DNA from: Arcobacter acticola
GTDB lineage: Bacteria > Campylobacterota > Campylobacteria > Campylobacterales > Arcobacteraceae
Direction of reading: 5' to 3'
DNA: 64,000 nt
Assembly: GCF_013177675.1 (NCBI RefSeq)
Contig: NZ_CP042652.1
Location: 868,001-932,000, forward strand
The notes beneath the pieces were generated by a model. That model saw nothing but the letters and a program-made list of their open reading frames with translations, was not told the DNA's origin and did no database searches. The position numbers and the translations under genes are program-made. Positions 1 through 64,000 of the stretch are shown one piece after another. The stretch's first letter is position 1, and each line of letters begins with the position of its first letter.

Positions 1-1
1 T

Positions 2-577
2 GAAAGAAGTGTTCAAGTAAATCTTAAATACACCCATAGGTTTGGAATAAATCTAGCTAGGGTTTTAGATAAGTTTGTATATAAATTTGGTTTTGAATCC
101 GCACTAAATATTGATACTCAAATGATATTTATAAACAGTAATTCAAATGTAGATGTAGCAATAGAGCGTTCAAGTAAAGAAGAAGCACTAATCATAAAAG
201 AGTTAGTAAAAAAATTTGAAGGAAAATCTTTTGCTATTTTAACACCATATAAAAAACAAGTGAAAGTATTAAAAGAAGTTTTAGGAAGAAAATATTTTGA
301 AAATATTATGACCATTCATAAATCTCAAGGAAGTGAATGGGATAATGTTATTTTTTCTGTTGTTGATGATTCAAATTTTGGAAAAAGAAAAATGTTTTTT
401 ACAAACTCTTTAAATCATAATTTCAAAAGTTTAAATCTAATAAATACAGTTGTAAGTAGAGCAAAAAAAAGATTAATTATTGTTGCAAATGAAGAGTTTT
501 GGATAGAACAAAAGGAGTCACAATTAATAGGAAATTTAATAAATATATGTAAAAAGTTAGTTTATAAATATACATAA
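2..577 (+). CDS. SF1 helicase, C-terminal part (cut by window edge)
   Basis: The reading frame is open from base 2, so the protein begins before the window; about 191 residues are visible. They match the second RecA-like domain of UPF1/DNA2-type superfamily 1 helicases (the AAA_12 family). Visible landmarks are ILTPYKKQV, the motif V-like TIHKSQGSEWDNVIF, and the motif VI-like NTVVSRAKKRLIIV with its arginine. Such enzymes unwind DNA or RNA using ATP. The Walker A and B motifs must lie upstream. An ATG at 122 opens a shorter frame but falls inside the domain and is not the true start. Substrate and role cannot be told from this fragment. Confidence 0.75.
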   Translation, partial: ERSVQVNLKYTHRFGINLARVLDKFVYKFGFESALNIDTQMIFINSNSNVDVAIERSSKEEALIIKELVKKFEGKSFAILTPYKKQVKVLKEVLGRKYFENIMTIHKSQGSEWDNVIFSVVDDSNFGKRKMFFTNSLNHNFKSLNLINTVVSRAKKRLIIVANEEFWIEQKESQLIGNLINICKKLVYKYT

Positions 578-591
578 TCATAATTTTGTTA

Positions 592-597
592 TATAAT
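592..597 (+). promoter_or_regulatory. Probable -10 box of the CBS-domain gene
   Basis: A perfect TATAAT lies 47 bases before the ATG at 639 in the 61-base gap after the helicase gene. No clear -35 is visible, which is usual for sigma-70 promoters in Campylobacterota. An AAGAGG ribosome site follows just before the start. Confidence 0.45.
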
Positions 598-638
598 TTA
601 TTTAATGACTATTTAAATGATATAAAAAGAGGATTATC

Positions 639-1271
639 ATGTTTACCGTGTATAATAATGGAAACGTTGGTTTTAGAAGTACAGCTGATAATTTATATGA
701 ACTTAAAAATATTGATGAATTATCTCCTGCAAGATTAAAACCAGATGAAGGTTTCATTCAACAATTTAATAATAAAAAAGATCAAGGTGAAAAGAAATCA
801 AGTGAAAATGCTATTTCAGAATACAAAAAAATGGCAAATATTGATACCCTTGAGCCTGTATATGAAGTAAAAGATATAATGACAAGAAATTGCATTTATA
901 TAGATAATGAATCAACAATAAAAGATGCTTATGATTCTTTAAAAGAGTTAGATATTAATCAAATGCCAGTTGTTTCTTTTGGGAAGAAAATTACTGCGAT
1001 GATAAATAAAGAACAAATCTTAAATCTTTTAATGAATGATATAGAAAATAGTAAAAATATTTTAAAGAAAAAGCTAAATGATGTATATTTAGATGAAGTT
1101 ATAACAGCTAATCCAATTTCAGATATTAGAAGAGTTGCAAAAGTAATGATTGATTTAAAATTAGATGCGATTCCAATTGTTGATGAAAATGATATTTTGC
1201 ATGGAATTGTTTCTAAAACAGATATTATTAAAGCTATCTCTCATATTCCACATTTTCAACTTTGGTCATAA
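639..1271 (+). CDS. CBS-domain pair protein
   Basis: A 210-residue soluble protein. Roughly residues 75-210 form two CBS repeats: VKDIMTRNCIYIDNEST opens the first, and DEVITANPISDIRRVAKVMI with DAIPIVDENDILHGIVSK forms the second. CBS pairs bind adenosine nucleotides and usually regulate a partner domain, but none is fused here. The first 70 residues are polar and probably flexible. An AAGAGG ribosome site precedes the ATG at a good distance. The gene stands alone between the helicase and the TSUP permease. A ligand-sensing role is inferred from the family only. Confidence 0.75.
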   Translation: MFTVYNNGNVGFRSTADNLYELKNIDELSPARLKPDEGFIQQFNNKKDQGEKKSSENAISEYKKMANIDTLEPVYEVKDIMTRNCIYIDNESTIKDAYDSLKELDINQMPVVSFGKKITAMINKEQILNLLMNDIENSKNILKKKLNDVYLDEVITANPISDIRRVAKVMIDLKLDAIPIVDENDILHGIVSKTDIIKAISHIPHFQLWS

Positions 1272-1363
1272 ACTATAAAGAAAAGATATCTTGCTTTTAT
1301 ACAATTATTATAAAATTTTTATATAACTTTCAGATATAATTCCAAAAAAAATAAAGAGTATAA

Positions 1364-2131
1364 ATGGAATTTTTAGAAGATATAACTACTACGTGGATTA
1401 TTATATTTATTATTACAGGATTTATAGCAGGTTATGTAGATTCAATAGCAGGTGGTGGAGGAATGATACAAGTACCTGTTTTGTTATATAGTGGAATTCC
1501 CCCTGTGTTTGTTCTTGCAACAAATAAAATGGCAAGTTTATTTGGAACTTTAATGGCAACAATCAAATATTTTCTAAGTAAAAAAATATCAATTAGAGTA
1601 GTTAGTATTGCAATAATTCCTTGTTTATTAGCTTCATATTTGGGAAGTTCACTTGTTATGTATATACCTAATTATATTATTCAATGGGCTATTTTAATTG
1701 CAATTCCTATTGCCTTAGTTTTTCTTCTTAAAAAAAGTTCAAAGATTAAAGAAGAAAATACAAAACTTACAAATAAAAATATAATTCTAGCAACTGCTCC
1801 AATTGGCTTTTATGATGGTATTTTAGGTCCTGGAACGGGAACTTATATGACAATTTCTATGAAAAAGTTTTTACATTTAGATTATATTATTTCAACTGCA
1901 TCTACTAAGCCTTTAAATTTAGCTACAAATTTAGGTTCAGCTATTGCCTTTGTTTATGCTGGAAAAGTTTTATGGATGATTGCAATTCCTATGGCAATTG
2001 CAAATATGGCTGGATCATATGTTGGTACACATTTTGCTATTAAAGGTGGAGAATCTTTTATAAAAAAAGTTTTGATTTTTGTATTAGTATTTATGTTATT
2101 AGCAAATATTATAAAGATAATATTAAATTAG
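1364..2131 (+). CDS. TSUP family (TauE/SafE, DUF81) membrane permease
   Basis: A 255-residue integral membrane protein with about eight hydrophobic segments. The first helix is followed by the glycine-rich GYVDSIAGGGGMIQVP, and a second-half repeat reads GFYDGILGPGTGTY. These two related motifs are the hallmark of the TSUP (sulfite exporter TauE/SafE) family, which is thought to move sulfur-containing or organic anions across the inner membrane. The substrate cannot be read from sequence. Its stop overlaps by four bases the 3' end of the convergent GGDEF gene. Confidence 0.8.
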   Translation: MEFLEDITTTWIIIFIITGFIAGYVDSIAGGGGMIQVPVLLYSGIPPVFVLATNKMASLFGTLMATIKYFLSKKISIRVVSIAIIPCLLASYLGSSLVMYIPNYIIQWAILIAIPIALVFLLKKSSKIKEENTKLTNKNIILATAPIGFYDGILGPGTGTYMTISMKKFLHLDYIISTASTKPLNLATNLGSAIAFVYAGKVLWMIAIPMAIANMAGSYVGTHFAIKGGESFIKKVLIFVLVFMLLANIIKIILN

Positions 2132-3375
2132 ATTTCACTTTCGTTATCAAATATAATCTTATCTCTACCCTTACTTTTAGCTTCATATAAAAGTTCATCT
2201 GCTCTTTTTTTAGCATCTGAATATGAATCATATTTATTTCTATAACTAATTCCTGCAGAAAATTTTATATGAATAGTTTCTTCTTTGTATATAAAGTTAG
2301 TTGAAGTGATTGCTTTTTTAACTCTTTTTATATATCCTAAAACTTCTTCTTCTTTTTCATAATTTATTAGTGCAATAAACTCTTCACCGCCATATCTAGC
2401 AATTACATCTTCTGTTCTTGTTAAACTTTTTAATATTCCTGCAAAATTTTTAAGGACAGAATCTCCACAAGTATGGCCATATGTATCATTTATTTTTTTG
2501 AAATGGTCAATATCATAAAAAATAATTGCATAATTGTTATTAAATATAGAGTAGTTTTTTTCTATCTTTTCTATTTCATTATGGTAAGCCCGTCTATTAA
2601 ATACATTTGTTAAGAAATCAGTTTCTTTTTCTTCTCTTGCTATTGATAATTCTTCTTGTAGTTTTCTAATTTGCTCATTTAATGAATTGAATTGTATTTT
2701 ATGATCGTTAATTATTTTACAATTTGTTTTAATTGAATTTTCTATTTTATGAATAGTGGCAACTAATTTTGTTTGAACAACTTTTAGTTCTCTTTGAGAT
2801 GCTTCTGACATATTTAATGTAATCAATTCATCTTTAATTTTTAAAATATCTTCTCCTGAATTTTCACTTTCACTTAAAGTTTTATCAAAATATCTACTCA
2901 TTAATGATGTTAATTTTATAATATCATTAGTTTTATCTTTTAGTATTTTTCTATCTGAATCCACTCTTTTGTTAGCTAGTTCTTTTAGCATATTTATTGA
3001 TTCATCTAAGATTATATTTTTTGGAGTTTCAAGAATTTTTAAAATAAATTCTTCAATTTTTTGGCTTAATTCTAAATCGGAAAATGGCTTTAAAATTTCT
3101 TCAAAAATATTGATTAGTTTTTTTAACTCTTCTTCATTAACTCTTTTTGCAAGAATAATTGCTAAATGGTTAAAAGTATTTATTTCTGATAATTCTATTT
3201 CATTTGGGGTTAATGCTTCTTTAATTTTATTAAATAATTCAAATTCAGCAATTTCAACATCAGATATTTGTGCTTGATTTTTAAATTCAATAAAATAGTT
3301 TTCGGGTGTTGTTGGAAGATTCTCTTCTTTTAACTGAAACAATGTATTTTTTGTTAGTTCTTTAATTTTCCCCAA
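2128..3375 (-). CDS. GGDEF-domain diguanylate cyclase
   Basis: A 415-residue protein. The C-terminal ~170 residues are a GGDEF domain that makes cyclic di-GMP from two GTP. The active-site motif is intact as GGEEF, starting near residue 329. An RxxD inhibitory site (RTED) begins nine residues before it, so product feedback is likely. The first 240 residues are mostly helical and charged, with a predicted coiled coil just before the GGDEF domain. No membrane segment is visible, so the cyclase is probably cytoplasmic. The input signal is unknown. It is divergent from the small gene at 3484. Confidence 0.88.
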   Translation of the reverse strand: MGKIKELTKNTLFQLKEENLPTTPENYFIEFKNQAQISDVEIAEFELFNKIKEALTPNEIELSEINTFNHLAIILAKRVNEEELKKLINIFEEILKPFSDLELSQKIEEFILKILETPKNIILDESINMLKELANKRVDSDRKILKDKTNDIIKLTSLMSRYFDKTLSESENSGEDILKIKDELITLNMSEASQRELKVVQTKLVATIHKIENSIKTNCKIINDHKIQFNSLNEQIRKLQEELSIAREEKETDFLTNVFNRRAYHNEIEKIEKNYSIFNNNYAIIFYDIDHFKKINDTYGHTCGDSVLKNFAGILKSLTRTEDVIARYGGEEFIALINYEKEEEVLGYIKRVKKAITSTNFIYKEETIHIKFSAGISYRNKYDSYSDAKKRADELLYEAKSKGRDKIIFDNESEI

Positions 3376-3483
3376 GAATAAAACCTTATAATTATTGTGT
3401 ATAATTCTAATATAAAGTATTATAACACTTATTTTTTAATAATAAAGATAAAAGTGTATAATAATTAAAGAAAAGGAAATGAA

Positions 3484-3675
3484 ATGACTGCACAAGATAA
3501 AGAATTAGCCCAAATACACGATTCAATTGTAGATGATGTTAAAAGTTTAGTTGATAAATATATGTCAATAGTGAGCTTGGATGTTCCCGAAAATAATGAA
3601 GACACTGCAAAAAGTAAGATTTTATATATAATAAAAGATGCAATAGAAGAAATAGAAGAATTAGATAGTAAATAA
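3484..3675 (+). CDS. Small acidic hypothetical protein
   Basis: Encodes 63 residues, acidic and helix-prone (ends DAIEEIEELDSK), with no recognised domain. An AAAGGAAATGAAATG arrangement gives a good ribosome site. A frame on the opposite strand (3465-3692) is its shadow. The gene lies alone between the divergent GGDEF gene and the hemerythrin promoter. Function unknown. It may be a lineage-specific Arcobacter protein, but I could not test that. Confidence 0.55.
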   Translation: MTAQDKELAQIHDSIVDDVKSLVDKYMSIVSLDVPENNEDTAKSKILYIIKDAIEEIEELDSK

Positions 3676-3704
3676 TTATTGATTGCCATCAATATTTTTT
3701 TTTC

Positions 3705-3747
3705 ATAATTGCCTTATAATACATAAAATATATTACAAGGCAATTAT
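3705..3747. promoter_or_regulatory. 17-bp inverted repeat over the hemerythrin promoter
   Basis: The arm ATAATTGCCTTATAATA (3705-3721) and the reverse complement of 3731-3747 agree at 16 of 17 bases, with a 9-base spacer. The left arm contains a TATAAT (3715-3720). The right arm contains the AAGG ribosome site and ends two bases before the hemerythrin ATG at 3749. This could be an operator covering the -10 region, or a hairpin hiding the ribosome site if transcription starts further upstream. The cognate regulator is unknown. Confidence 0.55.
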
Positions 3748-3748
3748 T

Positions 3749-4183
3749 ATGAATACAATATCATCTTTTTTAACATCAGATCACAGAGCTTGTGATGAGG
3801 AATTTGCAAATCTAGAAAATGCAGTAGCATTAGATGATTGGGATGACTCACAAGTAAAATTAAATAAATTTATTAGTGATTTATTACACCATTTTGATAT
3901 GGAAGAGAAAGTTATGTTTCCAACTTTTGAAGAAGTAACTGGTATGACTCAAGGTCCTACAATGATTATGAGAATGGAACATGATCAAATGAGACAACTT
4001 TTAAATGCTTTACAAGAAGATTTAGAAAAAAAAGATAGAAATCATTTCTTTGGTGTTAGTGAAAGCTTAATGATGCTAATGCAACAACATAATATGAAAG
4101 AAGAACAAATGTTATATGCAATGGCTGATATGCGTTTAGGATCTTTTGTTGAAAAAGTTATTGAAGATATGAAAGCTTTATAA
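3749..4183 (+). CDS. Hemerythrin HHE domain protein
   Basis: A 144-residue soluble four-helix protein. Iron-ligand positions are visible: an early His in SDHRACDEEF, HHFDMEEKVMFPTFEE, MRMEHDQMRQ and QQHNMKEEQMLY. Hemerythrin-like proteins bind a di-iron centre and sense or handle oxygen, nitric oxide or iron. The start at 3749 is preferred over the in-frame ATG at 3683: it has AAGG eight bases upstream, and the 22 extra residues would run through the promoter-like inverted repeat. Two bases separate it from the next membrane protein gene, so the two are probably cotranscribed. Confidence 0.82.
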   Translation: MNTISSFLTSDHRACDEEFANLENAVALDDWDDSQVKLNKFISDLLHHFDMEEKVMFPTFEEVTGMTQGPTMIMRMEHDQMRQLLNALQEDLEKKDRNHFFGVSESLMMLMQQHNMKEEQMLYAMADMRLGSFVEKVIEDMKAL

Positions 4184-4185
4184 AA

Positions 4186-5454
4186 ATGTTTAATCAAGGC
4201 TTGAGTTTAGATCAAGCACCACCTATTTCAGTGCCTTTTAGATTTTTTTTAAGTGCTCCACTTTTTGGAGTACTTATTAGCCTTGTTTTTTTCTTTTCAC
4301 CCTTTGATGAAATATCAAATCAGTACTCTCATCTAGCAATTGGTGTAATTCATCTTTTTACCCTTGGAATATTATCAATGATAATATTTGGAGCAATGCA
4401 ACAAATGATGCCAGTTCTTGCAGGTGCAATACTAAAAAAACCTCGATTATTTGCAAATATTGTGCATCCTTCTTTAGTATTGGGAACTTTATCTATGAGT
4501 TTTTCATTTATTTTTGAAATAAAAATCTTGCTTCATATTGGAGTACTTTTTCTAACAATATCTTTTTTGACTTTTTTTAGTCTATCAATAAAACTTCTAT
4601 TTAAAGTAGAGTTTCTTACAAGTACTGTAAAAGCTATGAGATTGTTTTCCCTTGCTGGATTTATCACATTGATTTTAGGATTATATTTAGCGATAGCACA
4701 TATAAGTTCAAATATAGGTGAGCAACATTATGTTTTTGTAAATATGCATATCCTTTTTGCTTTATTTGGTTTTGCACTTTTGATTATAATGGGTGTGTCT
4801 TTTCAAGTGATCCCTATGTTTTATGTGGCACTTGATTTTCCTAAGTTTGTACAGAACAAAATTCCTTTAATACTATTTTTTCTTTTATTGCTATCTTCTT
4901 TAATTTTTTATTTTAAAGTTGATTTTTTAGTATTAAAGATTTTATTTGTAAGTTTAATTATGACTTTTTCTTTTTATGCTTTGAAATCTTTAAATCATAG
5001 AAGACGACCTGTTTTTGATGTGACTTTATGGTATTGGAAATTTTCTTTAAGCGCCTTAGGTTTATCTATGATTATATGGTTATTCAATATTTTTGAATCT
5101 AATTATATCTTAGCAATTGTTTTTGCTTTTGGATTTTTGTATTCATTACTTCAAGGAATGGCTTATAAGATTATTCCATTTTTATCATGGTTTCATTTAA
5201 ACTCAAAGGGTTATTTTAAACTTCCTACTATTAGGGAATTTATAGAAGAAAGATATATAAAACTGCATTTCTTTTTTCATATTCTTTCTTTAGTATTTTT
5301 TGTAGCGGCTTATTTTGTAAATAGTTTTATTTATATGGCTTCATTTTTATTTTTAGTATCAAATATAATCTTTTTTATAAACATATTAACTGCAATTAGA
5401 AAATACTCAAAAATTGCAAATACTGACCCTATGGATTTATCTTCTTTTAAATAA
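4186..5454 (+). CDS. Polytopic membrane protein, possibly heme-binding (NnrS or oxidase subunit I-like)
   Basis: A 422-residue, very hydrophobic protein with about twelve membrane segments and short polar loops. Histidines sit in or next to helices (HLAIGVIHLFTLGIL, NMHILFALFG, and HFFFHILSL near the C-terminus). The opening PPISVPFRFFLSAPLFG resembles the start of NnrS-type proteins, and the helix pattern recalls heme-copper oxidase subunit I relatives. It follows the hemerythrin gene by two bases, which suggests a joint role in nitric oxide or oxygen handling. That role is inference; the family assignment is tentative. Confidence 0.5.
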   Translation: MFNQGLSLDQAPPISVPFRFFLSAPLFGVLISLVFFFSPFDEISNQYSHLAIGVIHLFTLGILSMIIFGAMQQMMPVLAGAILKKPRLFANIVHPSLVLGTLSMSFSFIFEIKILLHIGVLFLTISFLTFFSLSIKLLFKVEFLTSTVKAMRLFSLAGFITLILGLYLAIAHISSNIGEQHYVFVNMHILFALFGFALLIIMGVSFQVIPMFYVALDFPKFVQNKIPLILFFLLLLSSLIFYFKVDFLVLKILFVSLIMTFSFYALKSLNHRRRPVFDVTLWYWKFSLSALGLSMIIWLFNIFESNYILAIVFAFGFLYSLLQGMAYKIIPFLSWFHLNSKGYFKLPTIREFIEERYIKLHFFFHILSLVFFVAAYFVNSFIYMASFLFLVSNIIFFINILTAIRKYSKIANTDPMDLSSFK

Positions 5455-5466
5455 TCTCACTTGTGT

Positions 5467-5472
5467 TATAAT
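5467..5472 (+). promoter_or_regulatory. Probable -10 box of argH
   Basis: TATAAT 41 bases before the argH start. A second TATAAT at 5495-5500 is too close to the ATG at 5513 to leave room for a usual leader and ribosome site, so the upstream one is preferred. Confidence 0.4.
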
Positions 5473-5512
5473 GATGCCTAATTTTTAGGTACATTATAAT
5501 TTAGGGAATCAA

Positions 5513-6901
5513 ATGGCAAATCAAAACAATCAAATTTTAAAAAATACAAATGCACAAATACTAGATGAGTTTAACGCTTCAATAATGTTCGATAAAGAAC
5601 TTTATGCACAAGATATAAAAGGTTCAATTGCACACTCACAAATGCTTTGTGAGCAAGGTATTTTAACTCTTGAGGAACAAAAATCAATCGAATCAGGACT
5701 TTTACAAGTAAAAAATGAAATTGAAAGTGGGGAGTTTAAATTTTCATTAGCATATGAAGATATTCATATGGCTGTTGAAAATAGACTTACAGAGATTATT
5801 GGAGAGCCAGGTAAAAGACTTCACACAGCAAGAAGTAGAAATGACCAAGTTGCAACTGACTTTAGACTTTATGTTCAAGATAAATCAATTAGTATTAAAT
5901 CTCAATTAAAAGAATTAGTTGAAACTTTTGTAAATATTGCAAGAAAATATACTACAACTTTAATCCCAGGTATGACTCACCTACAACATGCACAGCCTCT
6001 TAACTTTGGATATCATTTATTAGCTTATGCAAATATGTTTAAAAGAGATTTTGAAAGATTTGAAAGTTCATATGAAAGAAATAACTATTGTCCTCTAGGA
6101 AGTGCAGCACTTGCAGGAACTCCACATAATATAAATAGAGATTCAACTTCACAAAAATTAGGGTTTATATCTCCAACTATTCATGCTATGGATACGGTTT
6201 CAGATAGAGATTTTGCATTAGAAATTTTATTTAATATTTCAACTTGTATGATGCATATTAGCAGAATCTCAGAAGAGTTAATTCTTTGGTCATCTTATGA
6301 ATTCCAATTTGTTAGAATGAGTGATGAATATGCAACTACAAGCTCAATTATGCCACAAAAGAAAAACCCAGATGTACCTGAATTACTTCGAGGAAAAACA
6401 GGAAGAGTTTATGGAAATCTAATTTCACTTTTAACAGTTATGAAAGGTTTACCACTTGCTTATAATAAAGATACTCAAGAGGATAAAGAGGGAGTTTTTG
6501 ATTCAGTGAAAACTGTTGAAATTTCAATTTCAATATTAAATGAAGTAATTAAAACTATGATAGTAAATACAGATAAAATGGAAAATGCTTGTAAAATAGG
6601 TCACTTAAGTGCAACTGATTTAGCTGATTTTTTAGTTCAAAAACAAAATATGCCATTTAGAACTGCTTACTATATTACAAAAGATGTTGTTACTAAAGCT
6701 AATGAATTAAAAAAAGATATTAGTGAGCTTACAATTGATGAGATTAGATCTGCTTCTAGTGAATTAAAAGATGTAAGTGAAGAGATTGTTATGTATTTAG
6801 ATTTAAGAAATTCAATGAATGCAAGAAACTCTTTTGGTGGAACATCATCTATGCAAACAGAAAGTCAAATTAAATATTTTGAAGAGTGGTTAAGTAAATA
6901 A
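5513..6901 (+). CDS. argH: Argininosuccinate lyase
   Basis: A 462-residue enzyme of the fumarase/aspartase superfamily that splits argininosuccinate into arginine and fumarate, the last step of arginine synthesis. The superfamily signature is clear as [10 protein letters not shown] at residues 277-286, holding the catalytic serine loop. [13 protein letters not shown] (104-116) and THLQHAQP (155-162, with the catalytic His) are also typical. The length is normal for the family. A GGGAATC ribosome site precedes the ATG. It ends in a strong hairpin shared with the convergent cheV. argC lies 2.2 kb away in another operon. Confidence 0.97.
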
Positions 6902-6910
6902 AACATAAGT

Positions 6911-6940
6911 AAAATAAGATGAAATAATTCATCTTATTTT
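6911..6940. terminator. Bidirectional terminator between argH and cheV
   Basis: A perfect 13-bp stem (6911-6923 with 6928-6940) with a 4-base loop, AT-rich with A and T runs on the flanks. It lies between two convergent genes and so can end transcription from both sides. Confidence 0.75.
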
Positions 6941-6950
6941 GTAGTTAATT

Positions 6951-7859
6951 TTAGTGAAGTAAATGTCTTTTTGTTAGTTCAAAAAGTGTAGAAATATCTG
7001 TTTTCCCAACAAATCCTTCAACTCCAATTTTATTCATTTTCCCTCTTACAGCATCTGTTGTCATTGAAGAGTTAATAATCACAGGAATATGTTCAAATTT
7101 CTTATTACTTTTTATGTAAGAAGCAACTTGATATCCATCAGTTCCAGGCATTTCAATATCTGTAAGTACCATACCAATATCATTTGGATTTAATTCTTCT
7201 AATCTTTTAATTAATAATGCGCCATTTGAATATATCTCAAATCTTGCACCTGTTTGTTTAAAAAATTTATTTAAAACTTCCCTAGCAACTCCTGAATCTT
7301 CAGCTGCTAAAATTACTTTATTAGATTCTATTTTTTCATCAACATACTTTCTAACTTCGTCTTCTCCATCATTTGTCCAGTGAATATCTCTTAGAAGTTG
7401 TTCTGCATTAAATACAGTACAAAGCTCATCTTTATTATTTACTTTTACGTAAGTTGTATATGTGATTTTTGAATTTGTTTCTTCTGTATGTCTTAATTCT
7501 TGAGTAGTTTTTTCAACAATATCAATCATATCTTTTACTAAAAAGCCTATTTTTTTATGATTGAATTCACAAAATATAATTAGTTTATAATCTTTTACTT
7601 CAAGTGCTGGAAGTCCAAGCCATGCATCAAGATTAATTAATGTTACAGGTTCACCTCTAATAGTTGCAATTCCAGCAATTACATTAGTATCTCTTGGTGT
7701 ATCATTTATTGCTACTTCTTCAGTAATGATAAAAGCTTTAACTTTTGCTATATTAATTGCGTAAATATTTTTATGACCAGTGTAAAACACAGCTAATTGC
7801 TGAACATTTCTAAGATGCGCTTGCGTCATTTGTTCAACACTACCACTAATACCGCTCAT
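6951..7859 (-). CDS. cheV: Chemotaxis coupling protein CheV
   Basis: A 302-residue fusion. Residues ~15-165 form a CheW-like domain that links receptors to the CheA kinase. Residues ~178-302 are a response-regulator receiver. In the receiver the acidic pocket (AAEDSG), the phospho-acceptor aspartate in LTDIEMPGTDGY and the conserved Lys in FVGKTD are all present. CheV adjusts receptor-kinase coupling in the cytoplasm and may act as a phosphate sink. The gene stands alone here. Campylobacterota often carry one or more CheV proteins. Its length fits the family. Confidence 0.93.
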   Translation of the reverse strand: MSGISGSVEQMTQAHLRNVQQLAVFYTGHKNIYAINIAKVKAFIITEEVAINDTPRDTNVIAGIATIRGEPVTLINLDAWLGLPALEVKDYKLIIFCEFNHKKIGFLVKDMIDIVEKTTQELRHTEETNSKITYTTYVKVNNKDELCTVFNAEQLLRDIHWTNDGEDEVRKYVDEKIESNKVILAAEDSGVAREVLNKFFKQTGARFEIYSNGALLIKRLEELNPNDIGMVLTDIEMPGTDGYQVASYIKSNKKFEHIPVIINSSMTTDAVRGKMNKIGVEGFVGKTDISTLFELTKRHLLH

Positions 7860-7921
7860 GTTAATCCTTTATTTATATAAGTTAATTATTATATATGTTT
7901 TAAACTTTAAGAAACTTTAAG

Positions 7922-8572
7922 TTATTTTTTGAATTTATTGATTAATTTTTGGATTGTAACTGATGCCATCATTAAACCAAATGAACCCGTAACTCCCTCA
8001 AAACTCCCTTTTTCTAAGCACATTGGTAATTCAGAAGAAAAAATTACTTTAAACTTCTTTTTAAAGCCTTGATTTTTCAATTCTGTTCTTATTTTTTTGA
8101 TAAATGGATCGTTATAAGTATCCCAAATAGATATATATTCAATCTTACTTGGATCAATTCTTTTTGCTCCACCACTTGTACTAATAATTTTTGTAAAGTG
8201 CTTTTTGATTAAATGAACTTTTGGTTTAACATCATCTATGGCATCTAAAATATAATCATATGAAGAAAAATCAAAATTATCAATCCAATCAGGTGTTATT
8301 TTAATATGGATTGCTGTAACTTCTGGATATTTTTCTTTTAAAGCTTCAACCTTAACTCTTCCAATATTACCATGACTTCCCATTTGTCTATTCATATTTG
8401 ATTCTTCATAAGTATCAAAATCTACTATTGTTATATTTGTAATTCCAGTGTTATAAAGTGCATCCAAAGCAAAGCTTCCAACACCGCCAACTCCTAAAAG
8501 TATTAGCTTAACATCTTTGAATTTCTCAAAAACATTCTCACCAAATAACTTTTTTGATCTATCATATTTCAT
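7922..8572 (-). CDS. tcdA: ThiF/E1-like tRNA threonylcarbamoyladenosine dehydratase
   Basis: A 216-residue protein with the E1-like Rossmann fold. LLGVGGVGSFALDAL is the nucleotide loop, IVDFDTYEESNMNRQ carries the adenylation Asp and Arg, and DAIDDVKPKVHLI follows. This matches TcdA (YgdL/CsdL), which converts t6A37 in tRNA to the cyclic ct6A form using ATP. It is shorter than the E. coli protein (about 268 residues), mostly at the C-terminus. Other ThiF-type activators are possible, but no thiamine or molybdopterin genes are nearby. It is divergent from greA. Confidence 0.8.
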   Translation of the reverse strand: MKYDRSKKLFGENVFEKFKDVKLILLGVGGVGSFALDALYNTGITNITIVDFDTYEESNMNRQMGSHGNIGRVKVEALKEKYPEVTAIHIKITPDWIDNFDFSSYDYILDAIDDVKPKVHLIKKHFTKIISTSGGAKRIDPSKIEYISIWDTYNDPFIKKIRTELKNQGFKKKFKVIFSSELPMCLEKGSFEGVTGSFGLMMASVTIQKLINKFKK

Positions 8573-8633
8573 CTAAACTTCTCTTTTACTATTTTTGGGT
8601 ATTATATCATAAATTAAATGATGGGAGATGTTG

Positions 8634-9122
8634 ATGGATAAAGAACCAATGACACTAGCAGGATATAATAAAATTACAGGAGATTTAGAGTTTCTTAAAA
8701 AAACAGAAAGACCTGAAACTGTAATCGCACTAGATGAAGCTAGACAATTAGGAGATTTAAAAGAGAATGCAGAATATCACTCAGCAAAAGAAAAACTAGG
8801 ATTAATTGATTCTCAAATTGCAGAATTAAATGCAGTTATTTCAAAAGCTGTAATAATTGATCCTTCAACACTTCCTCATAACAAAGTGAGTTTTGGCTCA
8901 ACTGTATCTTTAGTTGATGTAAAAACAGATGAAGAGTTTACTTATACAATAGTTGGTGGTGTTGAATCAAATGCCGAAAAAGGAATGATTTCATTTAACT
9001 CACCATTAGCAAAACAGTTAATGGGGAAAGAAGAGGGTGACGAAATCAAAGCTACCCTTCCAGGTGGAATTAAAAATTATGAAGTTTTAGGAGTATATTA
9101 TAAGGAGATATCTTTAATATGA
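8634..9122 (+). CDS. greA: Transcription elongation factor GreA
   Basis: A 162-residue factor that rescues arrested RNA polymerase by stimulating transcript cleavage. The N-terminal coiled coil carries the acidic tip (LGDLKENAEYHSAKEK), and the C-terminal FKBP-like domain ends with the conserved segment around SPLAKQLMGKEEGDE. The start at 8634 is chosen over the ATG at 8628 because GGGAG ends directly at 8627, giving six bases of spacing to 8634 and none to 8628. Its stop overlaps the argC start (ATGA), which suggests translational coupling. Confidence 0.95.
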   Translation: MDKEPMTLAGYNKITGDLEFLKKTERPETVIALDEARQLGDLKENAEYHSAKEKLGLIDSQIAELNAVISKAVIIDPSTLPHNKVSFGSTVSLVDVKTDEEFTYTIVGGVESNAEKGMISFNSPLAKQLMGKEEGDEIKATLPGGIKNYEVLGVYYKEISLI

Positions 9123-10123
9123 ATGTAGCAATTATAGGAGCTAGTGGTTACACTGGTTTAGAATTAATAAAGATTCTAATAAATCATCCAAAATTCAATA
9201 TCTCTTATGTTGCAAATACAACAGGAGATATTAATATTCAAGATTTACATCCATGTTTAAAAAGTGTAATAAATATAGATGTACAATTAGCAAATGCAGA
9301 TGAAGTTGCAAAAGTAGCTGATTTAGCATTTTTAGCACTTCCACATAAAACAGCAATGGCATTTGCAAAAGATTTAATAGCATTGGGTGTTAAAGTTGTA
9401 GATTTAAGTGCTGATTATAGACTTGAACTTGAAGCTTATGAAAAACACTATTGTGAACATGAAGATAAAGAAAATATCAAAAATGCAGTTTATGGTTTAC
9501 CTGAGTATTTTAAAGAAGATATTAAAAATGCAAAATTAATTGCAAATCCAGGATGTTACCCAACTGCTTCATTATTAGCACTATTGCCATTTATTGATTA
9601 TATTGATACGGATGCTCCAATATTTATTGATGCAAAATCAGGTGTTAGTGGAGCAGGTAAAAATCCAAGTGAAACAACACACTATTGTCAAATAAATGAT
9701 AATGTGCATGCATACAATCCTTTTAAACATAGACATATGCCAGAGATTCATGAAAAAGTAAAAATCTTAAAAGGTAAAGATGTTTCAATTAACTTTGTAC
9801 CTCATTTATTGCCTTTAACAAGAGGAATGCTTGTATCTGTATTTGCAACATTAAAAGAAGATATTGATGTAAATGAGATCTTGAATAATACTTATAAAGA
9901 CAATGAATTTGTTAGAATTAGAAATAAACCTGTTGATGTAAAATCAGTTGCAGGAACAAATTTCTGTGATTTATTTACCGCAAAAAATGGTAAAGCACTT
10001 TTTGTAAGTTCTGCAATTGATAATTTACTAAGAGGTGCATCGTCACAAGCTGTAGTAAATGCAAATATCATGTGTGGATATGAAGAATATGAAGGAATAC
10101 CAAAAATAGCCTATGTACCTTAG
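9119..10123 (+). CDS. argC: N-acetyl-gamma-glutamyl-phosphate reductase
   Basis: A 334-residue NADPH enzyme that reduces N-acetylglutamyl phosphate to the semialdehyde, the third step of arginine synthesis. The Rossmann motif GASGYTGLEL is at the N-terminus. The catalytic cysteine is C146 in ANPGCYPTAS. HRHMPEI and the C-terminal CGYEEYEGIPKIAYVP are as expected. AAGGAG ribosome site lies within the end of greA. Its last 11 bases overlap the next gene, so greA, argC, the phosphoesterase, a membrane protein, uvrB and nth form one tight block. Confidence 0.96.
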   Translation: MNVAIIGASGYTGLELIKILINHPKFNISYVANTTGDINIQDLHPCLKSVINIDVQLANADEVAKVADLAFLALPHKTAMAFAKDLIALGVKVVDLSADYRLELEAYEKHYCEHEDKENIKNAVYGLPEYFKEDIKNAKLIANPGCYPTASLLALLPFIDYIDTDAPIFIDAKSGVSGAGKNPSETTHYCQINDNVHAYNPFKHRHMPEIHEKVKILKGKDVSINFVPHLLPLTRGMLVSVFATLKEDIDVNEILNNTYKDNEFVRIRNKPVDVKSVAGTNFCDLFTAKNGKALFVSSAIDNLLRGASSQAVVNANIMCGYEEYEGIPKIAYVP

Positions 10124-10811
10124 TATCAAACAAGGCTCTATTTTCGTAGCTGATTCTCACTACAATCAAAAAAATAGACAGTTTTTATTATTTTTAAAAA
10201 AACTTGAAAATAAAGAAATAAAAACTACTCAACTTTTTTTGATGGGAGATATGATAGATTTTATCTCAGGTGAGAGTAAATATTTTATAAAACGAAATAG
10301 TGAAATTCTTGAACTTCTAAATAAATTATCAAATGAAATCGAGATAATTTATTTAGAAGGAAACCATGATTACAATCTAAAAAATCTTTTTCCCAATATA
10401 AATGTAATAAAAAGAGAAAATCAACCAGTTCTTGGAAAATTAAATAATAAAACAGTAAGTATTTCCCATGGAGATAACTTTATAAATTGGAAATATGATT
10501 TATATTGTAAATTTATAAGAAATAGTATATTCTTGCGATTTATGAATTTTATAGATATAAATTTCTTTATCTCTAAAAAAATTGAAGATAGTTTAGTAAA
10601 AAAGAATATATGTCATAAGATGGGTAATTTTAAACAACTAATTGAAAAAAGACTTGAAAACTATAATACAGATATAGTAATAGAAGGACACTATCATCAA
10701 GGTGAAACTTTTCATATAAAAGGAAAAGAATATATAAATATTCCATCTTTATGTTGTCAAGAAAAATATATAGTAATTAAAAATTTAGACTTTGTAGGAG
10801 AATCTATATGA
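10113..10811 (+). CDS. LpxH-like metallophosphoesterase
   Basis: A 232-residue calcineurin-type phosphoesterase. Metal motifs appear in order: VADSHYN (usually DxH), MGDMIDF (GDxxD), EGNHDYN (GNHD), ISHGD and EGHYHQG. This set resembles UDP-2,3-diacylglucosamine pyrophosphatase (LpxH) of lipid A synthesis, but relatives of unknown substrate share it. It overlaps argC by 11 bases and the next gene by four (ATGA). The ribosome site is weak and sits inside argC, so translation is probably coupled. Confidence 0.75.
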   Translation: MYLSIKQGSIFVADSHYNQKNRQFLLFLKKLENKEIKTTQLFLMGDMIDFISGESKYFIKRNSEILELLNKLSNEIEIIYLEGNHDYNLKNLFPNINVIKRENQPVLGKLNNKTVSISHGDNFINWKYDLYCKFIRNSIFLRFMNFIDINFFISKKIEDSLVKKNICHKMGNFKQLIEKRLENYNTDIVIEGHYHQGETFHIKGKEYINIPSLCCQEKYIVIKNLDFVGESI

Positions 10812-11347
10812 ATATGACTTTATTTGGTTTTATTATAATAATCATTTTGTTAATAGTTATTATAATTTATTTATTATCAATTAATAAAAATATCCAGAAT
10901 AATAAAAAGAAACAATCAAATACAAAAAATATGGCAGAGTTTGCATTGGATAAGATACAGCTTCCAAGAAATATAGAGCAAATGGATGCAGATTCTTTAT
11001 TAAAGGCTACTAGAGTTATTTTTGATTCTTTTAAGTCTTTAGATTATGCAAGTAAAGCACCAAATGTATTAGATAAAATAGAATGGCATACTTGGCAAGT
11101 ATCAATTCTTTTGAGTTTTTTAAAAGAAAAAAATAGATTAATTGGTGTAAATAGCAATGAAAAGTTATTTCATGAAAATATATTAGATTTAAATTATTCT
11201 CAAATGGATCAAGAAATTCAAAGAGTTATAAAAAAATATTCAGAAAATGTAAATATACAAAAAGATAGAGATAGTCTAAGTAAAGATGTTATTTGGTCTG
11301 TTAGAGATGTTTCAATTATCTTATATGAGATTATGTACAATAATTAA
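10808..11347 (+). CDS. Single-pass membrane protein of unknown function
   Basis: A 179-residue protein with one N-terminal membrane helix (about residues 5-25, almost entirely I, L and V) followed by a basic stretch (NNKKKQ) and a helical cytoplasmic region. No domain recognised. It overlaps the phosphoesterase by four bases and ends 14 bases before the inferred uvrB start, so it belongs to the same operon. Its function is unknown; the context (arginine synthesis, lipid A-like enzyme, DNA repair) gives no clear hint. Confidence 0.65.
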
Positions 11348-11361
11348 ATCAAGGAGAACCC

Positions 11362-13335
11362 ATCGCAAAGTTTGAAGTAGTAAGTGATTACGAACCAGCA
11401 GGTGATCAACCTGTTGCCATAAAGGCTCTTAGTGATTCTATAAATGCTGGAAATCAATACAATACTCTTTTAGGAGTTACAGGAAGTGGTAAAACATACA
11501 CAATTGCAAAAGTAATTGAAGCCACACAGAAACCAACTCTTATAATGACTCACAATAAAACTTTGGCTGCTCAGTTATACTCTGAGTTTAAGCAGTTTTT
11601 TCCAAATAATCATGTTGAATATTTCATCTCTTATTATGACTATTATCAGCCCGAAGCTTATATTCCAAGATCTGATTTATTTATTGAAAAAGATAGCTCT
11701 ATAAATGAAGAGTTAGAACGACTGCGACTAAGTGCCACAGCTTCACTTTTATCTTTTGATGATGTTATTGTAATTGCTTCAGTTTCTGCAAACTATGGTT
11801 TAGGAAATCCAGAAGAATATAAAGCAATGGTTCAAAGAATTGAAGTTGGATTTGAATATTCACAAAAACAGTTTTTAGTAAAACTTGTGGAAATGGGTTA
11901 TAAAAGAAATGATAAGTTTTTTGATAGGGCAGATTTTAGAGTAAATGGAGATGTAATAGATATATTTCCTGCTTATTATGAAGATGAATTTATAAGAGTT
12001 GAGTTTTTTGGTGATGAGGTTGAGTCTATTTCAAAAAGAGAATACATAACAAACAATAAAACAAAAGACTTAGATGAGGTTATTATCTATTCTGTTAATC
12101 CTTTCGTTGTTTCAAATGACAAACTTGCAAATGCTGTTAAACAAATCGAAGAAGAGTTAGACGAAAGATTGGATTATTTTACAAAAGAGCAAAAATTAGT
12201 AGAGTATCAAAGACTAAAACAAAGAGTTGAATTTGATTTAGAGATGATAGAAGGAACTGGAATGTGTAAGGGAATAGAAAATTATGCCCGACATTTAACT
12301 GGTCAAAAGCCAGGTGAAACACCATATTCACTTTTAAACTATTTTGAACAAATGGGAAAAGATTTTTTACTAGTAGTTGATGAATCTCATGTGTCATTAT
12401 CTCAATTTAGAGGAATGCACGCAGCTGATAGAAGTAGAAAAGAGGTACTTGTTGATTATGGATTTAGACTTCCAAGTGCTTTAGATAATCGTCCACTTAA
12501 ATTTGATGAATTTATAAAAAAAGCTCCACACTTTGTATTTGTTAGTGCAACTCCAAATGAACTTGAAGTTAATATGAGTTCAGTTGTAGCAGAGCAAATT
12601 ATACGACCAACTGGCTTACTTGATCCAATAATTGATGTGGTTGATAGTGAATACCAAGTTGAAAAACTTCATGATGAAATCAAAAAAGTTGTGGCAAAAA
12701 ATGAAAGAGTATTAATAACGGTTTTAACTAAAAAAATGGCAGAAGAACTAGCAAGCTATTATGCAGATTTAGGAATAAAAGTAAAATATATGCATAGTGA
12801 AATTGATGCAATTCAAAGAAATCATATTATTAGAGAGTTAAGACTTGGAGTTTTTGATGTACTTATTGGAATCAATCTTTTAAGAGAAGGTTTAGATATT
12901 CCAGAAACTTCACTTGTGGCTATTTTAGATGCAGATAAAGAAGGATTTTTAAGAAGTAAAACTTCACTTATTCAAACAATTGGACGAGCTGCTAGAAATG
13001 AAAATGGAAGAGTTATTTTATACGCAAAAAAAATCACAGCTTCAATGCAGTTTGCATTAGATGAAACAAGTAGAAGAAGAAAAATCCAAGAAGATCATAA
13101 TACACTACATGGAATTACTCCTACATCAACAAAAAGAAGATTAGATCAAAGTCTAAAACTTGAAGAATACGATGAACTTGCATGGAAAAAAGAAAAAATA
13201 GAAAAAATGCCAGCAAGTGAGAGAAAAAAAATCTTAATAGAATTAAATAGACAAATGAAAAAAGCAGCTCAAGATCTAAACTTTGAAGAAGCAATACGAT
13301 TGCGAGATGAAATTTCTAAGGTAAAAGAAATATGA
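11362..13335 (+). CDS. uvrB: Excinuclease ABC subunit B, apparent ATC start
   Basis: The damage-verifying helicase of nucleotide excision repair, working with UvrA and UvrC. From 11362 the frame gives 657 residues, the usual UvrB length, and begins (M)[16 protein letters not shown], the standard UvrB N-terminus. The Walker A GVTGSGKT lies before the first in-frame ATG at 11545, so that ATG cannot be the start. No ATG, GTG or TTG exists between the in-frame stop at 11341 and 11545. AAGGAG at 11351-11356 is five bases before ATC. Other landmarks are the beta-hairpin [12 protein letters not shown] and the C-terminal UVR motif near [10 protein letters not shown]. The stop overlaps nth. Confidence 0.93.
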
Positions 13336-13979
13336 AAAAAGCAACAAAAGCAGATATAGAAATCATAAAACAAGCATTTGTAGAAAAGTACAGTGATGCC
13401 GTTACAGAGCTGAGTTATAGAAATGATTACGAGTTATTAATTGCAATTATTTTAAGCGCTCAATGCACGGATAAAAGAGTAAATATCATAACGCCTGCAT
13501 TATTTGAAAAGTATCCAAGTGTAAGAGAATTAGCTCTTGCTAATCTTGAAGATGTAAAAGCTTTATTAAATACTTGCTCATTTTTCAATAATAAAGCAAA
13601 AAATATTATCAAAATGGCTCAAAGTGTACTTGAAAACTATGATGGTGAAATTCCTCACAATCAAAAAGAGCTTATGAAACTAGCAGGTGTTGGAAATAAA
13701 ACTGCAAATGTTTTTATGATTGAGTTTGAAGGTGCAAATCTTATGGCAGTTGACACTCATGTTTTTAGAGTTTCACATAGGTTGGGTTTAAGTGATGGAA
13801 AAACAGTAGATATAACAGAGGCTGATTTGGTTAAAAAACTAAAAGGTCATGATTTACATATTTTTCATCAAGCTATGGTTTTATTTGGAAGATATATTTG
13901 TAAAGCAGTTAAACCTGAGTGTGATAATTGTCTATTTCCACAGGTTTGCAAAACTAAAAAGTCTTTTAAACCTGCATAA
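13332..13979 (+). CDS. nth: Endonuclease III
   Basis: A 215-residue DNA glycosylase/AP lyase that removes oxidised pyrimidines in base excision repair. The helix-hairpin-helix [11 protein letters not shown] contains the catalytic Lys, and [13 protein letters not shown] the catalytic Asp. The C-terminal iron-sulfur loop is complete, with four cysteines spaced C-x6-C-x2-C-x5-C (from [12 protein letters not shown] onward). It overlaps uvrB by four bases (ATGA), placing two DNA repair genes in one transcript. A strong hairpin follows. Confidence 0.96.
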
Positions 13980-13995
13980 ATATTTATACTAAAAA

Positions 13996-14023
13996 ACACA
14001 AAGATAAAAAATTATCTTTGTGT
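13996..14023. terminator. Bidirectional terminator after nth
   Basis: A 12-bp perfect stem (ACACAAAGATAA with its complement) and a 4-base loop. It lies between convergent genes and overlaps the last codons of the minus-strand gene ending at 14012. Confidence 0.75.
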
Positions 14024-14422
14024 ACACTCTTCTTTTAAATCTTTGAAGTTTTTGAAAATATAACTATCTTCTATTTTATTTATTTCTACATCTGAAACTG
14101 TACATAAAAACTCTTTATCATCTTTACTTATGATGTAAGTGAATTTGTAAATAAACTTTGTTTTTGAACTTACAACTTTATTGTTTAATAATTCATAAGT
14201 TAACTCTTTAATTGGAATATCTTTTTCTTTTTCATATTTTTGCTTAAACAAACTTGGGAAAAACTCTTCTTGTTTATTTTCATACAAAGTATAAGCTATT
14301 GAAGTTATTATGATGATTACTATAAGAATTGTAAATTCTTTTTTTTCAAAACGATTATTTACTTTATAAAGTATAAGTGTTACAACAATAATAAAAATCG
14401 CGATACCAAAAATTATTTGCAT
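14012..14422 (-). CDS. Small two-helix membrane protein, unknown
   Basis: Encodes 136 residues. Two N-terminal membrane helices (about 3-20 and 30-46) separated by a short basic loop (NNRFEKKE) are followed by a ~85-residue soluble domain rich in K, E and F, ending CTQR. No domain is recognised. The opposite-strand flank carries the GlpD-like gene. The final codons form one arm of a terminator hairpin. Function unknown. Confidence 0.6.
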   Translation of the reverse strand: MQIIFGIAIFIIVVTLILYKVNNRFEKKEFTILIVIIIITSIAYTLYENKQEEFFPSLFKQKYEKEKDIPIKELTYELLNNKVVSSKTKFIYKFTYIISKDDKEFLCTVSDVEINKIEDSYIFKNFKDLKEECTQR

Positions 14423-14502
14423 TTTATTCCTTTTTATTTATTTTTATTATATCCTAGCTTAACAAAAAGCTTTTATTAAAAACCTTATGAAAAGGCCAAA
14501 TT

Positions 14503-16095
14503 ATGCAATTGATTGAAGAAAACTATGATATTGTGATTATCGGTGGAGGAGCTGTTGGAAGTGGTATTTTACTTGATGCAACTCTTCGTGGATATAAAGC
14601 TATTTTATTGGAAAAAAATGATTTTGCAAGTGGAGCTAGTTCTAAAAGTTCCAAGTTAATTCATGGAGGAGTAAGATATCTTGAAAAAGCTATAAAAGGT
14701 TTTGATAAAGCTCAATATGATTTAGTAAAAGAAGGTTTAATTGAACGGCATATTTTTTTAAAAAATGCTTCAGTTATATCTAAAAAAATCAAGATAAATA
14801 TTCCTAGTTTTTCATATATAACTCTTTTTTATACCTGGATTGGACTTTTTATATATAAGTTGATTGCAGGTAAAAAAAATATAGGAGATAACTCTTTTGT
14901 AAATAAAGTATTGAGTTCTTTGTATTTCCCAAATTTAAAAAAAGAAAATTTAAAAGCTTGTTTATCTTTTTATGATGGAAGTTTTTTAGATAGTAAAATG
15001 CTAATTGCTTTACTTCAAACAGCTATTTCTAAAGGTGCAATAGCTAAGAATTATTGTGAAGTTTTCGAGTTTTTATATTATGAAAATAAAAAAATAAGTG
15101 GTTTAAAATATTTTGATAAAATAGAAAATAAAACTTGTGAAATAAATTGCTCATGTATAATAAATGCAACAGGTGCAAATGTAGATAATATAAGAGCTTT
15201 AGATGATAAAGATGCCCAAGAAATCCTAGCCCTTAGCAGTGGTATTCATATAGTAGTTTCAAAAGATTTTTTATTTTCTGATGAAGCATTATTAATCCCT
15301 AATACAAGCGATGGAAGAATTATTTTTATTTTGCCTTATTTAAATCACTGTTTGATAGGTACAACAGATAACAAGTGTGAATATGATGAGAATATAAAAG
15401 CAAAAGATGAAGAGATAGCATATTTGTTAGATGAAGTAAATAAGTATTTTACAAAACCTTTAAAAAAAGAAGATATTCTTTCCTCATGGAGTGGAATTCG
15501 ACCACTTATTAAAAATGACAATAAAAATAAAACAGAGCAAATAGTGCGAGAACATTCTATAAATATTTCAAAAAATGGCTTAGTTTCAATAGTAGGTGGA
15601 AAATGGACAACATATAGAAAAATGGCTGAAGATATGATGGACTTTTTAGTTGATAAAAACTATTTAGAAAAAAGAAAATTATGCGAAACAAAAAAGTATA
15701 AATTACTTGGAAATGAAGAAAAACATAAAGACTTAGAAAAATTAATAAGTTTTTATGCAATATCAAAAAGGACAAAAGAGTCACTAATTACACTTTATGG
15801 AAATAATGCAACTGTAGTTTTAAATATAGCAAGTGAACTTAATAATTTTGAGTTGATTCATAAAGATTTCCCATATTTAAAAGCTGAAATTATATATTGT
15901 GTAGAGTATGAATTTGTTAAAAAACCTATAGATTTTTTATGTGGAAGAATTGGGCTTTGCTTTGTAAATAAAGAAGCTTCCTTAGATTCTGTTGACGCAG
16001 TATGCCTTGAAATAGGGAAACTTTATAATTGGGATGATGAAAGATTAAAAAAAGAAATAGCTGAATGCAAAGAATATATTTATAAGAATTTCTAA
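14503..16095 (+). CDS. glpD: FAD-dependent glycerol-3-phosphate dehydrogenase (GlpD/GlpA-like)
   Basis: A 530-residue flavoprotein. The FAD dinucleotide fold is at the N-terminus (IVIIGGGAVGSGILLDA), followed by the family-typical FASGASSKSSKLIHGGVRYLE. GGKWTTYRKMAEDMM (about 375-390) marks the C-terminal part of the FAD domain, and the last ~120 residues form the C-terminal cap. It would oxidise glycerol-3-phosphate to dihydroxyacetone phosphate at the membrane and pass electrons to quinone. No glycerol kinase or transporter gene is near, so its role could be phospholipid glycerol salvage. Alternative: another DAO-family dehydrogenase. Confidence 0.83.
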   Translation: MQLIEENYDIVIIGGGAVGSGILLDATLRGYKAILLEKNDFASGASSKSSKLIHGGVRYLEKAIKGFDKAQYDLVKEGLIERHIFLKNASVISKKIKINIPSFSYITLFYTWIGLFIYKLIAGKKNIGDNSFVNKVLSSLYFPNLKKENLKACLSFYDGSFLDSKMLIALLQTAISKGAIAKNYCEVFEFLYYENKKISGLKYFDKIENKTCEINCSCIINATGANVDNIRALDDKDAQEILALSSGIHIVVSKDFLFSDEALLIPNTSDGRIIFILPYLNHCLIGTTDNKCEYDENIKAKDEEIAYLLDEVNKYFTKPLKKEDILSSWSGIRPLIKNDNKNKTEQIVREHSINISKNGLVSIVGGKWTTYRKMAEDMMDFLVDKNYLEKRKLCETKKYKLLGNEEKHKDLEKLISFYAISKRTKESLITLYGNNATVVLNIASELNNFELIHKDFPYLKAEIIYCVEYEFVKKPIDFLCGRIGLCFVNKEASLDSVDAVCLEIGKLYNWDDERLKKEIAECKEYIYKNF

Positions 16096-16180
16096 TAGTA
16101 AATGAAATTTAATAAAAATTAACAAAAAATTAACAGGGCTTTGAGATAATTCGTAAATTTATTAATACAAGGTAAAATTT

Positions 16181-18151
16181 ATGAAAAAAATTATCTCTTT
16201 ATCACTTGTAACAACTGCTGTTATATTAAGTGCAAGTGAAGTTACAACTTTAGACACGATAAGTGTAGTTGAAACTGCGAATACAAAAATAGTAAAAGAT
16301 GTTAGTAATGAACAAATAAAAAGTGCTGATTTAGCTGAGGCTTTAAGTAAAAATGTTCCTTCTGTATCAATTGTACGAAGAAGTGGAATTGCAAATGATA
16401 TTATCTTAAGAGGGCAAAAAAAAGATAATATCAACATTCTTTTAGATGACGCAAAAATCTATGGAGCATGTCCAAATAGAATGGATCCTGCAACTTCTCA
16501 TGTTTTATCAAACAATATTCAAAGTGTAAAAGTAATCGAGGGACCTTATGATGTTGAAAACTTTGGAACATTAAGTGGACTTGTAAAAGTAGAAACAAAA
16601 GAACCAACAGAAGAAGTACATGGAGAGGTAAATCTAGGTGCTGGAAGCTATGGATATAGAAAAGCTAGTGCAACTGTAAGTGGTGGAACAGATAGATTTA
16701 AATTGTTAGTTTCTACTTCAACGGAACAGGGTGATCAATATGAAGACGGAAATGGGAATGACTTTTTAGAGCAACAAATTGAAAAAAATGTTATGTTTCC
16801 AAATCAATATTCAAAAGATGGTTTAGAAGCCTTTGAGAAAAAAACACTTTTAACAAAAGGTCAATTTAACATAAATGACGATTCTGAAGTAAAACTATCT
16901 TACACAGCAAATAGAAGTGATAATGTTTTATATCCAAATACTCCAATGGATGCTGATTATGATGACTCAAATATTTATACAGTTGGATATACAGCTAGAA
17001 ATTTAGCAGATTTTTCAAAAGAATTAAATTTAGATTATTACTATTCAAATGTTGATCATCCAATGAGTACATCACTTAGAAATAGTGGTTTAGTAAATTA
17101 TACAACAGCTTTTTATAAAACTTCTATTTGGGGAACAAAAATCAAAAATAGCACAGAAGTTGCAGATTCTTTAGTGACAGTAGGACTTGATACAAGTGTT
17201 AGAAACTGGAGTGGTGAAAAATACTCTACAAATGTAGCGACTGGAATATCTGGAGCATCAACTGTAAGTTTAGCTTCAACTGACACAACTAATAAGGCTA
17301 TATTTGCAAAAGTTGAAAAATCATTTGGAAAATTAGATTTAGAATTTGGCTCAAGATATGATTATACAGATGTTGATTCTGTTGCTATTTCAAACAAAGA
17401 TAATAAATATACTGGACTAAATGCAAATATATTTGGTATATACAATGTTGATGAAAATATGAAATATTTTGCAGGTATTGGAAAGAGTTCAAGGGTTCCA
17501 GATGCTAGAGAGCTTTATGATACAACTTATGGTAATTCTTCTTTAGATCAAACAAAAAACTATGAAGCTGATATCGGATTTGATAAAACTATTGGATCTT
17601 TTAATATTAGACCAAAATTATTCTATTCAGTATTAAAAGATTATATTTATAATTCTAGTATTACGCCAACAACAAGTAAATTTGAAAATATTGATGCAAA
17701 AATTTATGGTTTAGATATTTCTGGATTTTATTTTATGACAGAAAATTTATCACTTGATTATGGAATGGCTTACCAAAGAGGTAAAAAAGATGGCGATTAC
17801 ACAGATAAAGATTTAGCAGAAATCCCACCATTAAAAGCAAACCTAGCATTAAACTATGAACAAGCAAAAGCAAAATATACAGCAGAAGTTGTAGCTGTTG
17901 ATAGTTGGGATAGTTATGACAGCTCAGCAAAAGAGCAAGAGTTAGCTGGTTATGCCGTATTTAATTTAAAATATACAAATCAACTACATAAAAATATAGG
18001 TTTAACTCTTGGAGTTGATAATCTATTTGATAAAGTATATAATTCAACAAATACTTATCAAGATATTACATATGCAATAGTTAGTTCTGAACGAGTATTA
18101 TTCAACGATCCAGGAAGATATGGATATGTAAATTTAAAATATAGCTTCTAA
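16181..18151 (+). CDS. TonB-dependent outer membrane receptor, OprC/NosA-like (copper)
   Basis: A 656-residue outer membrane receptor. A signal peptide ends near ILSAS (residue 18). The plug domain (about 30-135) contains DIILRGQKKDNINILLDD, and the beta-barrel ends with the aromatic terminus YVNLKYSF. Residues 97-101 read CPNRM (CxxxM) and 293-295 read HPM (HxM). That is the copper ligand pair known in Pseudomonas OprC and related NosA proteins. Import of copper, rather than iron chelates, is therefore the best guess. No TonB or copper genes are adjacent. AAGG ribosome site is present. Confidence 0.85.
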   Translation: MKKIISLSLVTTAVILSASEVTTLDTISVVETANTKIVKDVSNEQIKSADLAEALSKNVPSVSIVRRSGIANDIILRGQKKDNINILLDDAKIYGACPNRMDPATSHVLSNNIQSVKVIEGPYDVENFGTLSGLVKVETKEPTEEVHGEVNLGAGSYGYRKASATVSGGTDRFKLLVSTSTEQGDQYEDGNGNDFLEQQIEKNVMFPNQYSKDGLEAFEKKTLLTKGQFNINDDSEVKLSYTANRSDNVLYPNTPMDADYDDSNIYTVGYTARNLADFSKELNLDYYYSNVDHPMSTSLRNSGLVNYTTAFYKTSIWGTKIKNSTEVADSLVTVGLDTSVRNWSGEKYSTNVATGISGASTVSLASTDTTNKAIFAKVEKSFGKLDLEFGSRYDYTDVDSVAISNKDNKYTGLNANIFGIYNVDENMKYFAGIGKSSRVPDARELYDTTYGNSSLDQTKNYEADIGFDKTIGSFNIRPKLFYSVLKDYIYNSSITPTTSKFENIDAKIYGLDISGFYFMTENLSLDYGMAYQRGKKDGDYTDKDLAEIPPLKANLALNYEQAKAKYTAEVVAVDSWDSYDSSAKEQELAGYAVFNLKYTNQLHKNIGLTLGVDNLFDKVYNSTNTYQDITYAIVSSERVLFNDPGRYGYVNLKYSF

Positions 18152-18193
18152 GCTATATTTGTATTTGTAACTGAAATATGATATCATTTTATT

Positions 18194-18442
18194 ATGAGTA
18201 AACAAAATAAACTTATTTCAAAGTTTTTGGAAATTCCTCCAAAAAAAGATTTAACTTTCAAAGAGTTAAGTTCATTACTATTATCATTGAATTTTGAAAA
18301 AATTGAAGGAGCAGGTTCTGCTGTGAAATTTTATAATAAAGAAAAAGATTTATTAATAAATTTACATAAGCCACATCCCTCAGATATTCTAAAAGTTTAT
18401 CTTGTTAAGCAAATACAAATTAAATTAAAGGAGTTTATCTGA
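18194..18442 (+). CDS. hicA: HicA-family toxin
   Basis: An 82-residue protein with the double-stranded RNA-binding-like HicA (YcfA) fold: a helix, LLLSLNFEKIEGAGSAVKFY, then INLHKPHPSDILKVYLVKQI. HicA toxins cleave mRNA. The usual catalytic His after GS is replaced here by Ala (GSA), while a downstream HKPHP motif is present, as in a recognised HicA subclass. Activity is therefore uncertain. The stop shares one base with the HicB-like gene start, a typical toxin-antitoxin layout. Confidence 0.78.
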   Translation: MSKQNKLISKFLEIPPKKDLTFKELSSLLLSLNFEKIEGAGSAVKFYNKEKDLLINLHKPHPSDILKVYLVKQIQIKLKEFI

Positions 18443-18786
18443 TGTCTAATAAGATTGAATACAATGGATATATTGGTACAGTTGAATATTCTCAAGAAGA
18501 TAAATGTTTTTTTGGTAAATTAGAAATGATAAATGATCTAGTGACTTTTGAAGCTGAAAATGCTTCTGATCTAGAAAATAATTTTAAAAATTCAGTTGAT
18601 GAGTATTTAAAAACTTGCGAAGAATTAGGACGAGAACCGCAGAAGGCATTTAAAGGTGTTTTCAATGTAAGAACAGGAAGTGAACTTCATCTTACAGCAG
18701 TTAGAAATGCTCATAAAATGGGTGTTTCTCTTAATTCATATATAAAAAATCTAATAGAAAGAGATACAAAAATATCTTTTAATTAG
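18442..18786 (+). CDS. hicB: HicB-family antitoxin
   Basis: A 114-residue protein. Residues 1-70 form the HicB domain, a degenerate RNase H-like fold: YNGYIGTVEYSQEDKCFFGK, then VTFEAENASDLENNFKNSVD. The C-terminal 40 residues (SGSELHLTAVRNAHKMG-like segment and SLNSYIKNLIERD) form a ribbon-helix-helix that would bind the operon promoter. It would neutralise the HicA partner directly upstream and autoregulate. AAAGGAG sits eight bases before the ATG, within hicA. A terminator hairpin follows. Confidence 0.82.
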   Translation: MSNKIEYNGYIGTVEYSQEDKCFFGKLEMINDLVTFEAENASDLENNFKNSVDEYLKTCEELGREPQKAFKGVFNVRTGSELHLTAVRNAHKMGVSLNSYIKNLIERDTKISFN

Positions 18787-18793
18787 TTTAAAA

Positions 18794-18820
18794 ATATATA
18801 GCCTTTTATAGGCTATATAT
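18794..18820. terminator. Bidirectional terminator after hicB
   Basis: A perfect 10-bp stem (ATATATAGCC with GGCTATATAT) and a 7-base loop. It separates the convergent hicB and HD-domain genes. Confidence 0.7.
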
Positions 18821-18827
18821 TCATATT

Positions 18828-20054
18828 TTAATCAAACTCCATTCGAACTTGAGTTTGTCCAGTAGTTCCAAACTCATAGTCTATTTGCGTTGCAATAGCT
18901 TTGAAATCAACTCCTTGAATAACTTTTAGAGCTTTTAAAATCTCTTTTTTCCCACTTATTAACTCTTTTGATTTTATTCCATGTGATATTGATAAACTAG
19001 CTTCTACAAATGCTGATAATTTATCACATTGTTTTAGAGCAAGTCCATCTATTGCATTGTATCTATCTGAATTATATTTTGATACATCTTCAACTATTTG
19101 AATTTTATCTTCATAAATTTTATTTTCAAACTCTTCTTTTACACCATCATAAAGTCCAAGTATATAAGAAAATTCATCATGTAAACTATCTGGAATATTT
19201 GGAAGAATATCATCTTCGATTTTCTCAATTTCATATTCAGCTATGATATCTGATAACTCATCTACACAGTATTTTACAGGTGTGATAATATCTCGTGTTA
19301 AAGCTTCTGGTAAATCATGAAATAAAGCTGTAAAGAAATTATTTTGCAATCTTTTATCACAAGCATTTACTTCAATAGAAAAAAAGTATCCAAAAATCGC
19401 AACTGTTAACATATGTCCTAAAACTGAAGTTTCAGGAACTCTTGGTGTTTGTGCCCATCTTTTTTGGAATCTTAATCTTCCACTTAAATCTATGATTTTT
19501 GCAAGTTTTTTATTAAGTGCAATTTTTCTCACACCAATTAACTCATAATAATCTTCAATTTCTTCATCTACACTTTTTTTAACATCTTCAATATCATTTA
19601 AAAATTGACTTGTTTGATATACAATAGAAAACTCCCACTTTGTAGCTAAATATGAAGCTGCTTTTAGTATAAATCTCTCTTTTTTATACATTTCAGGATT
19701 TTCTAAATATTCTTGAAATTTTTGTAAAAAGTTTCCATTATCTATATCTTTTAGTGAAGGTGCAAGTTTAGAAATAACCCATGAGTTAATCTCTTTTGAT
19801 TTTTTTTGTAAGGCTTTTCTAAAAACATCAGGTCTTATATCTGTTACAACAACTCGTCTTAAGAACTCAAATATTCCAGCTTCTATTAGGTGTGTGTAGT
19901 TTATGTCTTTTTCAAGTTTAGCAATAAAATATGCGATTATAAACTTGTGTGCTTGTTTATCAAGTTCTACTAGTTCAACCATTCTTGGATAATCATTCCA
20001 TCTTTGAATTGAAGCAGATGTAAATATATAATCAATAATTCTTGGGTTTATCAA
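18828..20054 (-). CDS. HD-domain hydrolase (YfbR-like)
   Basis: A 408-residue protein. The metal-binding HD signature appears as GHMLTVAIFGYFF, then TALFHDLPEALTRDIITPVK, with a downstream Asp in the segment around KQCDKLSAF. This pattern is close to the YfbR/HDDC2 branch, which hydrolyses nucleoside monophosphates. The N-terminal ~190 residues are helical and unassigned. The start is TTG at 20054: AAAGGA lies a few bases upstream, and the TTG overlaps the TGA stop of the 37-residue gene before it. The exact substrate is unknown. Confidence 0.75.
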   Translation of the reverse strand: MINPRIIDYIFTSASIQRWNDYPRMVELVELDKQAHKFIIAYFIAKLEKDINYTHLIEAGIFEFLRRVVVTDIRPDVFRKALQKKSKEINSWVISKLAPSLKDIDNGNFLQKFQEYLENPEMYKKERFILKAASYLATKWEFSIVYQTSQFLNDIEDVKKSVDEEIEDYYELIGVRKIALNKKLAKIIDLSGRLRFQKRWAQTPRVPETSVLGHMLTVAIFGYFFSIEVNACDKRLQNNFFTALFHDLPEALTRDIITPVKYCVDELSDIIAEYEIEKIEDDILPNIPDSLHDEFSYILGLYDGVKEEFENKIYEDKIQIVEDVSKYNSDRYNAIDGLALKQCDKLSAFVEASLSISHGIKSKELISGKKEILKALKVIQGVDFKAIATQIDYEFGTTGQTQVRMEFD

Positions 20055-20164
20055 TTTTTATCCTTTGGCTTTTTCTTTGAGTCATCAAAAAACATCATTT
20101 TTTTACCAAGTAACATTAAAGATACTATTACAAACATCATCAAATAAACTTGCCAATCACTCAT
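20051..20164 (-). CDS. 37-residue membrane microprotein
   Basis: A short gene (MSDWQVYLMMFV start) with one membrane helix of about 16 residues and a basic, acidic-spotted tail ending KKKPKDKN. An AAAAGG ribosome site lies eight bases before the ATG. Its stop overlaps the TTG start of the HD-domain gene, which argues that it is translated and coupled. Function unknown. Confidence 0.5.
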   Translation of the reverse strand: MSDWQVYLMMFVIVSLMLLGKKMMFFDDSKKKPKDKN

Positions 20165-20300
20165 AAATAAGCCTTTTAATTTTCTTTGATTATCTCATAA
20201 TATTGATAAATAGGTACTTAGAATAATTTTGAAATAAATTTGATGCAAAAAGAAAAAACAGATGTATAATTTCGAAAATTTTTTCAAGGAATAAAATAAA

Positions 20301-21281
20301 ATGTCAACTTTGACAATAAGCAATTACACTTTAAAACACTTTGATTTAAAAGCAAAAGCTATTATGGATGAGTATTTAAATTTAATAAATGTAGATGTTA
20401 GTGATTATACTTTTGCAGGAAATTATATTTGGCTTTCAACAGCTACTGGATTTTATACAATTGTAAATGAAACTTTTTGTTTGTTCATTTTAAACTCAGG
20501 TGAGCTAACTATGCTTTTACCTCCTATTGGTAAAAAAGAGAATACTTATGATGCTATGATTCAATGTTTTGAAATTATGAATTCTCATAATAGTAATAGA
20601 AATTATTCGAAAATTGAGTATGTGCATGAAAAGTTATTAGAAGGGTTTGTTGATTATTTAGAAGAGGGTACTTTAGTTTATGAAATGCTAAAAGATTTTA
20701 TAATTGAAAAAAAACTTGTAGATTATATTTATAAAGTCGAAGATTTAATAGATTTAAAAGGTGACTCTTATAAGTCAAAAAGAAATGAAATAAATAGATT
20801 TAGAAATGTCTATCCAAATCATAAAATAGAAATACTAGATAAAGAAAAGCATGGAAGTGCAGTAATGGCACTATTTAATAAATGGGTAAGAGATAGAACT
20901 ACCTATATGCCAAAAGAAGAAGTTGAAGTTTTTATGGATGGTATATATTTTGAAAGATTTGCAATAAAAAGACTTATGAATGATTATAATAATCTAGATA
21001 TTATAGGTCTGGTTATTTATATAGATGATGAAGTAAAAGGTTTCACTGTGGGTGAAAAAATAAATCAACACACAGCAAGTGTAATTATAGAAAAAACAGA
21101 TTTTGAAGTACTTGGATGTGCCCAATTTATTTTTAGAGAATTTACAAAAATATTAAAAGATAAATATGCAGTTGAGTATATAAATGTAGGTGATGATATG
21201 GGATTTGAAAATCTAAAAAAAGTAAAAATGTCATATAGACCAAAAAAATTAGTTCCTAAATATACAATTTATCAAAAATGA
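20301..21281 (+). CDS. DUF2156 protein (aminoacyl lipid transferase-like GNAT fold)
   Basis: A 326-residue protein matching the DUF2156 family, whose fold resembles the catalytic domain of phosphatidylglycerol lysyltransferases and FemX-type aminoacyl transferases. The C-terminal half contains VIYIDDEVKGFTVGEKI and a terminal VEYINVGDDMGFENLKKVKMSYRPKK. No membrane segment is seen, unlike MprF. The substrate is unknown. It overlaps the next GNAT gene by four bases (ATGA), so the pair is one operon. An AAGGAATA ribosome region precedes the ATG. Confidence 0.75.
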   Translation: MSTLTISNYTLKHFDLKAKAIMDEYLNLINVDVSDYTFAGNYIWLSTATGFYTIVNETFCLFILNSGELTMLLPPIGKKENTYDAMIQCFEIMNSHNSNRNYSKIEYVHEKLLEGFVDYLEEGTLVYEMLKDFIIEKKLVDYIYKVEDLIDLKGDSYKSKRNEINRFRNVYPNHKIEILDKEKHGSAVMALFNKWVRDRTTYMPKEEVEVFMDGIYFERFAIKRLMNDYNNLDIIGLVIYIDDEVKGFTVGEKINQHTASVIIEKTDFEVLGCAQFIFREFTKILKDKYAVEYINVGDDMGFENLKKVKMSYRPKKLVPKYTIYQK

Positions 21282-21709
21282 TAAGAAAAGCAAATCTAAA
21301 TGATTTAACTTCTCTTTATGGCATAGAAAGGAATGTTTTTTTTAATGACCCATTTTCTATGACTAAAGAGTCTATAAGATATCATATTTTAAGAAATAGA
21401 TTGTATATTGTAGAAATAGACAATATTATTGCAGGGTATATATTGTGGTTAGAAAGAAAAAAATATTTTAGACTTTATTCTTTAGCAATATCTAATGATT
21501 TTCAAAATAGGGGACTTGCTAAAAAACTTCTTGAATATTCTTTTGAGAATTTATCAAAAGATAATAAAGATTTTTCTTTAGAAGTAAAAGTTTCAAATGA
21601 AAGTGCAATTAATTTATATAAAAAATATGGTTTTGAAATTAAAAAGATTTTAAAAGATTATTATGAGCAGTGTCATGGATATTTGATGTATAAGAAATGT
21701 AAAGCATAG
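21278..21709 (+). CDS. GNAT N-acetyltransferase (RimI-like)
   Basis: A 143-residue acetyl-CoA-dependent acetyltransferase. The CoA loop is visible as QNRGLAKKLLEYSFE (the Q/R-x-x-G-x-A/G motif). It is followed by LEVKVSNESAINLYKKYGFE, typical of RimI-type enzymes that act on protein N-termini. Coupled to the DUF2156 gene through an ATGA overlap. The substrate is not predictable. It ends in a hairpin shared with convergent rpiB. Confidence 0.85.
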   Translation: MIRKANLNDLTSLYGIERNVFFNDPFSMTKESIRYHILRNRLYIVEIDNIIAGYILWLERKKYFRLYSLAISNDFQNRGLAKKLLEYSFENLSKDNKDFSLEVKVSNESAINLYKKYGFEIKKILKDYYEQCHGYLMYKKCKA

Positions 21710-21725
21710 GTTTAAAACCTATGCT
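21703..21725. terminator. Bidirectional terminator, GNAT gene / rpiB
   Basis: AGCATAGGTT pairs with its complement over at least 10 bp with a very short loop. The hairpin overlaps the stop codons of both convergent genes. Confidence 0.65.
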
Positions 21726-22174
21726 CTACAACTTCCCATTTTTCCTAAAGCGTTGATTTTCTCAACTCGACCTGAGTGTCTTCCACCTTCAAATTCTGCT
21801 TTATCCCATGATTTAATAATAGCTTCAATCATTCCATAACCAGAAACTCGCTCACCTAAGCAAATAACATTTGCATCGTTGTGTTTTCTAGCCATTCTTG
21901 CGCTATATTCATTGTGACAAAGTGCTGCTCTAATTCCATCAAATTTATTTGCAGACATACTCATACCAAGTCCTGAACCACAAATTAATATACCCATTGT
22001 TCCTTCATTTTCTAGAACTTTATTACAAACTTTTGCAGCATAATCAGGATAATCAACTCTATCTTTACTAAAAGGTCCTAAATCAACTACTTCATGACCT
22101 CTTTGCTCAAACAGTTCTTTTACATAAGCTTTAATATCAATACCTGCATGATCTGCACCGATAAAATATTTCAT
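21719..22174 (-). CDS. rpiB: Ribose-5-phosphate isomerase B
   Basis: A 151-residue RpiB/LacAB sugar-phosphate isomerase that interconverts ribose-5-phosphate and ribulose-5-phosphate in the pentose phosphate pathway. The N-terminal GADHAGIDIK binds phosphate, and the catalytic Cys is C65 in LICGSGLGMSMSAN. The later CLGERV and HSGRVEKI match the family. It follows lepB on the minus strand with a one-base overlap, so folD, lepB and rpiB form an operon. Confidence 0.95.
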   Translation of the reverse strand: MKYFIGADHAGIDIKAYVKELFEQRGHEVVDLGPFSKDRVDYPDYAAKVCNKVLENEGTMGILICGSGLGMSMSANKFDGIRAALCHNEYSARMARKHNDANVICLGERVSGYGMIEAIIKSWDKAEFEGGRHSGRVEKINALGKMGSCRA

Positions 22175-22959
22175 TAATAAATTCCTTCTTGATGTTCAAT
22201 TTTGAATTTTTCAAAATCTACTGTTTCTTCTAAAGTTTCAACAGTTTTTAAAACTCTATCCCATCTGATCTCTTTGTCTTCACTCCATGAGAAGTAAATA
22301 AACCAAGGTTTTCCAACTATAAATTTGTAAGGAACTGTTCCCCAAAATCTTGAGTCATTTGAATGGTCTCTATTGTCTCCCATCATAAATGTTTCATCTT
22401 CTGGAACAATAATTGGCATCATATTAAATAATTCACTTGGATTCAGGTTATTATCTACTACATTTTCATCATTGTGAATACCTGGATGATCTTTTCTATA
22501 TGGATCTATAACCCATAACTTATCTCCAACTTCAAGTATATTTTCTTTTGGATAGTTTGCTTTTACAAACTCATTTCCTTCTTTTGGGTGAAGTAAAAGA
22601 TGTTTGTCTTTGATAGCAACAATATCACCACCTGTCGCAACTGCTCTTTTTACATAGTGAATTGTTTCATTTTTTGGATATCTAAAAACAACAATATCAC
22701 CTCTTTGTGGTCTTGGTCCTTCGATTAAATGTCCATTGTCATTAAAATCAGGTAAAACTTTTACTTCGATCCAAGGAATTCTTGGAGTTGGAATACCATA
22801 AGAGAATTTTTTTACAAAAAGCATATCACCTATTAAAAGAGTATTTTTCATACTTCCACTTGGAATTACAAATGCTTGTGCAATGAAAAATATAATAGTT
22901 AGAACAATTACTATTGTTCCTGTCCATGAAGATGACCATCTATATAATTTATTTAACAT
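22174..22959 (-). CDS. lepB: Signal peptidase I
   Basis: A 261-residue inner-membrane peptidase that removes signal peptides from secreted proteins. An N-terminal helix (about 12-31) is followed directly by the catalytic serine S36 in IPSGSMKNTLLIGD. The general-base lysine is K104 in HYVKRAVATGGD. Box E is GDNRDHSNDSRFWG. It has only one membrane helix, as in many non-enteric enzymes. It directly follows folD, with adjacent ends, and overlaps rpiB. Confidence 0.97.
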   Translation of the reverse strand: MLNKLYRWSSSWTGTIVIVLTIIFFIAQAFVIPSGSMKNTLLIGDMLFVKKFSYGIPTPRIPWIEVKVLPDFNDNGHLIEGPRPQRGDIVVFRYPKNETIHYVKRAVATGGDIVAIKDKHLLLHPKEGNEFVKANYPKENILEVGDKLWVIDPYRKDHPGIHNDENVVDNNLNPSELFNMMPIIVPEDETFMMGDNRDHSNDSRFWGTVPYKFIVGKPWFIYFSWSEDKEIRWDRVLKTVETLEETVDFEKFKIEHQEGIY

Positions 22960-23820
22960 TTATTTAGCTTCTCTTTTATCTCTTAATTTTGCTGCTTTTA
23001 GAGTATTTTTTAATAACATTCCAATAGTCATTGGTCCAACTCCTCCAGGAACCGGAGTTATATGTGAACATTTAGATTTACAATCTTCAAAATCAGCATC
23101 ACCAACTAATTTCCCTGTATCTAATCTATTAATACCAACATCAATAACAATTGCGCCTTCTTTTATCATATCAGCTTTTAATAAATAGGGAACTCCAACT
23201 GCAATAACAACAATATCAGCAGTTTTCGTATGTGATGCTAAGTCTTTTGTTCTACTATTACAAACAGTAACTGTAGCTTTTGCATTGATTAAAAGTGATG
23301 CCATTGGTTTACCAACGATATCGCTACTTCCGATAACAACTAGATTTTTACCACTTAACTCTATTCCATACTCTTCAAACATTCTCATAACACCAAAAGG
23401 AGTAGCAGGTAAAAAAGAATCAAGATTTGAAACCATTCTTCCTACATTGTAAGGATGGAAACCATCTACATCTTTTAGTGGATTAATTGCTTCTAATACA
23501 ATTGTTGTATCAATATGTTTTGGAAGTGGTAATTGAACTAAGATACCATCAAGTTTAGGATTTTTGTTCATCATTTCAATTGTTTCTAATAACTCTTCTT
23601 GAGTAATGCTATCTGGCATTTCATGAACAACTGAATAAATACCAGCGTTTTTACATGATTTTGCTTTACTAGCTACATACGTAGCACTTGCTGCATCACT
23701 TCCAACTAATATAACAGCTAAACCTGGAGTTATGTGTTTTTCTTCTACTAATTGAGCAACTTCTACTTTAACTTCTTCTTTGATTTTTTCAGATAATGCT
23801 TTTCCATCTAGTAATATCAT
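22960..23820 (-). CDS. folD: Methylenetetrahydrofolate dehydrogenase/cyclohydrolase
   Basis: A 286-residue bifunctional enzyme converting 5,10-methylene- to 10-formyl-tetrahydrofolate. The substrate Lys region is YVASKAKSCKNAG. QLPLPKHID and VDGFHPYN are conserved, and the NADP loop is IGSSDIVGKPMASLL. The C-terminal HITPVPGGVGPMTIGMLL is the family signature. First gene of the folD-lepB-rpiB transcript. The ISAs1 element lies just upstream of its promoter region. Confidence 0.97.
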   Translation of the reverse strand: MILLDGKALSEKIKEEVKVEVAQLVEEKHITPGLAVILVGSDAASATYVASKAKSCKNAGIYSVVHEMPDSITQEELLETIEMMNKNPKLDGILVQLPLPKHIDTTIVLEAINPLKDVDGFHPYNVGRMVSNLDSFLPATPFGVMRMFEEYGIELSGKNLVVIGSSDIVGKPMASLLINAKATVTVCNSRTKDLASHTKTADIVVIAVGVPYLLKADMIKEGAIVIDVGINRLDTGKLVGDADFEDCKSKCSHITPVPGGVGPMTIGMLLKNTLKAAKLRDKREAK

Positions 23821-23895
23821 TGGATTATACCTTGTATTTTGTATTTTATTAAGGTGTCTATATTATCAAAAAATCAATTAATAAAAGTTAAATAA

Positions 23896-25155
23896 TATCC
23901 TCATCCACCAAAAACTCTTAATTAAGTAAATAGATAAAATCAGCTATAATAAGCATAAAAAAGAGATATTATGGCAAATAGATTTAGAGAGAAATTAGCA
24001 GAGAAAAGATCTAAAAAAGGTTATAAGGAAATAGCTTCTAAAAATAGATTATTGCAACTATTAGGTGAGATACCAGATCATAGAAAAGGTCAAGGTAAAC
24101 TTCATAAATTGGAACATATTTTGTTTTTGTCAGTTATTGCACAATTAATGGGAGCAGTTAATTATAAAGAGATATGGGTATGGATTACAAAGCATATTCA
24201 AGATGATAAAATTAAAAAACTTTTAGGTGTAGAGTTTATAAAAACACCAGGAAGAAGTGCTATTGCAGAGATTTTAGCTGAAGTTAATTATCTAGAGTTA
24301 GAAAAAGTTTTTAGAATATGGATAAATGAATTGGTTGATACTTCTAATTTACCACAATTAGCTGTTGATGGTAAAGTTATGAATGGTAGTAGTGTAAATG
24401 CAAAACAATCAACACAAGTACTAAATGCAGTATTAGCAAATAGTGGAATAATATTAGCTCATAAAAAAATTGTAGAAAAATCAAATGAAGTACCCGCATT
24501 AAGAGAACTTATTGATGAATTAGATGATAGCTTTATATATACCTTTGATGCTATGAATAGTAAAAAAAACACTTGATAAAATTGAAAAGACAAATGATAA
24601 TAAGTATTATTCTAAATTAAAAGGAAATCAAAAAAAGCTTTTGCAAAAAGCTATTAAAATATCCGATACACAAATACCTACAGATATCTATATATCTTCG
24701 TTAAAACAAGAAAGTAAATATCTTGTTCAAAGAAAAGTGTCTACTTTTACAAATGATAGTTGCTTTTACCATAATGGAATGACACATATAAAAACTATAA
24801 TTAAAATTGATAAAACAATATACTCAAATAATAAAAAAACAGGTGAGATAAAAGAAATAGTAACAACATCATTTGCAATTGCAAACTTTAAAAATAGTGC
24901 AGAATTTTTCCATAATCTTCAACTCAATCATTGGAAAGTGGAGACAATGCACTTTTATAAAGATAAATCACTTTATGAAGATTTACATACTGCAAATATA
25001 AATCCAATGACTATGACAATATTAAGAAGCTTTGTTATAAATATTCTACACCTAAATAAAGTTAAATCTATCAAAAATCAGTTATTAGAAAACAGATGGG
25101 ATTTAGATACTACTTTAGGATTATTATTAAAAATTTGTTTTTAGTGGATTGGAGT
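23896..25155 (+). mobile_element. ISAs1-family insertion sequence with broken transposase
   Basis: An element of about 1260 bp. The 10-bp direct repeat AGTTAAATAA occurs immediately outside both ends (23886-23895 and 25156-25165) and fits a target duplication. The ends form an imperfect inverted repeat: ATCCTCATCCACCAAAAAC on the left against ACTCCAATCCACTAAAAAC on the right. The transposase is of the ISAs1 type. The element separates folD from rplY and inserts in intergenic DNA without breaking a gene. Confidence 0.8.
23971..25144 (+). pseudogene. ISAs1-family transposase, frameshifted
   Basis: The first part (23971-24576) has the N-terminal HRKGQGKLHKLEHILFLSV and the first catalytic Asp (LAVDGKVMNG), then the second (FTFDAMNSKK). 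It runs into TGA after an A8 run at 24562-24569. The frame continues one base over: reading A7 would give an open frame through 24641-25144, with the third acidic residue in HWKVETMHFYKDKSLYED. So one extra A inactivates the gene unless RNA polymerase slippage or a sequencing indel explains it. Joined, it would be about 390 residues, normal for the family. Confidence 0.82.
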
Positions 25156-25207
25156 AGTTAAATAACTAATCAATACAGACTTAAACAAAAATTTAGTATT
25201 TTTTTTA

Positions 25208-25213
25208 TATAAT
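25208..25213 (+). promoter_or_regulatory. Probable -10 box of rplY-pth operon
   Basis: TATAAT preceded by a T-run, 33 bases before the rplY ATG and downstream of the insertion sequence. The IS therefore leaves this promoter intact. Confidence 0.5.
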
Positions 25214-25245
25214 CACGCCCTAAAATTAAAACACAAAGGATCGTT

Positions 25246-25782
25246 ATGTTAGAGGGTATCATTAGAGATAGTATGACAAAACAAGCAACAAAAACTTTAA
25301 GAAGAAATGGATATTTAATTGCAAATATTTATGGAAAAGGTTTAGAAAACGTTGCAGCAGCATTTAAAAGAAACGAATTTATTAAATTCTTAAGAAACAA
25401 AGAAACTTTAGCATTTGATGTAAATCTTGATGGTACAGTTATTAAAGTTGTAGTTCAAGAATATCAAAAATGTCCATTAACTTCAGAGTTATTACATGTT
25501 GATTTAATGGTTGCACAACCAGGTGTACTTACATCTTACAAAATTCCTGTTAAAACTACAGGTATTGCAAAAGGTCTTAAAAATAAAGGTCTTTTAATGA
25601 CTCATACAAAAAGAGTACCAGTTAAATGTACTTATGAAAACTTACCAAATAACATTACTTTAGATGTTACTAAGTTAGATACAGGTGATAACATCTTAAT
25701 TAGAGATTTAACTTTACCTGCAGGTGTAACTTGTTTCTTAGATCCAAGAGTACCAGTTGTTGGTGTAATTAAAGCTAAATAA
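25246..25782 (+). CDS. rplY: Ribosomal protein bL25 (Ctc/TL5 type)
   Basis: A 178-residue protein of the long bL25 form, which binds 5S rRNA. The N-terminal RNA-binding domain starts with [21 protein letters not shown], close to RDSxxKxxxRxLRxxG in the family. The rest is the C-terminal Ctc-type beta domain (about 95-178). An AAAGGA ribosome site precedes the ATG. It leads a block with pth and the LptF/G permease, a gene order I recall from other Campylobacterota. Confidence 0.95.
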
Positions 25783-25791
25783 TTAATATTT

Positions 25792-26343
25792 ATGCATTTA
25801 ATTGTAGGTCTTGGTAATATTGGTGAAAAATATCAATTAACAAGACATAATGTAGGATTTATGGTTATCGATGAGATGACCAAAAATCTTGCAACTTCAA
25901 ATATAAATAACTCAAATTTTCAATCTACACTTTTAAAATCAGGCTATAATCTTTTTTCTAAACCAACTACTTTTATGAATAATTCAGGCCTTGCTGTTCA
26001 TGCAATAAAAGAGTATTATAAAATCGATTTAGAAAATATTATTGTAATACATGATGATTTAGATTTACCATTTGGAACTGTAAAGTTTAAAATAGGTGGT
26101 GGTCATGGTGGACATAATGGTTTACGTTCTTTAGATGCTCATATTACAAAAGAGTATATAAGAATTAGAGTTGGTATTGGAAAACCGCAAGATAAAGCTG
26201 ATGTAGCAAATTATGTATTAAGTAATTTTTCAAAAGAAGAATTAAATAAACTAGCAGATATAATAAATCATATTATTGAAGCGATTGAGGCACTTAAAAC
26301 TGAAGATATCGATCTAGTAAAATCTAAATATACATTGAAATAA
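25792..26343 (+). CDS. pth: Peptidyl-tRNA hydrolase
   Basis: A 183-residue enzyme that frees tRNA from stalled peptidyl-tRNA. LIVGLGNIGEKYQLTRHNVGF carries the catalytic His and Asn region. KPTTFMNNSG, VIHDDLDLPFGTVKFK and GGGHGGHNGLRS are all conserved. The gene begins nine bases after rplY and is one base from the next start, so translation is likely coupled along the operon. Length is typical. Confidence 0.96.
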   Translation: MHLIVGLGNIGEKYQLTRHNVGFMVIDEMTKNLATSNINNSNFQSTLLKSGYNLFSKPTTFMNNSGLAVHAIKEYYKIDLENIIVIHDDLDLPFGTVKFKIGGGHGGHNGLRSLDAHITKEYIRIRVGIGKPQDKADVANYVLSNFSKEELNKLADIINHIIEAIEALKTEDIDLVKSKYTLK

Positions 26344-26344
26344 C

Positions 26345-27412
26345 ATGAGCATATTAACTAAATATATTTTAAAAAAGTACCTAATAAATTTTATTATTGT
26401 GCTTATATCATTGGAACTTTTTTTTGTAGGAATAGATTTTTTACAAAACTTTAAAAGTATACCACCTTCAGCTAACTTACAATTACTTTATATTTTATAT
26501 AATGGTTTTTTTACATTAACATTAGCACTTCCTCTATCAATAGTTTTTGGATGGGTTATAACTTTGACTATATTTATCAGAAATAATGAATTTGTAGCTT
26601 TTAATGCACTTGGTGCTACACGAAAAGATATATTTAAACCTGTAGTAAATATTTCAATTTTTTTATTAACAATTCTTATTTTTCTTCAAGTGACACCTTT
26701 GGCATACTCTTATGATCAAAAAAGAAAAATAGTAAACAATCAATATTTTACTAGTTCAAAAAGTGATATTTTTTTAAAATATAATGAATATTATGTGTAT
26801 TTTGAAAAACTATTACCTCTTGAGAAAAGAGCTGAAAACATTCATATATTTAAAATTGATGATATGGATGTAGTAGAAACTATAGTGGGAGAAAAGGCAT
26901 ATTTCCAAAATGATAAATGGTATGTTGTTGATGTTAAAATTATTAAAAAACCAAAAAATATTACTTTAGAAGATTCAAAACTAGATGTTAGATATGAAAA
27001 ATTTTTACATACATTAGATGGATTTAAACCTAATATTTTAGATAATGTTTACGAAGGAAATACAGAGTTTTCGATAATAGATGCTATTTCTGCATTGGTT
27101 TTATTAGACGAGCAAGGGATTAATACTCAAACAATTAGAAGTGTGTTATACAATAAAATTGTTATACCATTTTTTATAATTCCTCTTTTGCTTTTGATTT
27201 ACTCATATGCATCATTAAATAGTAGATTTTTCAATATGGGTAAATTTACATCATTCTCAATTTTTGGAACTTTAATTGTTTGGGGATTCTTTTTTATGTT
27301 ATTCAAATTTACAAATGGTGGTGTGGTTATTCCTGAATTTTCTATCCTTATGCCAATGTTTATTTGGATACTATCTTCAATATATTTTTATAATAAAAAA
27401 ATCAATTCATAA
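26345..27412 (+). CDS. LptF/LptG-type lipopolysaccharide export permease
   Basis: A 355-residue inner-membrane protein of the YjgP/YjgQ family, the membrane part of the Lpt system that moves lipopolysaccharide to the outer membrane. Six membrane helices are visible: three in the first ~120 residues and three in the last ~90. A periplasmic beta-jellyroll domain lies between them. The segment FVAFNALGATRKDIFKPV after helix 2 is the coupling-helix region that contacts the LptB ATPase. LptF or LptG cannot be told apart with confidence. The partner gene is not in the window. Confidence 0.85.
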   Translation: MSILTKYILKKYLINFIIVLISLELFFVGIDFLQNFKSIPPSANLQLLYILYNGFFTLTLALPLSIVFGWVITLTIFIRNNEFVAFNALGATRKDIFKPVVNISIFLLTILIFLQVTPLAYSYDQKRKIVNNQYFTSSKSDIFLKYNEYYVYFEKLLPLEKRAENIHIFKIDDMDVVETIVGEKAYFQNDKWYVVDVKIIKKPKNITLEDSKLDVRYEKFLHTLDGFKPNILDNVYEGNTEFSIIDAISALVLLDEQGINTQTIRSVLYNKIVIPFFIIPLLLLIYSYASLNSRFFNMGKFTSFSIFGTLIVWGFFFMLFKFTNGGVVIPEFSILMPMFIWILSSIYFYNKKINS

Positions 27413-27426
27413 AATAAAGGGTTAAG

Positions 27427-27873
27427 ATGAGATCTCATGTGAAAGCTTACGGAGTTGTTCCTTACTTAATAAAAGATAATGATATTAAGATATTGTTATG
27501 TCGTTCTGTTGCAAGTAAGAATAAATGGGGTTGTTTAAAAGGGACTCTAAATAAAAATGAAAGTGCATATGAGTGTGCAAAAAGAGAATTATTTGAAGAA
27601 AGTTCTTTACATGTAGAAGCTGTATTATATGAAAATTATTTTGAGCAAATTAATATTGATAAAGATATTGGTATTTGGTTAGTTAATGCTGATAATATAG
27701 AAGACCTAGAAAAATACTTTGTTGAAGATATTTTAAAAAGTAATTACTTATCTTGGGAGAATTCTAAGGTTAAATTTTTCTCTTTAAATAATTTACCTAG
27801 AATCAAAAACAAACAGGAAAACTTAATTAAAGAGATTAAGGATTTTTTGAAAAGTAAGAGTCAATTCCATTAG
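27427..27873 (+). CDS. NUDIX hydrolase
   Basis: A 148-residue protein with a Nudix box from GTLNKNE through AKRELFEESSL. It fits G-x5-E-x7-R-E-L-x-E-E, except that the usual Gly near the end is Ser. Such enzymes hydrolyse nucleoside diphosphates linked to other groups, such as dinucleoside polyphosphates or oxidised nucleotides. The substrate is not predictable. Its 3' end overlaps the convergent amidase gene by 38 bases. Confidence 0.85.
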   Translation: MRSHVKAYGVVPYLIKDNDIKILLCRSVASKNKWGCLKGTLNKNESAYECAKRELFEESSLHVEAVLYENYFEQINIDKDIGIWLVNADNIEDLEKYFVEDILKSNYLSWENSKVKFFSLNNLPRIKNKQENLIKEIKDFLKSKSQFH

Positions 27874-29653
27874 CAATTCCATTTGCTAATGATTGTTGAT
27901 AGTTTTTATCGTATAATCTTTTACTTTCTACTGGATGTGAAACATATCCAAGTTCTACAAGAATAGAAGGCATCTGTGCTCCCACTAGAACCCAAAACGG
28001 TCCTTCTCTAACTCCTGAATCACTTACATCTTTATATTTAGATCTTGCTGATTGTAATAAGCCTGCTTGTACATCAATTGCAAGTTTATGAGAAGCTGTA
28101 ATTCTTGGTCTATTTAATGATTCTAGGAATACATCTTTTGATGAATTACTCATTTCTCTAATATCAGATTTATTTTCAATTGCTGCAACTCTTTTTGCTC
28201 TTTCATTTCTTGCAGGACTTAAGAAAAATGTTTCTATTCCTGAAACTTCATTAGCTTTTTCTTTTGGAACTGAGTTACTATGAATTGATATAAATATATC
28301 AGCATTTTTATCATTTGCTAAAACAGTTCTATTCATAACTTTTATAAAAGTATCACTACTTCTTGTAAGATATACTTTATATCCTCTTTGTTTTAATATA
28401 GAGTATAAGTTTTTTGATACATTAAGATTTATAACTTTTTCATATCTTTTATTTGGTCCAACTGCTCCTACATCATCTGCCCCATGCCCTGGATCAATAA
28501 CAATTGTTTTATTGATTACTCTTGGTTGTGGAGTAGGTGCTTTTGTAGCTACTGCAGTTGCTTTATTGGTATTTTTATTTGATGGGCTACTTGGATATGT
28601 AGTAATAGTTAATTCTTTATCATTTAGAACATAATCAACTTTTTGTTCATCATTATTGATAATTCTAATTTTTACTCCATTGCTTCCATTTTCACTAACA
28701 ACAATTTTATCAACACCATCAATGCTCAATTTTATAGGATTTACATACTTGTATTTACCATTAAGATTAAATACATTTTCATAATTTGAAGCATTTTTAT
28801 ATCTTACAAATTGAACATCTCTTTTGTAATAGTTTTTATTAAATTTAACAATTATTTTATTGTCTTGAGTTTCCATAGATCGTATAGGATTTATAGTATC
28901 AACAAATTCTTGTGAATTTGCATTTGCAACTTTTGGTGTTTCTTCTGTTTGTACTACTTCTTTTGGAGAAGTTTGCTCTACATTTTTTTTTGCAACAGTA
29001 GGTTCATTTGATTTAATTGAGTTTTCATTTATAGAAATAATTACTTGTTTTTTATTTACTATATATGATGTATTAAGATTTTTTTTATCACTTAAAACAA
29101 TTCTTAATACATCAGGTTTAAATTGACCAATAGCAATTCTATCAATACCATTTATTGCTAATTTTGTAGGAGCTGCATCTTTAAAATAGCCTTTTAAATC
29201 AAATACATCTTTATTTACTGTTTTTTGATTTAATTCAAAAAATTTAATATCTTTTTCACTAATATCTACATTAAAATCTACAACAACTGTATTTCCAGAT
29301 GTATAAACTGATTTTATAGAATAGTATAAATCATTACTTGAAGTAGATGACTTTATAGCTTCATTTTGCTTTGGTGTCTCAACTTTAGCACTATAAATAC
29401 CATCATTTTTGCTAGTTCTTTTTTGAAGAATTTCTAACTTCTTTCTATCAGGAGTTACATCTTTGTTTAATTGTTCTCCTAAGAGAATAAGTTTTTCAAG
29501 TTCTTCAATTTTTTTTTGATCATTTTTTTCTATAAGAGCATTTAAGTAATTCATTTTTGCAGTACGGTATTGTTGCTTTAAATCAGCATAAATACCATTT
29601 GCAAATAATAAATTTAGCGTTAGTATGGTTAGAACGAAAATCTTTTTAAAAAT
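27836..29653 (-). CDS. N-acetylmuramoyl-L-alanine amidase (AmiC-type), apparent ATT start
   Basis: Splits the bond between MurNAc and the stem peptide, usually for daughter-cell separation. From the inferred start it has 605 residues: a signal peptide (FKKIFVLTILTLNLLFANG after the start), two AMIN-like domains and a C-terminal Amidase_3 domain. Zinc ligands lie in IDPGHGADD, the Glu of RYEKVI and ISIHSNS; the catalytic Glu is in VELGYVSHP. The first ATG in frame (29554) would remove the signal peptide. No ATG, GTG or TTG lies in frame upstream, but GGAG (29661-29664) is seven bases before ATT at 29653. The 5' end abuts the nitronate monooxygenase stop. Confidence 0.88.
   Translation of the reverse strand: MFKKIFVLTILTLNLLFANGIYADLKQQYRTAKMNYLNALIEKNDQKKIEELEKLILLGEQLNKDVTPDRKKLEILQKRTSKNDGIYSAKVETPKQNEAIKSSTSSNDLYYSIKSVYTSGNTVVVDFNVDISEKDIKFFELNQKTVNKDVFDLKGYFKDAAPTKLAINGIDRIAIGQFKPDVLRIVLSDKKNLNTSYIVNKKQVIISINENSIKSNEPTVAKKNVEQTSPKEVVQTEETPKVANANSQEFVDTINPIRSMETQDNKIIVKFNKNYYKRDVQFVRYKNASNYENVFNLNGKYKYVNPIKLSIDGVDKIVVSENGSNGVKIRIINNDEQKVDYVLNDKELTITTYPSSPSNKNTNKATAVATKAPTPQPRVINKTIVIDPGHGADDVGAVGPNKRYEKVINLNVSKNLYSILKQRGYKVYLTRSSDTFIKVMNRTVLANDKNADIFISIHSNSVPKEKANEVSGIETFFLSPARNERAKRVAAIENKSDIREMSNSSKDVFLESLNRPRITASHKLAIDVQAGLLQSARSKYKDVSDSGVREGPFWVLVGAQMPSILVELGYVSHPVESKRLYDKNYQQSLANGIANGIDSYFSKNP
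27868..27891. terminator. Hairpin at the NUDIX/amidase convergent ends
   Basis: CATTAGCAA pairs perfectly with TTGCTAATG around a 6-base loop. It spans the NUDIX stop and lies inside the last codons of the amidase gene. A shared terminator is likely. Confidence 0.55.
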
Positions 29654-29655
29654 TT

Positions 29656-30735
29656 TTATTCTCCATGAGTTAATTTATACATTAATTCTTTCACAGAAAT
29701 AATTTTATTTATTCTATAACCATTTGAACCTGTGAAAAATAATCCAGTATCAACGTCACCATTGTAAGCAGCACCTAGTCTATCTGCAATACAATAACCA
29801 ACAATTTTTGCTTCATGACCTCTATTACAAGGTGCAACACAATTTGAAATACATTGTACTTTTGGTGCTGTGTTATTTTCAATTGAGAATTGTAAGTTTG
29901 TTCTTACACCTCTTGCTGGTAATCCAACTGGAGATTTCATTAAAGTTATATCTTCTTCTTTTGCATTTAATAATACATTTTTAAATTTCGCATCAGCATC
30001 ACATTCAAATGTACCAATAAACCTTGTAGCCATTTGAACACCAGCGCATCCCATAGCAATAAATTTATCAATATCTTTTTTATCCCAAACTCCACCTGCT
30101 GCAATTATTGGTATATCACCCCAGATTTTAGCTTCTTCAATAACTGGACCTACGATATTTTCTAATTGGAATTCTTCTTGTCCACATTGATCATAAGTAA
30201 ATCCTTGATGTCCACCACTTAAGGGACCTTCTACAATTACAGCGTCAGGAATTTTATTGTATCTTTTCCATTTTTTACAGATAAGTTTTAAAGCTCTTGC
30301 ACTTGAAACAATTGGAATCAATGCAACATCTGGAAAATCTTTTGTAAACTCAGGCATATTAGTAGGAAGTCCAGCACCTGTAATAATCATATTAAAACCA
30401 GCTTCACAAGCATCTCTTACAACTCTACCATAATCATTGATTGCGTATAGAACATTACATCCTAAAGGTGCATCTCCACATATCTTTCTTGCATTACCTA
30501 TTATTTCAACTAATGCATCTTTACTATAAAAGTTTGCTACATCTTTTGGCTTATCTTTTTTAGTAACAATGTGAACATTTTCGCTCATGTTTCTGTAGTA
30601 ACCAGTTCCAACACTTGAAACTACACCCAATCCACCTTCTAAACTAACATTTCCAGCTAATTGATCCCAGCTTATTCCTACACCCATACCACCTTGAATA
30701 ATTGGGTGTTTTATTTCATACTTTCCTATTTTCAA
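29656..30735 (-). CDS. Nitronate monooxygenase family flavoprotein
   Basis: A 359-residue TIM-barrel FMN enzyme of the 2-nitropropane dioxygenase/FabK family. KHPIIQGGMGVGISWDQLAG is the N-terminal FMN region. The middle holds GAGLPTNMPE and GPLSGGHQGF with the catalytic His region, and IIAAGGVWDKKDI and GVQMATRF follow. It could oxidise nitronates, or act as an unidentified oxidoreductase. Four cysteines around QCISNCVAPCNRG may bind metal. It lies between tyrS (11 bases) and the amidase (2 bases), an order seen in other Campylobacterota. Confidence 0.85.
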   Translation of the reverse strand: MKIGKYEIKHPIIQGGMGVGISWDQLAGNVSLEGGLGVVSSVGTGYYRNMSENVHIVTKKDKPKDVANFYSKDALVEIIGNARKICGDAPLGCNVLYAINDYGRVVRDACEAGFNMIITGAGLPTNMPEFTKDFPDVALIPIVSSARALKLICKKWKRYNKIPDAVIVEGPLSGGHQGFTYDQCGQEEFQLENIVGPVIEEAKIWGDIPIIAAGGVWDKKDIDKFIAMGCAGVQMATRFIGTFECDADAKFKNVLLNAKEEDITLMKSPVGLPARGVRTNLQFSIENNTAPKVQCISNCVAPCNRGHEAKIVGYCIADRLGAAYNGDVDTGLFFTGSNGYRINKIISVKELMYKLTHGE

Positions 30736-30746
30736 AATTAGCCCTT

Positions 30747-31955
30747 CTATTTTATTATTATTTTAGCGAAATTTTTTTTACCTTTTTGTAAAATGTATTC
30801 GCCTTTTTCTAAATTTAGTTTATCATCGCCTATTTTTTCTTGATTTATAGATACTGCATTTGCTTTTATATCACGTCTAGCTTGTGATGTAGAGTCAACT
30901 AACTTAGAATCAACTAATGCTTGACAAATCCAAACAGGAGCATCTAATTCAAAGCTATTCATATCTGTAGGAACATCTTTTTTTGCAAAAACTCTTTCAA
31001 ATTCTTCTTTTGCAGTAATTCCAGCTCCATTTCCATGAAATCTTTCAACGATTTCCATTGCAAGTGATTCTTTCACTTTTTTAGGATGTAAAGTCTCACT
31101 TTTAACGCCTTCTTTTATCTCTTCAATCTCTTTTAATGACTTAGCAGATAGAAGTTCAAAATATCTCCACATCAATTCATCAGAGATTGATAAAATCTTT
31201 CCAAACATATCAAAAGCCTCATCTGTAACACCAATATAGTTACCTAAAGATTTTGACATTTTTTGAACACCATCTAATCCTTCAAGAATTGGCATCATAA
31301 GAACAGCTTGTTGTTTTTTACAATTATAAGCTTTTTGTAAAGTTCTTCCCATTAATAAATTGAATTTTTGGTCTGTTCCTCCAAGTTCTATATCTGTATT
31401 CATAGCAACTGAATCATAACCTTGTAATAAAGGATACAAAAATTCACTAACTGCTATTGGAGTATTTGATGCGAATCTTTTAGAAAAATCATCTCTTTCT
31501 ATCATTCTAGCAACTGTTAAGTTTGATGCAAGTGCAATTAAACCACCTGTTCCTAGTTCTTTTAACCATTTACTATTAAACATAACTTCTGTTTTTGATT
31601 CATCTAAAATCTTAAATACTTGATCTTTATAAGAAACAGCATTTCTTTGAACATCTTCTTCACTTAATACTTTTCTTGTTTCACTTTTACCTGTTGGGTC
31701 ACCAATAGTTGCTGTAAAATCTCCAATTAAAAATTGAACAATCCCACCAAATTTTTGAAAAGTTGCTAACTTCTGAATAAGTACAGTATGTCCTAAATGT
31801 AAATCAGGAGCTGTAGGATCAAAACCAGCTTTAACATAGAAATTTTCACCTGTTTCAAAATATCTTTTAATAAGTTTTTCAATGGCTTCAATATCTATAA
31901 TTTCAAAGCTTCCTCTTTTAATCTCATCTATTGCTTCTCTAATCTTATTTTCCAT
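30747..31955 (-). CDS. tyrS: Tyrosyl-tRNA synthetase
   Basis: A 402-residue class I synthetase charging tRNA-Tyr. The HIGH-type motif is HLGHT (in [13 protein letters not shown]), and the KMSKS motif is exact ([10 protein letters not shown]). The C-terminal S4-like RNA-binding region contains [19 protein letters not shown]. The form is the TyrRS-beta type, with HLGHT, common in Campylobacterota. It lies 20 bases after the RelA/SpoT gene in one long operon. Confidence 0.97.
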
Positions 31956-31975
31956 TAATCTTTTACCCTTTGTAC

Positions 31976-34120
31976 TTATTTATTATATGCATCTTTTTTT
32001 GAAAAAAACTCTATAATTTTTACTTTTTTTTCTATTATTTTTTTTACTTCATCTATATTTGATTTATTAATTTCAAACTCTATATCACAATATTGAATAT
32101 AAGAATGTGCTTGTCGGCCAAACTCTATTCCTAGGATATAAAATTCATGTTCTGCAAGATAAGTTAGCACTTTTGCTAATTCACCCTTTGTGTTTGGAAT
32201 ACTTATTACCATTTTATATTGGTAAACACTACTTTTTGTCCATTTACAAAAAAGCATTTGCTGATTACTTTTAATTTTATCATATGCCTGATCACACATC
32301 TTGTGATGAATAACAGCTTCATTCCCATCTTTAAAGGCAACTATATCATCACCAAACTTAGGATGACAACAATGGTCAAATGATACAGAACTTATACTGA
32401 AATTTGAATATATTAAAACATTATCAAATTTAAATTCTTTAATCTTGCTAGTTAAAATTTTAAATCTAGTCATTAATCCATTGTCATTTATGATACTTTT
32501 TTCAATTACTTGTTTTGTATGTTTAAAAAAATCTAGTATTTGTGGTATCTTGAATAAAGAATCCACGCTATATATTTTTGTTACATCTTCATAATATCTT
32601 GAAAAAACAGTATTTATAATATTTTTACCTGAAATCTCATCTATTTCTTTTTGTCTATGTGTACATAAAAGTTTTATTTGTTTTTTTGCTCTTGAAGTTT
32701 TAACCATAGCCATCCAAGAACATCTAACTATTATTTCATCTGAAAGTTCTATTGATACAATATCTGTACTTTTAAGCTCAGTTAATAATGGCTTTCTTAT
32801 TTTATTTATAAAACAACCCATAGCTTTTTTACCAATATTTGTATGAACAGCAAATGCGAAATCATAAGCAGTTGAACCTACAGGAAGTGTAAACACTTCA
32901 CCTTTTGGTGAATAAACTATCATTTCTTCGGTATATAAATTATCTTTTGTTTCTTGATAAAATTCTTCTATATTTTCATTTGAAAATTCTAAAGATTTTA
33001 ACCAGTTTAAATTTGTAGTATTTTTAGCACCTGTTTTATATTTCCAATGGGCAGCAATTCCAAATTCAGCTACTGTATTCATTTCAAAAGACCTAATTTG
33101 AATTTCATAGATTTTTGAATTATAAAAAACGGTAGTATGTATTGTTTGATAACCATTTTCCTTAGGAGTTGCAACATAATCTTTAAACCTTGAAATTAAA
33201 GGCTTAAATTCCAAATGCATAAATCCTAAAACTTTATAACAATCAATATCATCTTCAACTAAAATTCTAATTGCAAATAGATCCAGAACTTCATCTATTG
33301 TAATACCTTTTCTTTGCATTTTTAGATAAATTGAGTAGTGATGTTTAATTCTGCTGTAGATTTTTATTTTATTTAAATCGTAACCGTTTTTTTCTAATAG
33401 ATTTTTAGTAGTAGAAATAAAAGTATTAAAAGTAAGTTGCATTGCATGCTCTTGTTCTTTTAAGTATTTATCAATTTTATTGTATTCGTTTGGATAGATA
33501 TAGTAAAAAGCCAAATCTTCTAAAGTATTTTTTAATTTTGAAATACCAAGTCTATTTGCAATTGGTACATAAACAACTAATGTTTCTTCAGCAATTCTTT
33601 TTTGCTTATTTGCTGGTAAAACGCCAAGGGTAAGCATGTTGTGTAATCTATCACATAGTTTTACAACAAGTACTCTTACATCATCAATTGAAGCAATAAG
33701 CATTTTTCTAAAAGTAAGTGCAGATGAAATAGTTTTTGTATTACTTTGTTCATCAGAAGCTATAAACTCATGTTCTCTAATCTCAACAATTTTAGTAAGA
33801 CCATCAACCATATGGGCAATATCACTTCCCCATTTTTCTCGAACATATTCTAAAGAAAAGTTTGTGTCTTCAACAACATCATGAAGTAGGGCGGTTGCTA
33901 TTATTGCTTCATCTTTTGAAAAATGGGCTGTTATACAAGCTACTAAAATAGGGTGAACACAATAAGGTTCTCCACTTTTTCTATATTGACCTTCATGGGC
34001 TTCAATAATAAAATTTATTATTTCATATAATTTGGGTGATATGTCAGTTTGACTTTTGAGTTTATTGATAGCGTCATCAACATTATTTATATGTTGAATT
34101 TCTTTGATAAATGGATCCAT
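31976..34120 (-). CDS. spoT: Bifunctional (p)ppGpp synthetase/hydrolase (RelA/SpoT)
   Basis: A 714-residue Rel protein governing the stringent response. Residues ~35-190 are the HD hydrolase with HD at 80-81 (LLHDVVEDT). The synthetase follows, with [23 protein letters not shown] domain (about 380-440, [20 protein letters not shown]) and a C-terminal ACT domain complete it. Intact HD residues argue that it can both make and break (p)ppGpp. It follows rpoZ, whose product binds ppGpp with RNA polymerase in other bacteria, a functionally sensible neighbour. Confidence 0.96.
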
Positions 34121-34157
34121 AATGTTAAGACCTAAAGATAAGTTTTTAAACCTATCT

Positions 34158-34373
34158 TTACTTTCTATCTACAAAACCTTCGATTTTTAGTAAACCAGAT
34201 GCAATTTCATCAATTGCAATATCAGTATATTTCATTTTTTGAGTATTTAATTCTAATAGAGGTTTCGCACCTTTACTTAATTCATCAGCTCTTTGTCCAA
34301 CTGCAATTGCTAAAATATATCTGTCATTGTCAACTTGTTTTAAAGCTTTTGATATTCTTTCTTCTAATCTCAT
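34158..34373 (-). CDS. rpoZ: RNA polymerase omega subunit
   Basis: A 71-residue protein that assists RNA polymerase assembly. MRLEERISKALKQVDNDRYILAIAVGQRADEL resembles the omega N-terminal fold, with conserved R-Y and A-x-R-A-x-E positions. It is located directly upstream of the RelA/SpoT gene and downstream of pyrH, as in Campylobacter. Its size matches the family. Confidence 0.93.
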   Translation of the reverse strand: MRLEERISKALKQVDNDRYILAIAVGQRADELSKGAKPLLELNTQKMKYTDIAIDEIASGLLKIEGFVDRK

Positions 34374-34414
34374 TATAATATTCCTTTTGGCTATTTATTT
34401 AATCTATTTAAAAT

Positions 34415-35134
<720 letters not shown>

Positions 35135-35176
35135 CTATAATTTTTGGATTTTACCTAAAAAATCATTAACAAATAC

Positions 35177-36244
35177 TTAGCTTAACGCCCACTCATAAAA
35201 TGGAATAACATTTATTTTTAATTTTGAATCGGAAATTTTTTCATTATTTGAAATGGAAATAATATTTACCTCATTAATATTTAATTCTTGTGCATTTTTT
35301 ATTATTCTTTTCACTAAATTACCCGTTAAAAAAGTGTTAAAAAATGGAACAGGCACTATTGCAATATTTTTTGATGGAATATAAAAATCAATACTATCTA
35401 AATAATAAATATCATCAAATTTATTTATCAGTTCCAAAAAAACTAAGTTAGAAAATTCATTTTTAAACTTTTTTGTATGGGAAATAGCATTAAAAAATGA
35501 GTGATTGTATGAGTATATCTTTTTAGTTGCTTTTTCTTGATTATATTTTTGTAAAAAGTAAATAGACTTATTGTTTTCATATTGTTTACAAATTTCATAA
35601 AATTTGTCTTTTGAAATTTTAATTTTTAATTTTAAAGTATTAAAAAGTTGAAATAATGATTTCTTTTCATCAATGTTTTCAATTAAAATCTTAAAAATTT
35701 CATATTGAGTTTCATCTTTACATTGAAGATATATAATTTCTTGTAAACGTTGAATTTTTTTATATTCTTCAATATTTATTAATTCAGGTAAATTCCCAAA
35801 TTTTAAAAAACTATTAAAACTTTGAGTAATATTTTGATGTTTACTATCATGTAGTAAATACTCTTCAAAATCTAATGCACCAATTATTAAATTTTTAAAA
35901 CCTTTTATTTTTTCTGATTTAAGCATTGAAATAATTGTATTTTCACAAGAAGGAAGTTCAAATTGAAAATTATAATTTTCTACTACTAAAACGCTTATTT
36001 CATTCATTTTAATAAATTTAGCTAAATTTTGAGATATTTCATTAATATCATTTCTTAAATCTAATAAATCTATATATATGTAATCTTTTGCTTTAAATTC
36101 TGATAGAAAATCATAAATCAAGTAGCTTTTTCCAGTTTTAGAAGCACCACTTATTATGGTTTTTGAATCTTCTATTTTTATTTTTCGCTCTATGAAATTA
36201 ATTTTTGAAAAATTAATTTCATAACAAGCCTCTAAGCTTTTCAT
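35177..36244 (-). CDS. AAA ATPase-like P-loop protein, atypical
   Basis: A 355-residue protein. Walker A is GASKTGKS at residues 33-40. The expected Walker B position reads VLVVENYNF, lacking the usual Asp-Asp or Asp-Glu. The order (P-loop domain, helical middle, then a domain with [20 protein letters not shown]) resembles the AAA_14/DUF4143 family of uncharacterised ATPases. No membrane segment is seen. It overlaps pdxA by four bases and is near pyrH. C. jejuni has a different gene after pyrH, so this may be Arcobacter-specific. Function unknown. Confidence 0.6.
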
Positions 36245-37176
36245 TCTTTATTTGATATTAAAATTATTGCTTCTTTGATTGCATTTAGGTAACTTTTTGT
36301 GTTTACTTTCTCATTTTTATATGCAATATTAAAAGCTGTTCCATGGTCAACTGAAGTTCTTATTATTGGAAGATTTAAACTTACATTTATACTTTGATCA
36401 AAATATAAAGCTTTCAATGGAGCTAATCCTTGATCATGATACATGGCAACAAAATATTTATAGTTTTTTCTTGAAAGTGGTGAAAATGCAGTATCTGGAA
36501 CCAAGGGTCCTTTAAAAACATTTTTTTCTAAGGCTTTATTTGCTTTTTTTATTGCTTTGAAAATTTGTACTTCTTCATCACCTAAAACACCATTATCACT
36601 AGCATGTGGATTTAATCCTAGAACACCTATATTGTCATTTTTAACGTTTTTATAAAAATCAATTAAAAAAGTAGTAAGCTCTTCTTCTTTAATTTTCTTT
36701 GCAACTTTTTTAAGGGGAATATGCTCCGTAAACAAGCCTACAAACATTTTTTTACATCCAAGCATCATTATTGCATTTTTACCAAAAAAATCCCTTAGAA
36801 CTTCAGTATGGCCTTTATATTTAATATTTGCTTTATTCCAAGCTTCTTTATTTATAGGAAGAGTACAAATTGCATCTACTTCATTATTTTTTGCTAGATT
36901 TATAGCATCCATAAAAGAGTCATAAGAGTATTTCCCTGCTTTTTTTGAAACAGTTCCTGGTTTTATTTCAAACTCACCTCTAGTTTTAAAAATTTCAAAA
37001 TCATTTGGAATTTCCATTTTTAATTCTTTTGATGCAAGTTTTAGCATTTTGTTATTTATACAATAAATTGGAGTACATAATTTTGATATTTTTTCATGGC
37101 ATTTTAATGCAATTTCAATTCCAATTCCATTTAAATCACCAATACTTATTGCTATTTTTGGTTTTTTATCAATCAT
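36241..37176 (-). CDS. pdxA: 4-hydroxythreonine-4-phosphate dehydrogenase
   Basis: A 311-residue enzyme that oxidises 4-phosphohydroxy-L-threonine in the DXP-dependent route to pyridoxal 5'-phosphate. [11 protein letters not shown], the metal His in [27 protein letters not shown] and [14 protein letters not shown] are all recognisable. Overlaps pdxJ by eight bases, so the two B6 genes are cotranscribed and probably coupled. Its product feeds PdxJ. Confidence 0.96.
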
Positions 37177-37954
37177 TTTTTATTAACTCTTTCATATCAA
37201 GTATTGCTTTTTCTAAACCTTTAAATACAGATCTAGCAATAATACTTTGTCCGATATTTAACTCTATAATTTCAGGAATTTTAGAGATTAATGTTACATT
37301 TTGATAGTTTAATCCATGCCCCGCAGCTATTTTTAGATTTAGTTTTTTTGCAAGTTTTGATGATGTTTCTATCTCTTTTATTGACTTTTCTAATTTGCTT
37401 TTTAGTTCAGCTTTACTTAACTCTAACTCTTTTATTGTGTGATGTGTTTGTGCTAAGTTTGTATAAAGCATTGCATAAACATTTGCAAAAGTTCCTGTAT
37501 GAAGCTCTATCCATTCAACTTCAAGTTGGCTAGATAATTCAATTATTTCATCTTTTGGATCAATAAATAATGAAACCTCAATTTCATTTGCATGAAGTTT
37601 ATCTATTGCTTTTTGAAGTTTTTCATAATTTCCTTTTACATCAAGACCACCTTCTGTTGTTACTTCATTTCTATTTTCAGGAACTAATGTCGCTCGAGCA
37701 GGTTTTAATTTACAAACAATATCAATAATTTCAGGATTAATAGAACACTCTAAATTTACAGGTAAAGCTGAGTGTTGAATAATAGCAATTGCATCATTAT
37801 CATGAATATGTCGTCTATCTTCTCTTAAGTGAATTGTGATTTGATTAGCACCTGCAAGTTTACAAATGCCAAGAGCATCAAGGGGATTTGGGTCGTTTAT
37901 TTTTCTAGCTTCTCTTAAAACTGCAATGTGGTCGATATTTACACCAAGTAACAA
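37169..37954 (-). CDS. pdxJ: Pyridoxine 5'-phosphate synthase
   Basis: A 261-residue TIM-barrel enzyme that condenses 1-deoxyxylulose-5-phosphate with aminoacetone phosphate to form pyridoxine 5'-phosphate. [28 protein letters not shown] and [10 protein letters not shown] contain conserved catalytic and phosphate-binding residues. The start is TTG at 37954: AAAGGA is six bases upstream. A hairpin just upstream of that ribosome site may influence expression. Confidence 0.95.
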
Positions 37955-37966
37955 AATTCATCCTTT

Positions 37967-38003
37967 AATATTGGCTTTTATGAGTGAAATCATAGCCAAT
38001 ATT
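37967..38003 (-). other. Stem-loop between trpE and pdxJ
   Basis: AATATTGGCT and AGCCAATATT form a perfect 10-bp stem around a 17-base loop. On the minus strand it lies after the trpE stop and immediately before the pdxJ ribosome site. There is no T-run after it, so a terminator is not certain; it could act as an attenuator or processing site. Confidence 0.45.
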
Positions 38004-38037
38004 TAATAAAGGAACTCTTTTTGTTGGTGTTTAAATT

Positions 38038-39447
38038 TTAAGATAGATCTTTTAGTGTTGCAATATTTGCAGCAAGTTTATTATGAACTTCAAGGTATTC
38101 ATCATCTGGATTTGAATCAGCTACAATTCCTGCACCTGCTTGGAAAATCACAGTATCTTCAGTTAGCATTGTAGTTCTAATAGTAATGGCTGAATCCATA
38201 TTTCCATCAAAACCAAAATATGCGATACTTCCTGAATAGAAGTTTCTTTTTATTCCTTCGATTTGAGCTATTAATTCCATTGCTTTGATTTTTGGAGCTC
38301 CGGTCATTGTTCCTGCTGTGAAAGTAGCTGCAAATAAATCAAACATGTCATATTTATCATCAATCACAGCTTCAACGTCAGATACTATATGCATAACATG
38401 AGAATATCTTTCAACTCTCATTAAATCAGTAACTCTTACACTTCCTGGCTTCGCAACCCGTCCCACATCATTTCTTCCTAAATCAACAAGCATTAAATGT
38501 TCTGCTCTTTCTTTAGGATTGTTAATCATCTCATTTTCCATCTCAAGGTCTTTTTCAATTGTTCGACCTCTTTTTCTAGTTCCTGCAATTGGTCTTAAAA
38601 GTAAGTGCCCATCTACAAGTCTTATCATAACTTCAGGAGAACTCCCTGCAATTGAGAATTTTTCAAACTCTAATAAAAATAAATATGGACTAGGATTTTT
38701 ACTTCTTAATGCTCTATAAAAACTTAAGTGATCAACTTTTGCTTTTTGAATAAATCTATTTGACATAAGTATTTGAAAAACATCACCAGCTTTTATTTTT
38801 TCCTTTGAAACAGCAACCATATTAAAAAATTCTTCTTTTGTGAAGTTAAATTTTCCATCATCTAAAATTGTTGCTTTTTTCAAAGGTGAATAAGTATACG
38901 TAGTAAATAAAATATCTTCTATCTTTGATAATTCTTCTTTTTTAGAATCAACAGAAGTTACCATTACTAATTTTGAAGTTTTATGTGAAAATCCTAAAAT
39001 AATATTTGGTCTAATTAAATCTAAATCAGGAATATTTAATTGATCAAGTAAATCATTCATAGATTCTTTTAATTTTGGTTCAAACTCTTTTCCAATATCA
39101 TAACCAACATTTCCAATAAAACCATCGATTAAGCCAATACCTAATTCTTCAGATTTATCTTTATAAACTTGTTTATCAAAGTTTTTATAATATCTTTTTA
39201 AAAATTTTAAAGGATTTGATTCTACGGTTTCAGTAATACCTTGTTCATTTTTATAAAAACAAGTATTGTTCTCATACCAAACTCGCTCTCGTGCACCAAT
39301 TATGATATAAGAATAATTTCCATCACTTGAGTTAATAGTACTTTCGAATAAAAAAGTGATTTCATCCCTATACAATGATTTCACTTTTTCATATATTGAA
39401 ACAGGAGTAAATTGATCTAAAAAAAGCTCTTTACTATAAAAATTCAT
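38038..39447 (-). CDS. trpE: Anthranilate synthase component I
   Basis: A 469-residue chorismate-utilising enzyme making anthranilate for tryptophan, with a glutaminase partner. The N-terminal FLFESTINSSDGNYSYIIIG aligns with the LLES-x-GRYSxxG tryptophan-binding region, which favours TrpE over PabB. The chorismate site is seen in SPEVMIRL, RPIAGTRKRG, LVDLGRNDVGRVAKPGS, TFTAGTMTGAPK and FQAGAGIVADS. No trpG/D is adjacent, so trp genes are split here. It sits directly after the SPOR gene, so the block glyA-SPOR-trpE appears continuous. Confidence 0.9.
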   Translation of the reverse strand: MNFYSKELFLDQFTPVSIYEKVKSLYRDEITFLFESTINSSDGNYSYIIIGARERVWYENNTCFYKNEQGITETVESNPLKFLKRYYKNFDKQVYKDKSEELGIGLIDGFIGNVGYDIGKEFEPKLKESMNDLLDQLNIPDLDLIRPNIILGFSHKTSKLVMVTSVDSKKEELSKIEDILFTTYTYSPLKKATILDDGKFNFTKEEFFNMVAVSKEKIKAGDVFQILMSNRFIQKAKVDHLSFYRALRSKNPSPYLFLLEFEKFSIAGSSPEVMIRLVDGHLLLRPIAGTRKRGRTIEKDLEMENEMINNPKERAEHLMLVDLGRNDVGRVAKPGSVRVTDLMRVERYSHVMHIVSDVEAVIDDKYDMFDLFAATFTAGTMTGAPKIKAMELIAQIEGIKRNFYSGSIAYFGFDGNMDSAITIRTTMLTEDTVIFQAGAGIVADSNPDDEYLEVHNKLAANIATLKDLS

Positions 39448-39459
39448 AGTAATTCACTT

Positions 39460-40434
39460 CTAAAATTTAACTATAAAAGCGTTTGTAACACTTAGTTTTT
39501 CTTTTATAGCATCCATATCTTGATTTGCTGCTGCTCTTGAAGAATAAGGGCCTATTAAAACTTTATTGTATAAAGTTCCTTTTATTTCTGTTTGATATAT
39601 TTTATATTTAAACTTCTCATTTCTAATTGTATTAATATAACTATCAGATGGTTTTTTAGAAAAAGCACCTATTTGTACAAAATAGCCTTTTGTCATATCA
39701 GAAGATGAAGTTTCAGCTACATATTTACTTGCTTTTTTTTCTTCTACTTTTCTTTCAACAACTTTTTCTTTTTGAACAGGTTCTTTTTTAGTTACTTTTT
39801 CAACAACTTTTTCTTTTTGAACAGCTTTCTTTTCTTCTATTTTTTTAATAGTCTCATCTAAAGCTTCATTTGTAATACCACTTGGTGCTTCATCTTGTTG
39901 AATAGTTTCATTACCTTCTAAAGTATTTGCAGTAGTTTGTTGAGCATTTTCAGTTGTTTTTGCAATTTCAGGAACCATTGGTGCTGAAGAATCTTTTTTT
40001 ACTCTTTCATTAATGATTTTTTGGAAATTTTCTTCAATATTGCTATTTTCAGATAATTTTTTAATCTCATTAGAGTTTGCATTATTAGAAGTAAATTGAT
40101 CTTCTTTTGTTGTATCACCTGATAAAAGACGAATAATAATAATTGTTAATAAAAATAAAACAACAAGAACAATACCTAAAATTAGGTATTTTTTCTTATT
40201 TTCTTCATTTGAATTGTTTGATGAACCTAACATAATATTGTTAAGTTCATGATCATTCATTTCCACGTCATTATCAACTTCATTAGCAGTATTGTTAATG
40301 CTTCTTGATAGAATTACAGGTTCATCTTGTATTGACATTTCCACTTCTTCAAGTTCATTTAATTTTCGTTCAAGTTCTTCACGCTCTTGTTGAAGCTGAA
40401 CCTTTTTTATGAACTCTTCGCCTTTTATTTGCAT
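39460..40434 (-). CDS. SPOR-domain membrane protein
   Basis: A 324-residue bitopic protein. A cytoplasmic N-terminus includes a coiled coil (residues 10-35), then comes a membrane helix at about 83-103 and a low-complexity periplasmic linker with VQKEKVVE repeated twice. The C-terminal SPOR domain (about 248-324) starts GYFVQIGAFSKKPSD and ends NAFIVKF. SPOR domains bind glycan strands lacking stem peptides at the division septum. This fits with the amidase elsewhere in the window, though the link is inference. It sits next to glyA, as in C. jejuni. Confidence 0.85.
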   Translation of the reverse strand: MQIKGEEFIKKVQLQQEREELERKLNELEEVEMSIQDEPVILSRSINNTANEVDNDVEMNDHELNNIMLGSSNNSNEENKKKYLILGIVLVVLFLLTIIIIRLLSGDTTKEDQFTSNNANSNEIKKLSENSNIEENFQKIINERVKKDSSAPMVPEIAKTTENAQQTTANTLEGNETIQQDEAPSGITNEALDETIKKIEEKKAVQKEKVVEKVTKKEPVQKEKVVERKVEEKKASKYVAETSSSDMTKGYFVQIGAFSKKPSDSYINTIRNEKFKYKIYQTEIKGTLYNKVLIGPYSSRAAANQDMDAIKEKLSVTNAFIVKF

Positions 40435-40460
40435 AACTTATCCTTAATTATTTAGAAATA

Positions 40461-41723
40461 CTAGTAAGTTGATTGAGTATAAACAACAAAATTTCCTGCT
40501 AATTCTTCTAGCTCTTTATTTATTTTTGCATGTAAAGCTGAATCTTCAATATTATCTAAAACATCACAAATTTTATTTGCAATAATTTCAAACTCTTTTT
40601 CTTTCATACCACGTGCAGTTAAAGCTGGAGATCCAATTCTAATACCTGAAGTAACGAATGGACTTCTAGTTTCTCCTGGAACTGTATTTTTATTTACTGT
40701 AATTCCTGCATTTCCTAAAGCTGCATCTGCATCTTTACCTGAAAATGGTTTATTTAAGAAAGATACTAATACAAGGTGATTATCTGTTCCATCTGAAACG
40801 ATATCGTATCCTCTTTTCATTAGAACTTCTCCAAGTACTTTTGCATTTGCTTTTACTTGTTTTGCATAAACTTTCCATGAAGGATCTAAAATCTCTTTAA
40901 ATGCAACTGCTTTTGCAGCGATTACATGAACAAGTGGTCCACCTTGTAATCCTGGGAAAATTGCAGAATTGATTTTTTTAGCGATTTCTTCATTATTTGT
41001 CATAATCATACCACCTCTTGGACCTCTTAAAGTCTTGTGAGTAGTAGTTGTAACAACATCTGCATAAGGGAATGGACTCATATGCTCACCAGCAGCAACA
41101 AGTCCTGCAATGTGTGCAATATCAGCGAATAAAATAGCACCAACAGCATCAGCTATTTCTCTAAATTTAGAGAAATCAATTTCTCTTGCGTATGCACTAG
41201 CTCCACAAACTATAATTTTAGGTTGACAAACTTTTGCAATTTCCATTACTTTTTCATAGTCAATTCTTCCATCTAATTCTACACCATAATAAAATGCAGA
41301 GTAGTTTTTACCAGAGAATGAAGGCTTGCTCCCATGAGTTAAGTGTCCACCATGAGATAAATCCATACCTAAAAGTTTGTCTCCTGCATTTAATAATGCA
41401 GCATAAACAGCACCATTTGCTTGGCTTCCAGAATGTGGTTGAACATTTGCGTAAGAACAACCAAAGATTTCGCAAGCTCTGTCAATTGCTAATTGCTCAA
41501 CTTGGTCAGCAAATTCACATCCACCATAATATCTTTTATAAGGATAACCCTCAGCATATTTATTTGTAAATACTGAACCCATAGCTTGCATTACTGCAGG
41601 ACTTGTAAAGTTTTCACTTGCAATCATTTCTAAGTGATTAGTTTGTCTTTTTAACTCATTTTCAATTATTGAAAAAACTTCATTATCTGCTTGCTCTAAA
41701 TTTGCATTTGATAAAAAACTCAT
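40461..41723 (-). CDS. glyA: Serine hydroxymethyltransferase
   Basis: A 420-residue PLP enzyme converting serine and tetrahydrofolate to glycine and methylene-THF. [18 protein letters not shown], the substrate region [16 protein letters not shown], and the PLP lysine in [16 protein letters not shown] are intact. It shares the one-carbon pathway with FolD. It follows lysS after an 84-base gap that carries its own ribosome site (AGGAGA). Gene order with lysS is typical for Campylobacterota. Confidence 0.98.
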
Positions 41724-41807
41724 ATCTATTCTCCTTGGACTTTTTAATTTAATTTTTAATTTTTATTATGTTTTATTTTTACTTAAAAAGTGAATAATTT
41801 CACTCTT

Positions 41808-43325
41808 TTACACTTCTTCATCAAGAAGATTAATTTCTTGTTTAATTGGTTTCATTGCTGGGAAAAGTAATACATCTCTAATTGAGTGCTCATTTGTAAG
41901 CATCATTACTAATCTATCAATACCAATACCTTGACCTGCTGTTGGAGCCATTCCATAAGATAGAGCATTTACAAAATCCTCATCCATTTCATGTGCTTCA
42001 TCATCTCCACCACACTCTTTTGCTTCCATTTGACCTTCAAATCTTTGAAGTTGATCAAGGGGATCATTTAACTCAGAGAATGCATTTGCAATTTCTTTTC
42101 CTGCTATAAATAACTCAAATCTATCAGTTAAATGAGGTTTTTCATCATTTCTTCTAGCAAGTGGAGAAATTTCAACTGGATATTCAGTGATAAATGTTGG
42201 ATTTATAAGTTTTGCTTCAACATATTCATCAAATAACTCACCTTGAAGTTGTCCAATGTTCATTTTAGCATTTACTTCTAATTTATTTTCTTTCATAAAT
42301 GCAATAATTTTATCTTTATCTTCAACAATATCAGCAGGAACTCCACCGATTTCTACTAAAGATTGAATTAATGGAATTTCAGTGAAGTTACTAAAATCAA
42401 TTTTTAGTTCACCATATGGTAAAACAGTTGGTAATTCTAAATGTTCAAATAAGTACTCAAAATACTCTTTTGTTAGAACAATTAAATCTTTATAAGTTTT
42501 ATAAGCCCAATAAAATTCAATAGATGTAAATTCAGGATTATGAGTTGCATCCATTCCTTCATTTCTAAAACATCTATTTATTTCAAATACAGCTTCAAAT
42601 CCACCAACAATACATCTTTTTAAATATAACTCAGGTGCAATTCTTAAAAATCTATCAATTCCTAAAGCGTTATGATGAGTAACAAAAGGTTTTGCATTTG
42701 CTCCACCTGCGATTGGATGCATCATTGGAGTTTCTACTTCTAAGAAACCTTTATCTTCAAAAAATCTTCTTGTTAATGAAATAACTTTTGATCTAATATG
42801 AAAAGTTTTTCGAACTTCAGAATTCATAATTAAATCTAAATATCTTTGTCTATATCTTAACTCTTTATCTTGAATACCATGGAATTTTTCAGGTAATGGA
42901 GAAATAGCTTTTGTTAAAATTTTTAAATTGTCAGCGTGTAATGAAAGTTCACCATGTCCTGTAACAAAAGGATAACCAGAAACTTCAATAATATCACCAA
43001 CTTCAATATTTTTCTTAAAAATATCGTTATAAAAACCTTCTGGTAAATTATCACGTGCCACATAAATTTGAAGCATTCCGCTTTCATCTTCTATTTTAAG
43101 AAAAGATGCTTTTCCCATTAATCTAAAAAGTTTTATTCTTCCAGCAACTGTGTAAGTTCTGCTTGCATCTCTTTTTTCTTCTGTATGTGCAATATCACTA
43201 TTTACATTTAAAAATTTTGCGATTGTACTATTTCTTGCGCTTTCATTTGAATATGGATTAATTCCAACTTCTCTTAGTTTTTCTGCTTTTTCTATTCTTT
43301 GTTGTATATATGTATTTTCGAACAA
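41808..43325 (-). CDS. lysS: Lysyl-tRNA synthetase, class II
   Basis: A 505-residue class II synthetase charging tRNA-Lys. An N-terminal OB-fold anticodon-binding domain (about 60-150) precedes the catalytic core. Motif 2 is in [24 protein letters not shown]-like order (residue block near 250-270), and motif 3 ends with [18 protein letters not shown]- and [18 protein letters not shown]-type segments are as in bacterial LysS. It follows the CvpA gene after 12 bases. Confidence 0.97.
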
Positions 43326-43337
43326 TATTAAATTCCT

Positions 43338-44078
43338 TTATTTATTTTCTTCTGGTTTGTTTGCGATACTTTTAAATTTTTCTTTTACAGAATTTATTTG
43401 TCCAGCAGTTTCATTTGTTGTTTCTTGAATTTGTTCTTCAACTCTTTGTACAACTTCTTCTTCTACTGCATCTTTTACACCATCTAGTGTTGAATCAACT
43501 CCATCTTTTATATTATTTGTAGTATCTCCAATTACAGCGGCTGTAGTGCCTTTAGCATTATCAACAGCTTTGTCAATACTATTTGTTATTGTTGTTGTAT
43601 CAAGTTTGATAATATATGAACCTACACTTATTAAATGAGGCATTACAACTGAATTAGCAAATTTTTCGTCTATAACTTTTTTGAAAGATTGTACTTGGTA
43701 AAGGGCATAAGCAATAACAGAAAATATTAAAAATATTTTTGCAGCACCAAATATAAATCCAAAAATTCTATCAACAATCCCTAATCCACTTGCTGCAAAT
43801 ATTTTACTAACTATCACACCTGCACTATAAACCACAAGCCAAACAGCAACTAATGCAGTTACAAAACCGATTAATTTTATTGTTGCTTCGTTTTCAAGAA
43901 CTAAGATAGGAGCTATTAAATCACCAATCTCTTTTGAAATTCTAGATGCTACAAATATTGCACCGATGATTCCAATAATGCCAAATACTTCTTTTATTAA
44001 TCCCCTAAAAAGACCTTTTAGTCCCAAAATTAGAGTAATACTAAGTATTATTAAATCAAAAATAGCAAAATCTTGCAT
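43338..44078 (-). CDS. CvpA family membrane protein
   Basis: A 246-residue protein. The first ~160 residues match the CvpA/colicin V production family, with four membrane helices and the conserved opening FDLIILSITLILGLKGLFRG. The last ~85 residues are a soluble, helical, charged tail longer than usual (QRVEEQIQETTNETAGQ region). The function of CvpA proteins is not settled; some affect envelope homeostasis. First gene of the cvpA-lysS-glyA block. Confidence 0.83.
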   Translation of the reverse strand: MQDFAIFDLIILSITLILGLKGLFRGLIKEVFGIIGIIGAIFVASRISKEIGDLIAPILVLENEATIKLIGFVTALVAVWLVVYSAGVIVSKIFAASGLGIVDRIFGFIFGAAKIFLIFSVIAYALYQVQSFKKVIDEKFANSVVMPHLISVGSYIIKLDTTTITNSIDKAVDNAKGTTAAVIGDTTNNIKDGVDSTLDGVKDAVEEEVVQRVEEQIQETTNETAGQINSVKEKFKSIANKPEENK

Positions 44079-44252
44079 AAAAATCCTTTTCTTATAATGC
44101 GTGCATTGTATCTAATATTTTCAAAATAAAACTTTAATTTAAAATCAATTTTTTATCAAATTAAAATTTAAACATTATATTAAGTTACTTTTTTATTTAT
44201 GAAGGCTAAATAATTCACTTGAATTTAATATATATTACAATAAAATTTCCCC

Positions 44253-45314
44253 ATGATAAAAAGATACCCAACAAAACAAATATTCGTCGGAAACGTACCA
44301 ATTGGAGGAGATGCTCCAATCCCCGTACAATCAATGACATTTACAAAAACATCTAATGTAAAAGCTACGGTTGAGCAAATTACAGCTTTACATTTTGCAG
44401 GTGCTGATATAGTAAGAGTTGCTGTTCCAAATATGGAAGCAGCGTTAGCATTAAAAGAAATTAAATCACAAGTTGATTTACCACTTGTAGCAGATATTCA
44501 TTTTCATTATAAATTAGCTTTAATTGCTGCCCAAGTTGTAGATTGTATTAGAATTAATCCAGGAAATATTGGAGATAAAAAAAGAGTTCAAGAAGTTGTT
44601 AAGGCTTGCCAAGAGCGAAATATACCTATTAGAATTGGAGTAAATTCAGGGTCGCTTGAAAAACAATTTGAAGATAAATATGGACAAACACCACAAGGAA
44701 TGGTTGCAAGTGCAGATTATAATATAAAATATCTTGAGGACTTAGGTTTTACAAATATGAAAATATCACTAAAAGCTAGTGATGTTCAAAGAACTGTAGA
44801 AGCATATAGAACTTTAAGACCTATGAATAATTATCCATTTCACTTAGGAGTTACAGAAGCTGGAACTCAATTTCACTCAACTATAAAATCATCTATTGCA
44901 TTAGGTTCACTTTTACTTGATGGAATAGGAGATACACTTAGAGTTTCAATGACAGGTGAGCTTGAAGAAGAGATAAAAGTTGGAAAAGCAATACTAAAAG
45001 ATGTAGGAATTGCAAAAGAGGGCTTAAATATCGTTTCTTGTCCAACTTGTGGAAGAATTGAAGCTGATTTAGTAAGTGCAGTTGCTGAAATCGAAAAAAG
45101 AACATCACATATAAAAACACCACTTGATGTTTCAGTTATGGGATGTGTTGTAAATGCAATCGGAGAAGCAAAATCAGCAGATGTTGCAATCGCTTTTGGA
45201 AAAGGTTCTGGTCTTGTTATGAAAAGAGGCGAGATTATAGCTAAGCTTTCAGGAGATGCTTTGATAAATAGATTTATTGAAGAAGTAGAATTTGAAGCTA
45301 AAAAAATAAAATAA
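44253..45314 (+). CDS. ispG: HMB-PP synthase (IspG/GcpE)
   Basis: A 353-residue iron-sulfur enzyme converting ME-cPP to HMB-PP in the non-mevalonate isoprenoid pathway. The N-terminal TIM-barrel part starts [20 protein letters not shown] and contains [13 protein letters not shown]. The [4Fe-4S] cysteines lie in [13 protein letters not shown] and [12 protein letters not shown]. Compact bacterial form. It is divergent from cvpA across a 174-base gap with promoters for both. A strong hairpin follows. Confidence 0.97.
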
Positions 45315-45323
45315 ATTTTAAAA

Positions 45324-45358
45324 TTAGAATAGAGAATAATTTGTATTTTCTATTCTAA
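45324..45358 (+). terminator. Terminator after ispG
   Basis: A 15-bp stem with one G-T pair (TTAGAATAGAGAATA against its partner) and a 5-base loop, about 10 bases after the ispG stop and before dnaB. Confidence 0.7.
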
Positions 45359-45488
45359 AAACTCTTCCTTTTATCTCACTATTATGATAGATCTTCAGAT
45401 TACTTAAGTATTTTATTTTTACTATTATATTTTATTAGCTACTAACTTGATTTCAGATAAAGTGTCATTCTTAAAAATTGGAGAATAA

Positions 45489-47573
45489 ATGGATAGTGTT
45501 TACAGTATAAATATAGAAAGAGCAGTTTTAAGTTCGATACTTTTTAATCCTGAAGAATTAGAGGATGTATTAGGAGTATTAAAACCAAAAGACTTTTATC
45601 TTCCTGCTCATAAAAAAATATTTGAAGTAATGGTAAAACTTCATAATGATGATATGCCAATAGATGAAGAATTTATTAAAAAAAGATTAGATTCTAAAGA
45701 CGTAGATGATTCTATTTTATTAGAAATACTTTCAGCAAACCCAATTACAAATACCCTAGCATATGTTAGAGAAATAAAAGATGGTTCTGTAAAAAGAGAA
45801 CTAGCAACTCTTGCTACAACTATAAAAAAAGTAGCGATCGAAGAAGAGATGAGTGCAAATGAAGCCCTTGATACTATTCAAGGAGAGCTTTATAAAATCT
45901 CAACAGATTCAGCAACATCTGAACTAAAAGATATGCATGTAATCACCAATGACACTCTTTCATATATAGAAAGAATGAAAAAATTAGGAAATAAACACCT
46001 AATAGGTGAAACAACAGGATTTGAAGCCCTAGATAGAAGAACAACAGGATTTAATGAAGGGGATTTGATTATTATTGCAGCAAGACCGGCGATGGGTAAA
46101 TGTCTTGGTCGTGGAACAAAAGTAGTGATGTTTGATGGAACTTTAAAAAATGTTGAAGATGTAAAAATAGGTGATAAACTAATGGGTGATGACTCAAAGC
46201 CTAGAAATGTGTTATCAACAACATCTGGGCGTGAGCAAATGTATTGGATTCGACAAAATAAAAGTATTGATTATCGTGTTAATGAATCTCATATTTTGTC
46301 TTTAAAAAGAAGTAGAACTGAAGGTCCACATAAAAATGGAGATATATTAAATATAAATGTAAAAGAATTTTTAGAAAAATCACCTAAATTTAAAAGCAAT
46401 TATAAGGGATATAAAGTTTCTGTTGAGTTTGAAAATGAAAATTTATCAGTTTTAAAAAGAGAAGAAGAATTAAATTTCTTCATTGATAATAATTCTACTA
46501 CAGTAAAAGATTATATTATTTTTGATGAAAATTTAGATGAGACAGGAAAAATCAAATTTCTAGCAGATTCTTTAGGTTATATAACGTATTTTGAGAATAA
46601 AAAATTATATATATCAAAATCTAAACAAGATGTTAATTTACTTGAAATAAAAATTGAAAAAGACATAGTAGATGAATATTTTGGTTTTGAAATAGATGGT
46701 AATAAACTTTTTTTACTAGAAGATATGACAGTAACTCATAATACCGCACTTGTTTTGAATATGGCTTTGAAAAATGTTGAAAATGGAAAAGGTGTAATAT
46801 TCTTTTCTTTAGAGATGCCAGCGGAACAACTAATGCTAAGAATGCTTTCTGCAAAAACTTCTATTCCTTTACAAAATCTTAGAAAAGGTGATATGGATGA
46901 TAACCAATGGTCAAATCTTAGCTCTGCTTTTGATGATTTAAATACAAAGAAACTATTTGTTGATGATGGTGGAAGTATAAATATTAATCAGCTTCGTGCT
47001 AGGGTGCGAAAACTTGCACAAAATGAAGCAAATAATATAAAACTTGTAATTATTGATTATCTTCAACTAATGCAAGGAACTGGAAACAAAGATAGACACC
47101 AAGAGGTTTCTGATATTTCAAGGGGTTTAAAAATGCTTGCCAGGGAGATGAAAATTCCTATTATTGCACTTTCTCAGTTGAATAGGGGACTTGAAAATAG
47201 ACCTGATAAAAGACCTATGCTTTCAGATCTAAGGGAATCAGGAGCTATCGAGCAAGATGCGGATATTATAATGTTTGTTTATAGGGATGATGTTTATAAA
47301 GAAAGAGATGAAGCAAGAAAAGAAAAAGAAGCCAAAGACAAAGGTGAAGATTATAAATCAAAATTTATAAATAAACCAGAAGAAGAAGCAGAAGTAATCA
47401 TAGGAAAACAAAGAAATGGACCTATTGGTACTGTAAAACTGAACTTCCAAAAAGCTCTTACTAGATTTGTGGATAAAGAACATGATAATAGCTCTAGTCC
47501 TATTGAAGTGATATTTGAAAACGTTGCTGATAGTGAAAGAGAAACAAATATAGATATTCCGGATATTTTGTAA
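45489..47573 (+). CDS. dnaB: Replicative DNA helicase DnaB with intein
   Basis: A 694-residue precursor. Removing residues 205-418 leaves a 480-residue DnaB of normal length. The N-terminal domain opens NIERAVLSSILFNPEELEDV. The RecA-like domain has Walker A split by the intein (ARPAMGK before, TALVLNM after), Walker B in LVIIDYLQLM, and the SQLNRGLENRPDKRP, LRESGAIEQDADIIMFVYR motifs. DnaB unwinds the chromosome at the fork as a hexamer. The intein must be spliced out because it interrupts the ATP-binding loop. GGAG ribosome site is at a good distance. Confidence 0.97.
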   Translation: MDSVYSINIERAVLSSILFNPEELEDVLGVLKPKDFYLPAHKKIFEVMVKLHNDDMPIDEEFIKKRLDSKDVDDSILLEILSANPITNTLAYVREIKDGSVKRELATLATTIKKVAIEEEMSANEALDTIQGELYKISTDSATSELKDMHVITNDTLSYIERMKKLGNKHLIGETTGFEALDRRTTGFNEGDLIIIAARPAMGKCLGRGTKVVMFDGTLKNVEDVKIGDKLMGDDSKPRNVLSTTSGREQMYWIRQNKSIDYRVNESHILSLKRSRTEGPHKNGDILNINVKEFLEKSPKFKSNYKGYKVSVEFENENLSVLKREEELNFFIDNNSTTVKDYIIFDENLDETGKIKFLADSLGYITYFENKKLYISKSKQDVNLLEIKIEKDIVDEYFGFEIDGNKLFLLEDMTVTHNTALVLNMALKNVENGKGVIFFSLEMPAEQLMLRMLSAKTSIPLQNLRKGDMDDNQWSNLSSAFDDLNTKKLFVDDGGSININQLRARVRKLAQNEANNIKLVIIDYLQLMQGTGNKDRHQEVSDISRGLKMLAREMKIPIIALSQLNRGLENRPDKRPMLSDLRESGAIEQDADIIMFVYRDDVYKERDEARKEKEAKDKGEDYKSKFINKPEEEAEVIIGKQRNGPIGTVKLNFQKALTRFVDKEHDNSSSPIEVIFENVADSERETNIDIPDIL
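46101..46742 (+). other. Mini-intein in DnaB Walker A (residues 205-418)
   Basis: A 214-residue in-frame element. It begins at Cys205 (CLGRGTKVVMFDGTLKNVED, block A with Hint fold) and has a block B YRVNESHILSL with the catalytic His. Block F/G is FGFEIDGNKLFLLEDMTVTHN, ending His-Asn (N418) before the extein Thr419. All splicing residues are present. The middle ~130 residues hold no clear LAGLIDADG motifs. KFLADSLGYITYF resembles a decayed endonuclease segment, so homing activity is probably lost. Confidence 0.9.
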
Positions 47574-47598
47574 TTCTTAAATAGATTGCAGTTTTTGA

Positions 47599-47604
47599 TA
47601 TAAT
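47599..47604 (+). promoter_or_regulatory. Probable -10 box of the first MNT gene
   Basis: TATAAT 24 bases before the ATG at 47628, consistent with a short leader and an independent promoter after dnaB. Confidence 0.45.
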
Positions 47605-47627
47605 AAACAAAAATATAGGAGAAATAA

Positions 47628-47912
47628 ATGAGACTTTCTGAAAAACAAATCAAAGTTTTAAAAGACAAACTTAATTCTATTTCTTCAAGTGCAAAACTAT
47701 ATTTATTTGGAAGTCGTGTTGATGATACAAAAAAAGGTGGAGATATTGATTTATTGGTTGTCTCAAAAGAAGTAACAAAAAAAGATCTTAGATTACTAAG
47801 AATAGATTTTTTTGATCATTTCGAAGAACAAAAACTTGATATTGTTTTAGATGATGGAGAATTTAAAAATCCTTTTACAAAGCATATTATTAAAGGAGCT
47901 ATTTTATTATGA
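47628..47912 (+). CDS. MNT-type minimal nucleotidyltransferase (first copy)
   Basis: A 94-residue minimal nucleotidyltransferase. LYLFGSRVDDTKKGGDIDL contains the GS (28-29) and paired catalytic Asp (39, 41), and a third acidic position follows in KLDIVLDDG. Such MntA-type proteins act as antitoxins that add AMP to a HEPN toxin, or as orphan transferases. It is a paralog of the gene at 48807: both open MRLS and share the motif spacing. A GGAG ribosome site precedes the ATG. The adjacent 53-residue frame overlaps by four bases. Confidence 0.83.
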   Translation: MRLSEKQIKVLKDKLNSISSSAKLYLFGSRVDDTKKGGDIDLLVVSKEVTKKDLRLLRIDFFDHFEEQKLDIVLDDGEFKNPFTKHIIKGAILL

Positions 47913-48070
47913 TGAGTGCATTAAAATTGGAATTAAAAAAGAGGACTTTTGAAAATATTGAAGATGAACTCGTTGATATTTTTGATGAAGTTTTAGAATA
48001 TTCAAAAAGATTAATAGAAATAATTAATAATACTTTGAATTATATAAATACTAAATGTGTTAGTGAATAA
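47909..48070 (+). CDS. 53-residue partner ORF after the first MNT gene
   Basis: Begins with ATGATG overlapping the MNT stop (ATGA), with AAAGGAG just upstream. It encodes a helical, charged peptide (MMSALKLELKKRTFENIEDE start). It may be a truncated HEPN-like partner or an unrelated small gene. No R-x4-H-x-Y motif is present, so it would lack HEPN nuclease activity. Translation is plausible from the overlap alone. Confidence 0.45.
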   Translation: MMSALKLELKKRTFENIEDELVDIFDEVLEYSKRLIEIINNTLNYINTKCVSE

Positions 48071-48115
48071 AAAGACAAATCATATATATTCTGAATATTT
48101 TTTGATTTAATATCT

Positions 48116-48168
48116 AAAGTTGTTATTTAGTGATTTTTAGTTAAAATCTTCAACTTTCATGAAAAATA
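48116..48168 (+). repeat. 53-bp repeat, copy 1 (promoter-like position)
   Basis: Shares 48 of 53 bases with 58230-58282, including an identical 25-base core that starts ATTTTTAGTTAAAATC. A TATAAT follows 12 bases downstream at 48181-48186. The second copy is also followed by a -10-like box at nearly the same distance. Confidence 0.7.
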
Positions 48169-48189
48169 CTTAAGAATTGCTATAATATT

Positions 48190-48337
48190 ATTTAACAAAA
48201 TAATTTTGATTAACAACATTTGCTAAAGTGTTGAAATAAAAAGTGAGTTAATAGAATCTCCAACATGGTATGAAGAAGTTTTAGAAGAAAAAATAGCAAA
48301 CGTAAAATATATTTCAAATCGTGAATATGAAAATTAA
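48190..48337 (+). pseudogene. Decayed addiction-module antitoxin
   Basis: The translation of 48242-48337 reads SELIESPTWYEEVLEEKIAN, then NVKYIS, up to a stop. This parallels ESPSWHEDTLKERIEN and KYIS of the intact antitoxin at 53771. An upstream piece in another frame (NKIILINNIC) parallels DRIILMNEIW. So an antitoxin of the same family is present but broken by at least one frameshift and has no start. No toxin remnant was recognised after it. Confidence 0.65.
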
Positions 48338-48361
48338 AATACTTATACTTTAGGACAAATA

Positions 48362-48826
48362 ATGGATATTTATAAAAAATTAGAATTTCATCTACAAGAA
48401 GCACAACTACATATAGATAGGTTAGAAAGTGTTTTAATTACTTTAGAAAAATTATATCCATTGGATAGTAATAAAATTGAAAGTATCTCTGTAGAAAATA
48501 AAGATAAATTAGATGTGTTAGCATTTAGATTTTCAAAACTTCAAGATCTATTGGGAACAAAAATATTTAGAGAATATTTAACTGTTTTACAATATCCTAT
48601 TGAAGATAAAAACTTTTTAGAACTTTTAAAAGAACTAGATAAAGAAAAAATTATTGATATAGATATATGGAGTGAGTTTAGAGGTATTAGAAATAGTATA
48701 TCTCATGATTATCCTTCTGAGGAAGATGAAAAAATAGAAGCTATAAATTATTTGATTAAAAATGTGAAATATCTAATAAGTATTACAAAAAAAATAAAGG
48801 CCTCTTTTGAGACTATCAACAAATGA
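48362..48826 (+). CDS. hepT: HEPN toxin (HepT-like)
   Basis: A 154-residue helical protein. The HEPN RNase motif R-x4-H-x-Y is present as R110, H115 and Y117 (IRNSISHDYP). HepT-type toxins cut RNA. Their tyrosine in this motif is the known target of AMP addition by MntA partners. The MNT gene follows with a 20-base overlap, the standard HepT-MntA layout. The system could act in phage defence or plasmid or island stability, which is inference. Confidence 0.85.
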   Translation: MDIYKKLEFHLQEAQLHIDRLESVLITLEKLYPLDSNKIESISVENKDKLDVLAFRFSKLQDLLGTKIFREYLTVLQYPIEDKNFLELLKELDKEKIIDIDIWSEFRGIRNSISHDYPSEEDEKIEAINYLIKNVKYLISITKKIKASFETINK

Positions 48827-49091
48827 AATTAATCTTATCAAAAATAAAGTAAATATTATTTTTGGAGAAACAATTATATATCTTTTTGGTAGTAGAATAG
48901 ACGATGGTAAAAAAGGTGGAGATATTGATCTATATATCATCTCTGAAGTTAATGAAGATTTATTTAAGAAAAAAATTAAATTGAAAACTATTTTAGAAGA
49001 TTTATTATTTAAACCTGTTGACATAGTAATCGCTAAAGATGAAAATAGACTTATAGAGAAAGAAGCTATGAAGGGAATACGAATTTTATGA
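48807..49091 (+). CDS. mntA: MNT-type nucleotidyltransferase antitoxin (MntA-like), TTG start
   Basis: A 94-residue minimal nucleotidyltransferase: IIYLFGSRIDDGKKGGDIDL with GS at 28-29 and Asp39/Asp41, and PVDIVIAK as the third acidic strand. The start is TTG at 48807. It yields MRLS, the same N-terminus as the paralog at 47628, and AAAGG is six bases upstream. Members of this family inactivate the HEPN toxin by AMP addition. Overlap with the HEPN gene supports co-translation. Confidence 0.85.
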   Translation: MRLSTNEINLIKNKVNIIFGETIIYLFGSRIDDGKKGGDIDLYIISEVNEDLFKKKIKLKTILEDLLFKPVDIVIAKDENRLIEKEAMKGIRIL

Positions 49092-49177
49092 AAATGCTAG
49101 TAATTGGAAGAGCAGGCTTACTCAACAATATTATTAATAAAGCTAATGAATCAATTAAAATAAAGGACCAAAAATGA
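49088..49177 (+). CDS. 29-residue bridging ORF
   Basis: An ATG overlapping the mntA stop opens a frame of 29 codons ([13 protein letters not shown] start) whose TGA overlaps the rmlA start. Both joints are ATGA. The N-terminus looks like the first strand of a Rossmann-fold sugar-nucleotide enzyme, so this may be a deletion scar rather than a real gene. Confidence 0.3.
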
Positions 49178-49404
49178 AAGGCATAATCCTAGCAGGAGGC
49201 TCAGGAACAAGACTATATCCCCTAACAAAAGGTGTCTCAAAACAACTAGTTCCAATATATGATAAACCAATGATCTATTACCCATTATCAGTTCTAATGT
49301 TAGCAGGTATAAAAGAAGTGCTTATTATATCTACTCCACATGATTTGCCAAGATTTGAAGAACTTTTAGGTGATGGTTCTGATTTAGGAATGGAATTTTC
49401 TTAT

Positions 49405-50748
49405 GGGAACCTCTAAAAATACCTTTTAAAGCTCCCAACTTTTACTTTTTTTGATTTTTAAAAAATCTCAGCCCAATTCTAACTGAACTTTACTAAGAAT
49501 TTTGTGGAAATCACCCTAATATTTTGGATATTTCATCCATTTCCCAACTCTTTTCATATCAATTTTACCTTTTGTAATCTAACCATCTGTTCGTATCTGA
49601 CTAAGTTGTAGGTAAGGTTCGTAAGTCCTATTGTGGACTTTATCCTATCTATTCCAATTGAGAGAAGATTAAGTGCATTATGCATTTGAGTTGTAAGTGT
49701 TCCAAATATATGTTCAACTCTTACTCTTGTTTTAGAGTGTTTATAATTTTCTTTATGCTGGGCATTGGTTAAGGGTTTGTTTCTGTAGGCTCTTTTGATA
49801 ACTTTTGATTTCACATTTTTACTTTCGAGATATTGCTCAGTCTCTTCAGATTTATAAGCACTATCAGCATAGAGGGTATTATCATCTCCATCTATCAAAT
49901 CTTTAACCACTTGTGAATCATGGGTTGAAGCTGGCGTCACTTCATATTTAGTGATAATTTTAGTTTTCTGATCTGAGGCTACATGATCTTTATATCCATA
50001 TTCTCTTTGACCTCCTTTTGTTGTCCATCTTGCATCACAATCTTTTTGAGCTTTTTTATTTGGATTGTCTTCAAAGCTTTGTGGCATTTTATCCTCTTTG
50101 ATTTGTTTATTTTCATCTCTTGTATTTCTTTGTTTGGGTACATTTACAAATGAAGCATCAACGATTGTCCCCTCTTTGGCAACTATTCCATTTGAGATAA
50201 GTTTAGAGGTAAATAGTTCAAATAATTTTTTGGATAAACCTTTCTCTTTTAGTTGCTCTTTAAACAACCATATAGTCTTTTCATCTGGTACATCATCACC
50301 GATTTGCAATCCTAAAAAATCTAAAAATGATAATCTATCTTTGATCTGAAATTCTGTTTGTTCATCTGAAAGATTATAATATCGTTGAAGTATTAAAATT
50401 TTAAACATTAGCAATTTATCGTATGGCTTTCTTCCTGCATTTGACTTTCTATCCTCTTTTTCTAAAGCTGATTCAATTGTTTCTCTAAACATCTCCCAAT
50501 CAATAATCTTGTTTAGTTTTTGTAGCGGTGGTTGATGTTTATTGATTTTTTCCAATTGAAATTCGTAGTCAAATAGTCCTGCCATTTTTTAACCTTTGTA
50601 CCTATATTTATATAGATATTTTAGCTAAAAAGTCCTACAAAAAGCCTTACATAAAGGGTTTTGTCGCTTTATTGCAAAGTATACATCATCAGTGATTTTA
50701 TGAATATTTTCAATTTTTATGAATATTGACTAATTTTTAGAGGTGCCC
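49405..50748 (-). mobile_element. IS5-family insertion sequence in rmlA
   Basis: 1344 bp. Terminal inverted repeats: GGGAACCTCTAAAAAT at the left and GGGCACCTCTAAAAAT (complement of the right end), 15 of 16 identical. A 4-bp target duplication TTAT is found at 49401-49404 and 50749-50752. The transposase lies on the opposite strand from rmlA. About 150 bases at each end are non-coding. Confidence 0.93.
49554..50585 (-). CDS. IS5-family transposase
   Basis: An intact 343-residue DDE transposase. The N-terminal DUF772-like region includes SNAGRKPYDKLLMFKILIL. The catalytic triad is recognisable as Asp in GTIVDASFV, Asp in LYADSAYKSEE and Glu in RVRVEHIFGTL. No frameshift or stop is seen, so the element may still be able to move. 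Its ATG is about 160 bases inside the right end. Confidence 0.93.
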   Translation of the reverse strand: MAGLFDYEFQLEKINKHQPPLQKLNKIIDWEMFRETIESALEKEDRKSNAGRKPYDKLLMFKILILQRYYNLSDEQTEFQIKDRLSFLDFLGLQIGDDVPDEKTIWLFKEQLKEKGLSKKLFELFTSKLISNGIVAKEGTIVDASFVNVPKQRNTRDENKQIKEDKMPQSFEDNPNKKAQKDCDARWTTKGGQREYGYKDHVASDQKTKIITKYEVTPASTHDSQVVKDLIDGDDNTLYADSAYKSEETEQYLESKNVKSKVIKRAYRNKPLTNAQHKENYKHSKTRVRVEHIFGTLTTQMHNALNLLSIGIDRIKSTIGLTNLTYNLVRYEQMVRLQKVKLI

Positions 50749-51411
50749 TTATGTTGTTCAGCCCTCTCCAGATGGATTAGCTCAAGCTTTTTTATTAGGT
50801 GAAGAATTTTTAAATGGTGATGATGCTTGTTTAGTTCTTGGTGATAATATTTTCTATGGTCATGGATTAACACAACTTCTTTCTCAAAGTATTAAAAATG
50901 CTAAAGATGAAAATAAAGCAACTGTATTTGGATATTACGTTTCAGATCCACAAAGATATGGAGTTGCTGAATTTAATGAAAATGGTGATGTAACTTCAAT
51001 AGAAGAAAAACCAACAGACCCAAAATCAAACTACGCAGTAGTAGGATTATATTTCTACCCATCTGATGTAGTAAAAAAAGCAAAAGCAGTAGTACCTAGC
51101 CATAGAGGTGAATTAGAAATCACAACTTTAAATCAAGATTACTTAAATGAAAATAGATTAAAAGTAGAATTAATGGGAAGAGGATACGCATGGCTTGATA
51201 CAGGAACTCATGAATCTTTACTAGAAGCAAGCTCTTTTATACAAACAATAGAAAATAGACAATCACTAAAAGTAGCATGCCTAGAAGAAATAGCATATGA
51301 AATGGGATATATCTCAAAAGAAAAACTTTTAGAATTAGCAGAGCCATTAAAGAAAAATCAATATGGTCAATATTTAATAGCACGTGCAAATCAACCAAGA
51401 GGTCTTGGAAG

Positions 51412-51987
51412 ATGAATTTTATAAGAACAAATATTCCTGATGTGATAATAATTGAACCAACAGTTCATGGTGATCATAGAGGTTACTTTGTAGAAACATT
51501 TAGAGCTGATAAATTAGAAACATTTTTAGGATATAAACTAAACTTCGGACAAGATAATGAATCAAAATCTTCAAAGGGAGTTTTAAGAGGTCTTCATTAT
51601 CAACTTGCTCCCCATGCACAAACAAAACTTGTAAGAGTTATCTCAGGTCGAGTTCTAGATGTAGCTGTTGATATAAGAAGAAATTCTCCAACATTCGGTC
51701 AACACGTAGCTGTAGAATTAACAGCTGATAATAAAAGACAACTTTTAGTTCCAAGAGGTTTCGCCCATGGATTTGTAGTGCTTGAAGATGATACAATCTT
51801 TGCATATAAAGTTGATAATTACTATTCTCCTGAATGTGATAGAGGAATAGCTTTTAATGATCCAGTTTTAAATATAGATTGGATGCTAAAAACTGAAGAA
51901 TTAAAACTATCAGCAAAAGACACAACACAACCAAAACTAAATGAAACAAATGATTTGTTTGAGTTTGGAGTTGATTATTATGTCTAA
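51412..51987 (+). CDS. rmlC: dTDP-4-dehydrorhamnose 3,5-epimerase
   Basis: A 191-residue cupin enzyme catalysing the third step of dTDP-L-rhamnose synthesis. [27 protein letters not shown] (catalytic His), and [15 protein letters not shown] are conserved. The start overlaps the rmlA stop. Because the rmlA transcript is interrupted by the IS, expression of rmlC may now depend on a promoter within the IS or the rmlA 3' part. Confidence 0.96.
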
Positions 51988-52798
51988 TGAAATTATAGTC
52001 CAAGATACTAATATCAAAATTCGACAGCATGAAAAAAAAGATTTTATATCTTTAACTGATATTGCACGATATAGGGATTTGAATCGAAGTGATTATATTT
52101 TACAAAATTGGATGAGAAGTAAAGATACTATTGAATTTCTAGGGCTTTGGGAAAAAATAAATAATCAAGATTTTAATTCCATCGAATTCGATGGAATTAA
52201 AAATCAAGCAGGAGTAAATAGTTTTATTTTAACTCCAAAACAATGGATAAGTACAACAAATGCAATAGGAATCATAAGTAAAACTGGTAGATATGGTGGA
52301 ACTTATGCTCATAAAGATATTGCTTTCGAATTTGCTTCATGGATAAGTGCTGAATTTAAACTATTTTTGATAAAAGAATTTCAAAGACTTAAAGAAGACG
52401 AAATAGAAAATAAATCTCTAGAATGGGATCTAAGTAGAAGTCTTTCTAAAATAAATTATAAAATTCATACGGATGCTATAAAAGAACATATTCTTCCAAA
52501 AACATTTATACCAAAAAATGGAGTTATTTATGCAAATGAAGCTGATGTTCTAAATGTAGCTTTATTTGGACTTACTGCAAAACAATGGAGAGAAGAGAAT
52601 AAAGAGAAAGAAGGAAATATAAGAGATTATGCAAGAGTAGAGCAACTTATAGTTTTATCCAATATGGAAAGTATAAATGCTGAACTTATAAAAAGAGGAA
52701 TATCTCAACAAAATAGATTAGAGTCACTAAACAAAACTGCAATATCGCAAATGAATTCATTAATAAATAATTCAACAATAAAAAAGTTAGGGAAATAA
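51980..52798 (+). CDS. KilA-N domain protein
   Basis: A 272-residue protein from the ATG at 51980 ([14 protein letters not shown]). Residues ~15-120 form a KilA-N DNA-binding domain: DFISLTDIARYRD, DYILQNWMRSKDTIEFLGLW, and GRYGGTYAHKDIAFEFASWI. The remainder is helical. KilA-N proteins are common in phages and mobile elements, with unclear roles. The start at 51980 is preferred to 51941 because GGAG lies nine bases upstream and the overlap with rmlC is then only eight bases. It is inserted between rmlC and rmlD without an intergenic gap. Confidence 0.85.
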   Translation: MSNEIIVQDTNIKIRQHEKKDFISLTDIARYRDLNRSDYILQNWMRSKDTIEFLGLWEKINNQDFNSIEFDGIKNQAGVNSFILTPKQWISTTNAIGIISKTGRYGGTYAHKDIAFEFASWISAEFKLFLIKEFQRLKEDEIENKSLEWDLSRSLSKINYKIHTDAIKEHILPKTFIPKNGVIYANEADVLNVALFGLTAKQWREENKEKEGNIRDYARVEQLIVLSNMESINAELIKRGISQQNRLESLNKTAISQMNSLINNSTIKKLGK

Positions 52799-53665
52799 AT
52801 GCTTAATATTCTAGTAACAGGTTCAAACGGACAAGTAGGAAGTGAAATAAGAGAATTATCAAAAGATTACTCTTATACTTTCTTTTTCACAGATAGAACA
52901 AATATAGATATTACTTCTAAAGATGATATAAAATCTTTCTGTGAAAAAAACTCTATAAATGTAATAATAAACTGCGCAGCATATACAGCAGTAGATAGAG
53001 CAGAAACTGATATTGAAAATGCAGACCTAGTAAATAGAAAAGCAGTAAAAAAATTAGCAATAATATCAGAAGAATTAGATATAAAATTAATTCATATCTC
53101 AACTGATTATGTATTTGATGGAAAAAGCTTTAAACCATACTATGAAGAATATCAAACAAATCCTCAAGGAATATACGGTAAATCAAAACTTGATGGTGAA
53201 AATGAAATGATAAATATAAATCCAAAAAACTCTATTATTATAAGAACTTCTTGGGTTTACTCTTATTATGGAAATAACTTTGTAAAAACAATGTTACGTT
53301 TAGGAAAAGAAAAAGAGTCTTTAGGTGTAATCTTTGATCAAGTAGGAACTCCAACTTATGCAAAAGATTTAGCTAAAACTATTTTAGATATAATCCCAAA
53401 AATTCAAAATTCAAAATTAAGCATTTATAATTATAGCAACGAAGGTGCTATTAGCTGGTATGACTTTGCAAAAGAGATAATGAAAATGGCAAAATTGAAT
53501 TGTAAAATAAATCCAATTGAAACATTTCAATATCCAACTCCAGCAAAGAGACCACATTTTTCACTTTTAAATAAAGCGAAAATAAAAAAAGAATTTAATA
53601 TAGAAATACCATACTGGAAAGATGGTTTGGATGATTGTTTAAAAAGATTGGGTGAGAGAAAATGA
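52799..53665 (+). CDS. rmlD: dTDP-4-dehydrorhamnose reductase
   Basis: A 288-residue short-chain dehydrogenase that completes dTDP-L-rhamnose synthesis. VTGSNGQVGSEIRE is the NADPH loop, and STDYVFDG and YGKSKLDGE (YxxxK) give the catalytic site. It starts directly after the KilA-N stop. Around residue 200 it has PKIQNSKLSIYNYSNEG, encoded by an AATTCAA-rich stretch (53398-53425) similar to the 31-bp repeats in rmlB. Confidence 0.96.
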   Translation: MLNILVTGSNGQVGSEIRELSKDYSYTFFFTDRTNIDITSKDDIKSFCEKNSINVIINCAAYTAVDRAETDIENADLVNRKAVKKLAIISEELDIKLIHISTDYVFDGKSFKPYYEEYQTNPQGIYGKSKLDGENEMININPKNSIIIRTSWVYSYYGNNFVKTMLRLGKEKESLGVIFDQVGTPTYAKDLAKTILDIIPKIQNSKLSIYNYSNEGAISWYDFAKEIMKMAKLNCKINPIETFQYPTPAKRPHFSLLNKAKIKKEFNIEIPYWKDGLDDCLKRLGERK

Positions 53666-53735
53666 ATAAACAATCTATATAGATGAAAGATATTTATTCA
53701 AAAGATAGTGGATATAAAACTATGAATTACTTTGT

Positions 53736-53741
53736 TATAAT
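53736..53741 (+). promoter_or_regulatory. Probable -10 box of the antitoxin gene
   Basis: TATAAT 30 bases before the ATG at 53771. GAGGAG ribosome site follows. It suggests the antitoxin gene has its own promoter between rmlD and rmlB. Confidence 0.45.
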
Positions 53742-53770
53742 AAATAATAAGTTCTAAGAGGAGAAATCAA

Positions 53771-53968
53771 ATGAGTATAGATGAAATAAAAAAACTTGAT
53801 ATAAAAGATAGAATTATATTGATGAATGAAATTTGGGCTACTTTAGAATCGGAAGATTTAAAAATAGAATCTCCATCATGGCATGAAGATACTTTAAAAG
53901 AACGGATTGAGAATATCAATAACAATAATGCAAAATATATTTCATTAGAAGAATTAAAAGCTAAATGA
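53771..53968 (+). CDS. Addiction-module antitoxin component (CHP02574-like)
   Basis: A 65-residue acidic protein typical of the putative addiction module component family: IKKLDIKDRIILMNEIWATL, then IESPSWHEDTLKERIEN. These are usually antitoxins for RelE/ParE toxins. No RelE gene follows here; only the 44-residue frame and the IS21 element do. A GAGGAG site precedes the ATG. The decayed relative at 48190 shows the family was present at least twice in this region. Confidence 0.75.
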   Translation: MSIDEIKKLDIKDRIILMNEIWATLESEDLKIESPSWHEDTLKERIENINNNNAKYISLEELKAK

Positions 53969-53991
53969 ATATAAATAATAAGGAGATCATA

Positions 53992-54126
53992 ATGCATACT
54001 TTGAAAATAAATGTTGAAGACAATGTTTACACTCATTTAAAATTTTTTTTAGAAAGTTTAAATAATAAAGGAATTGAAGTTATTGAAGATAAAATATTAG
54101 AGAACAATACTTCTAAAAGAAATTGA
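53992..54126 (+). CDS. Probable antitoxin N-terminal part, next to IS21
   Basis: A 44-residue frame (MHTLKINVEDNVYTHLKFFL start) with AAGGAG upstream. It ends TGA just as the IS21 element begins. After the IS, the same frame (allowing for the target duplication) reads NAISIDTTNFKFSREEANER and stops 11 bases into the PIN toxin gene. The most economical reading is one PIN-associated antitoxin split by the IS, but a TGA lies exactly at the joint, so either that codon mutated or the end is native. Confidence 0.5.
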   Translation: MHTLKINVEDNVYTHLKFFLESLNNKGIEVIEDKILENNTSKRN

Positions 54127-54240
54127 ATTTTTTGACTGAAAATTGACCCACTATTTTGAAAACTTTTGACCCACCTGTAAACTAAAAATATATACTCTTT
54201 TGTCATAAGAAATAATAATTATGATGAAAGGTAAAAGGAG

Positions 54241-55752
54241 ATGATTAGTATGGAGGATTGGGTAACTATTCGTAATTTAAAAGTTAAAAATCCAAATTTA
54301 GGAACAAGAACTATTGCTACAATGTTAGGTATCAGTAGAAATACTGTAAAAAAAGCATTAGTAAGTGAGGAAATACCTTTATATAACAGAGGTGAGAAGA
54401 AAATAAATGAACATATAGTGCCATTTATTAATTTTATAAAAGAATCCTTTTTAAAGAAAAATCTAAAAGCCAGTCGTATTTTAAAAGATATGAAATCAAA
54501 AGGATATAGTGGAAGCCAATATGCTTTGTATGCTTATATTAGGGATATTTTAAAACCAATCAAACAAGATGTCACAAAGACATCTCCTAGTGCATTTATG
54601 CGATATGAAACTAAACCAGCAGAACAAATGCAATATGATTGGAGTCCATATACCGTTCAAATTGATGGTAATAGTGTAAAGATAAATGTTCATCAAACAA
54701 TTTTGGGATTTAGTAGATATAAATTTTATGATGTAAGTTTGTATGTAACAGGAAGTGATGTATATACAGCCTTAGAAGAAAGCTTTTTATTCTTTGGAGG
54801 AGTAAGTGAGAGAATACAAGTTGATAATGCAACAGTATTTGTAACAAATGCCTCTAAAGATAATCTAGTTTGGAATCCTAGGTTTTTATCTTTGTGTGGA
54901 TTTTATGGAATAAAACCAACAAGAAGTATTCCCTCCCATCCTTGGAGTAAAGGGAAAGTAGAATCAGTATTTAGTTATTTAGAAACACATTTTATAACAG
55001 GTAATAGTTTTAAAAGCTTTGAAGATTTAAGAAATAGATTAAAACAATTTCAAGATGTTCATAATTTAGAATTACATGGAACAACTAAGCAAATCACAAA
55101 AGTACTTTATGAAAAAGAGGAAATGAACTTTTTAAAACCACTTCCAATTAATCCAATAACAGGTGAATTAAAACGATATGTTGGCTTTAAAGAAGAGTTT
55201 AGAAAAGTTACAACAGAATGTTTAATTTCATATAAAGGAAATAAATATTCAGTACCCCATTACTTTGCAAGTAAAGAAGTATGGCTTCGATTACTTTATG
55301 GTACAACTTTACAAATATATTCAAGTAAAAATAAACTCATTGCCTCTCATAGTCTTAGTATGAAAAAAGGTGAAGTAATCATTGATAAAGAACATTATAG
55401 TGGATATAGAAATGATAATAAGTTTGATTCAATTGCAGTTTCAATATCTAGACTCATAAAAAGATTTGCACATTATACAAATATCAATAAATTTATTGAA
55501 AATGTAAAAGTCGCAAAAAGAATAAATCCAGCTTACCATCTTTATAAAATAGCAAATCTATTTGAATATTACGATGATTCAGATTGTATTATGGCAATGG
55601 AAGAGTGCTTTAGTCTTAATATTTATAGTATCACAATTATTAAGGGATATATCACTCAACAAACTAAACCCAAAAATGAACAATTAAATTTGTTTAATAT
55701 TAAATTACCAACAGCAAATATAAAAAGAGATTTAGGAGATTATAAAATATGA
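54241..55752 (+). CDS. istA: IS21 transposase IstA
   Basis: A 503-residue transposase. The N-terminal helix-turn-helix is in NLGTRTIATMLGISRNTVKK. The DDE core has Asp in QYDWSPY, Asp in IQVDNATVF and Glu in GKVESVFSYLE. Its stop overlaps istB by four bases (ATGA). GGAG precedes the ATG. Intact and possibly active. Confidence 0.93.
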   Translation: MISMEDWVTIRNLKVKNPNLGTRTIATMLGISRNTVKKALVSEEIPLYNRGEKKINEHIVPFINFIKESFLKKNLKASRILKDMKSKGYSGSQYALYAYIRDILKPIKQDVTKTSPSAFMRYETKPAEQMQYDWSPYTVQIDGNSVKINVHQTILGFSRYKFYDVSLYVTGSDVYTALEESFLFFGGVSERIQVDNATVFVTNASKDNLVWNPRFLSLCGFYGIKPTRSIPSHPWSKGKVESVFSYLETHFITGNSFKSFEDLRNRLKQFQDVHNLELHGTTKQITKVLYEKEEMNFLKPLPINPITGELKRYVGFKEEFRKVTTECLISYKGNKYSVPHYFASKEVWLRLLYGTTLQIYSSKNKLIASHSLSMKKGEVIIDKEHYSGYRNDNKFDSIAVSISRLIKRFAHYTNINKFIENVKVAKRINPAYHLYKIANLFEYYDDSDCIMAMEECFSLNIYSITIIKGYITQQTKPKNEQLNLFNIKLPTANIKRDLGDYKI

Positions 55753-56573
55753 GAACAAGAAATACTACAAACTTACGAAACTCAGGACCAGTTGCCTTAG
55801 AGAATGGCTCAATGAAAGCTAATATTGAGAGTTATTGTAAATTACTATCACTTACATCTGTAATTGATAACTATGAAACTCTTGCTATGGATGCAGTTAA
55901 AACAAAGATATCTTATCAAGAGTATCTTTATAAACTATTGCAACAACAAATAATAGATAGAGTAGATAGATCAATAAATGCAAGAATAAAGAAAGCAGGA
56001 TTTAAATATCTTGCATCTTTAGATGAGTTTGATTTTAGCTTTCAGCCACAAGTAGATGAAAAACTAATCAAAGAACTAGCAACTTTAAGTTTTTTAGAAA
56101 GTGCAACAAATGTACTTTTAATAGGAGCTCCAGGGGTTGGAAAAACTCACCTTTCAATTGCGTTAGGATTGGAAGCCACCAAACAAAGAAGAAGAGTAAG
56201 ATTTATAAGTGCAGAAGATTTAACAAATGAATTAATTGCTGCAAATAAATCAAATACAATTACAAATTATCTTGAAACCATGAGTAGAATAGAACTATTA
56301 ATTATTGATGAAATAGGATATTTAGAACTATCTAAAGAGACATCATCACTATTTTTTAGACTAATTTCAAAAAGATATGAAAAAGCTTCAACTATAGTTA
56401 CTTCAAATAAAGAGTTTCAAGAATGGGGACAAATATTTGGAGATGATGTAATAGCAACAGCAATACTAGATAGACTTCTGCATCATTCCCATCCATTTTT
56501 AATTAATGGTCCAAGTTGGAGAATGAAAGATTTAATGTCAAAATCAAAAAATAAACAAAATTTAAAAGACTAA
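55749..56573 (+). CDS. istB: IS21 helper ATPase IstB
   Basis: A 274-residue AAA+ protein related to DnaC/DnaA. Walker A is LIGAPGVGKTHLSIALG and Walker B LLIIDEIGYLE; the C-terminal HHSHPFLINGPSWRMKD is typical. IstB selects target DNA and stimulates IstA. Coupled to istA through ATGA. Confidence 0.93.
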   Translation: MRTRNTTNLRNSGPVALENGSMKANIESYCKLLSLTSVIDNYETLAMDAVKTKISYQEYLYKLLQQQIIDRVDRSINARIKKAGFKYLASLDEFDFSFQPQVDEKLIKELATLSFLESATNVLLIGAPGVGKTHLSIALGLEATKQRRRVRFISAEDLTNELIAANKSNTITNYLETMSRIELLIIDEIGYLELSKETSSLFFRLISKRYEKASTIVTSNKEFQEWGQIFGDDVIATAILDRLLHHSHPFLINGPSWRMKDLMSKSKNKQNLKD

Positions 56574-56652
56574 AATAACGAAAAATAATGGTACAATTTT
56601 AATCTGCAAGTGGGTCATTTTTAATCAAAAAAGTGGGTCAAATTTCAATCAA

Positions 56653-56737
56653 AATTTTCAGAAATTTTTTATTTAATGCTATTTCTATAGACACAACAAA
56701 TTTTAAATTTAGTAGAGAAGAGGCAAATGAAAGATAA
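56653..56737 (+). pseudogene. Possible antitoxin C-terminal part after IS21
   Basis: From the IS end the frame reads IFRNFLFNAISIDTTNF and on to FSREEANER, stopping at 56735-56737, an 11-base overlap with the PIN gene. It has no start codon of its own. It is in the same frame as the 44-residue ORF if the IS and one 6-bp duplication are removed. Overlap with a toxin start is the normal antitoxin layout. Confidence 0.45.
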
Positions 56738-57158
56738 AATATTTTTAGATACAGATATTATTATATATTGTTATTCAAATAGTGAAATAGAAAAGCAAAC
56801 TATTGCTAGATCGTTGTTTGAAAGATATGATAGTTTATTTATATCTAAGCAAGTTATAAATGAAATGACTAATATTTTATTTAAAAAATTCAAACTAGAA
56901 TCATATCAAGTTGAAAATACAATAATAGAAATATCTAAAATAGTAAATACTTATGATTTTAATCTTGATACACAAGTGAAAGCTATACAGTTGAAAAATA
57001 AGTATAATTTACAATATTATGATGCTTTAATAATTGCAACAGCATTAGAAAATAACTGTAAAATACTTTTCAGTGAAGATATGCAAAATAATCTAATAAT
57101 AGAAAATAAATTAACTATAATAAACCCATTTAGAGAGAACATAAATGCAAACAACTAA
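56727..57158 (+). CDS. PIN-domain toxin (VapC-like)
   Basis: A 143-residue PIN nuclease. Acidic residues for metal binding are visible: D8 (IFLDTDI), E46 (NEMTN), D99 (YYDALI) and E117-D118 (SEDMQ). VapC toxins cut tRNA or rRNA. Its antitoxin would be the gene split by IS21 directly upstream, so control of this toxin may be altered. Its last 14 bases overlap the start of rmlB. Confidence 0.85.
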   Translation: MKDKIFLDTDIIIYCYSNSEIEKQTIARSLFERYDSLFISKQVINEMTNILFKKFKLESYQVENTIIEISKIVNTYDFNLDTQVKAIQLKNKYNLQYYDALIIATALENNCKILFSEDMQNNLIIENKLTIINPFRENINANN

Positions 57159-58224
57159 AACAAAAAACATACTACTAACAGGAACAGCAGGATTTATAGG
57201 TTCAAACTTCGTGCCATATTTCCTAAATAAATATCCAGAATATAATCTAATAAACCTAGACCTTCTAACATACGCAGGAACTCTAGATAACCTAAAAGAG
57301 TGTGAAAATAATCCAAGATATAAATTTATAAAAGGTGATATCTGTAATAGAGAATTAGTAGAATTTATTTTTACTGAATATGATATAAATGGTGTAATAC
57401 ATTTTGCAGCAGAATCTCATGTAGATAACTCTATTAAAAACCCAGGTGTGTTTGTACAAACAAATGTAACAGGTACTTTTACGTTAATTGATGTTGCATA
57501 TAAGTATTGGATGACTGGACCAAATCAATATCATTCAAAATTCAAAACTCAAAATTCAACATTACCAAGATTCCATCATATCTCAACAGATGAAGTATAT
57601 GGAACACTTTCTTTAGATCCAACAGATCTTTTTACTGAAACTACACCTTACGCTCCAAACTCTCCATACTCAGCTTCTAAAGCATCAAGTGATATGATTA
57701 TAAGAGCTTATAATGAAACATATGGAATGAATACAGTAATTACAAACTGTTCTAATAACTATGGACCAAAACAACATGATGAAAAACTAATTCCAACAAT
57801 TATAAGAAATGCATTAAAAGGAAATCCAATTCCAATCTATGGTGATGGAAAGAATATAAGAGATTGGTTATATGTACTAGATCATTGTAAAGGTATAGAT
57901 GTAGTTTACCATACAGGAAAAACAGGTGAGACTTATAATATTGGTGGAAGAAATGAAAGAACAAATTTACAAATAGTAAATACAATATGTGAAATACTTG
58001 ATAAAAAATATCCAATCAAAAATAATTCAAAATTCAAAACTCAAAATTCAACATTGTCTTCATACAAAAGTTTAATAACTTTTGTTGAAGACAGAGCAGG
58101 ACATGATAGACGATATGCTATTGATGCAACTAAGTTAGAAAATGAGCTTGGTTGGAAAGCTGATGAGAACTTTGATAGTGGGATTTTACTTACTATTGAG
58201 TGGTATTTAGAGAAGTATAATTAG
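57145..58224 (+). CDS. rmlB: dTDP-glucose 4,6-dehydratase, with two in-frame repeat insertions
   Basis: A 359-residue dehydratase catalysing the second step of dTDP-rhamnose synthesis. GTAGFIGSNFVPYF binds NAD; HHISTDEVYG and YSASKASSDM (YxxxK) form the active site; RDWLYVLDHCKGI and VEDRAGHDRRYAID follow. It carries the peptide SKFKTQNSTL twice: before PRFHHISTDEVYG and before SSYKSLITFVEDR. Both come from an identical 31-bp DNA repeat and lie at loops where other RmlB proteins vary in length. The protein is slightly longer than usual and probably active. Confidence 0.95.
   Translation: MQTTKTKNILLTGTAGFIGSNFVPYFLNKYPEYNLINLDLLTYAGTLDNLKECENNPRYKFIKGDICNRELVEFIFTEYDINGVIHFAAESHVDNSIKNPGVFVQTNVTGTFTLIDVAYKYWMTGPNQYHSKFKTQNSTLPRFHHISTDEVYGTLSLDPTDLFTETTPYAPNSPYSASKASSDMIIRAYNETYGMNTVITNCSNNYGPKQHDEKLIPTIIRNALKGNPIPIYGDGKNIRDWLYVLDHCKGIDVVYHTGKTGETYNIGGRNERTNLQIVNTICEILDKKYPIKNNSKFKTQNSTLSSYKSLITFVEDRAGHDRRYAIDATKLENELGWKADENFDSGILLTIEWYLEKYN
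57533..57563 (+). repeat. 31-bp AATTCAA-type repeat in rmlB, copy 1
   Basis: Begins ATTCAAAATTCAAAACTC and is identical over 31 bases to 58025-58055. It is read in the same frame in both places (SKFKTQNST). It is made of near-tandem TTCAAAA units. Confidence 0.85.
58025..58055 (+). repeat. 31-bp AATTCAA-type repeat in rmlB, copy 2
   Basis: Identical to 57533-57563 over 31 bases, 492 bases away, in the same reading frame. A weaker relative is found in rmlD at 53398-53425. Confidence 0.85.
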
Positions 58225-58229
58225 TATCA

Positions 58230-58282
58230 AAAGTAGTTATTTATCTATTTTTAGTTAAAATCTTCAACTTTTATGAAAAATA
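58230..58282 (+). repeat. 53-bp repeat, copy 2 (upstream of the Wzz-like gene)
   Basis: 48 of 53 bases match 48116-48168. A TATAAA at 58296-58301 lies 13 bases after it. It lies 130 bases before the TTG start of the Wzz-like gene. The rest of this ~190-base gap shows no gene. Confidence 0.7.
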
Positions 58283-58413
58283 TCTACAATAATGATATAA
58301 AAGTTATCTAAGATTTTACGAATTTTAAAAGAATTTAACAAAAATTTCAAAAAAGAGTCATTTGAGAGTCATTTGATTGGTATAATTATAAGATAAAATA
58401 TAAGGTGTGAAAA

Positions 58414-59382
58414 TTGGAAGAAAAAGTATATGTTGAAGAAGAGATTGATTTAAGAGATTTATTTAAAACTATTTGGGATAGAAGAATATTTATCTTAGTT
58501 TTTACTTTAGTGGTTACTTTGTTAGCTATAGTTTATGTAAGTATCAAAACACCAATATACGAAGTAAAAGCTTTACTCGAAATAGGTAGTTATAAAACAG
58601 AAATTGTAAATGAGCAAGGGCAAACTACTATTGAAACTAAAAATTTAGATGATGCAAATGAATTATCTAAAAAGCTTTCAATGATTTTTATAGATTTGAA
58701 AGAAAATGAAAAAGATAAAGAATTCGAAATTACAAAAATCAATCTTTCAAAAGGCTTGAAAAATTTTATTGAAGTTTCTTCAGAATCAACTTCAAATGAT
58801 CTTGGAATAAAAGGTTTGAATGAAATAGTTACATACACAAAAGCTATTCACTCAAAGCTATTAAAAGATGTTAAAGAAAAAAATGATTTAGAAATAAAAA
58901 ATATAGATCTTTTGATTTCAAATATTCAAACTGATAAAATTGTAAATATTAATAAAAAAATAGAATTATATGATCAAAATATAATAAATCTAGAAGAACA
59001 AATGAAATCAGTAATAGAAACCTTGAAAAATATGAATACATTAGACTATTCAATAACTGCACTAAAATTGATGGAAAAAAGAGATATATCAAATGAAATA
59101 ATTTCAAATAAATCAAAACTATATGATTTAATTGAACAAAAAGAAAATATTACAAATATTGATTTAAATAAATTATTGGAAAGAAAAAAGTTATTAGAAA
59201 CTCTTTCTTTACCACATAATTTTAAGAATACAGAAATAGTTGGAAATATTTTAACAGATGATAATCCAATCAAACCTAAGAAAAAACTTATAGTTGTAGT
59301 TGCATTTGTAACAGGATTTATATTGGCTATTTTTATGGTGTTTTTTATACAGTTTGTTAATGGTATTAGAAAAGAAAAGTAA
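58414..59382 (+). CDS. Wzz-type chain length determinant protein, TTG start
   Basis: A 322-residue inner-membrane protein of the Wzz family. Two membrane helices (about 26-46 and 293-315) flank a long helical periplasmic region with coiled-coil segments. IYEVKALLEIGSY after the first helix is typical. Wzz proteins set the chain length of O-antigen or capsule polymers. The start is TTG at 58414, with AAGG eight bases upstream. It heads the polysaccharide operon that runs to the end of the window. Confidence 0.85.
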   Translation: MEEKVYVEEEIDLRDLFKTIWDRRIFILVFTLVVTLLAIVYVSIKTPIYEVKALLEIGSYKTEIVNEQGQTTIETKNLDDANELSKKLSMIFIDLKENEKDKEFEITKINLSKGLKNFIEVSSESTSNDLGIKGLNEIVTYTKAIHSKLLKDVKEKNDLEIKNIDLLISNIQTDKIVNINKKIELYDQNIINLEEQMKSVIETLKNMNTLDYSITALKLMEKRDISNEIISNKSKLYDLIEQKENITNIDLNKLLERKKLLETLSLPHNFKNTEIVGNILTDDNPIKPKKKLIVVVAFVTGFILAIFMVFFIQFVNGIRKEK

Positions 59383-59385
59383 AAA

Positions 59386-60432
59386 ATGAATATTTTAATC
59401 ACTGGCGGTGCTGGATATATAGGTTCACACACACTTATAGAACTTCATAATGCTGGATATAATTTCATAGTATATGATAATCTTTGTAACTCTTCAGAAG
59501 AATCTCTGAAACGAGTTTCTAAAATCATCTCAAAAGATATAATCTTCGAACAAGGCGATATTCGAGATACAGCAACTTTAAAAAAAGTATTTAAAAAATA
59601 CAGTATTGACTCAGTAATTCACTTTGCAGGATTAAAAGCAGTAGGTGAATCAGTAGAAAATCCATTATCATACTATGACAACAATGTAGTAGGAACACTA
59701 AGACTACTAGAAGTTATGAAAGATTTCGGTTGTAAAAAAATAGTATTTTCAAGTTCAGCAACCGTATATAATGAAGTAGATGCAAAAAACTACACACCAC
59801 TAAATGAGTCAAATCCTACTGGAAACACTACAAATCCATACGGAACAAGTAAATATATGATTGAGAGAATTTTAAATGACCTTTATATCAGTGATAACAG
59901 TTTTAAAATAGCAATTTTAAGATACTTCAATCCAGTTGGAGCTCATGAAAGTGGCACAATAGGCGAAGACCCAAATGGAATACCAAACAACCTAATGCCA
60001 TTTATATCTCAAACAGCTGTAGGAAAAAGAGAGTATTTGAGTGTATTTGGTGGAGACTATGATACAAGTGATGGTACAGGAGTTCGAGACTATATTCATG
60101 TGGTTGATTTAGCAGATGCACATGTAAAAGCCATAGACTATCTAGGAAGCGATAAAATCTCACTTCAAAATCAAAAACCACTAATAGTAAATATAGGAAC
60201 AGGTACAGGATATAGTGTACTTGATATGGTAAAAGCTTTTGAAAAAGCAAGTAATAAAAAAATACCATACAAAATAGTGCCTAGACGAGCAGGAGACATA
60301 GCAAAGTGCTATGCTAATCCTTCTTTTGCAAAAGAGGTTTTAGACTGGGAAGCAATAAAAACTATCGAAGATATGTGTACAGATAGTTGGAAATGGCAAA
60401 GTAATAATCCAGATGGGTATATACTTAATTAA
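59386..60432 (+). CDS. galE: UDP-glucose 4-epimerase
   Basis: A 348-residue short-chain dehydrogenase interconverting UDP-glucose and UDP-galactose (or the N-acetyl forms). [21 protein letters not shown] binds [12 protein letters not shown] and YGTSKYM (YxxxK) form the catalytic site; [22 protein letters not shown] and [17 protein letters not shown] are conserved. It starts three bases after the Wzz-like gene and is followed by a nucleotide-sugar dehydrogenase. Confidence 0.95.
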
Positions 60433-60444
60433 AATGGAGAATAT

Positions 60445-61713
60445 ATGAATAACAAAATATGTATAATAGGACTCGGGTACGTGGGCTTACCTTTAGCGCA
60501 TGCATTTAGTGAAAAATATGAAGTTGTAGGATTTGATATAAATAAACCTAGAATTGATGAATTAAATTCAGGGTTTGATAGAACTTTAGAGTTAACAGAA
60601 AATCAAGTTAAAGAATCATTAAAAAATGGAATGAAATTTACTTTAAATGTTGAAGATATTAAAGATTGTAATATCTATATTGTTACCGTTCCAACTCCTA
60701 TTGATGATAACAATGAACCAGATTTAACACCTATTGTAAAATCAACTGAAACAATTGCAAAAATATTAAAAAAAGATGATATTGTTATTTATGAATCTAC
60801 AGTTTATCCAGGTGTTACAGAAGAAGTTTGTGTACCTATTTTAGAAGAATTTTCTGGATTAAAATTTAATGAAACATTTTTTTGTGGATATAGTCCTGAA
60901 AGAATTAATCCAGGTGATAAAGAACATACAGTTACTAAGATACTTAAAATTACTTCAGGTTCAACTCCTGAAATTGCAAAAAAAGTAGATAACTTATATA
61001 AATCTATTATAACAGCTGGTACACACTTAGCTCCTACTATAAAAGTAGCAGAAGCTGCAAAAGTTATAGAAAATACTCAAAGAGATGTAAACATAGCACT
61101 TATAAATGAACTTGCTATGATTTTTGACCTTATGAATATTAATACTCATGATGTTATTGAAGCAGCAGGAACTAAATGGAATTTTATTAAATTAACTCCT
61201 GGATTAGTTGGTGGACACTGTATAGGTGTTGATCCATATTATTTAACACATAAAGCTCAAAGTTTAGGATATATGCCTAATCTTATCTTAGGTGCTAGAC
61301 AAATAAACAATGGTATGAGTAAATTAATAGCAGATAAAGCTATTAAAAAAATGGTTAAATTTGATAAAAAACTAAAAAATGCAAATATATTACTTTTAGG
61401 AGTAACATTTAAAGAAAATTGCCCAGATATGAGAAACTCTAAAGTAATGGATATTATTAAAGAATTAAATGAATACGAATGCAATGTTGAAGTATATGAT
61501 TATTGGGTAGATAGAAGTGATAAAGAAACAAAACATCTTAACTTTATAGATGAACTACCATTAAATAGTAAAAAATATGATTCTATTATAGTTGCTGTTG
61601 GACATGATAAATTTAAAGAAATTACAACTGATGATTATAAAAATATGTCAAATGGTGAGCCAATTATTATCGATGTTAAAGGCATCGTAGAAAAACCAAC
61701 TTGGAGATTATAA
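60445..61713 (+). CDS. wbpA: UDP-N-acetylhexosamine 6-dehydrogenase (WbpA/WbpO/TviB-like)
   Basis: A 422-residue NAD-dependent nucleotide-sugar dehydrogenase that oxidises C6 of a UDP-HexNAc to the uronic acid. IIGLGYVGLPLAHAFSEKYEV is the NAD fold, EAAGTKWNFIKLTPGLVGGHCIGVDPYYL contains the catalytic Cys (split here across two blocks), and VTFKENCPDMRNSKV follows. With wbpB-, wbpD- and wbpE-like genes directly downstream it most likely acts as WbpA on UDP-GlcNAc. WbpO/TviB-type use of UDP-GalNAc or ManNAc cannot be excluded from sequence. Confidence 0.88.
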   Translation: MNNKICIIGLGYVGLPLAHAFSEKYEVVGFDINKPRIDELNSGFDRTLELTENQVKESLKNGMKFTLNVEDIKDCNIYIVTVPTPIDDNNEPDLTPIVKSTETIAKILKKDDIVIYESTVYPGVTEEVCVPILEEFSGLKFNETFFCGYSPERINPGDKEHTVTKILKITSGSTPEIAKKVDNLYKSIITAGTHLAPTIKVAEAAKVIENTQRDVNIALINELAMIFDLMNINTHDVIEAAGTKWNFIKLTPGLVGGHCIGVDPYYLTHKAQSLGYMPNLILGARQINNGMSKLIADKAIKKMVKFDKKLKNANILLLGVTFKENCPDMRNSKVMDIIKELNEYECNVEVYDYWVDRSDKETKHLNFIDELPLNSKKYDSIIVAVGHDKFKEITTDDYKNMSNGEPIIIDVKGIVEKPTWRL

Positions 61714-61716
61714 AAA

Positions 61717-62685
61717 ATGCCAAATAAAAAAAATTTTGCACTTATAGGTGCTTCTGGATATATAGCACCAAGACACATGAAAGCTATAAAAGAAACTGGT
61801 AATGATTTAGTTGCTGCTCTTGATCCATATGATGGAATTGGAATTATGGATAGTAACTTTCCACAAGCTCATTTTTTTACTGAATTTGAAAGATTTGATA
61901 GATTTGTCGATAAATGGCATAGAGATGGTAATAAAAAAATAGAATATATTGGAATTACAACTCCAAATTATTTACATGATTCTCATATTAGATTTGCTTT
62001 AAAAAATGGTGCACATGCTATTTGTGAAAAACCATTGGTTTTAAATCCTCATAATATTGATCAATTAAAAGTTATTGAAGAAGAAACAGGTAAAAAAGTT
62101 TATAATATTTTACAATTAAGACTTCATGATTCAATCATCGCTTTAAAAGAAAAAATAGCAAAAGAATTAGAAGAAAATCCAGATAAAATATATGATATTG
62201 ATCTAACGTATCTTACTTCAAGAGGTAAATGGTACTTTGTATCTTGGAAAGGGGATGAAGCTAAATCCGGAGGAATAGCATCAAATATAGGTGTTCACTT
62301 CTTTGATATGTTATCTTGGATATTTGGACCTATTGAAGAAAATATTGTTCATTTAAAAGAAGCAGATGCAAATGCTGGATTTATGAAACTAAAAAATGCA
62401 AATGTAAGATGGTTCTTGTCTGTAAATTATAATTATATTCCTGAAGATATAAAAGCAACTGGGAAAACTACATTTAGAAGTATTACTGTTGATGGTGAAG
62501 AATTTGAATTTTCGGAAGGATTTACAGATTTACATACAAGATCTTATGAACATATCTTAAATGGTGGAGGATTTGGTCTTGATGAAGCTAGAAACTCTAT
62601 AAATATTGTTTCAGTTATACGAAAACTTACTCCTCTTGGACTTCAAGGTGAATATCATCCATTTTGTAAAAAGGTGCTAGTATAA
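61717..62685 (+). CDS. wbpB: UDP-GlcNAcA 3-dehydrogenase (WbpB/WlbA-like, Gfo/Idh/MocA)
   Basis: A 322-residue oxidoreductase. [21 protein letters not shown] is the NAD fold, and [14 protein letters not shown] holds the conserved [23 protein letters not shown] is typical of the WbpB/WlbA subgroup. It would oxidise C3 of UDP-GlcNAc uronic acid, preparing for transamination. It begins three bases after wbpA and overlaps wbpD by one base. Confidence 0.9.
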
Positions 62686-63269
62686 TGGAAAATTTTTTTG
62701 TACATGAATCTTCATTTATAGATGAAAATGTAAAAATAGGTGATAATACTAAAATATGGCATTTTTCACATATCTTAGGTGGTTCAAATATTGGAGATAA
62801 CTGTTCTTTTGGACAGAATTGTGTAGTTGGTCCAAAAGTAAATATTGGAAACGGTGTAAAAGTTCAAAATAATATCTCTATATATGAAGGTGTAGAAATA
62901 GAAGATGATGTTTTTCTTGGACCTTCTATGGTATTTACAAATGTTACAAATCCAAGAGCATTTATAGTAAGACGTGAAGAGTTTAAAAAAACTATAATGA
63001 AAAAAGGTTGTTCAGTTGGTGCAAATGCCACTATAGTTTGTGGTGTAACTATTGGTGAATATGCACTTATAGGAAGTGGAACTGTAGTAAACAAAGATGT
63101 AAAGCCATATGCACTTATGGTAGGAGTTCCTGCACGTCAAATAGGATGGGTTTCAAAAGCTGGAAATACACTAAAATTTGATGAAAATAATATGGCTGTT
63201 GATAGCTTTGATAATACAAAGTATAAAATAGAAAATGATAATTTGATTTTAATAAAGAGTAAAAAATGA
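62685..63269 (+). CDS. wbpD: UDP-sugar N-acetyltransferase (WbpD/WlbB-like)
   Basis: A 194-residue left-handed beta-helix acyltransferase made of hexapeptide repeats: [33 protein letters not shown], then [26 protein letters not shown]-type turns near the end ([16 protein letters not shown]) match the family. It would acetylate the 3-amino group of the uronic acid using acetyl-CoA. The stop overlaps the aminotransferase start (ATGA). Confidence 0.9.
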
Positions 63270-64000
63270 AGATAGATTTCGCAAACTTACAATACCAACA
63301 TAATCTTTATAAAGATGAAATAGAAGAAGCAATTTTAAAAGTAGCAAGAAATTGTAACTTTATTATGGGAAATGAAGTACAAGAGTTGGAAAAATCACTA
63401 GAAGACTTTACTGGTGCAAAATATGCTGTAACTTGTAGTAATGGAACAGATGCACTACTTCTTGCTATGATGGCACTTGATATAAAACCAGGTGATGAAG
63501 TGATAACTACTCCATTTACTTTTATAGCAACTGCTGAAACAATAGCATTTTTAGGAGCAACTCCTGTATTTGTAGATATCGATGAAAAAACTTACAATAT
63601 TGACCCAAATAAAATAGAAGACAAAATAACATCTAAAACAAAAGCTATTATTCCTGTATCACTTTATGGACAAGCAGCTGATATGGATAAAATTCAAGAT
63701 ATAGCAACTAAGCATAATCTAAAAATTATTATTGATGGAGCACAAAGTTTTGGTTGTACTTATAATGGTAAAACAGATTCAAATTTAGGTGATATATCAA
63801 CAACTTCATTTTTCCCTGCAAAACCGCTTGGATGTTATGGAGATGGTGGAGCAGTATTTACAAATGATGAAAAAATAGCAAATAAAATGAAATCATTAAG
63901 ACTTCATGGTCAATCAAAAAGATACCATCATAAATATATTGGAATGGGTGGAAGACTTGATACACTTCAAGCAGCTATTTTAAATATAAAACTAAAATAT
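63266..64000 (+). CDS. wbpE: DegT/DnrJ/EryC1 aminotransferase (WbpE/WlbC-like), cut by window end
   Basis: The first 245 residues of a PLP-dependent sugar aminotransferase. [20 protein letters not shown] is the start. [15 protein letters not shown] binds PLP phosphate, [15 protein letters not shown] holds the ring Asp, and [16 protein letters not shown] the PLP lysine. It would transfer an amino group to C3 of the keto-uronic acid between the WbpB and WbpD steps. The C-terminal third lies outside the window. Confidence 0.93.

Follow-up and report, generated by a model that had tools for sequence, protein, structure and literature searches.

The window analysed here is a stretch of 64,000 nucleotides that lies within a complete genome of 3.02 Mb (referred to as G000). 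On its reverse strand, a gene for an N-acetylmuramoyl-L-alanine amidase occupies positions 27836–29653 as an open frame of 605 codons plus stop, when read from an ATT codon (Pfam Amidase_3, 3.9e-48). The catalytic domain (PF01520) covers residues 384–598 and scored 164.2 bits against a cut-off of 27. When the protein was compared with the NCBIfam model AmiC (NF038267), it scored 112.9 bits, under the curated cut-off of 700. Its N-terminal half contains two similar segments, ..IKSVYTSGNTVVVDFN.. and ..IRSMETQDNKIIVKFN.., which may be AMIN-like; no Pfam match at 0.001 was obtained for either. Upstream of the amidase, on the same strand, lies a gene of the nitronate monooxygenase (NMO) family at 29656–30735 (Pfam NMO, 2.7e-82), and beyond it what we take to be tyrS (30747–31955, reverse strand), heading the order tyrS, NMO-family gene, Amidase_3 gene.

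The NMO gene ends ..LTHGE* with a TAA stop at 29658–29656, and a GGAG at 29664–29661, the putative ribosome-binding site of the amidase, falls within its last codons. After 7 nt it is followed by ATT (29653–29651), reading ATT TTT AAA AAG, which begins 2 nt past the NMO stop. The amidase frame, with an in-frame stop ahead of it, is open from 29674 and contains no ATG, GTG or TTG until the ATG at 29554–29552, which is codon 34. Read from ATT, the protein starts with basic residues followed by a hydrophobic stretch, giving the signal-peptide-like N-terminus (M)FKKIFVLTILTLNLLFANG (29653–29594). The initial annotation had placed the ATT at 29653 and the GGAG, with its overlap with the end of the upstream gene, exactly, and its claim that no ATG, GTG or TTG comes before the signal-peptide-like segment was confirmed in the amidase frame. 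Two other in-frame AUH codons (ATT, ATC or ATA) are found here, an ATT at 29674, for which no ribosome site was seen, and an ATA at 29659, only 1 nt after GGAG. In many congeners this ATA, two codons ahead of the ATT, is replaced by GTA, and in other genera it lies out of frame (out of phase in genomes where the amidase is in frame 1 relative to the upstream stop). Hence, ATT 29653 is the conserved start candidate.

Standard gene callers would choose the ATG at 29554, and translation might begin there to give a product without the hydrophobic N-terminus. We consider this very unlikely: the genome G009 has ATA at that codon, with its next canonical start later still, and in the orthologues the segment before codon 34, which contains the hydrophobic core, has kept both its open frame and its hydrophobic character. 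A peptidoglycan amidase, moreover, must be exported.

To follow the start codon across the Arcobacteraceae, the upstream NMO gene, present in 102 of 104 family genomes, was used as an anchor. Seven of these 102 (G037, G039, G046, G050, G052, G070, G101) stood outside the count; 95 start regions were read and 93 were resolved, G065, where the contig ends, and G069, which has no open frame, being set aside. In 74 of the 93 resolved genomes, spread over 13 genera and, as species of one family, not independent of each other, there was no canonical amidase start between an in-frame stop and the end of the hydrophobic core. This was the case for 28 of 30 Aliarcobacter, all 15 resolved genomes of genus g9, 10/10 of g19, 6/6 of g15, 4/4 of g18, and others. 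Eighteen rows (13 Aliarcobacter, 3 g2, 2 g15) were automatically labelled ‘none’, an artefact of the placement of the hydrophobic core; no canonical start occurs in them, and for all but G011, which was read by eye as ATT, an AUH codon was listed. At 5–7 nt past a conserved GGAG/AGGAG or a near variant (GGGG, GGTG), most of the 74 genomes carry ATT, with ATC in G009, G022 and G023 and ATA in G001, G005, G013 and G024. A canonical codon was found in the other 19. In 17 genomes of g5, g7, g8, g12 and g20, which are deeper-branching genera, TTG or ATG occurs near the same place. The remaining two are Aliarcobacter: G012 has TTG, and G002 has ATT directly followed by TTG and was counted as canonical. 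The comparison thus supports the earlier proposal that the amidase begins at ATT.

The start region in the window is an A/T run, and the loss of an ATG through a sequencing or assembly error in such homopolymer-rich sequence had been offered from the outset as the alternative, in the form of a shared error source. This was refuted. The 74 resolved genomes without a canonical start, which come from 13 genera and include several complete single-contig assemblies, likewise lack the ATG, and as independent genomes agree, the absence of ATG is not an error; we give this explanation practically no weight.

The NMO and amidase genes abut, and the A/T runs between them are possibly slippery; the amidase might therefore be an extension of the upstream protein, produced by frameshifting or stop readthrough and needing no start codon of its own. 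However, indels in the spacer shift the amidase between all three frames (2, 1 and 0) with respect to the upstream stop, the ATT being in phase every time, and three different recoding events would be needed across the genomes. In many genomes an in-frame stop occurs at most 14 nt before the point where the neighbour's stop ends, and a cytoplasmic flavoenzyme ahead of a signal-peptide-like segment would make no sense. In G086 and G087 the stop of the upstream gene is the codon immediately before the ATT; therefore, no start further upstream is possible there. On this evidence, upstream starts and a recoding fusion are excluded for these two genomes and improbable in general, and we regard the fusion as extremely unlikely. 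It may be noted that variation at the third base (T, C or A) is also expected of an ordinary isoleucine codon. That reading is excluded only because no upstream start is available and canonical starts are aligned at this place in relatives. Taken together, the comparative case for assigning the predicted amidase start to ATT is strong.

When 21 genomes of other families were sampled (G261 included), 15 had a canonical amidase start and six (G106, G113, G128, G137, G199, G293) did not. As 15 of the 21 are canonical, the AUH amidase start is mainly a trait of the Arcobacteraceae, and, together with the TTG of the Aliarcobacter G012, they indicate that an AUH start is not indispensable. Apparent ATA starts in many amidases of Campylobacter and other families were ruled out, an in-frame ATG at −17 being present in most.

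The initial annotation had also mentioned an ATC start in a second core gene of the window. This gene is uvrB (11362–13335, forward strand; NCBIfam UvrB equivalog), with ATC at 11362–11364 behind AGGAG at 11352–11356; the start is identified from aligned orthologues, which bear TTG or ATG at the same codon. Among the 31 Aliarcobacter genomes, two gave no match and one locus was cut; in the 28 readable loci the aligned codon was ATC in 12, ATA in one, TTG in 12 and ATG in three. In g9, where one of 16 genomes gave no match, ATC was found in 6/15 and ATG in 9/15. The g9 copies that have a ribosome site use ATC. In those with ATG there is mostly no ribosome site, and a TATAAT-like box sits a few bases ahead of the start codon, a layout that resembles leaderless mRNAs (L397–L400, L403, L406, L407, L409).

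A gene for an HI0933-like flavoprotein (G000 665813) was matched in all 31 Aliarcobacter genomes, and 30 loci were read. No canonical start precedes codon 13 in any of the 30, where the candidate start codon is ATC in 18, ATT in 11 and, in one, GTT preceded by ATA; an in-frame stop lies one codon upstream in 25. Codons 13–14 fall within the nucleotide-binding motif GAGASxLM. In g9, 15 of 16 genomes are without a canonical start, the exception (L389) having one at −7, and the codon just before the aligned position is ATA in 15 genomes and ATT in one. The flavoprotein gene is thus, as judged from its alignments, a very strong candidate for an AUH start.

Further AUH starts were sought by comparing 864 kb of G000 with 800 kb of G009, both Aliarcobacter. 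Antisense shadow frames and aligned 5′ leaders made up most of the output of the first, unfiltered screens; the filters then applied kept the best-scoring reciprocal best hits that did not overlap and had 80 codons or more, and asked for a ribosome-site-like motif at the start in both genomes. The reciprocal comparison gave 589 pairs, of which four have AUH in both genomes behind such a motif, with every canonical codon lying further downstream: the amidase, uvrB, the HI0933-like flavoprotein and a 574-codon frame at G000 199902. The suggestion that the lineage uses such starts, for which a search of core genes on ATT, ATC or ATA had been proposed, is supported, as to their use, by these four conserved genes, with the HI0933-like case extending genus-wide. 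The rate of 4/589 (about 0.7%) has a sole control comparison that is too small to judge it: G261 against the 589 G000 genes yielded 63 pairs with no AUH start, where the Aliarcobacter rate would predict about 0.4. Shared canonical starts with a ribosome-site motif were ATG/ATG in 301 of the 589 pairs, TTG/TTG in 48, GTG/GTG in nine and mixed in 16; the remaining 215 had no such start under this rule.

The frame at G000 199902 (reverse strand, L345), presumably encoding an NMT1/sensor-like protein, has a signal-like start with AUH in both G000 and G009. Its Aliarcobacter orthologues are mixed (AUH, TTG and ATG), which makes it the weakest of the four. A length of 582 was noted for this frame against about 850–870 in relatives, and it may be truncated in G000. 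Pair a355 (G000 near 110942) stands outside the count of four. In pair a356, near G000:C1:111000, G009 has ATC and G000 has TTG, with the next canonical codon 60 codons later.

We then considered the initiation machinery. For infC, to which the initial annotation had also directed attention, no AUH start was found: it begins with TTG in 30/30 Aliarcobacter loci (L141–L170), one of the 31 genomes giving no match. The known autocontrol loop of IF3 is consequently not seen here. The initiator tRNA, present in three copies with the anticodon arm GGGCTCATAACCC, and IF3 both look ordinary by sequence; therefore, there is no sign of altered decoding. Unusually long ribosome sites were not seen in the AUH genes of G000, which have 4, 6, 6 and 5 nt against a commonest length of 4–5 nt in ATG genes.

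These results bear on the possibility that AUU is indeed the start but no weak regulatory device, the ribosomes of Arcobacteraceae accepting AUH codons well and the start codon drifting in a near-neutral manner. The presence of AUH in several unrelated genes, the ATC/TTG difference in a356 and the switching of uvrB between ATC and TTG or ATG all agree with it. On the other side stand the ordinary initiator tRNA arm and IF3, the predominance of ATG (443 of 530 same-codon shared starts) and the retention of AUH by the amidase over most of the family. Near-neutral drift is a serious alternative, but an unlikely one.

AUU starts in chromosomal genes have precedents in E. coli, where infC and pcnB begin in this way, and the AUU start of pcnB reportedly limits expression (Binns and Masters 2002, as cited elsewhere). 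The amidase resembles both in being a chromosomal gene with an AUU start. Unlike E. coli infC, it is not the gene of IF3 itself, infC here having TTG, and it differs from both in that its start lies 2 nt past an upstream stop and is conserved over 13 genera. Three marks of AUH genes of the infC, pcnB and ccpN type are found in it: no in-frame canonical start at the conserved N-terminus, an AUH codon behind a ribosome site and conservation in relatives.

In other bacteria, one paper (PMC13009471) describes Staphylococcus cvfC1 (AUU), ccpN of S. aureus and B. subtilis (AUA) and S. aureus infC (AUA); it further states that AUU and AUA starts lower output, and that output was reduced in the cvfC1 and ccpN reporters. 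These genes share with the amidase a conserved non-canonical start and a conserved ribosome site, and they rest on initiation profiling and reporters, whereas the amidase case rests on comparison. Their ribosome sites are described there as extended; the Arcobacteraceae genes belong to another phylum, are different genes and have sites of ordinary length in this genome. Extra IF3 represses non-canonical starts, according to PMC2268962. The AUU start of Borrelia burgdorferi pncA/BBE22 is backed by biochemistry and structure in PMC13398362, and that of lepA in B. burgdorferi and B. licheniformis is inferred in PMC1780047. Annotation had missed the AUU start in pncA and lepA, and its use restores a conserved N-terminus, as for the amidase; the genes and lineages are different.

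Within the Campylobacterota, AmiA of Campylobacter jejuni and Helicobacter pylori is the probable functional counterpart of the amidase. PMC6767375 describes C. jejuni AmiA as an Amidase_3 enzyme whose loss blocks cell separation. The loci that were read from other Campylobacter species have the same upstream neighbour as the amidase here, but their starts are canonical, often an ATG at −17 that overlaps the upstream stop. No report of AUH starts in Arcobacter or Campylobacterota was found in open-access full texts, subscription papers aside, and the words AUA, ATA, ATT and amiA are absent from the main text of the C. jejuni Ribo-seq paper. For A. butzleri, gene prediction in the genome paper used ATG, GTG and TTG only, and AUH starts would be missed partly for this reason. 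AUH starts as such are already known (infC, pcnB, ccpN, cvfC1, pncA); the breadth of conservation seen here is unusual.

We therefore consider it probable that the amidase is translated from AUU, as a weak, IF3-sensitive start that is coupled to the upstream gene and kept by selection. For expression level, coupling and IF3 sensitivity, what we infer as most likely is the following. When initiator fMet-tRNA (anticodon CAU) reads AUU, the third position would be mismatched; IF3 normally rejects such pairing, and this rejection would keep amidase synthesis low. Initiation would lean on the GGAG/AGGAG site and on ribosomes that terminate the upstream gene 2 nt earlier. Selection would keep the weak start because an excess of an enzyme that cuts peptide side chains from peptidoglycan is presumably harmful, and the output of amidase would shift with the level of IF3 or the fidelity of initiation. 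The same device may operate in about 0.7% of the sampled conserved genes, namely uvrB, the HI0933-like flavoprotein and the weaker fourth case besides the amidase.

It is conceivable, though rather doubtful, that the amidase, uvrB, the HI0933-like gene and others form a conserved group controlled by translation fidelity, whose output would rise jointly under IF3 limitation or an excess of ribosomes. Such a group, if real, would tie cell separation, via the amidase, to the state of the ribosomes and to translation of the upstream neighbour. Gene calling restricted to ATG, GTG and TTG would trim the predicted export signal from the amidase and the nucleotide-binding motif from the flavoprotein; UvrB of this genome would lose about 60 codons. 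The bacterial AUH starts in the literature seen are few and mostly concern single genes; an AUH start held over most of the Arcobacteraceae, with several such genes in one lineage, would mean that weak starts can be durable and not accidental.
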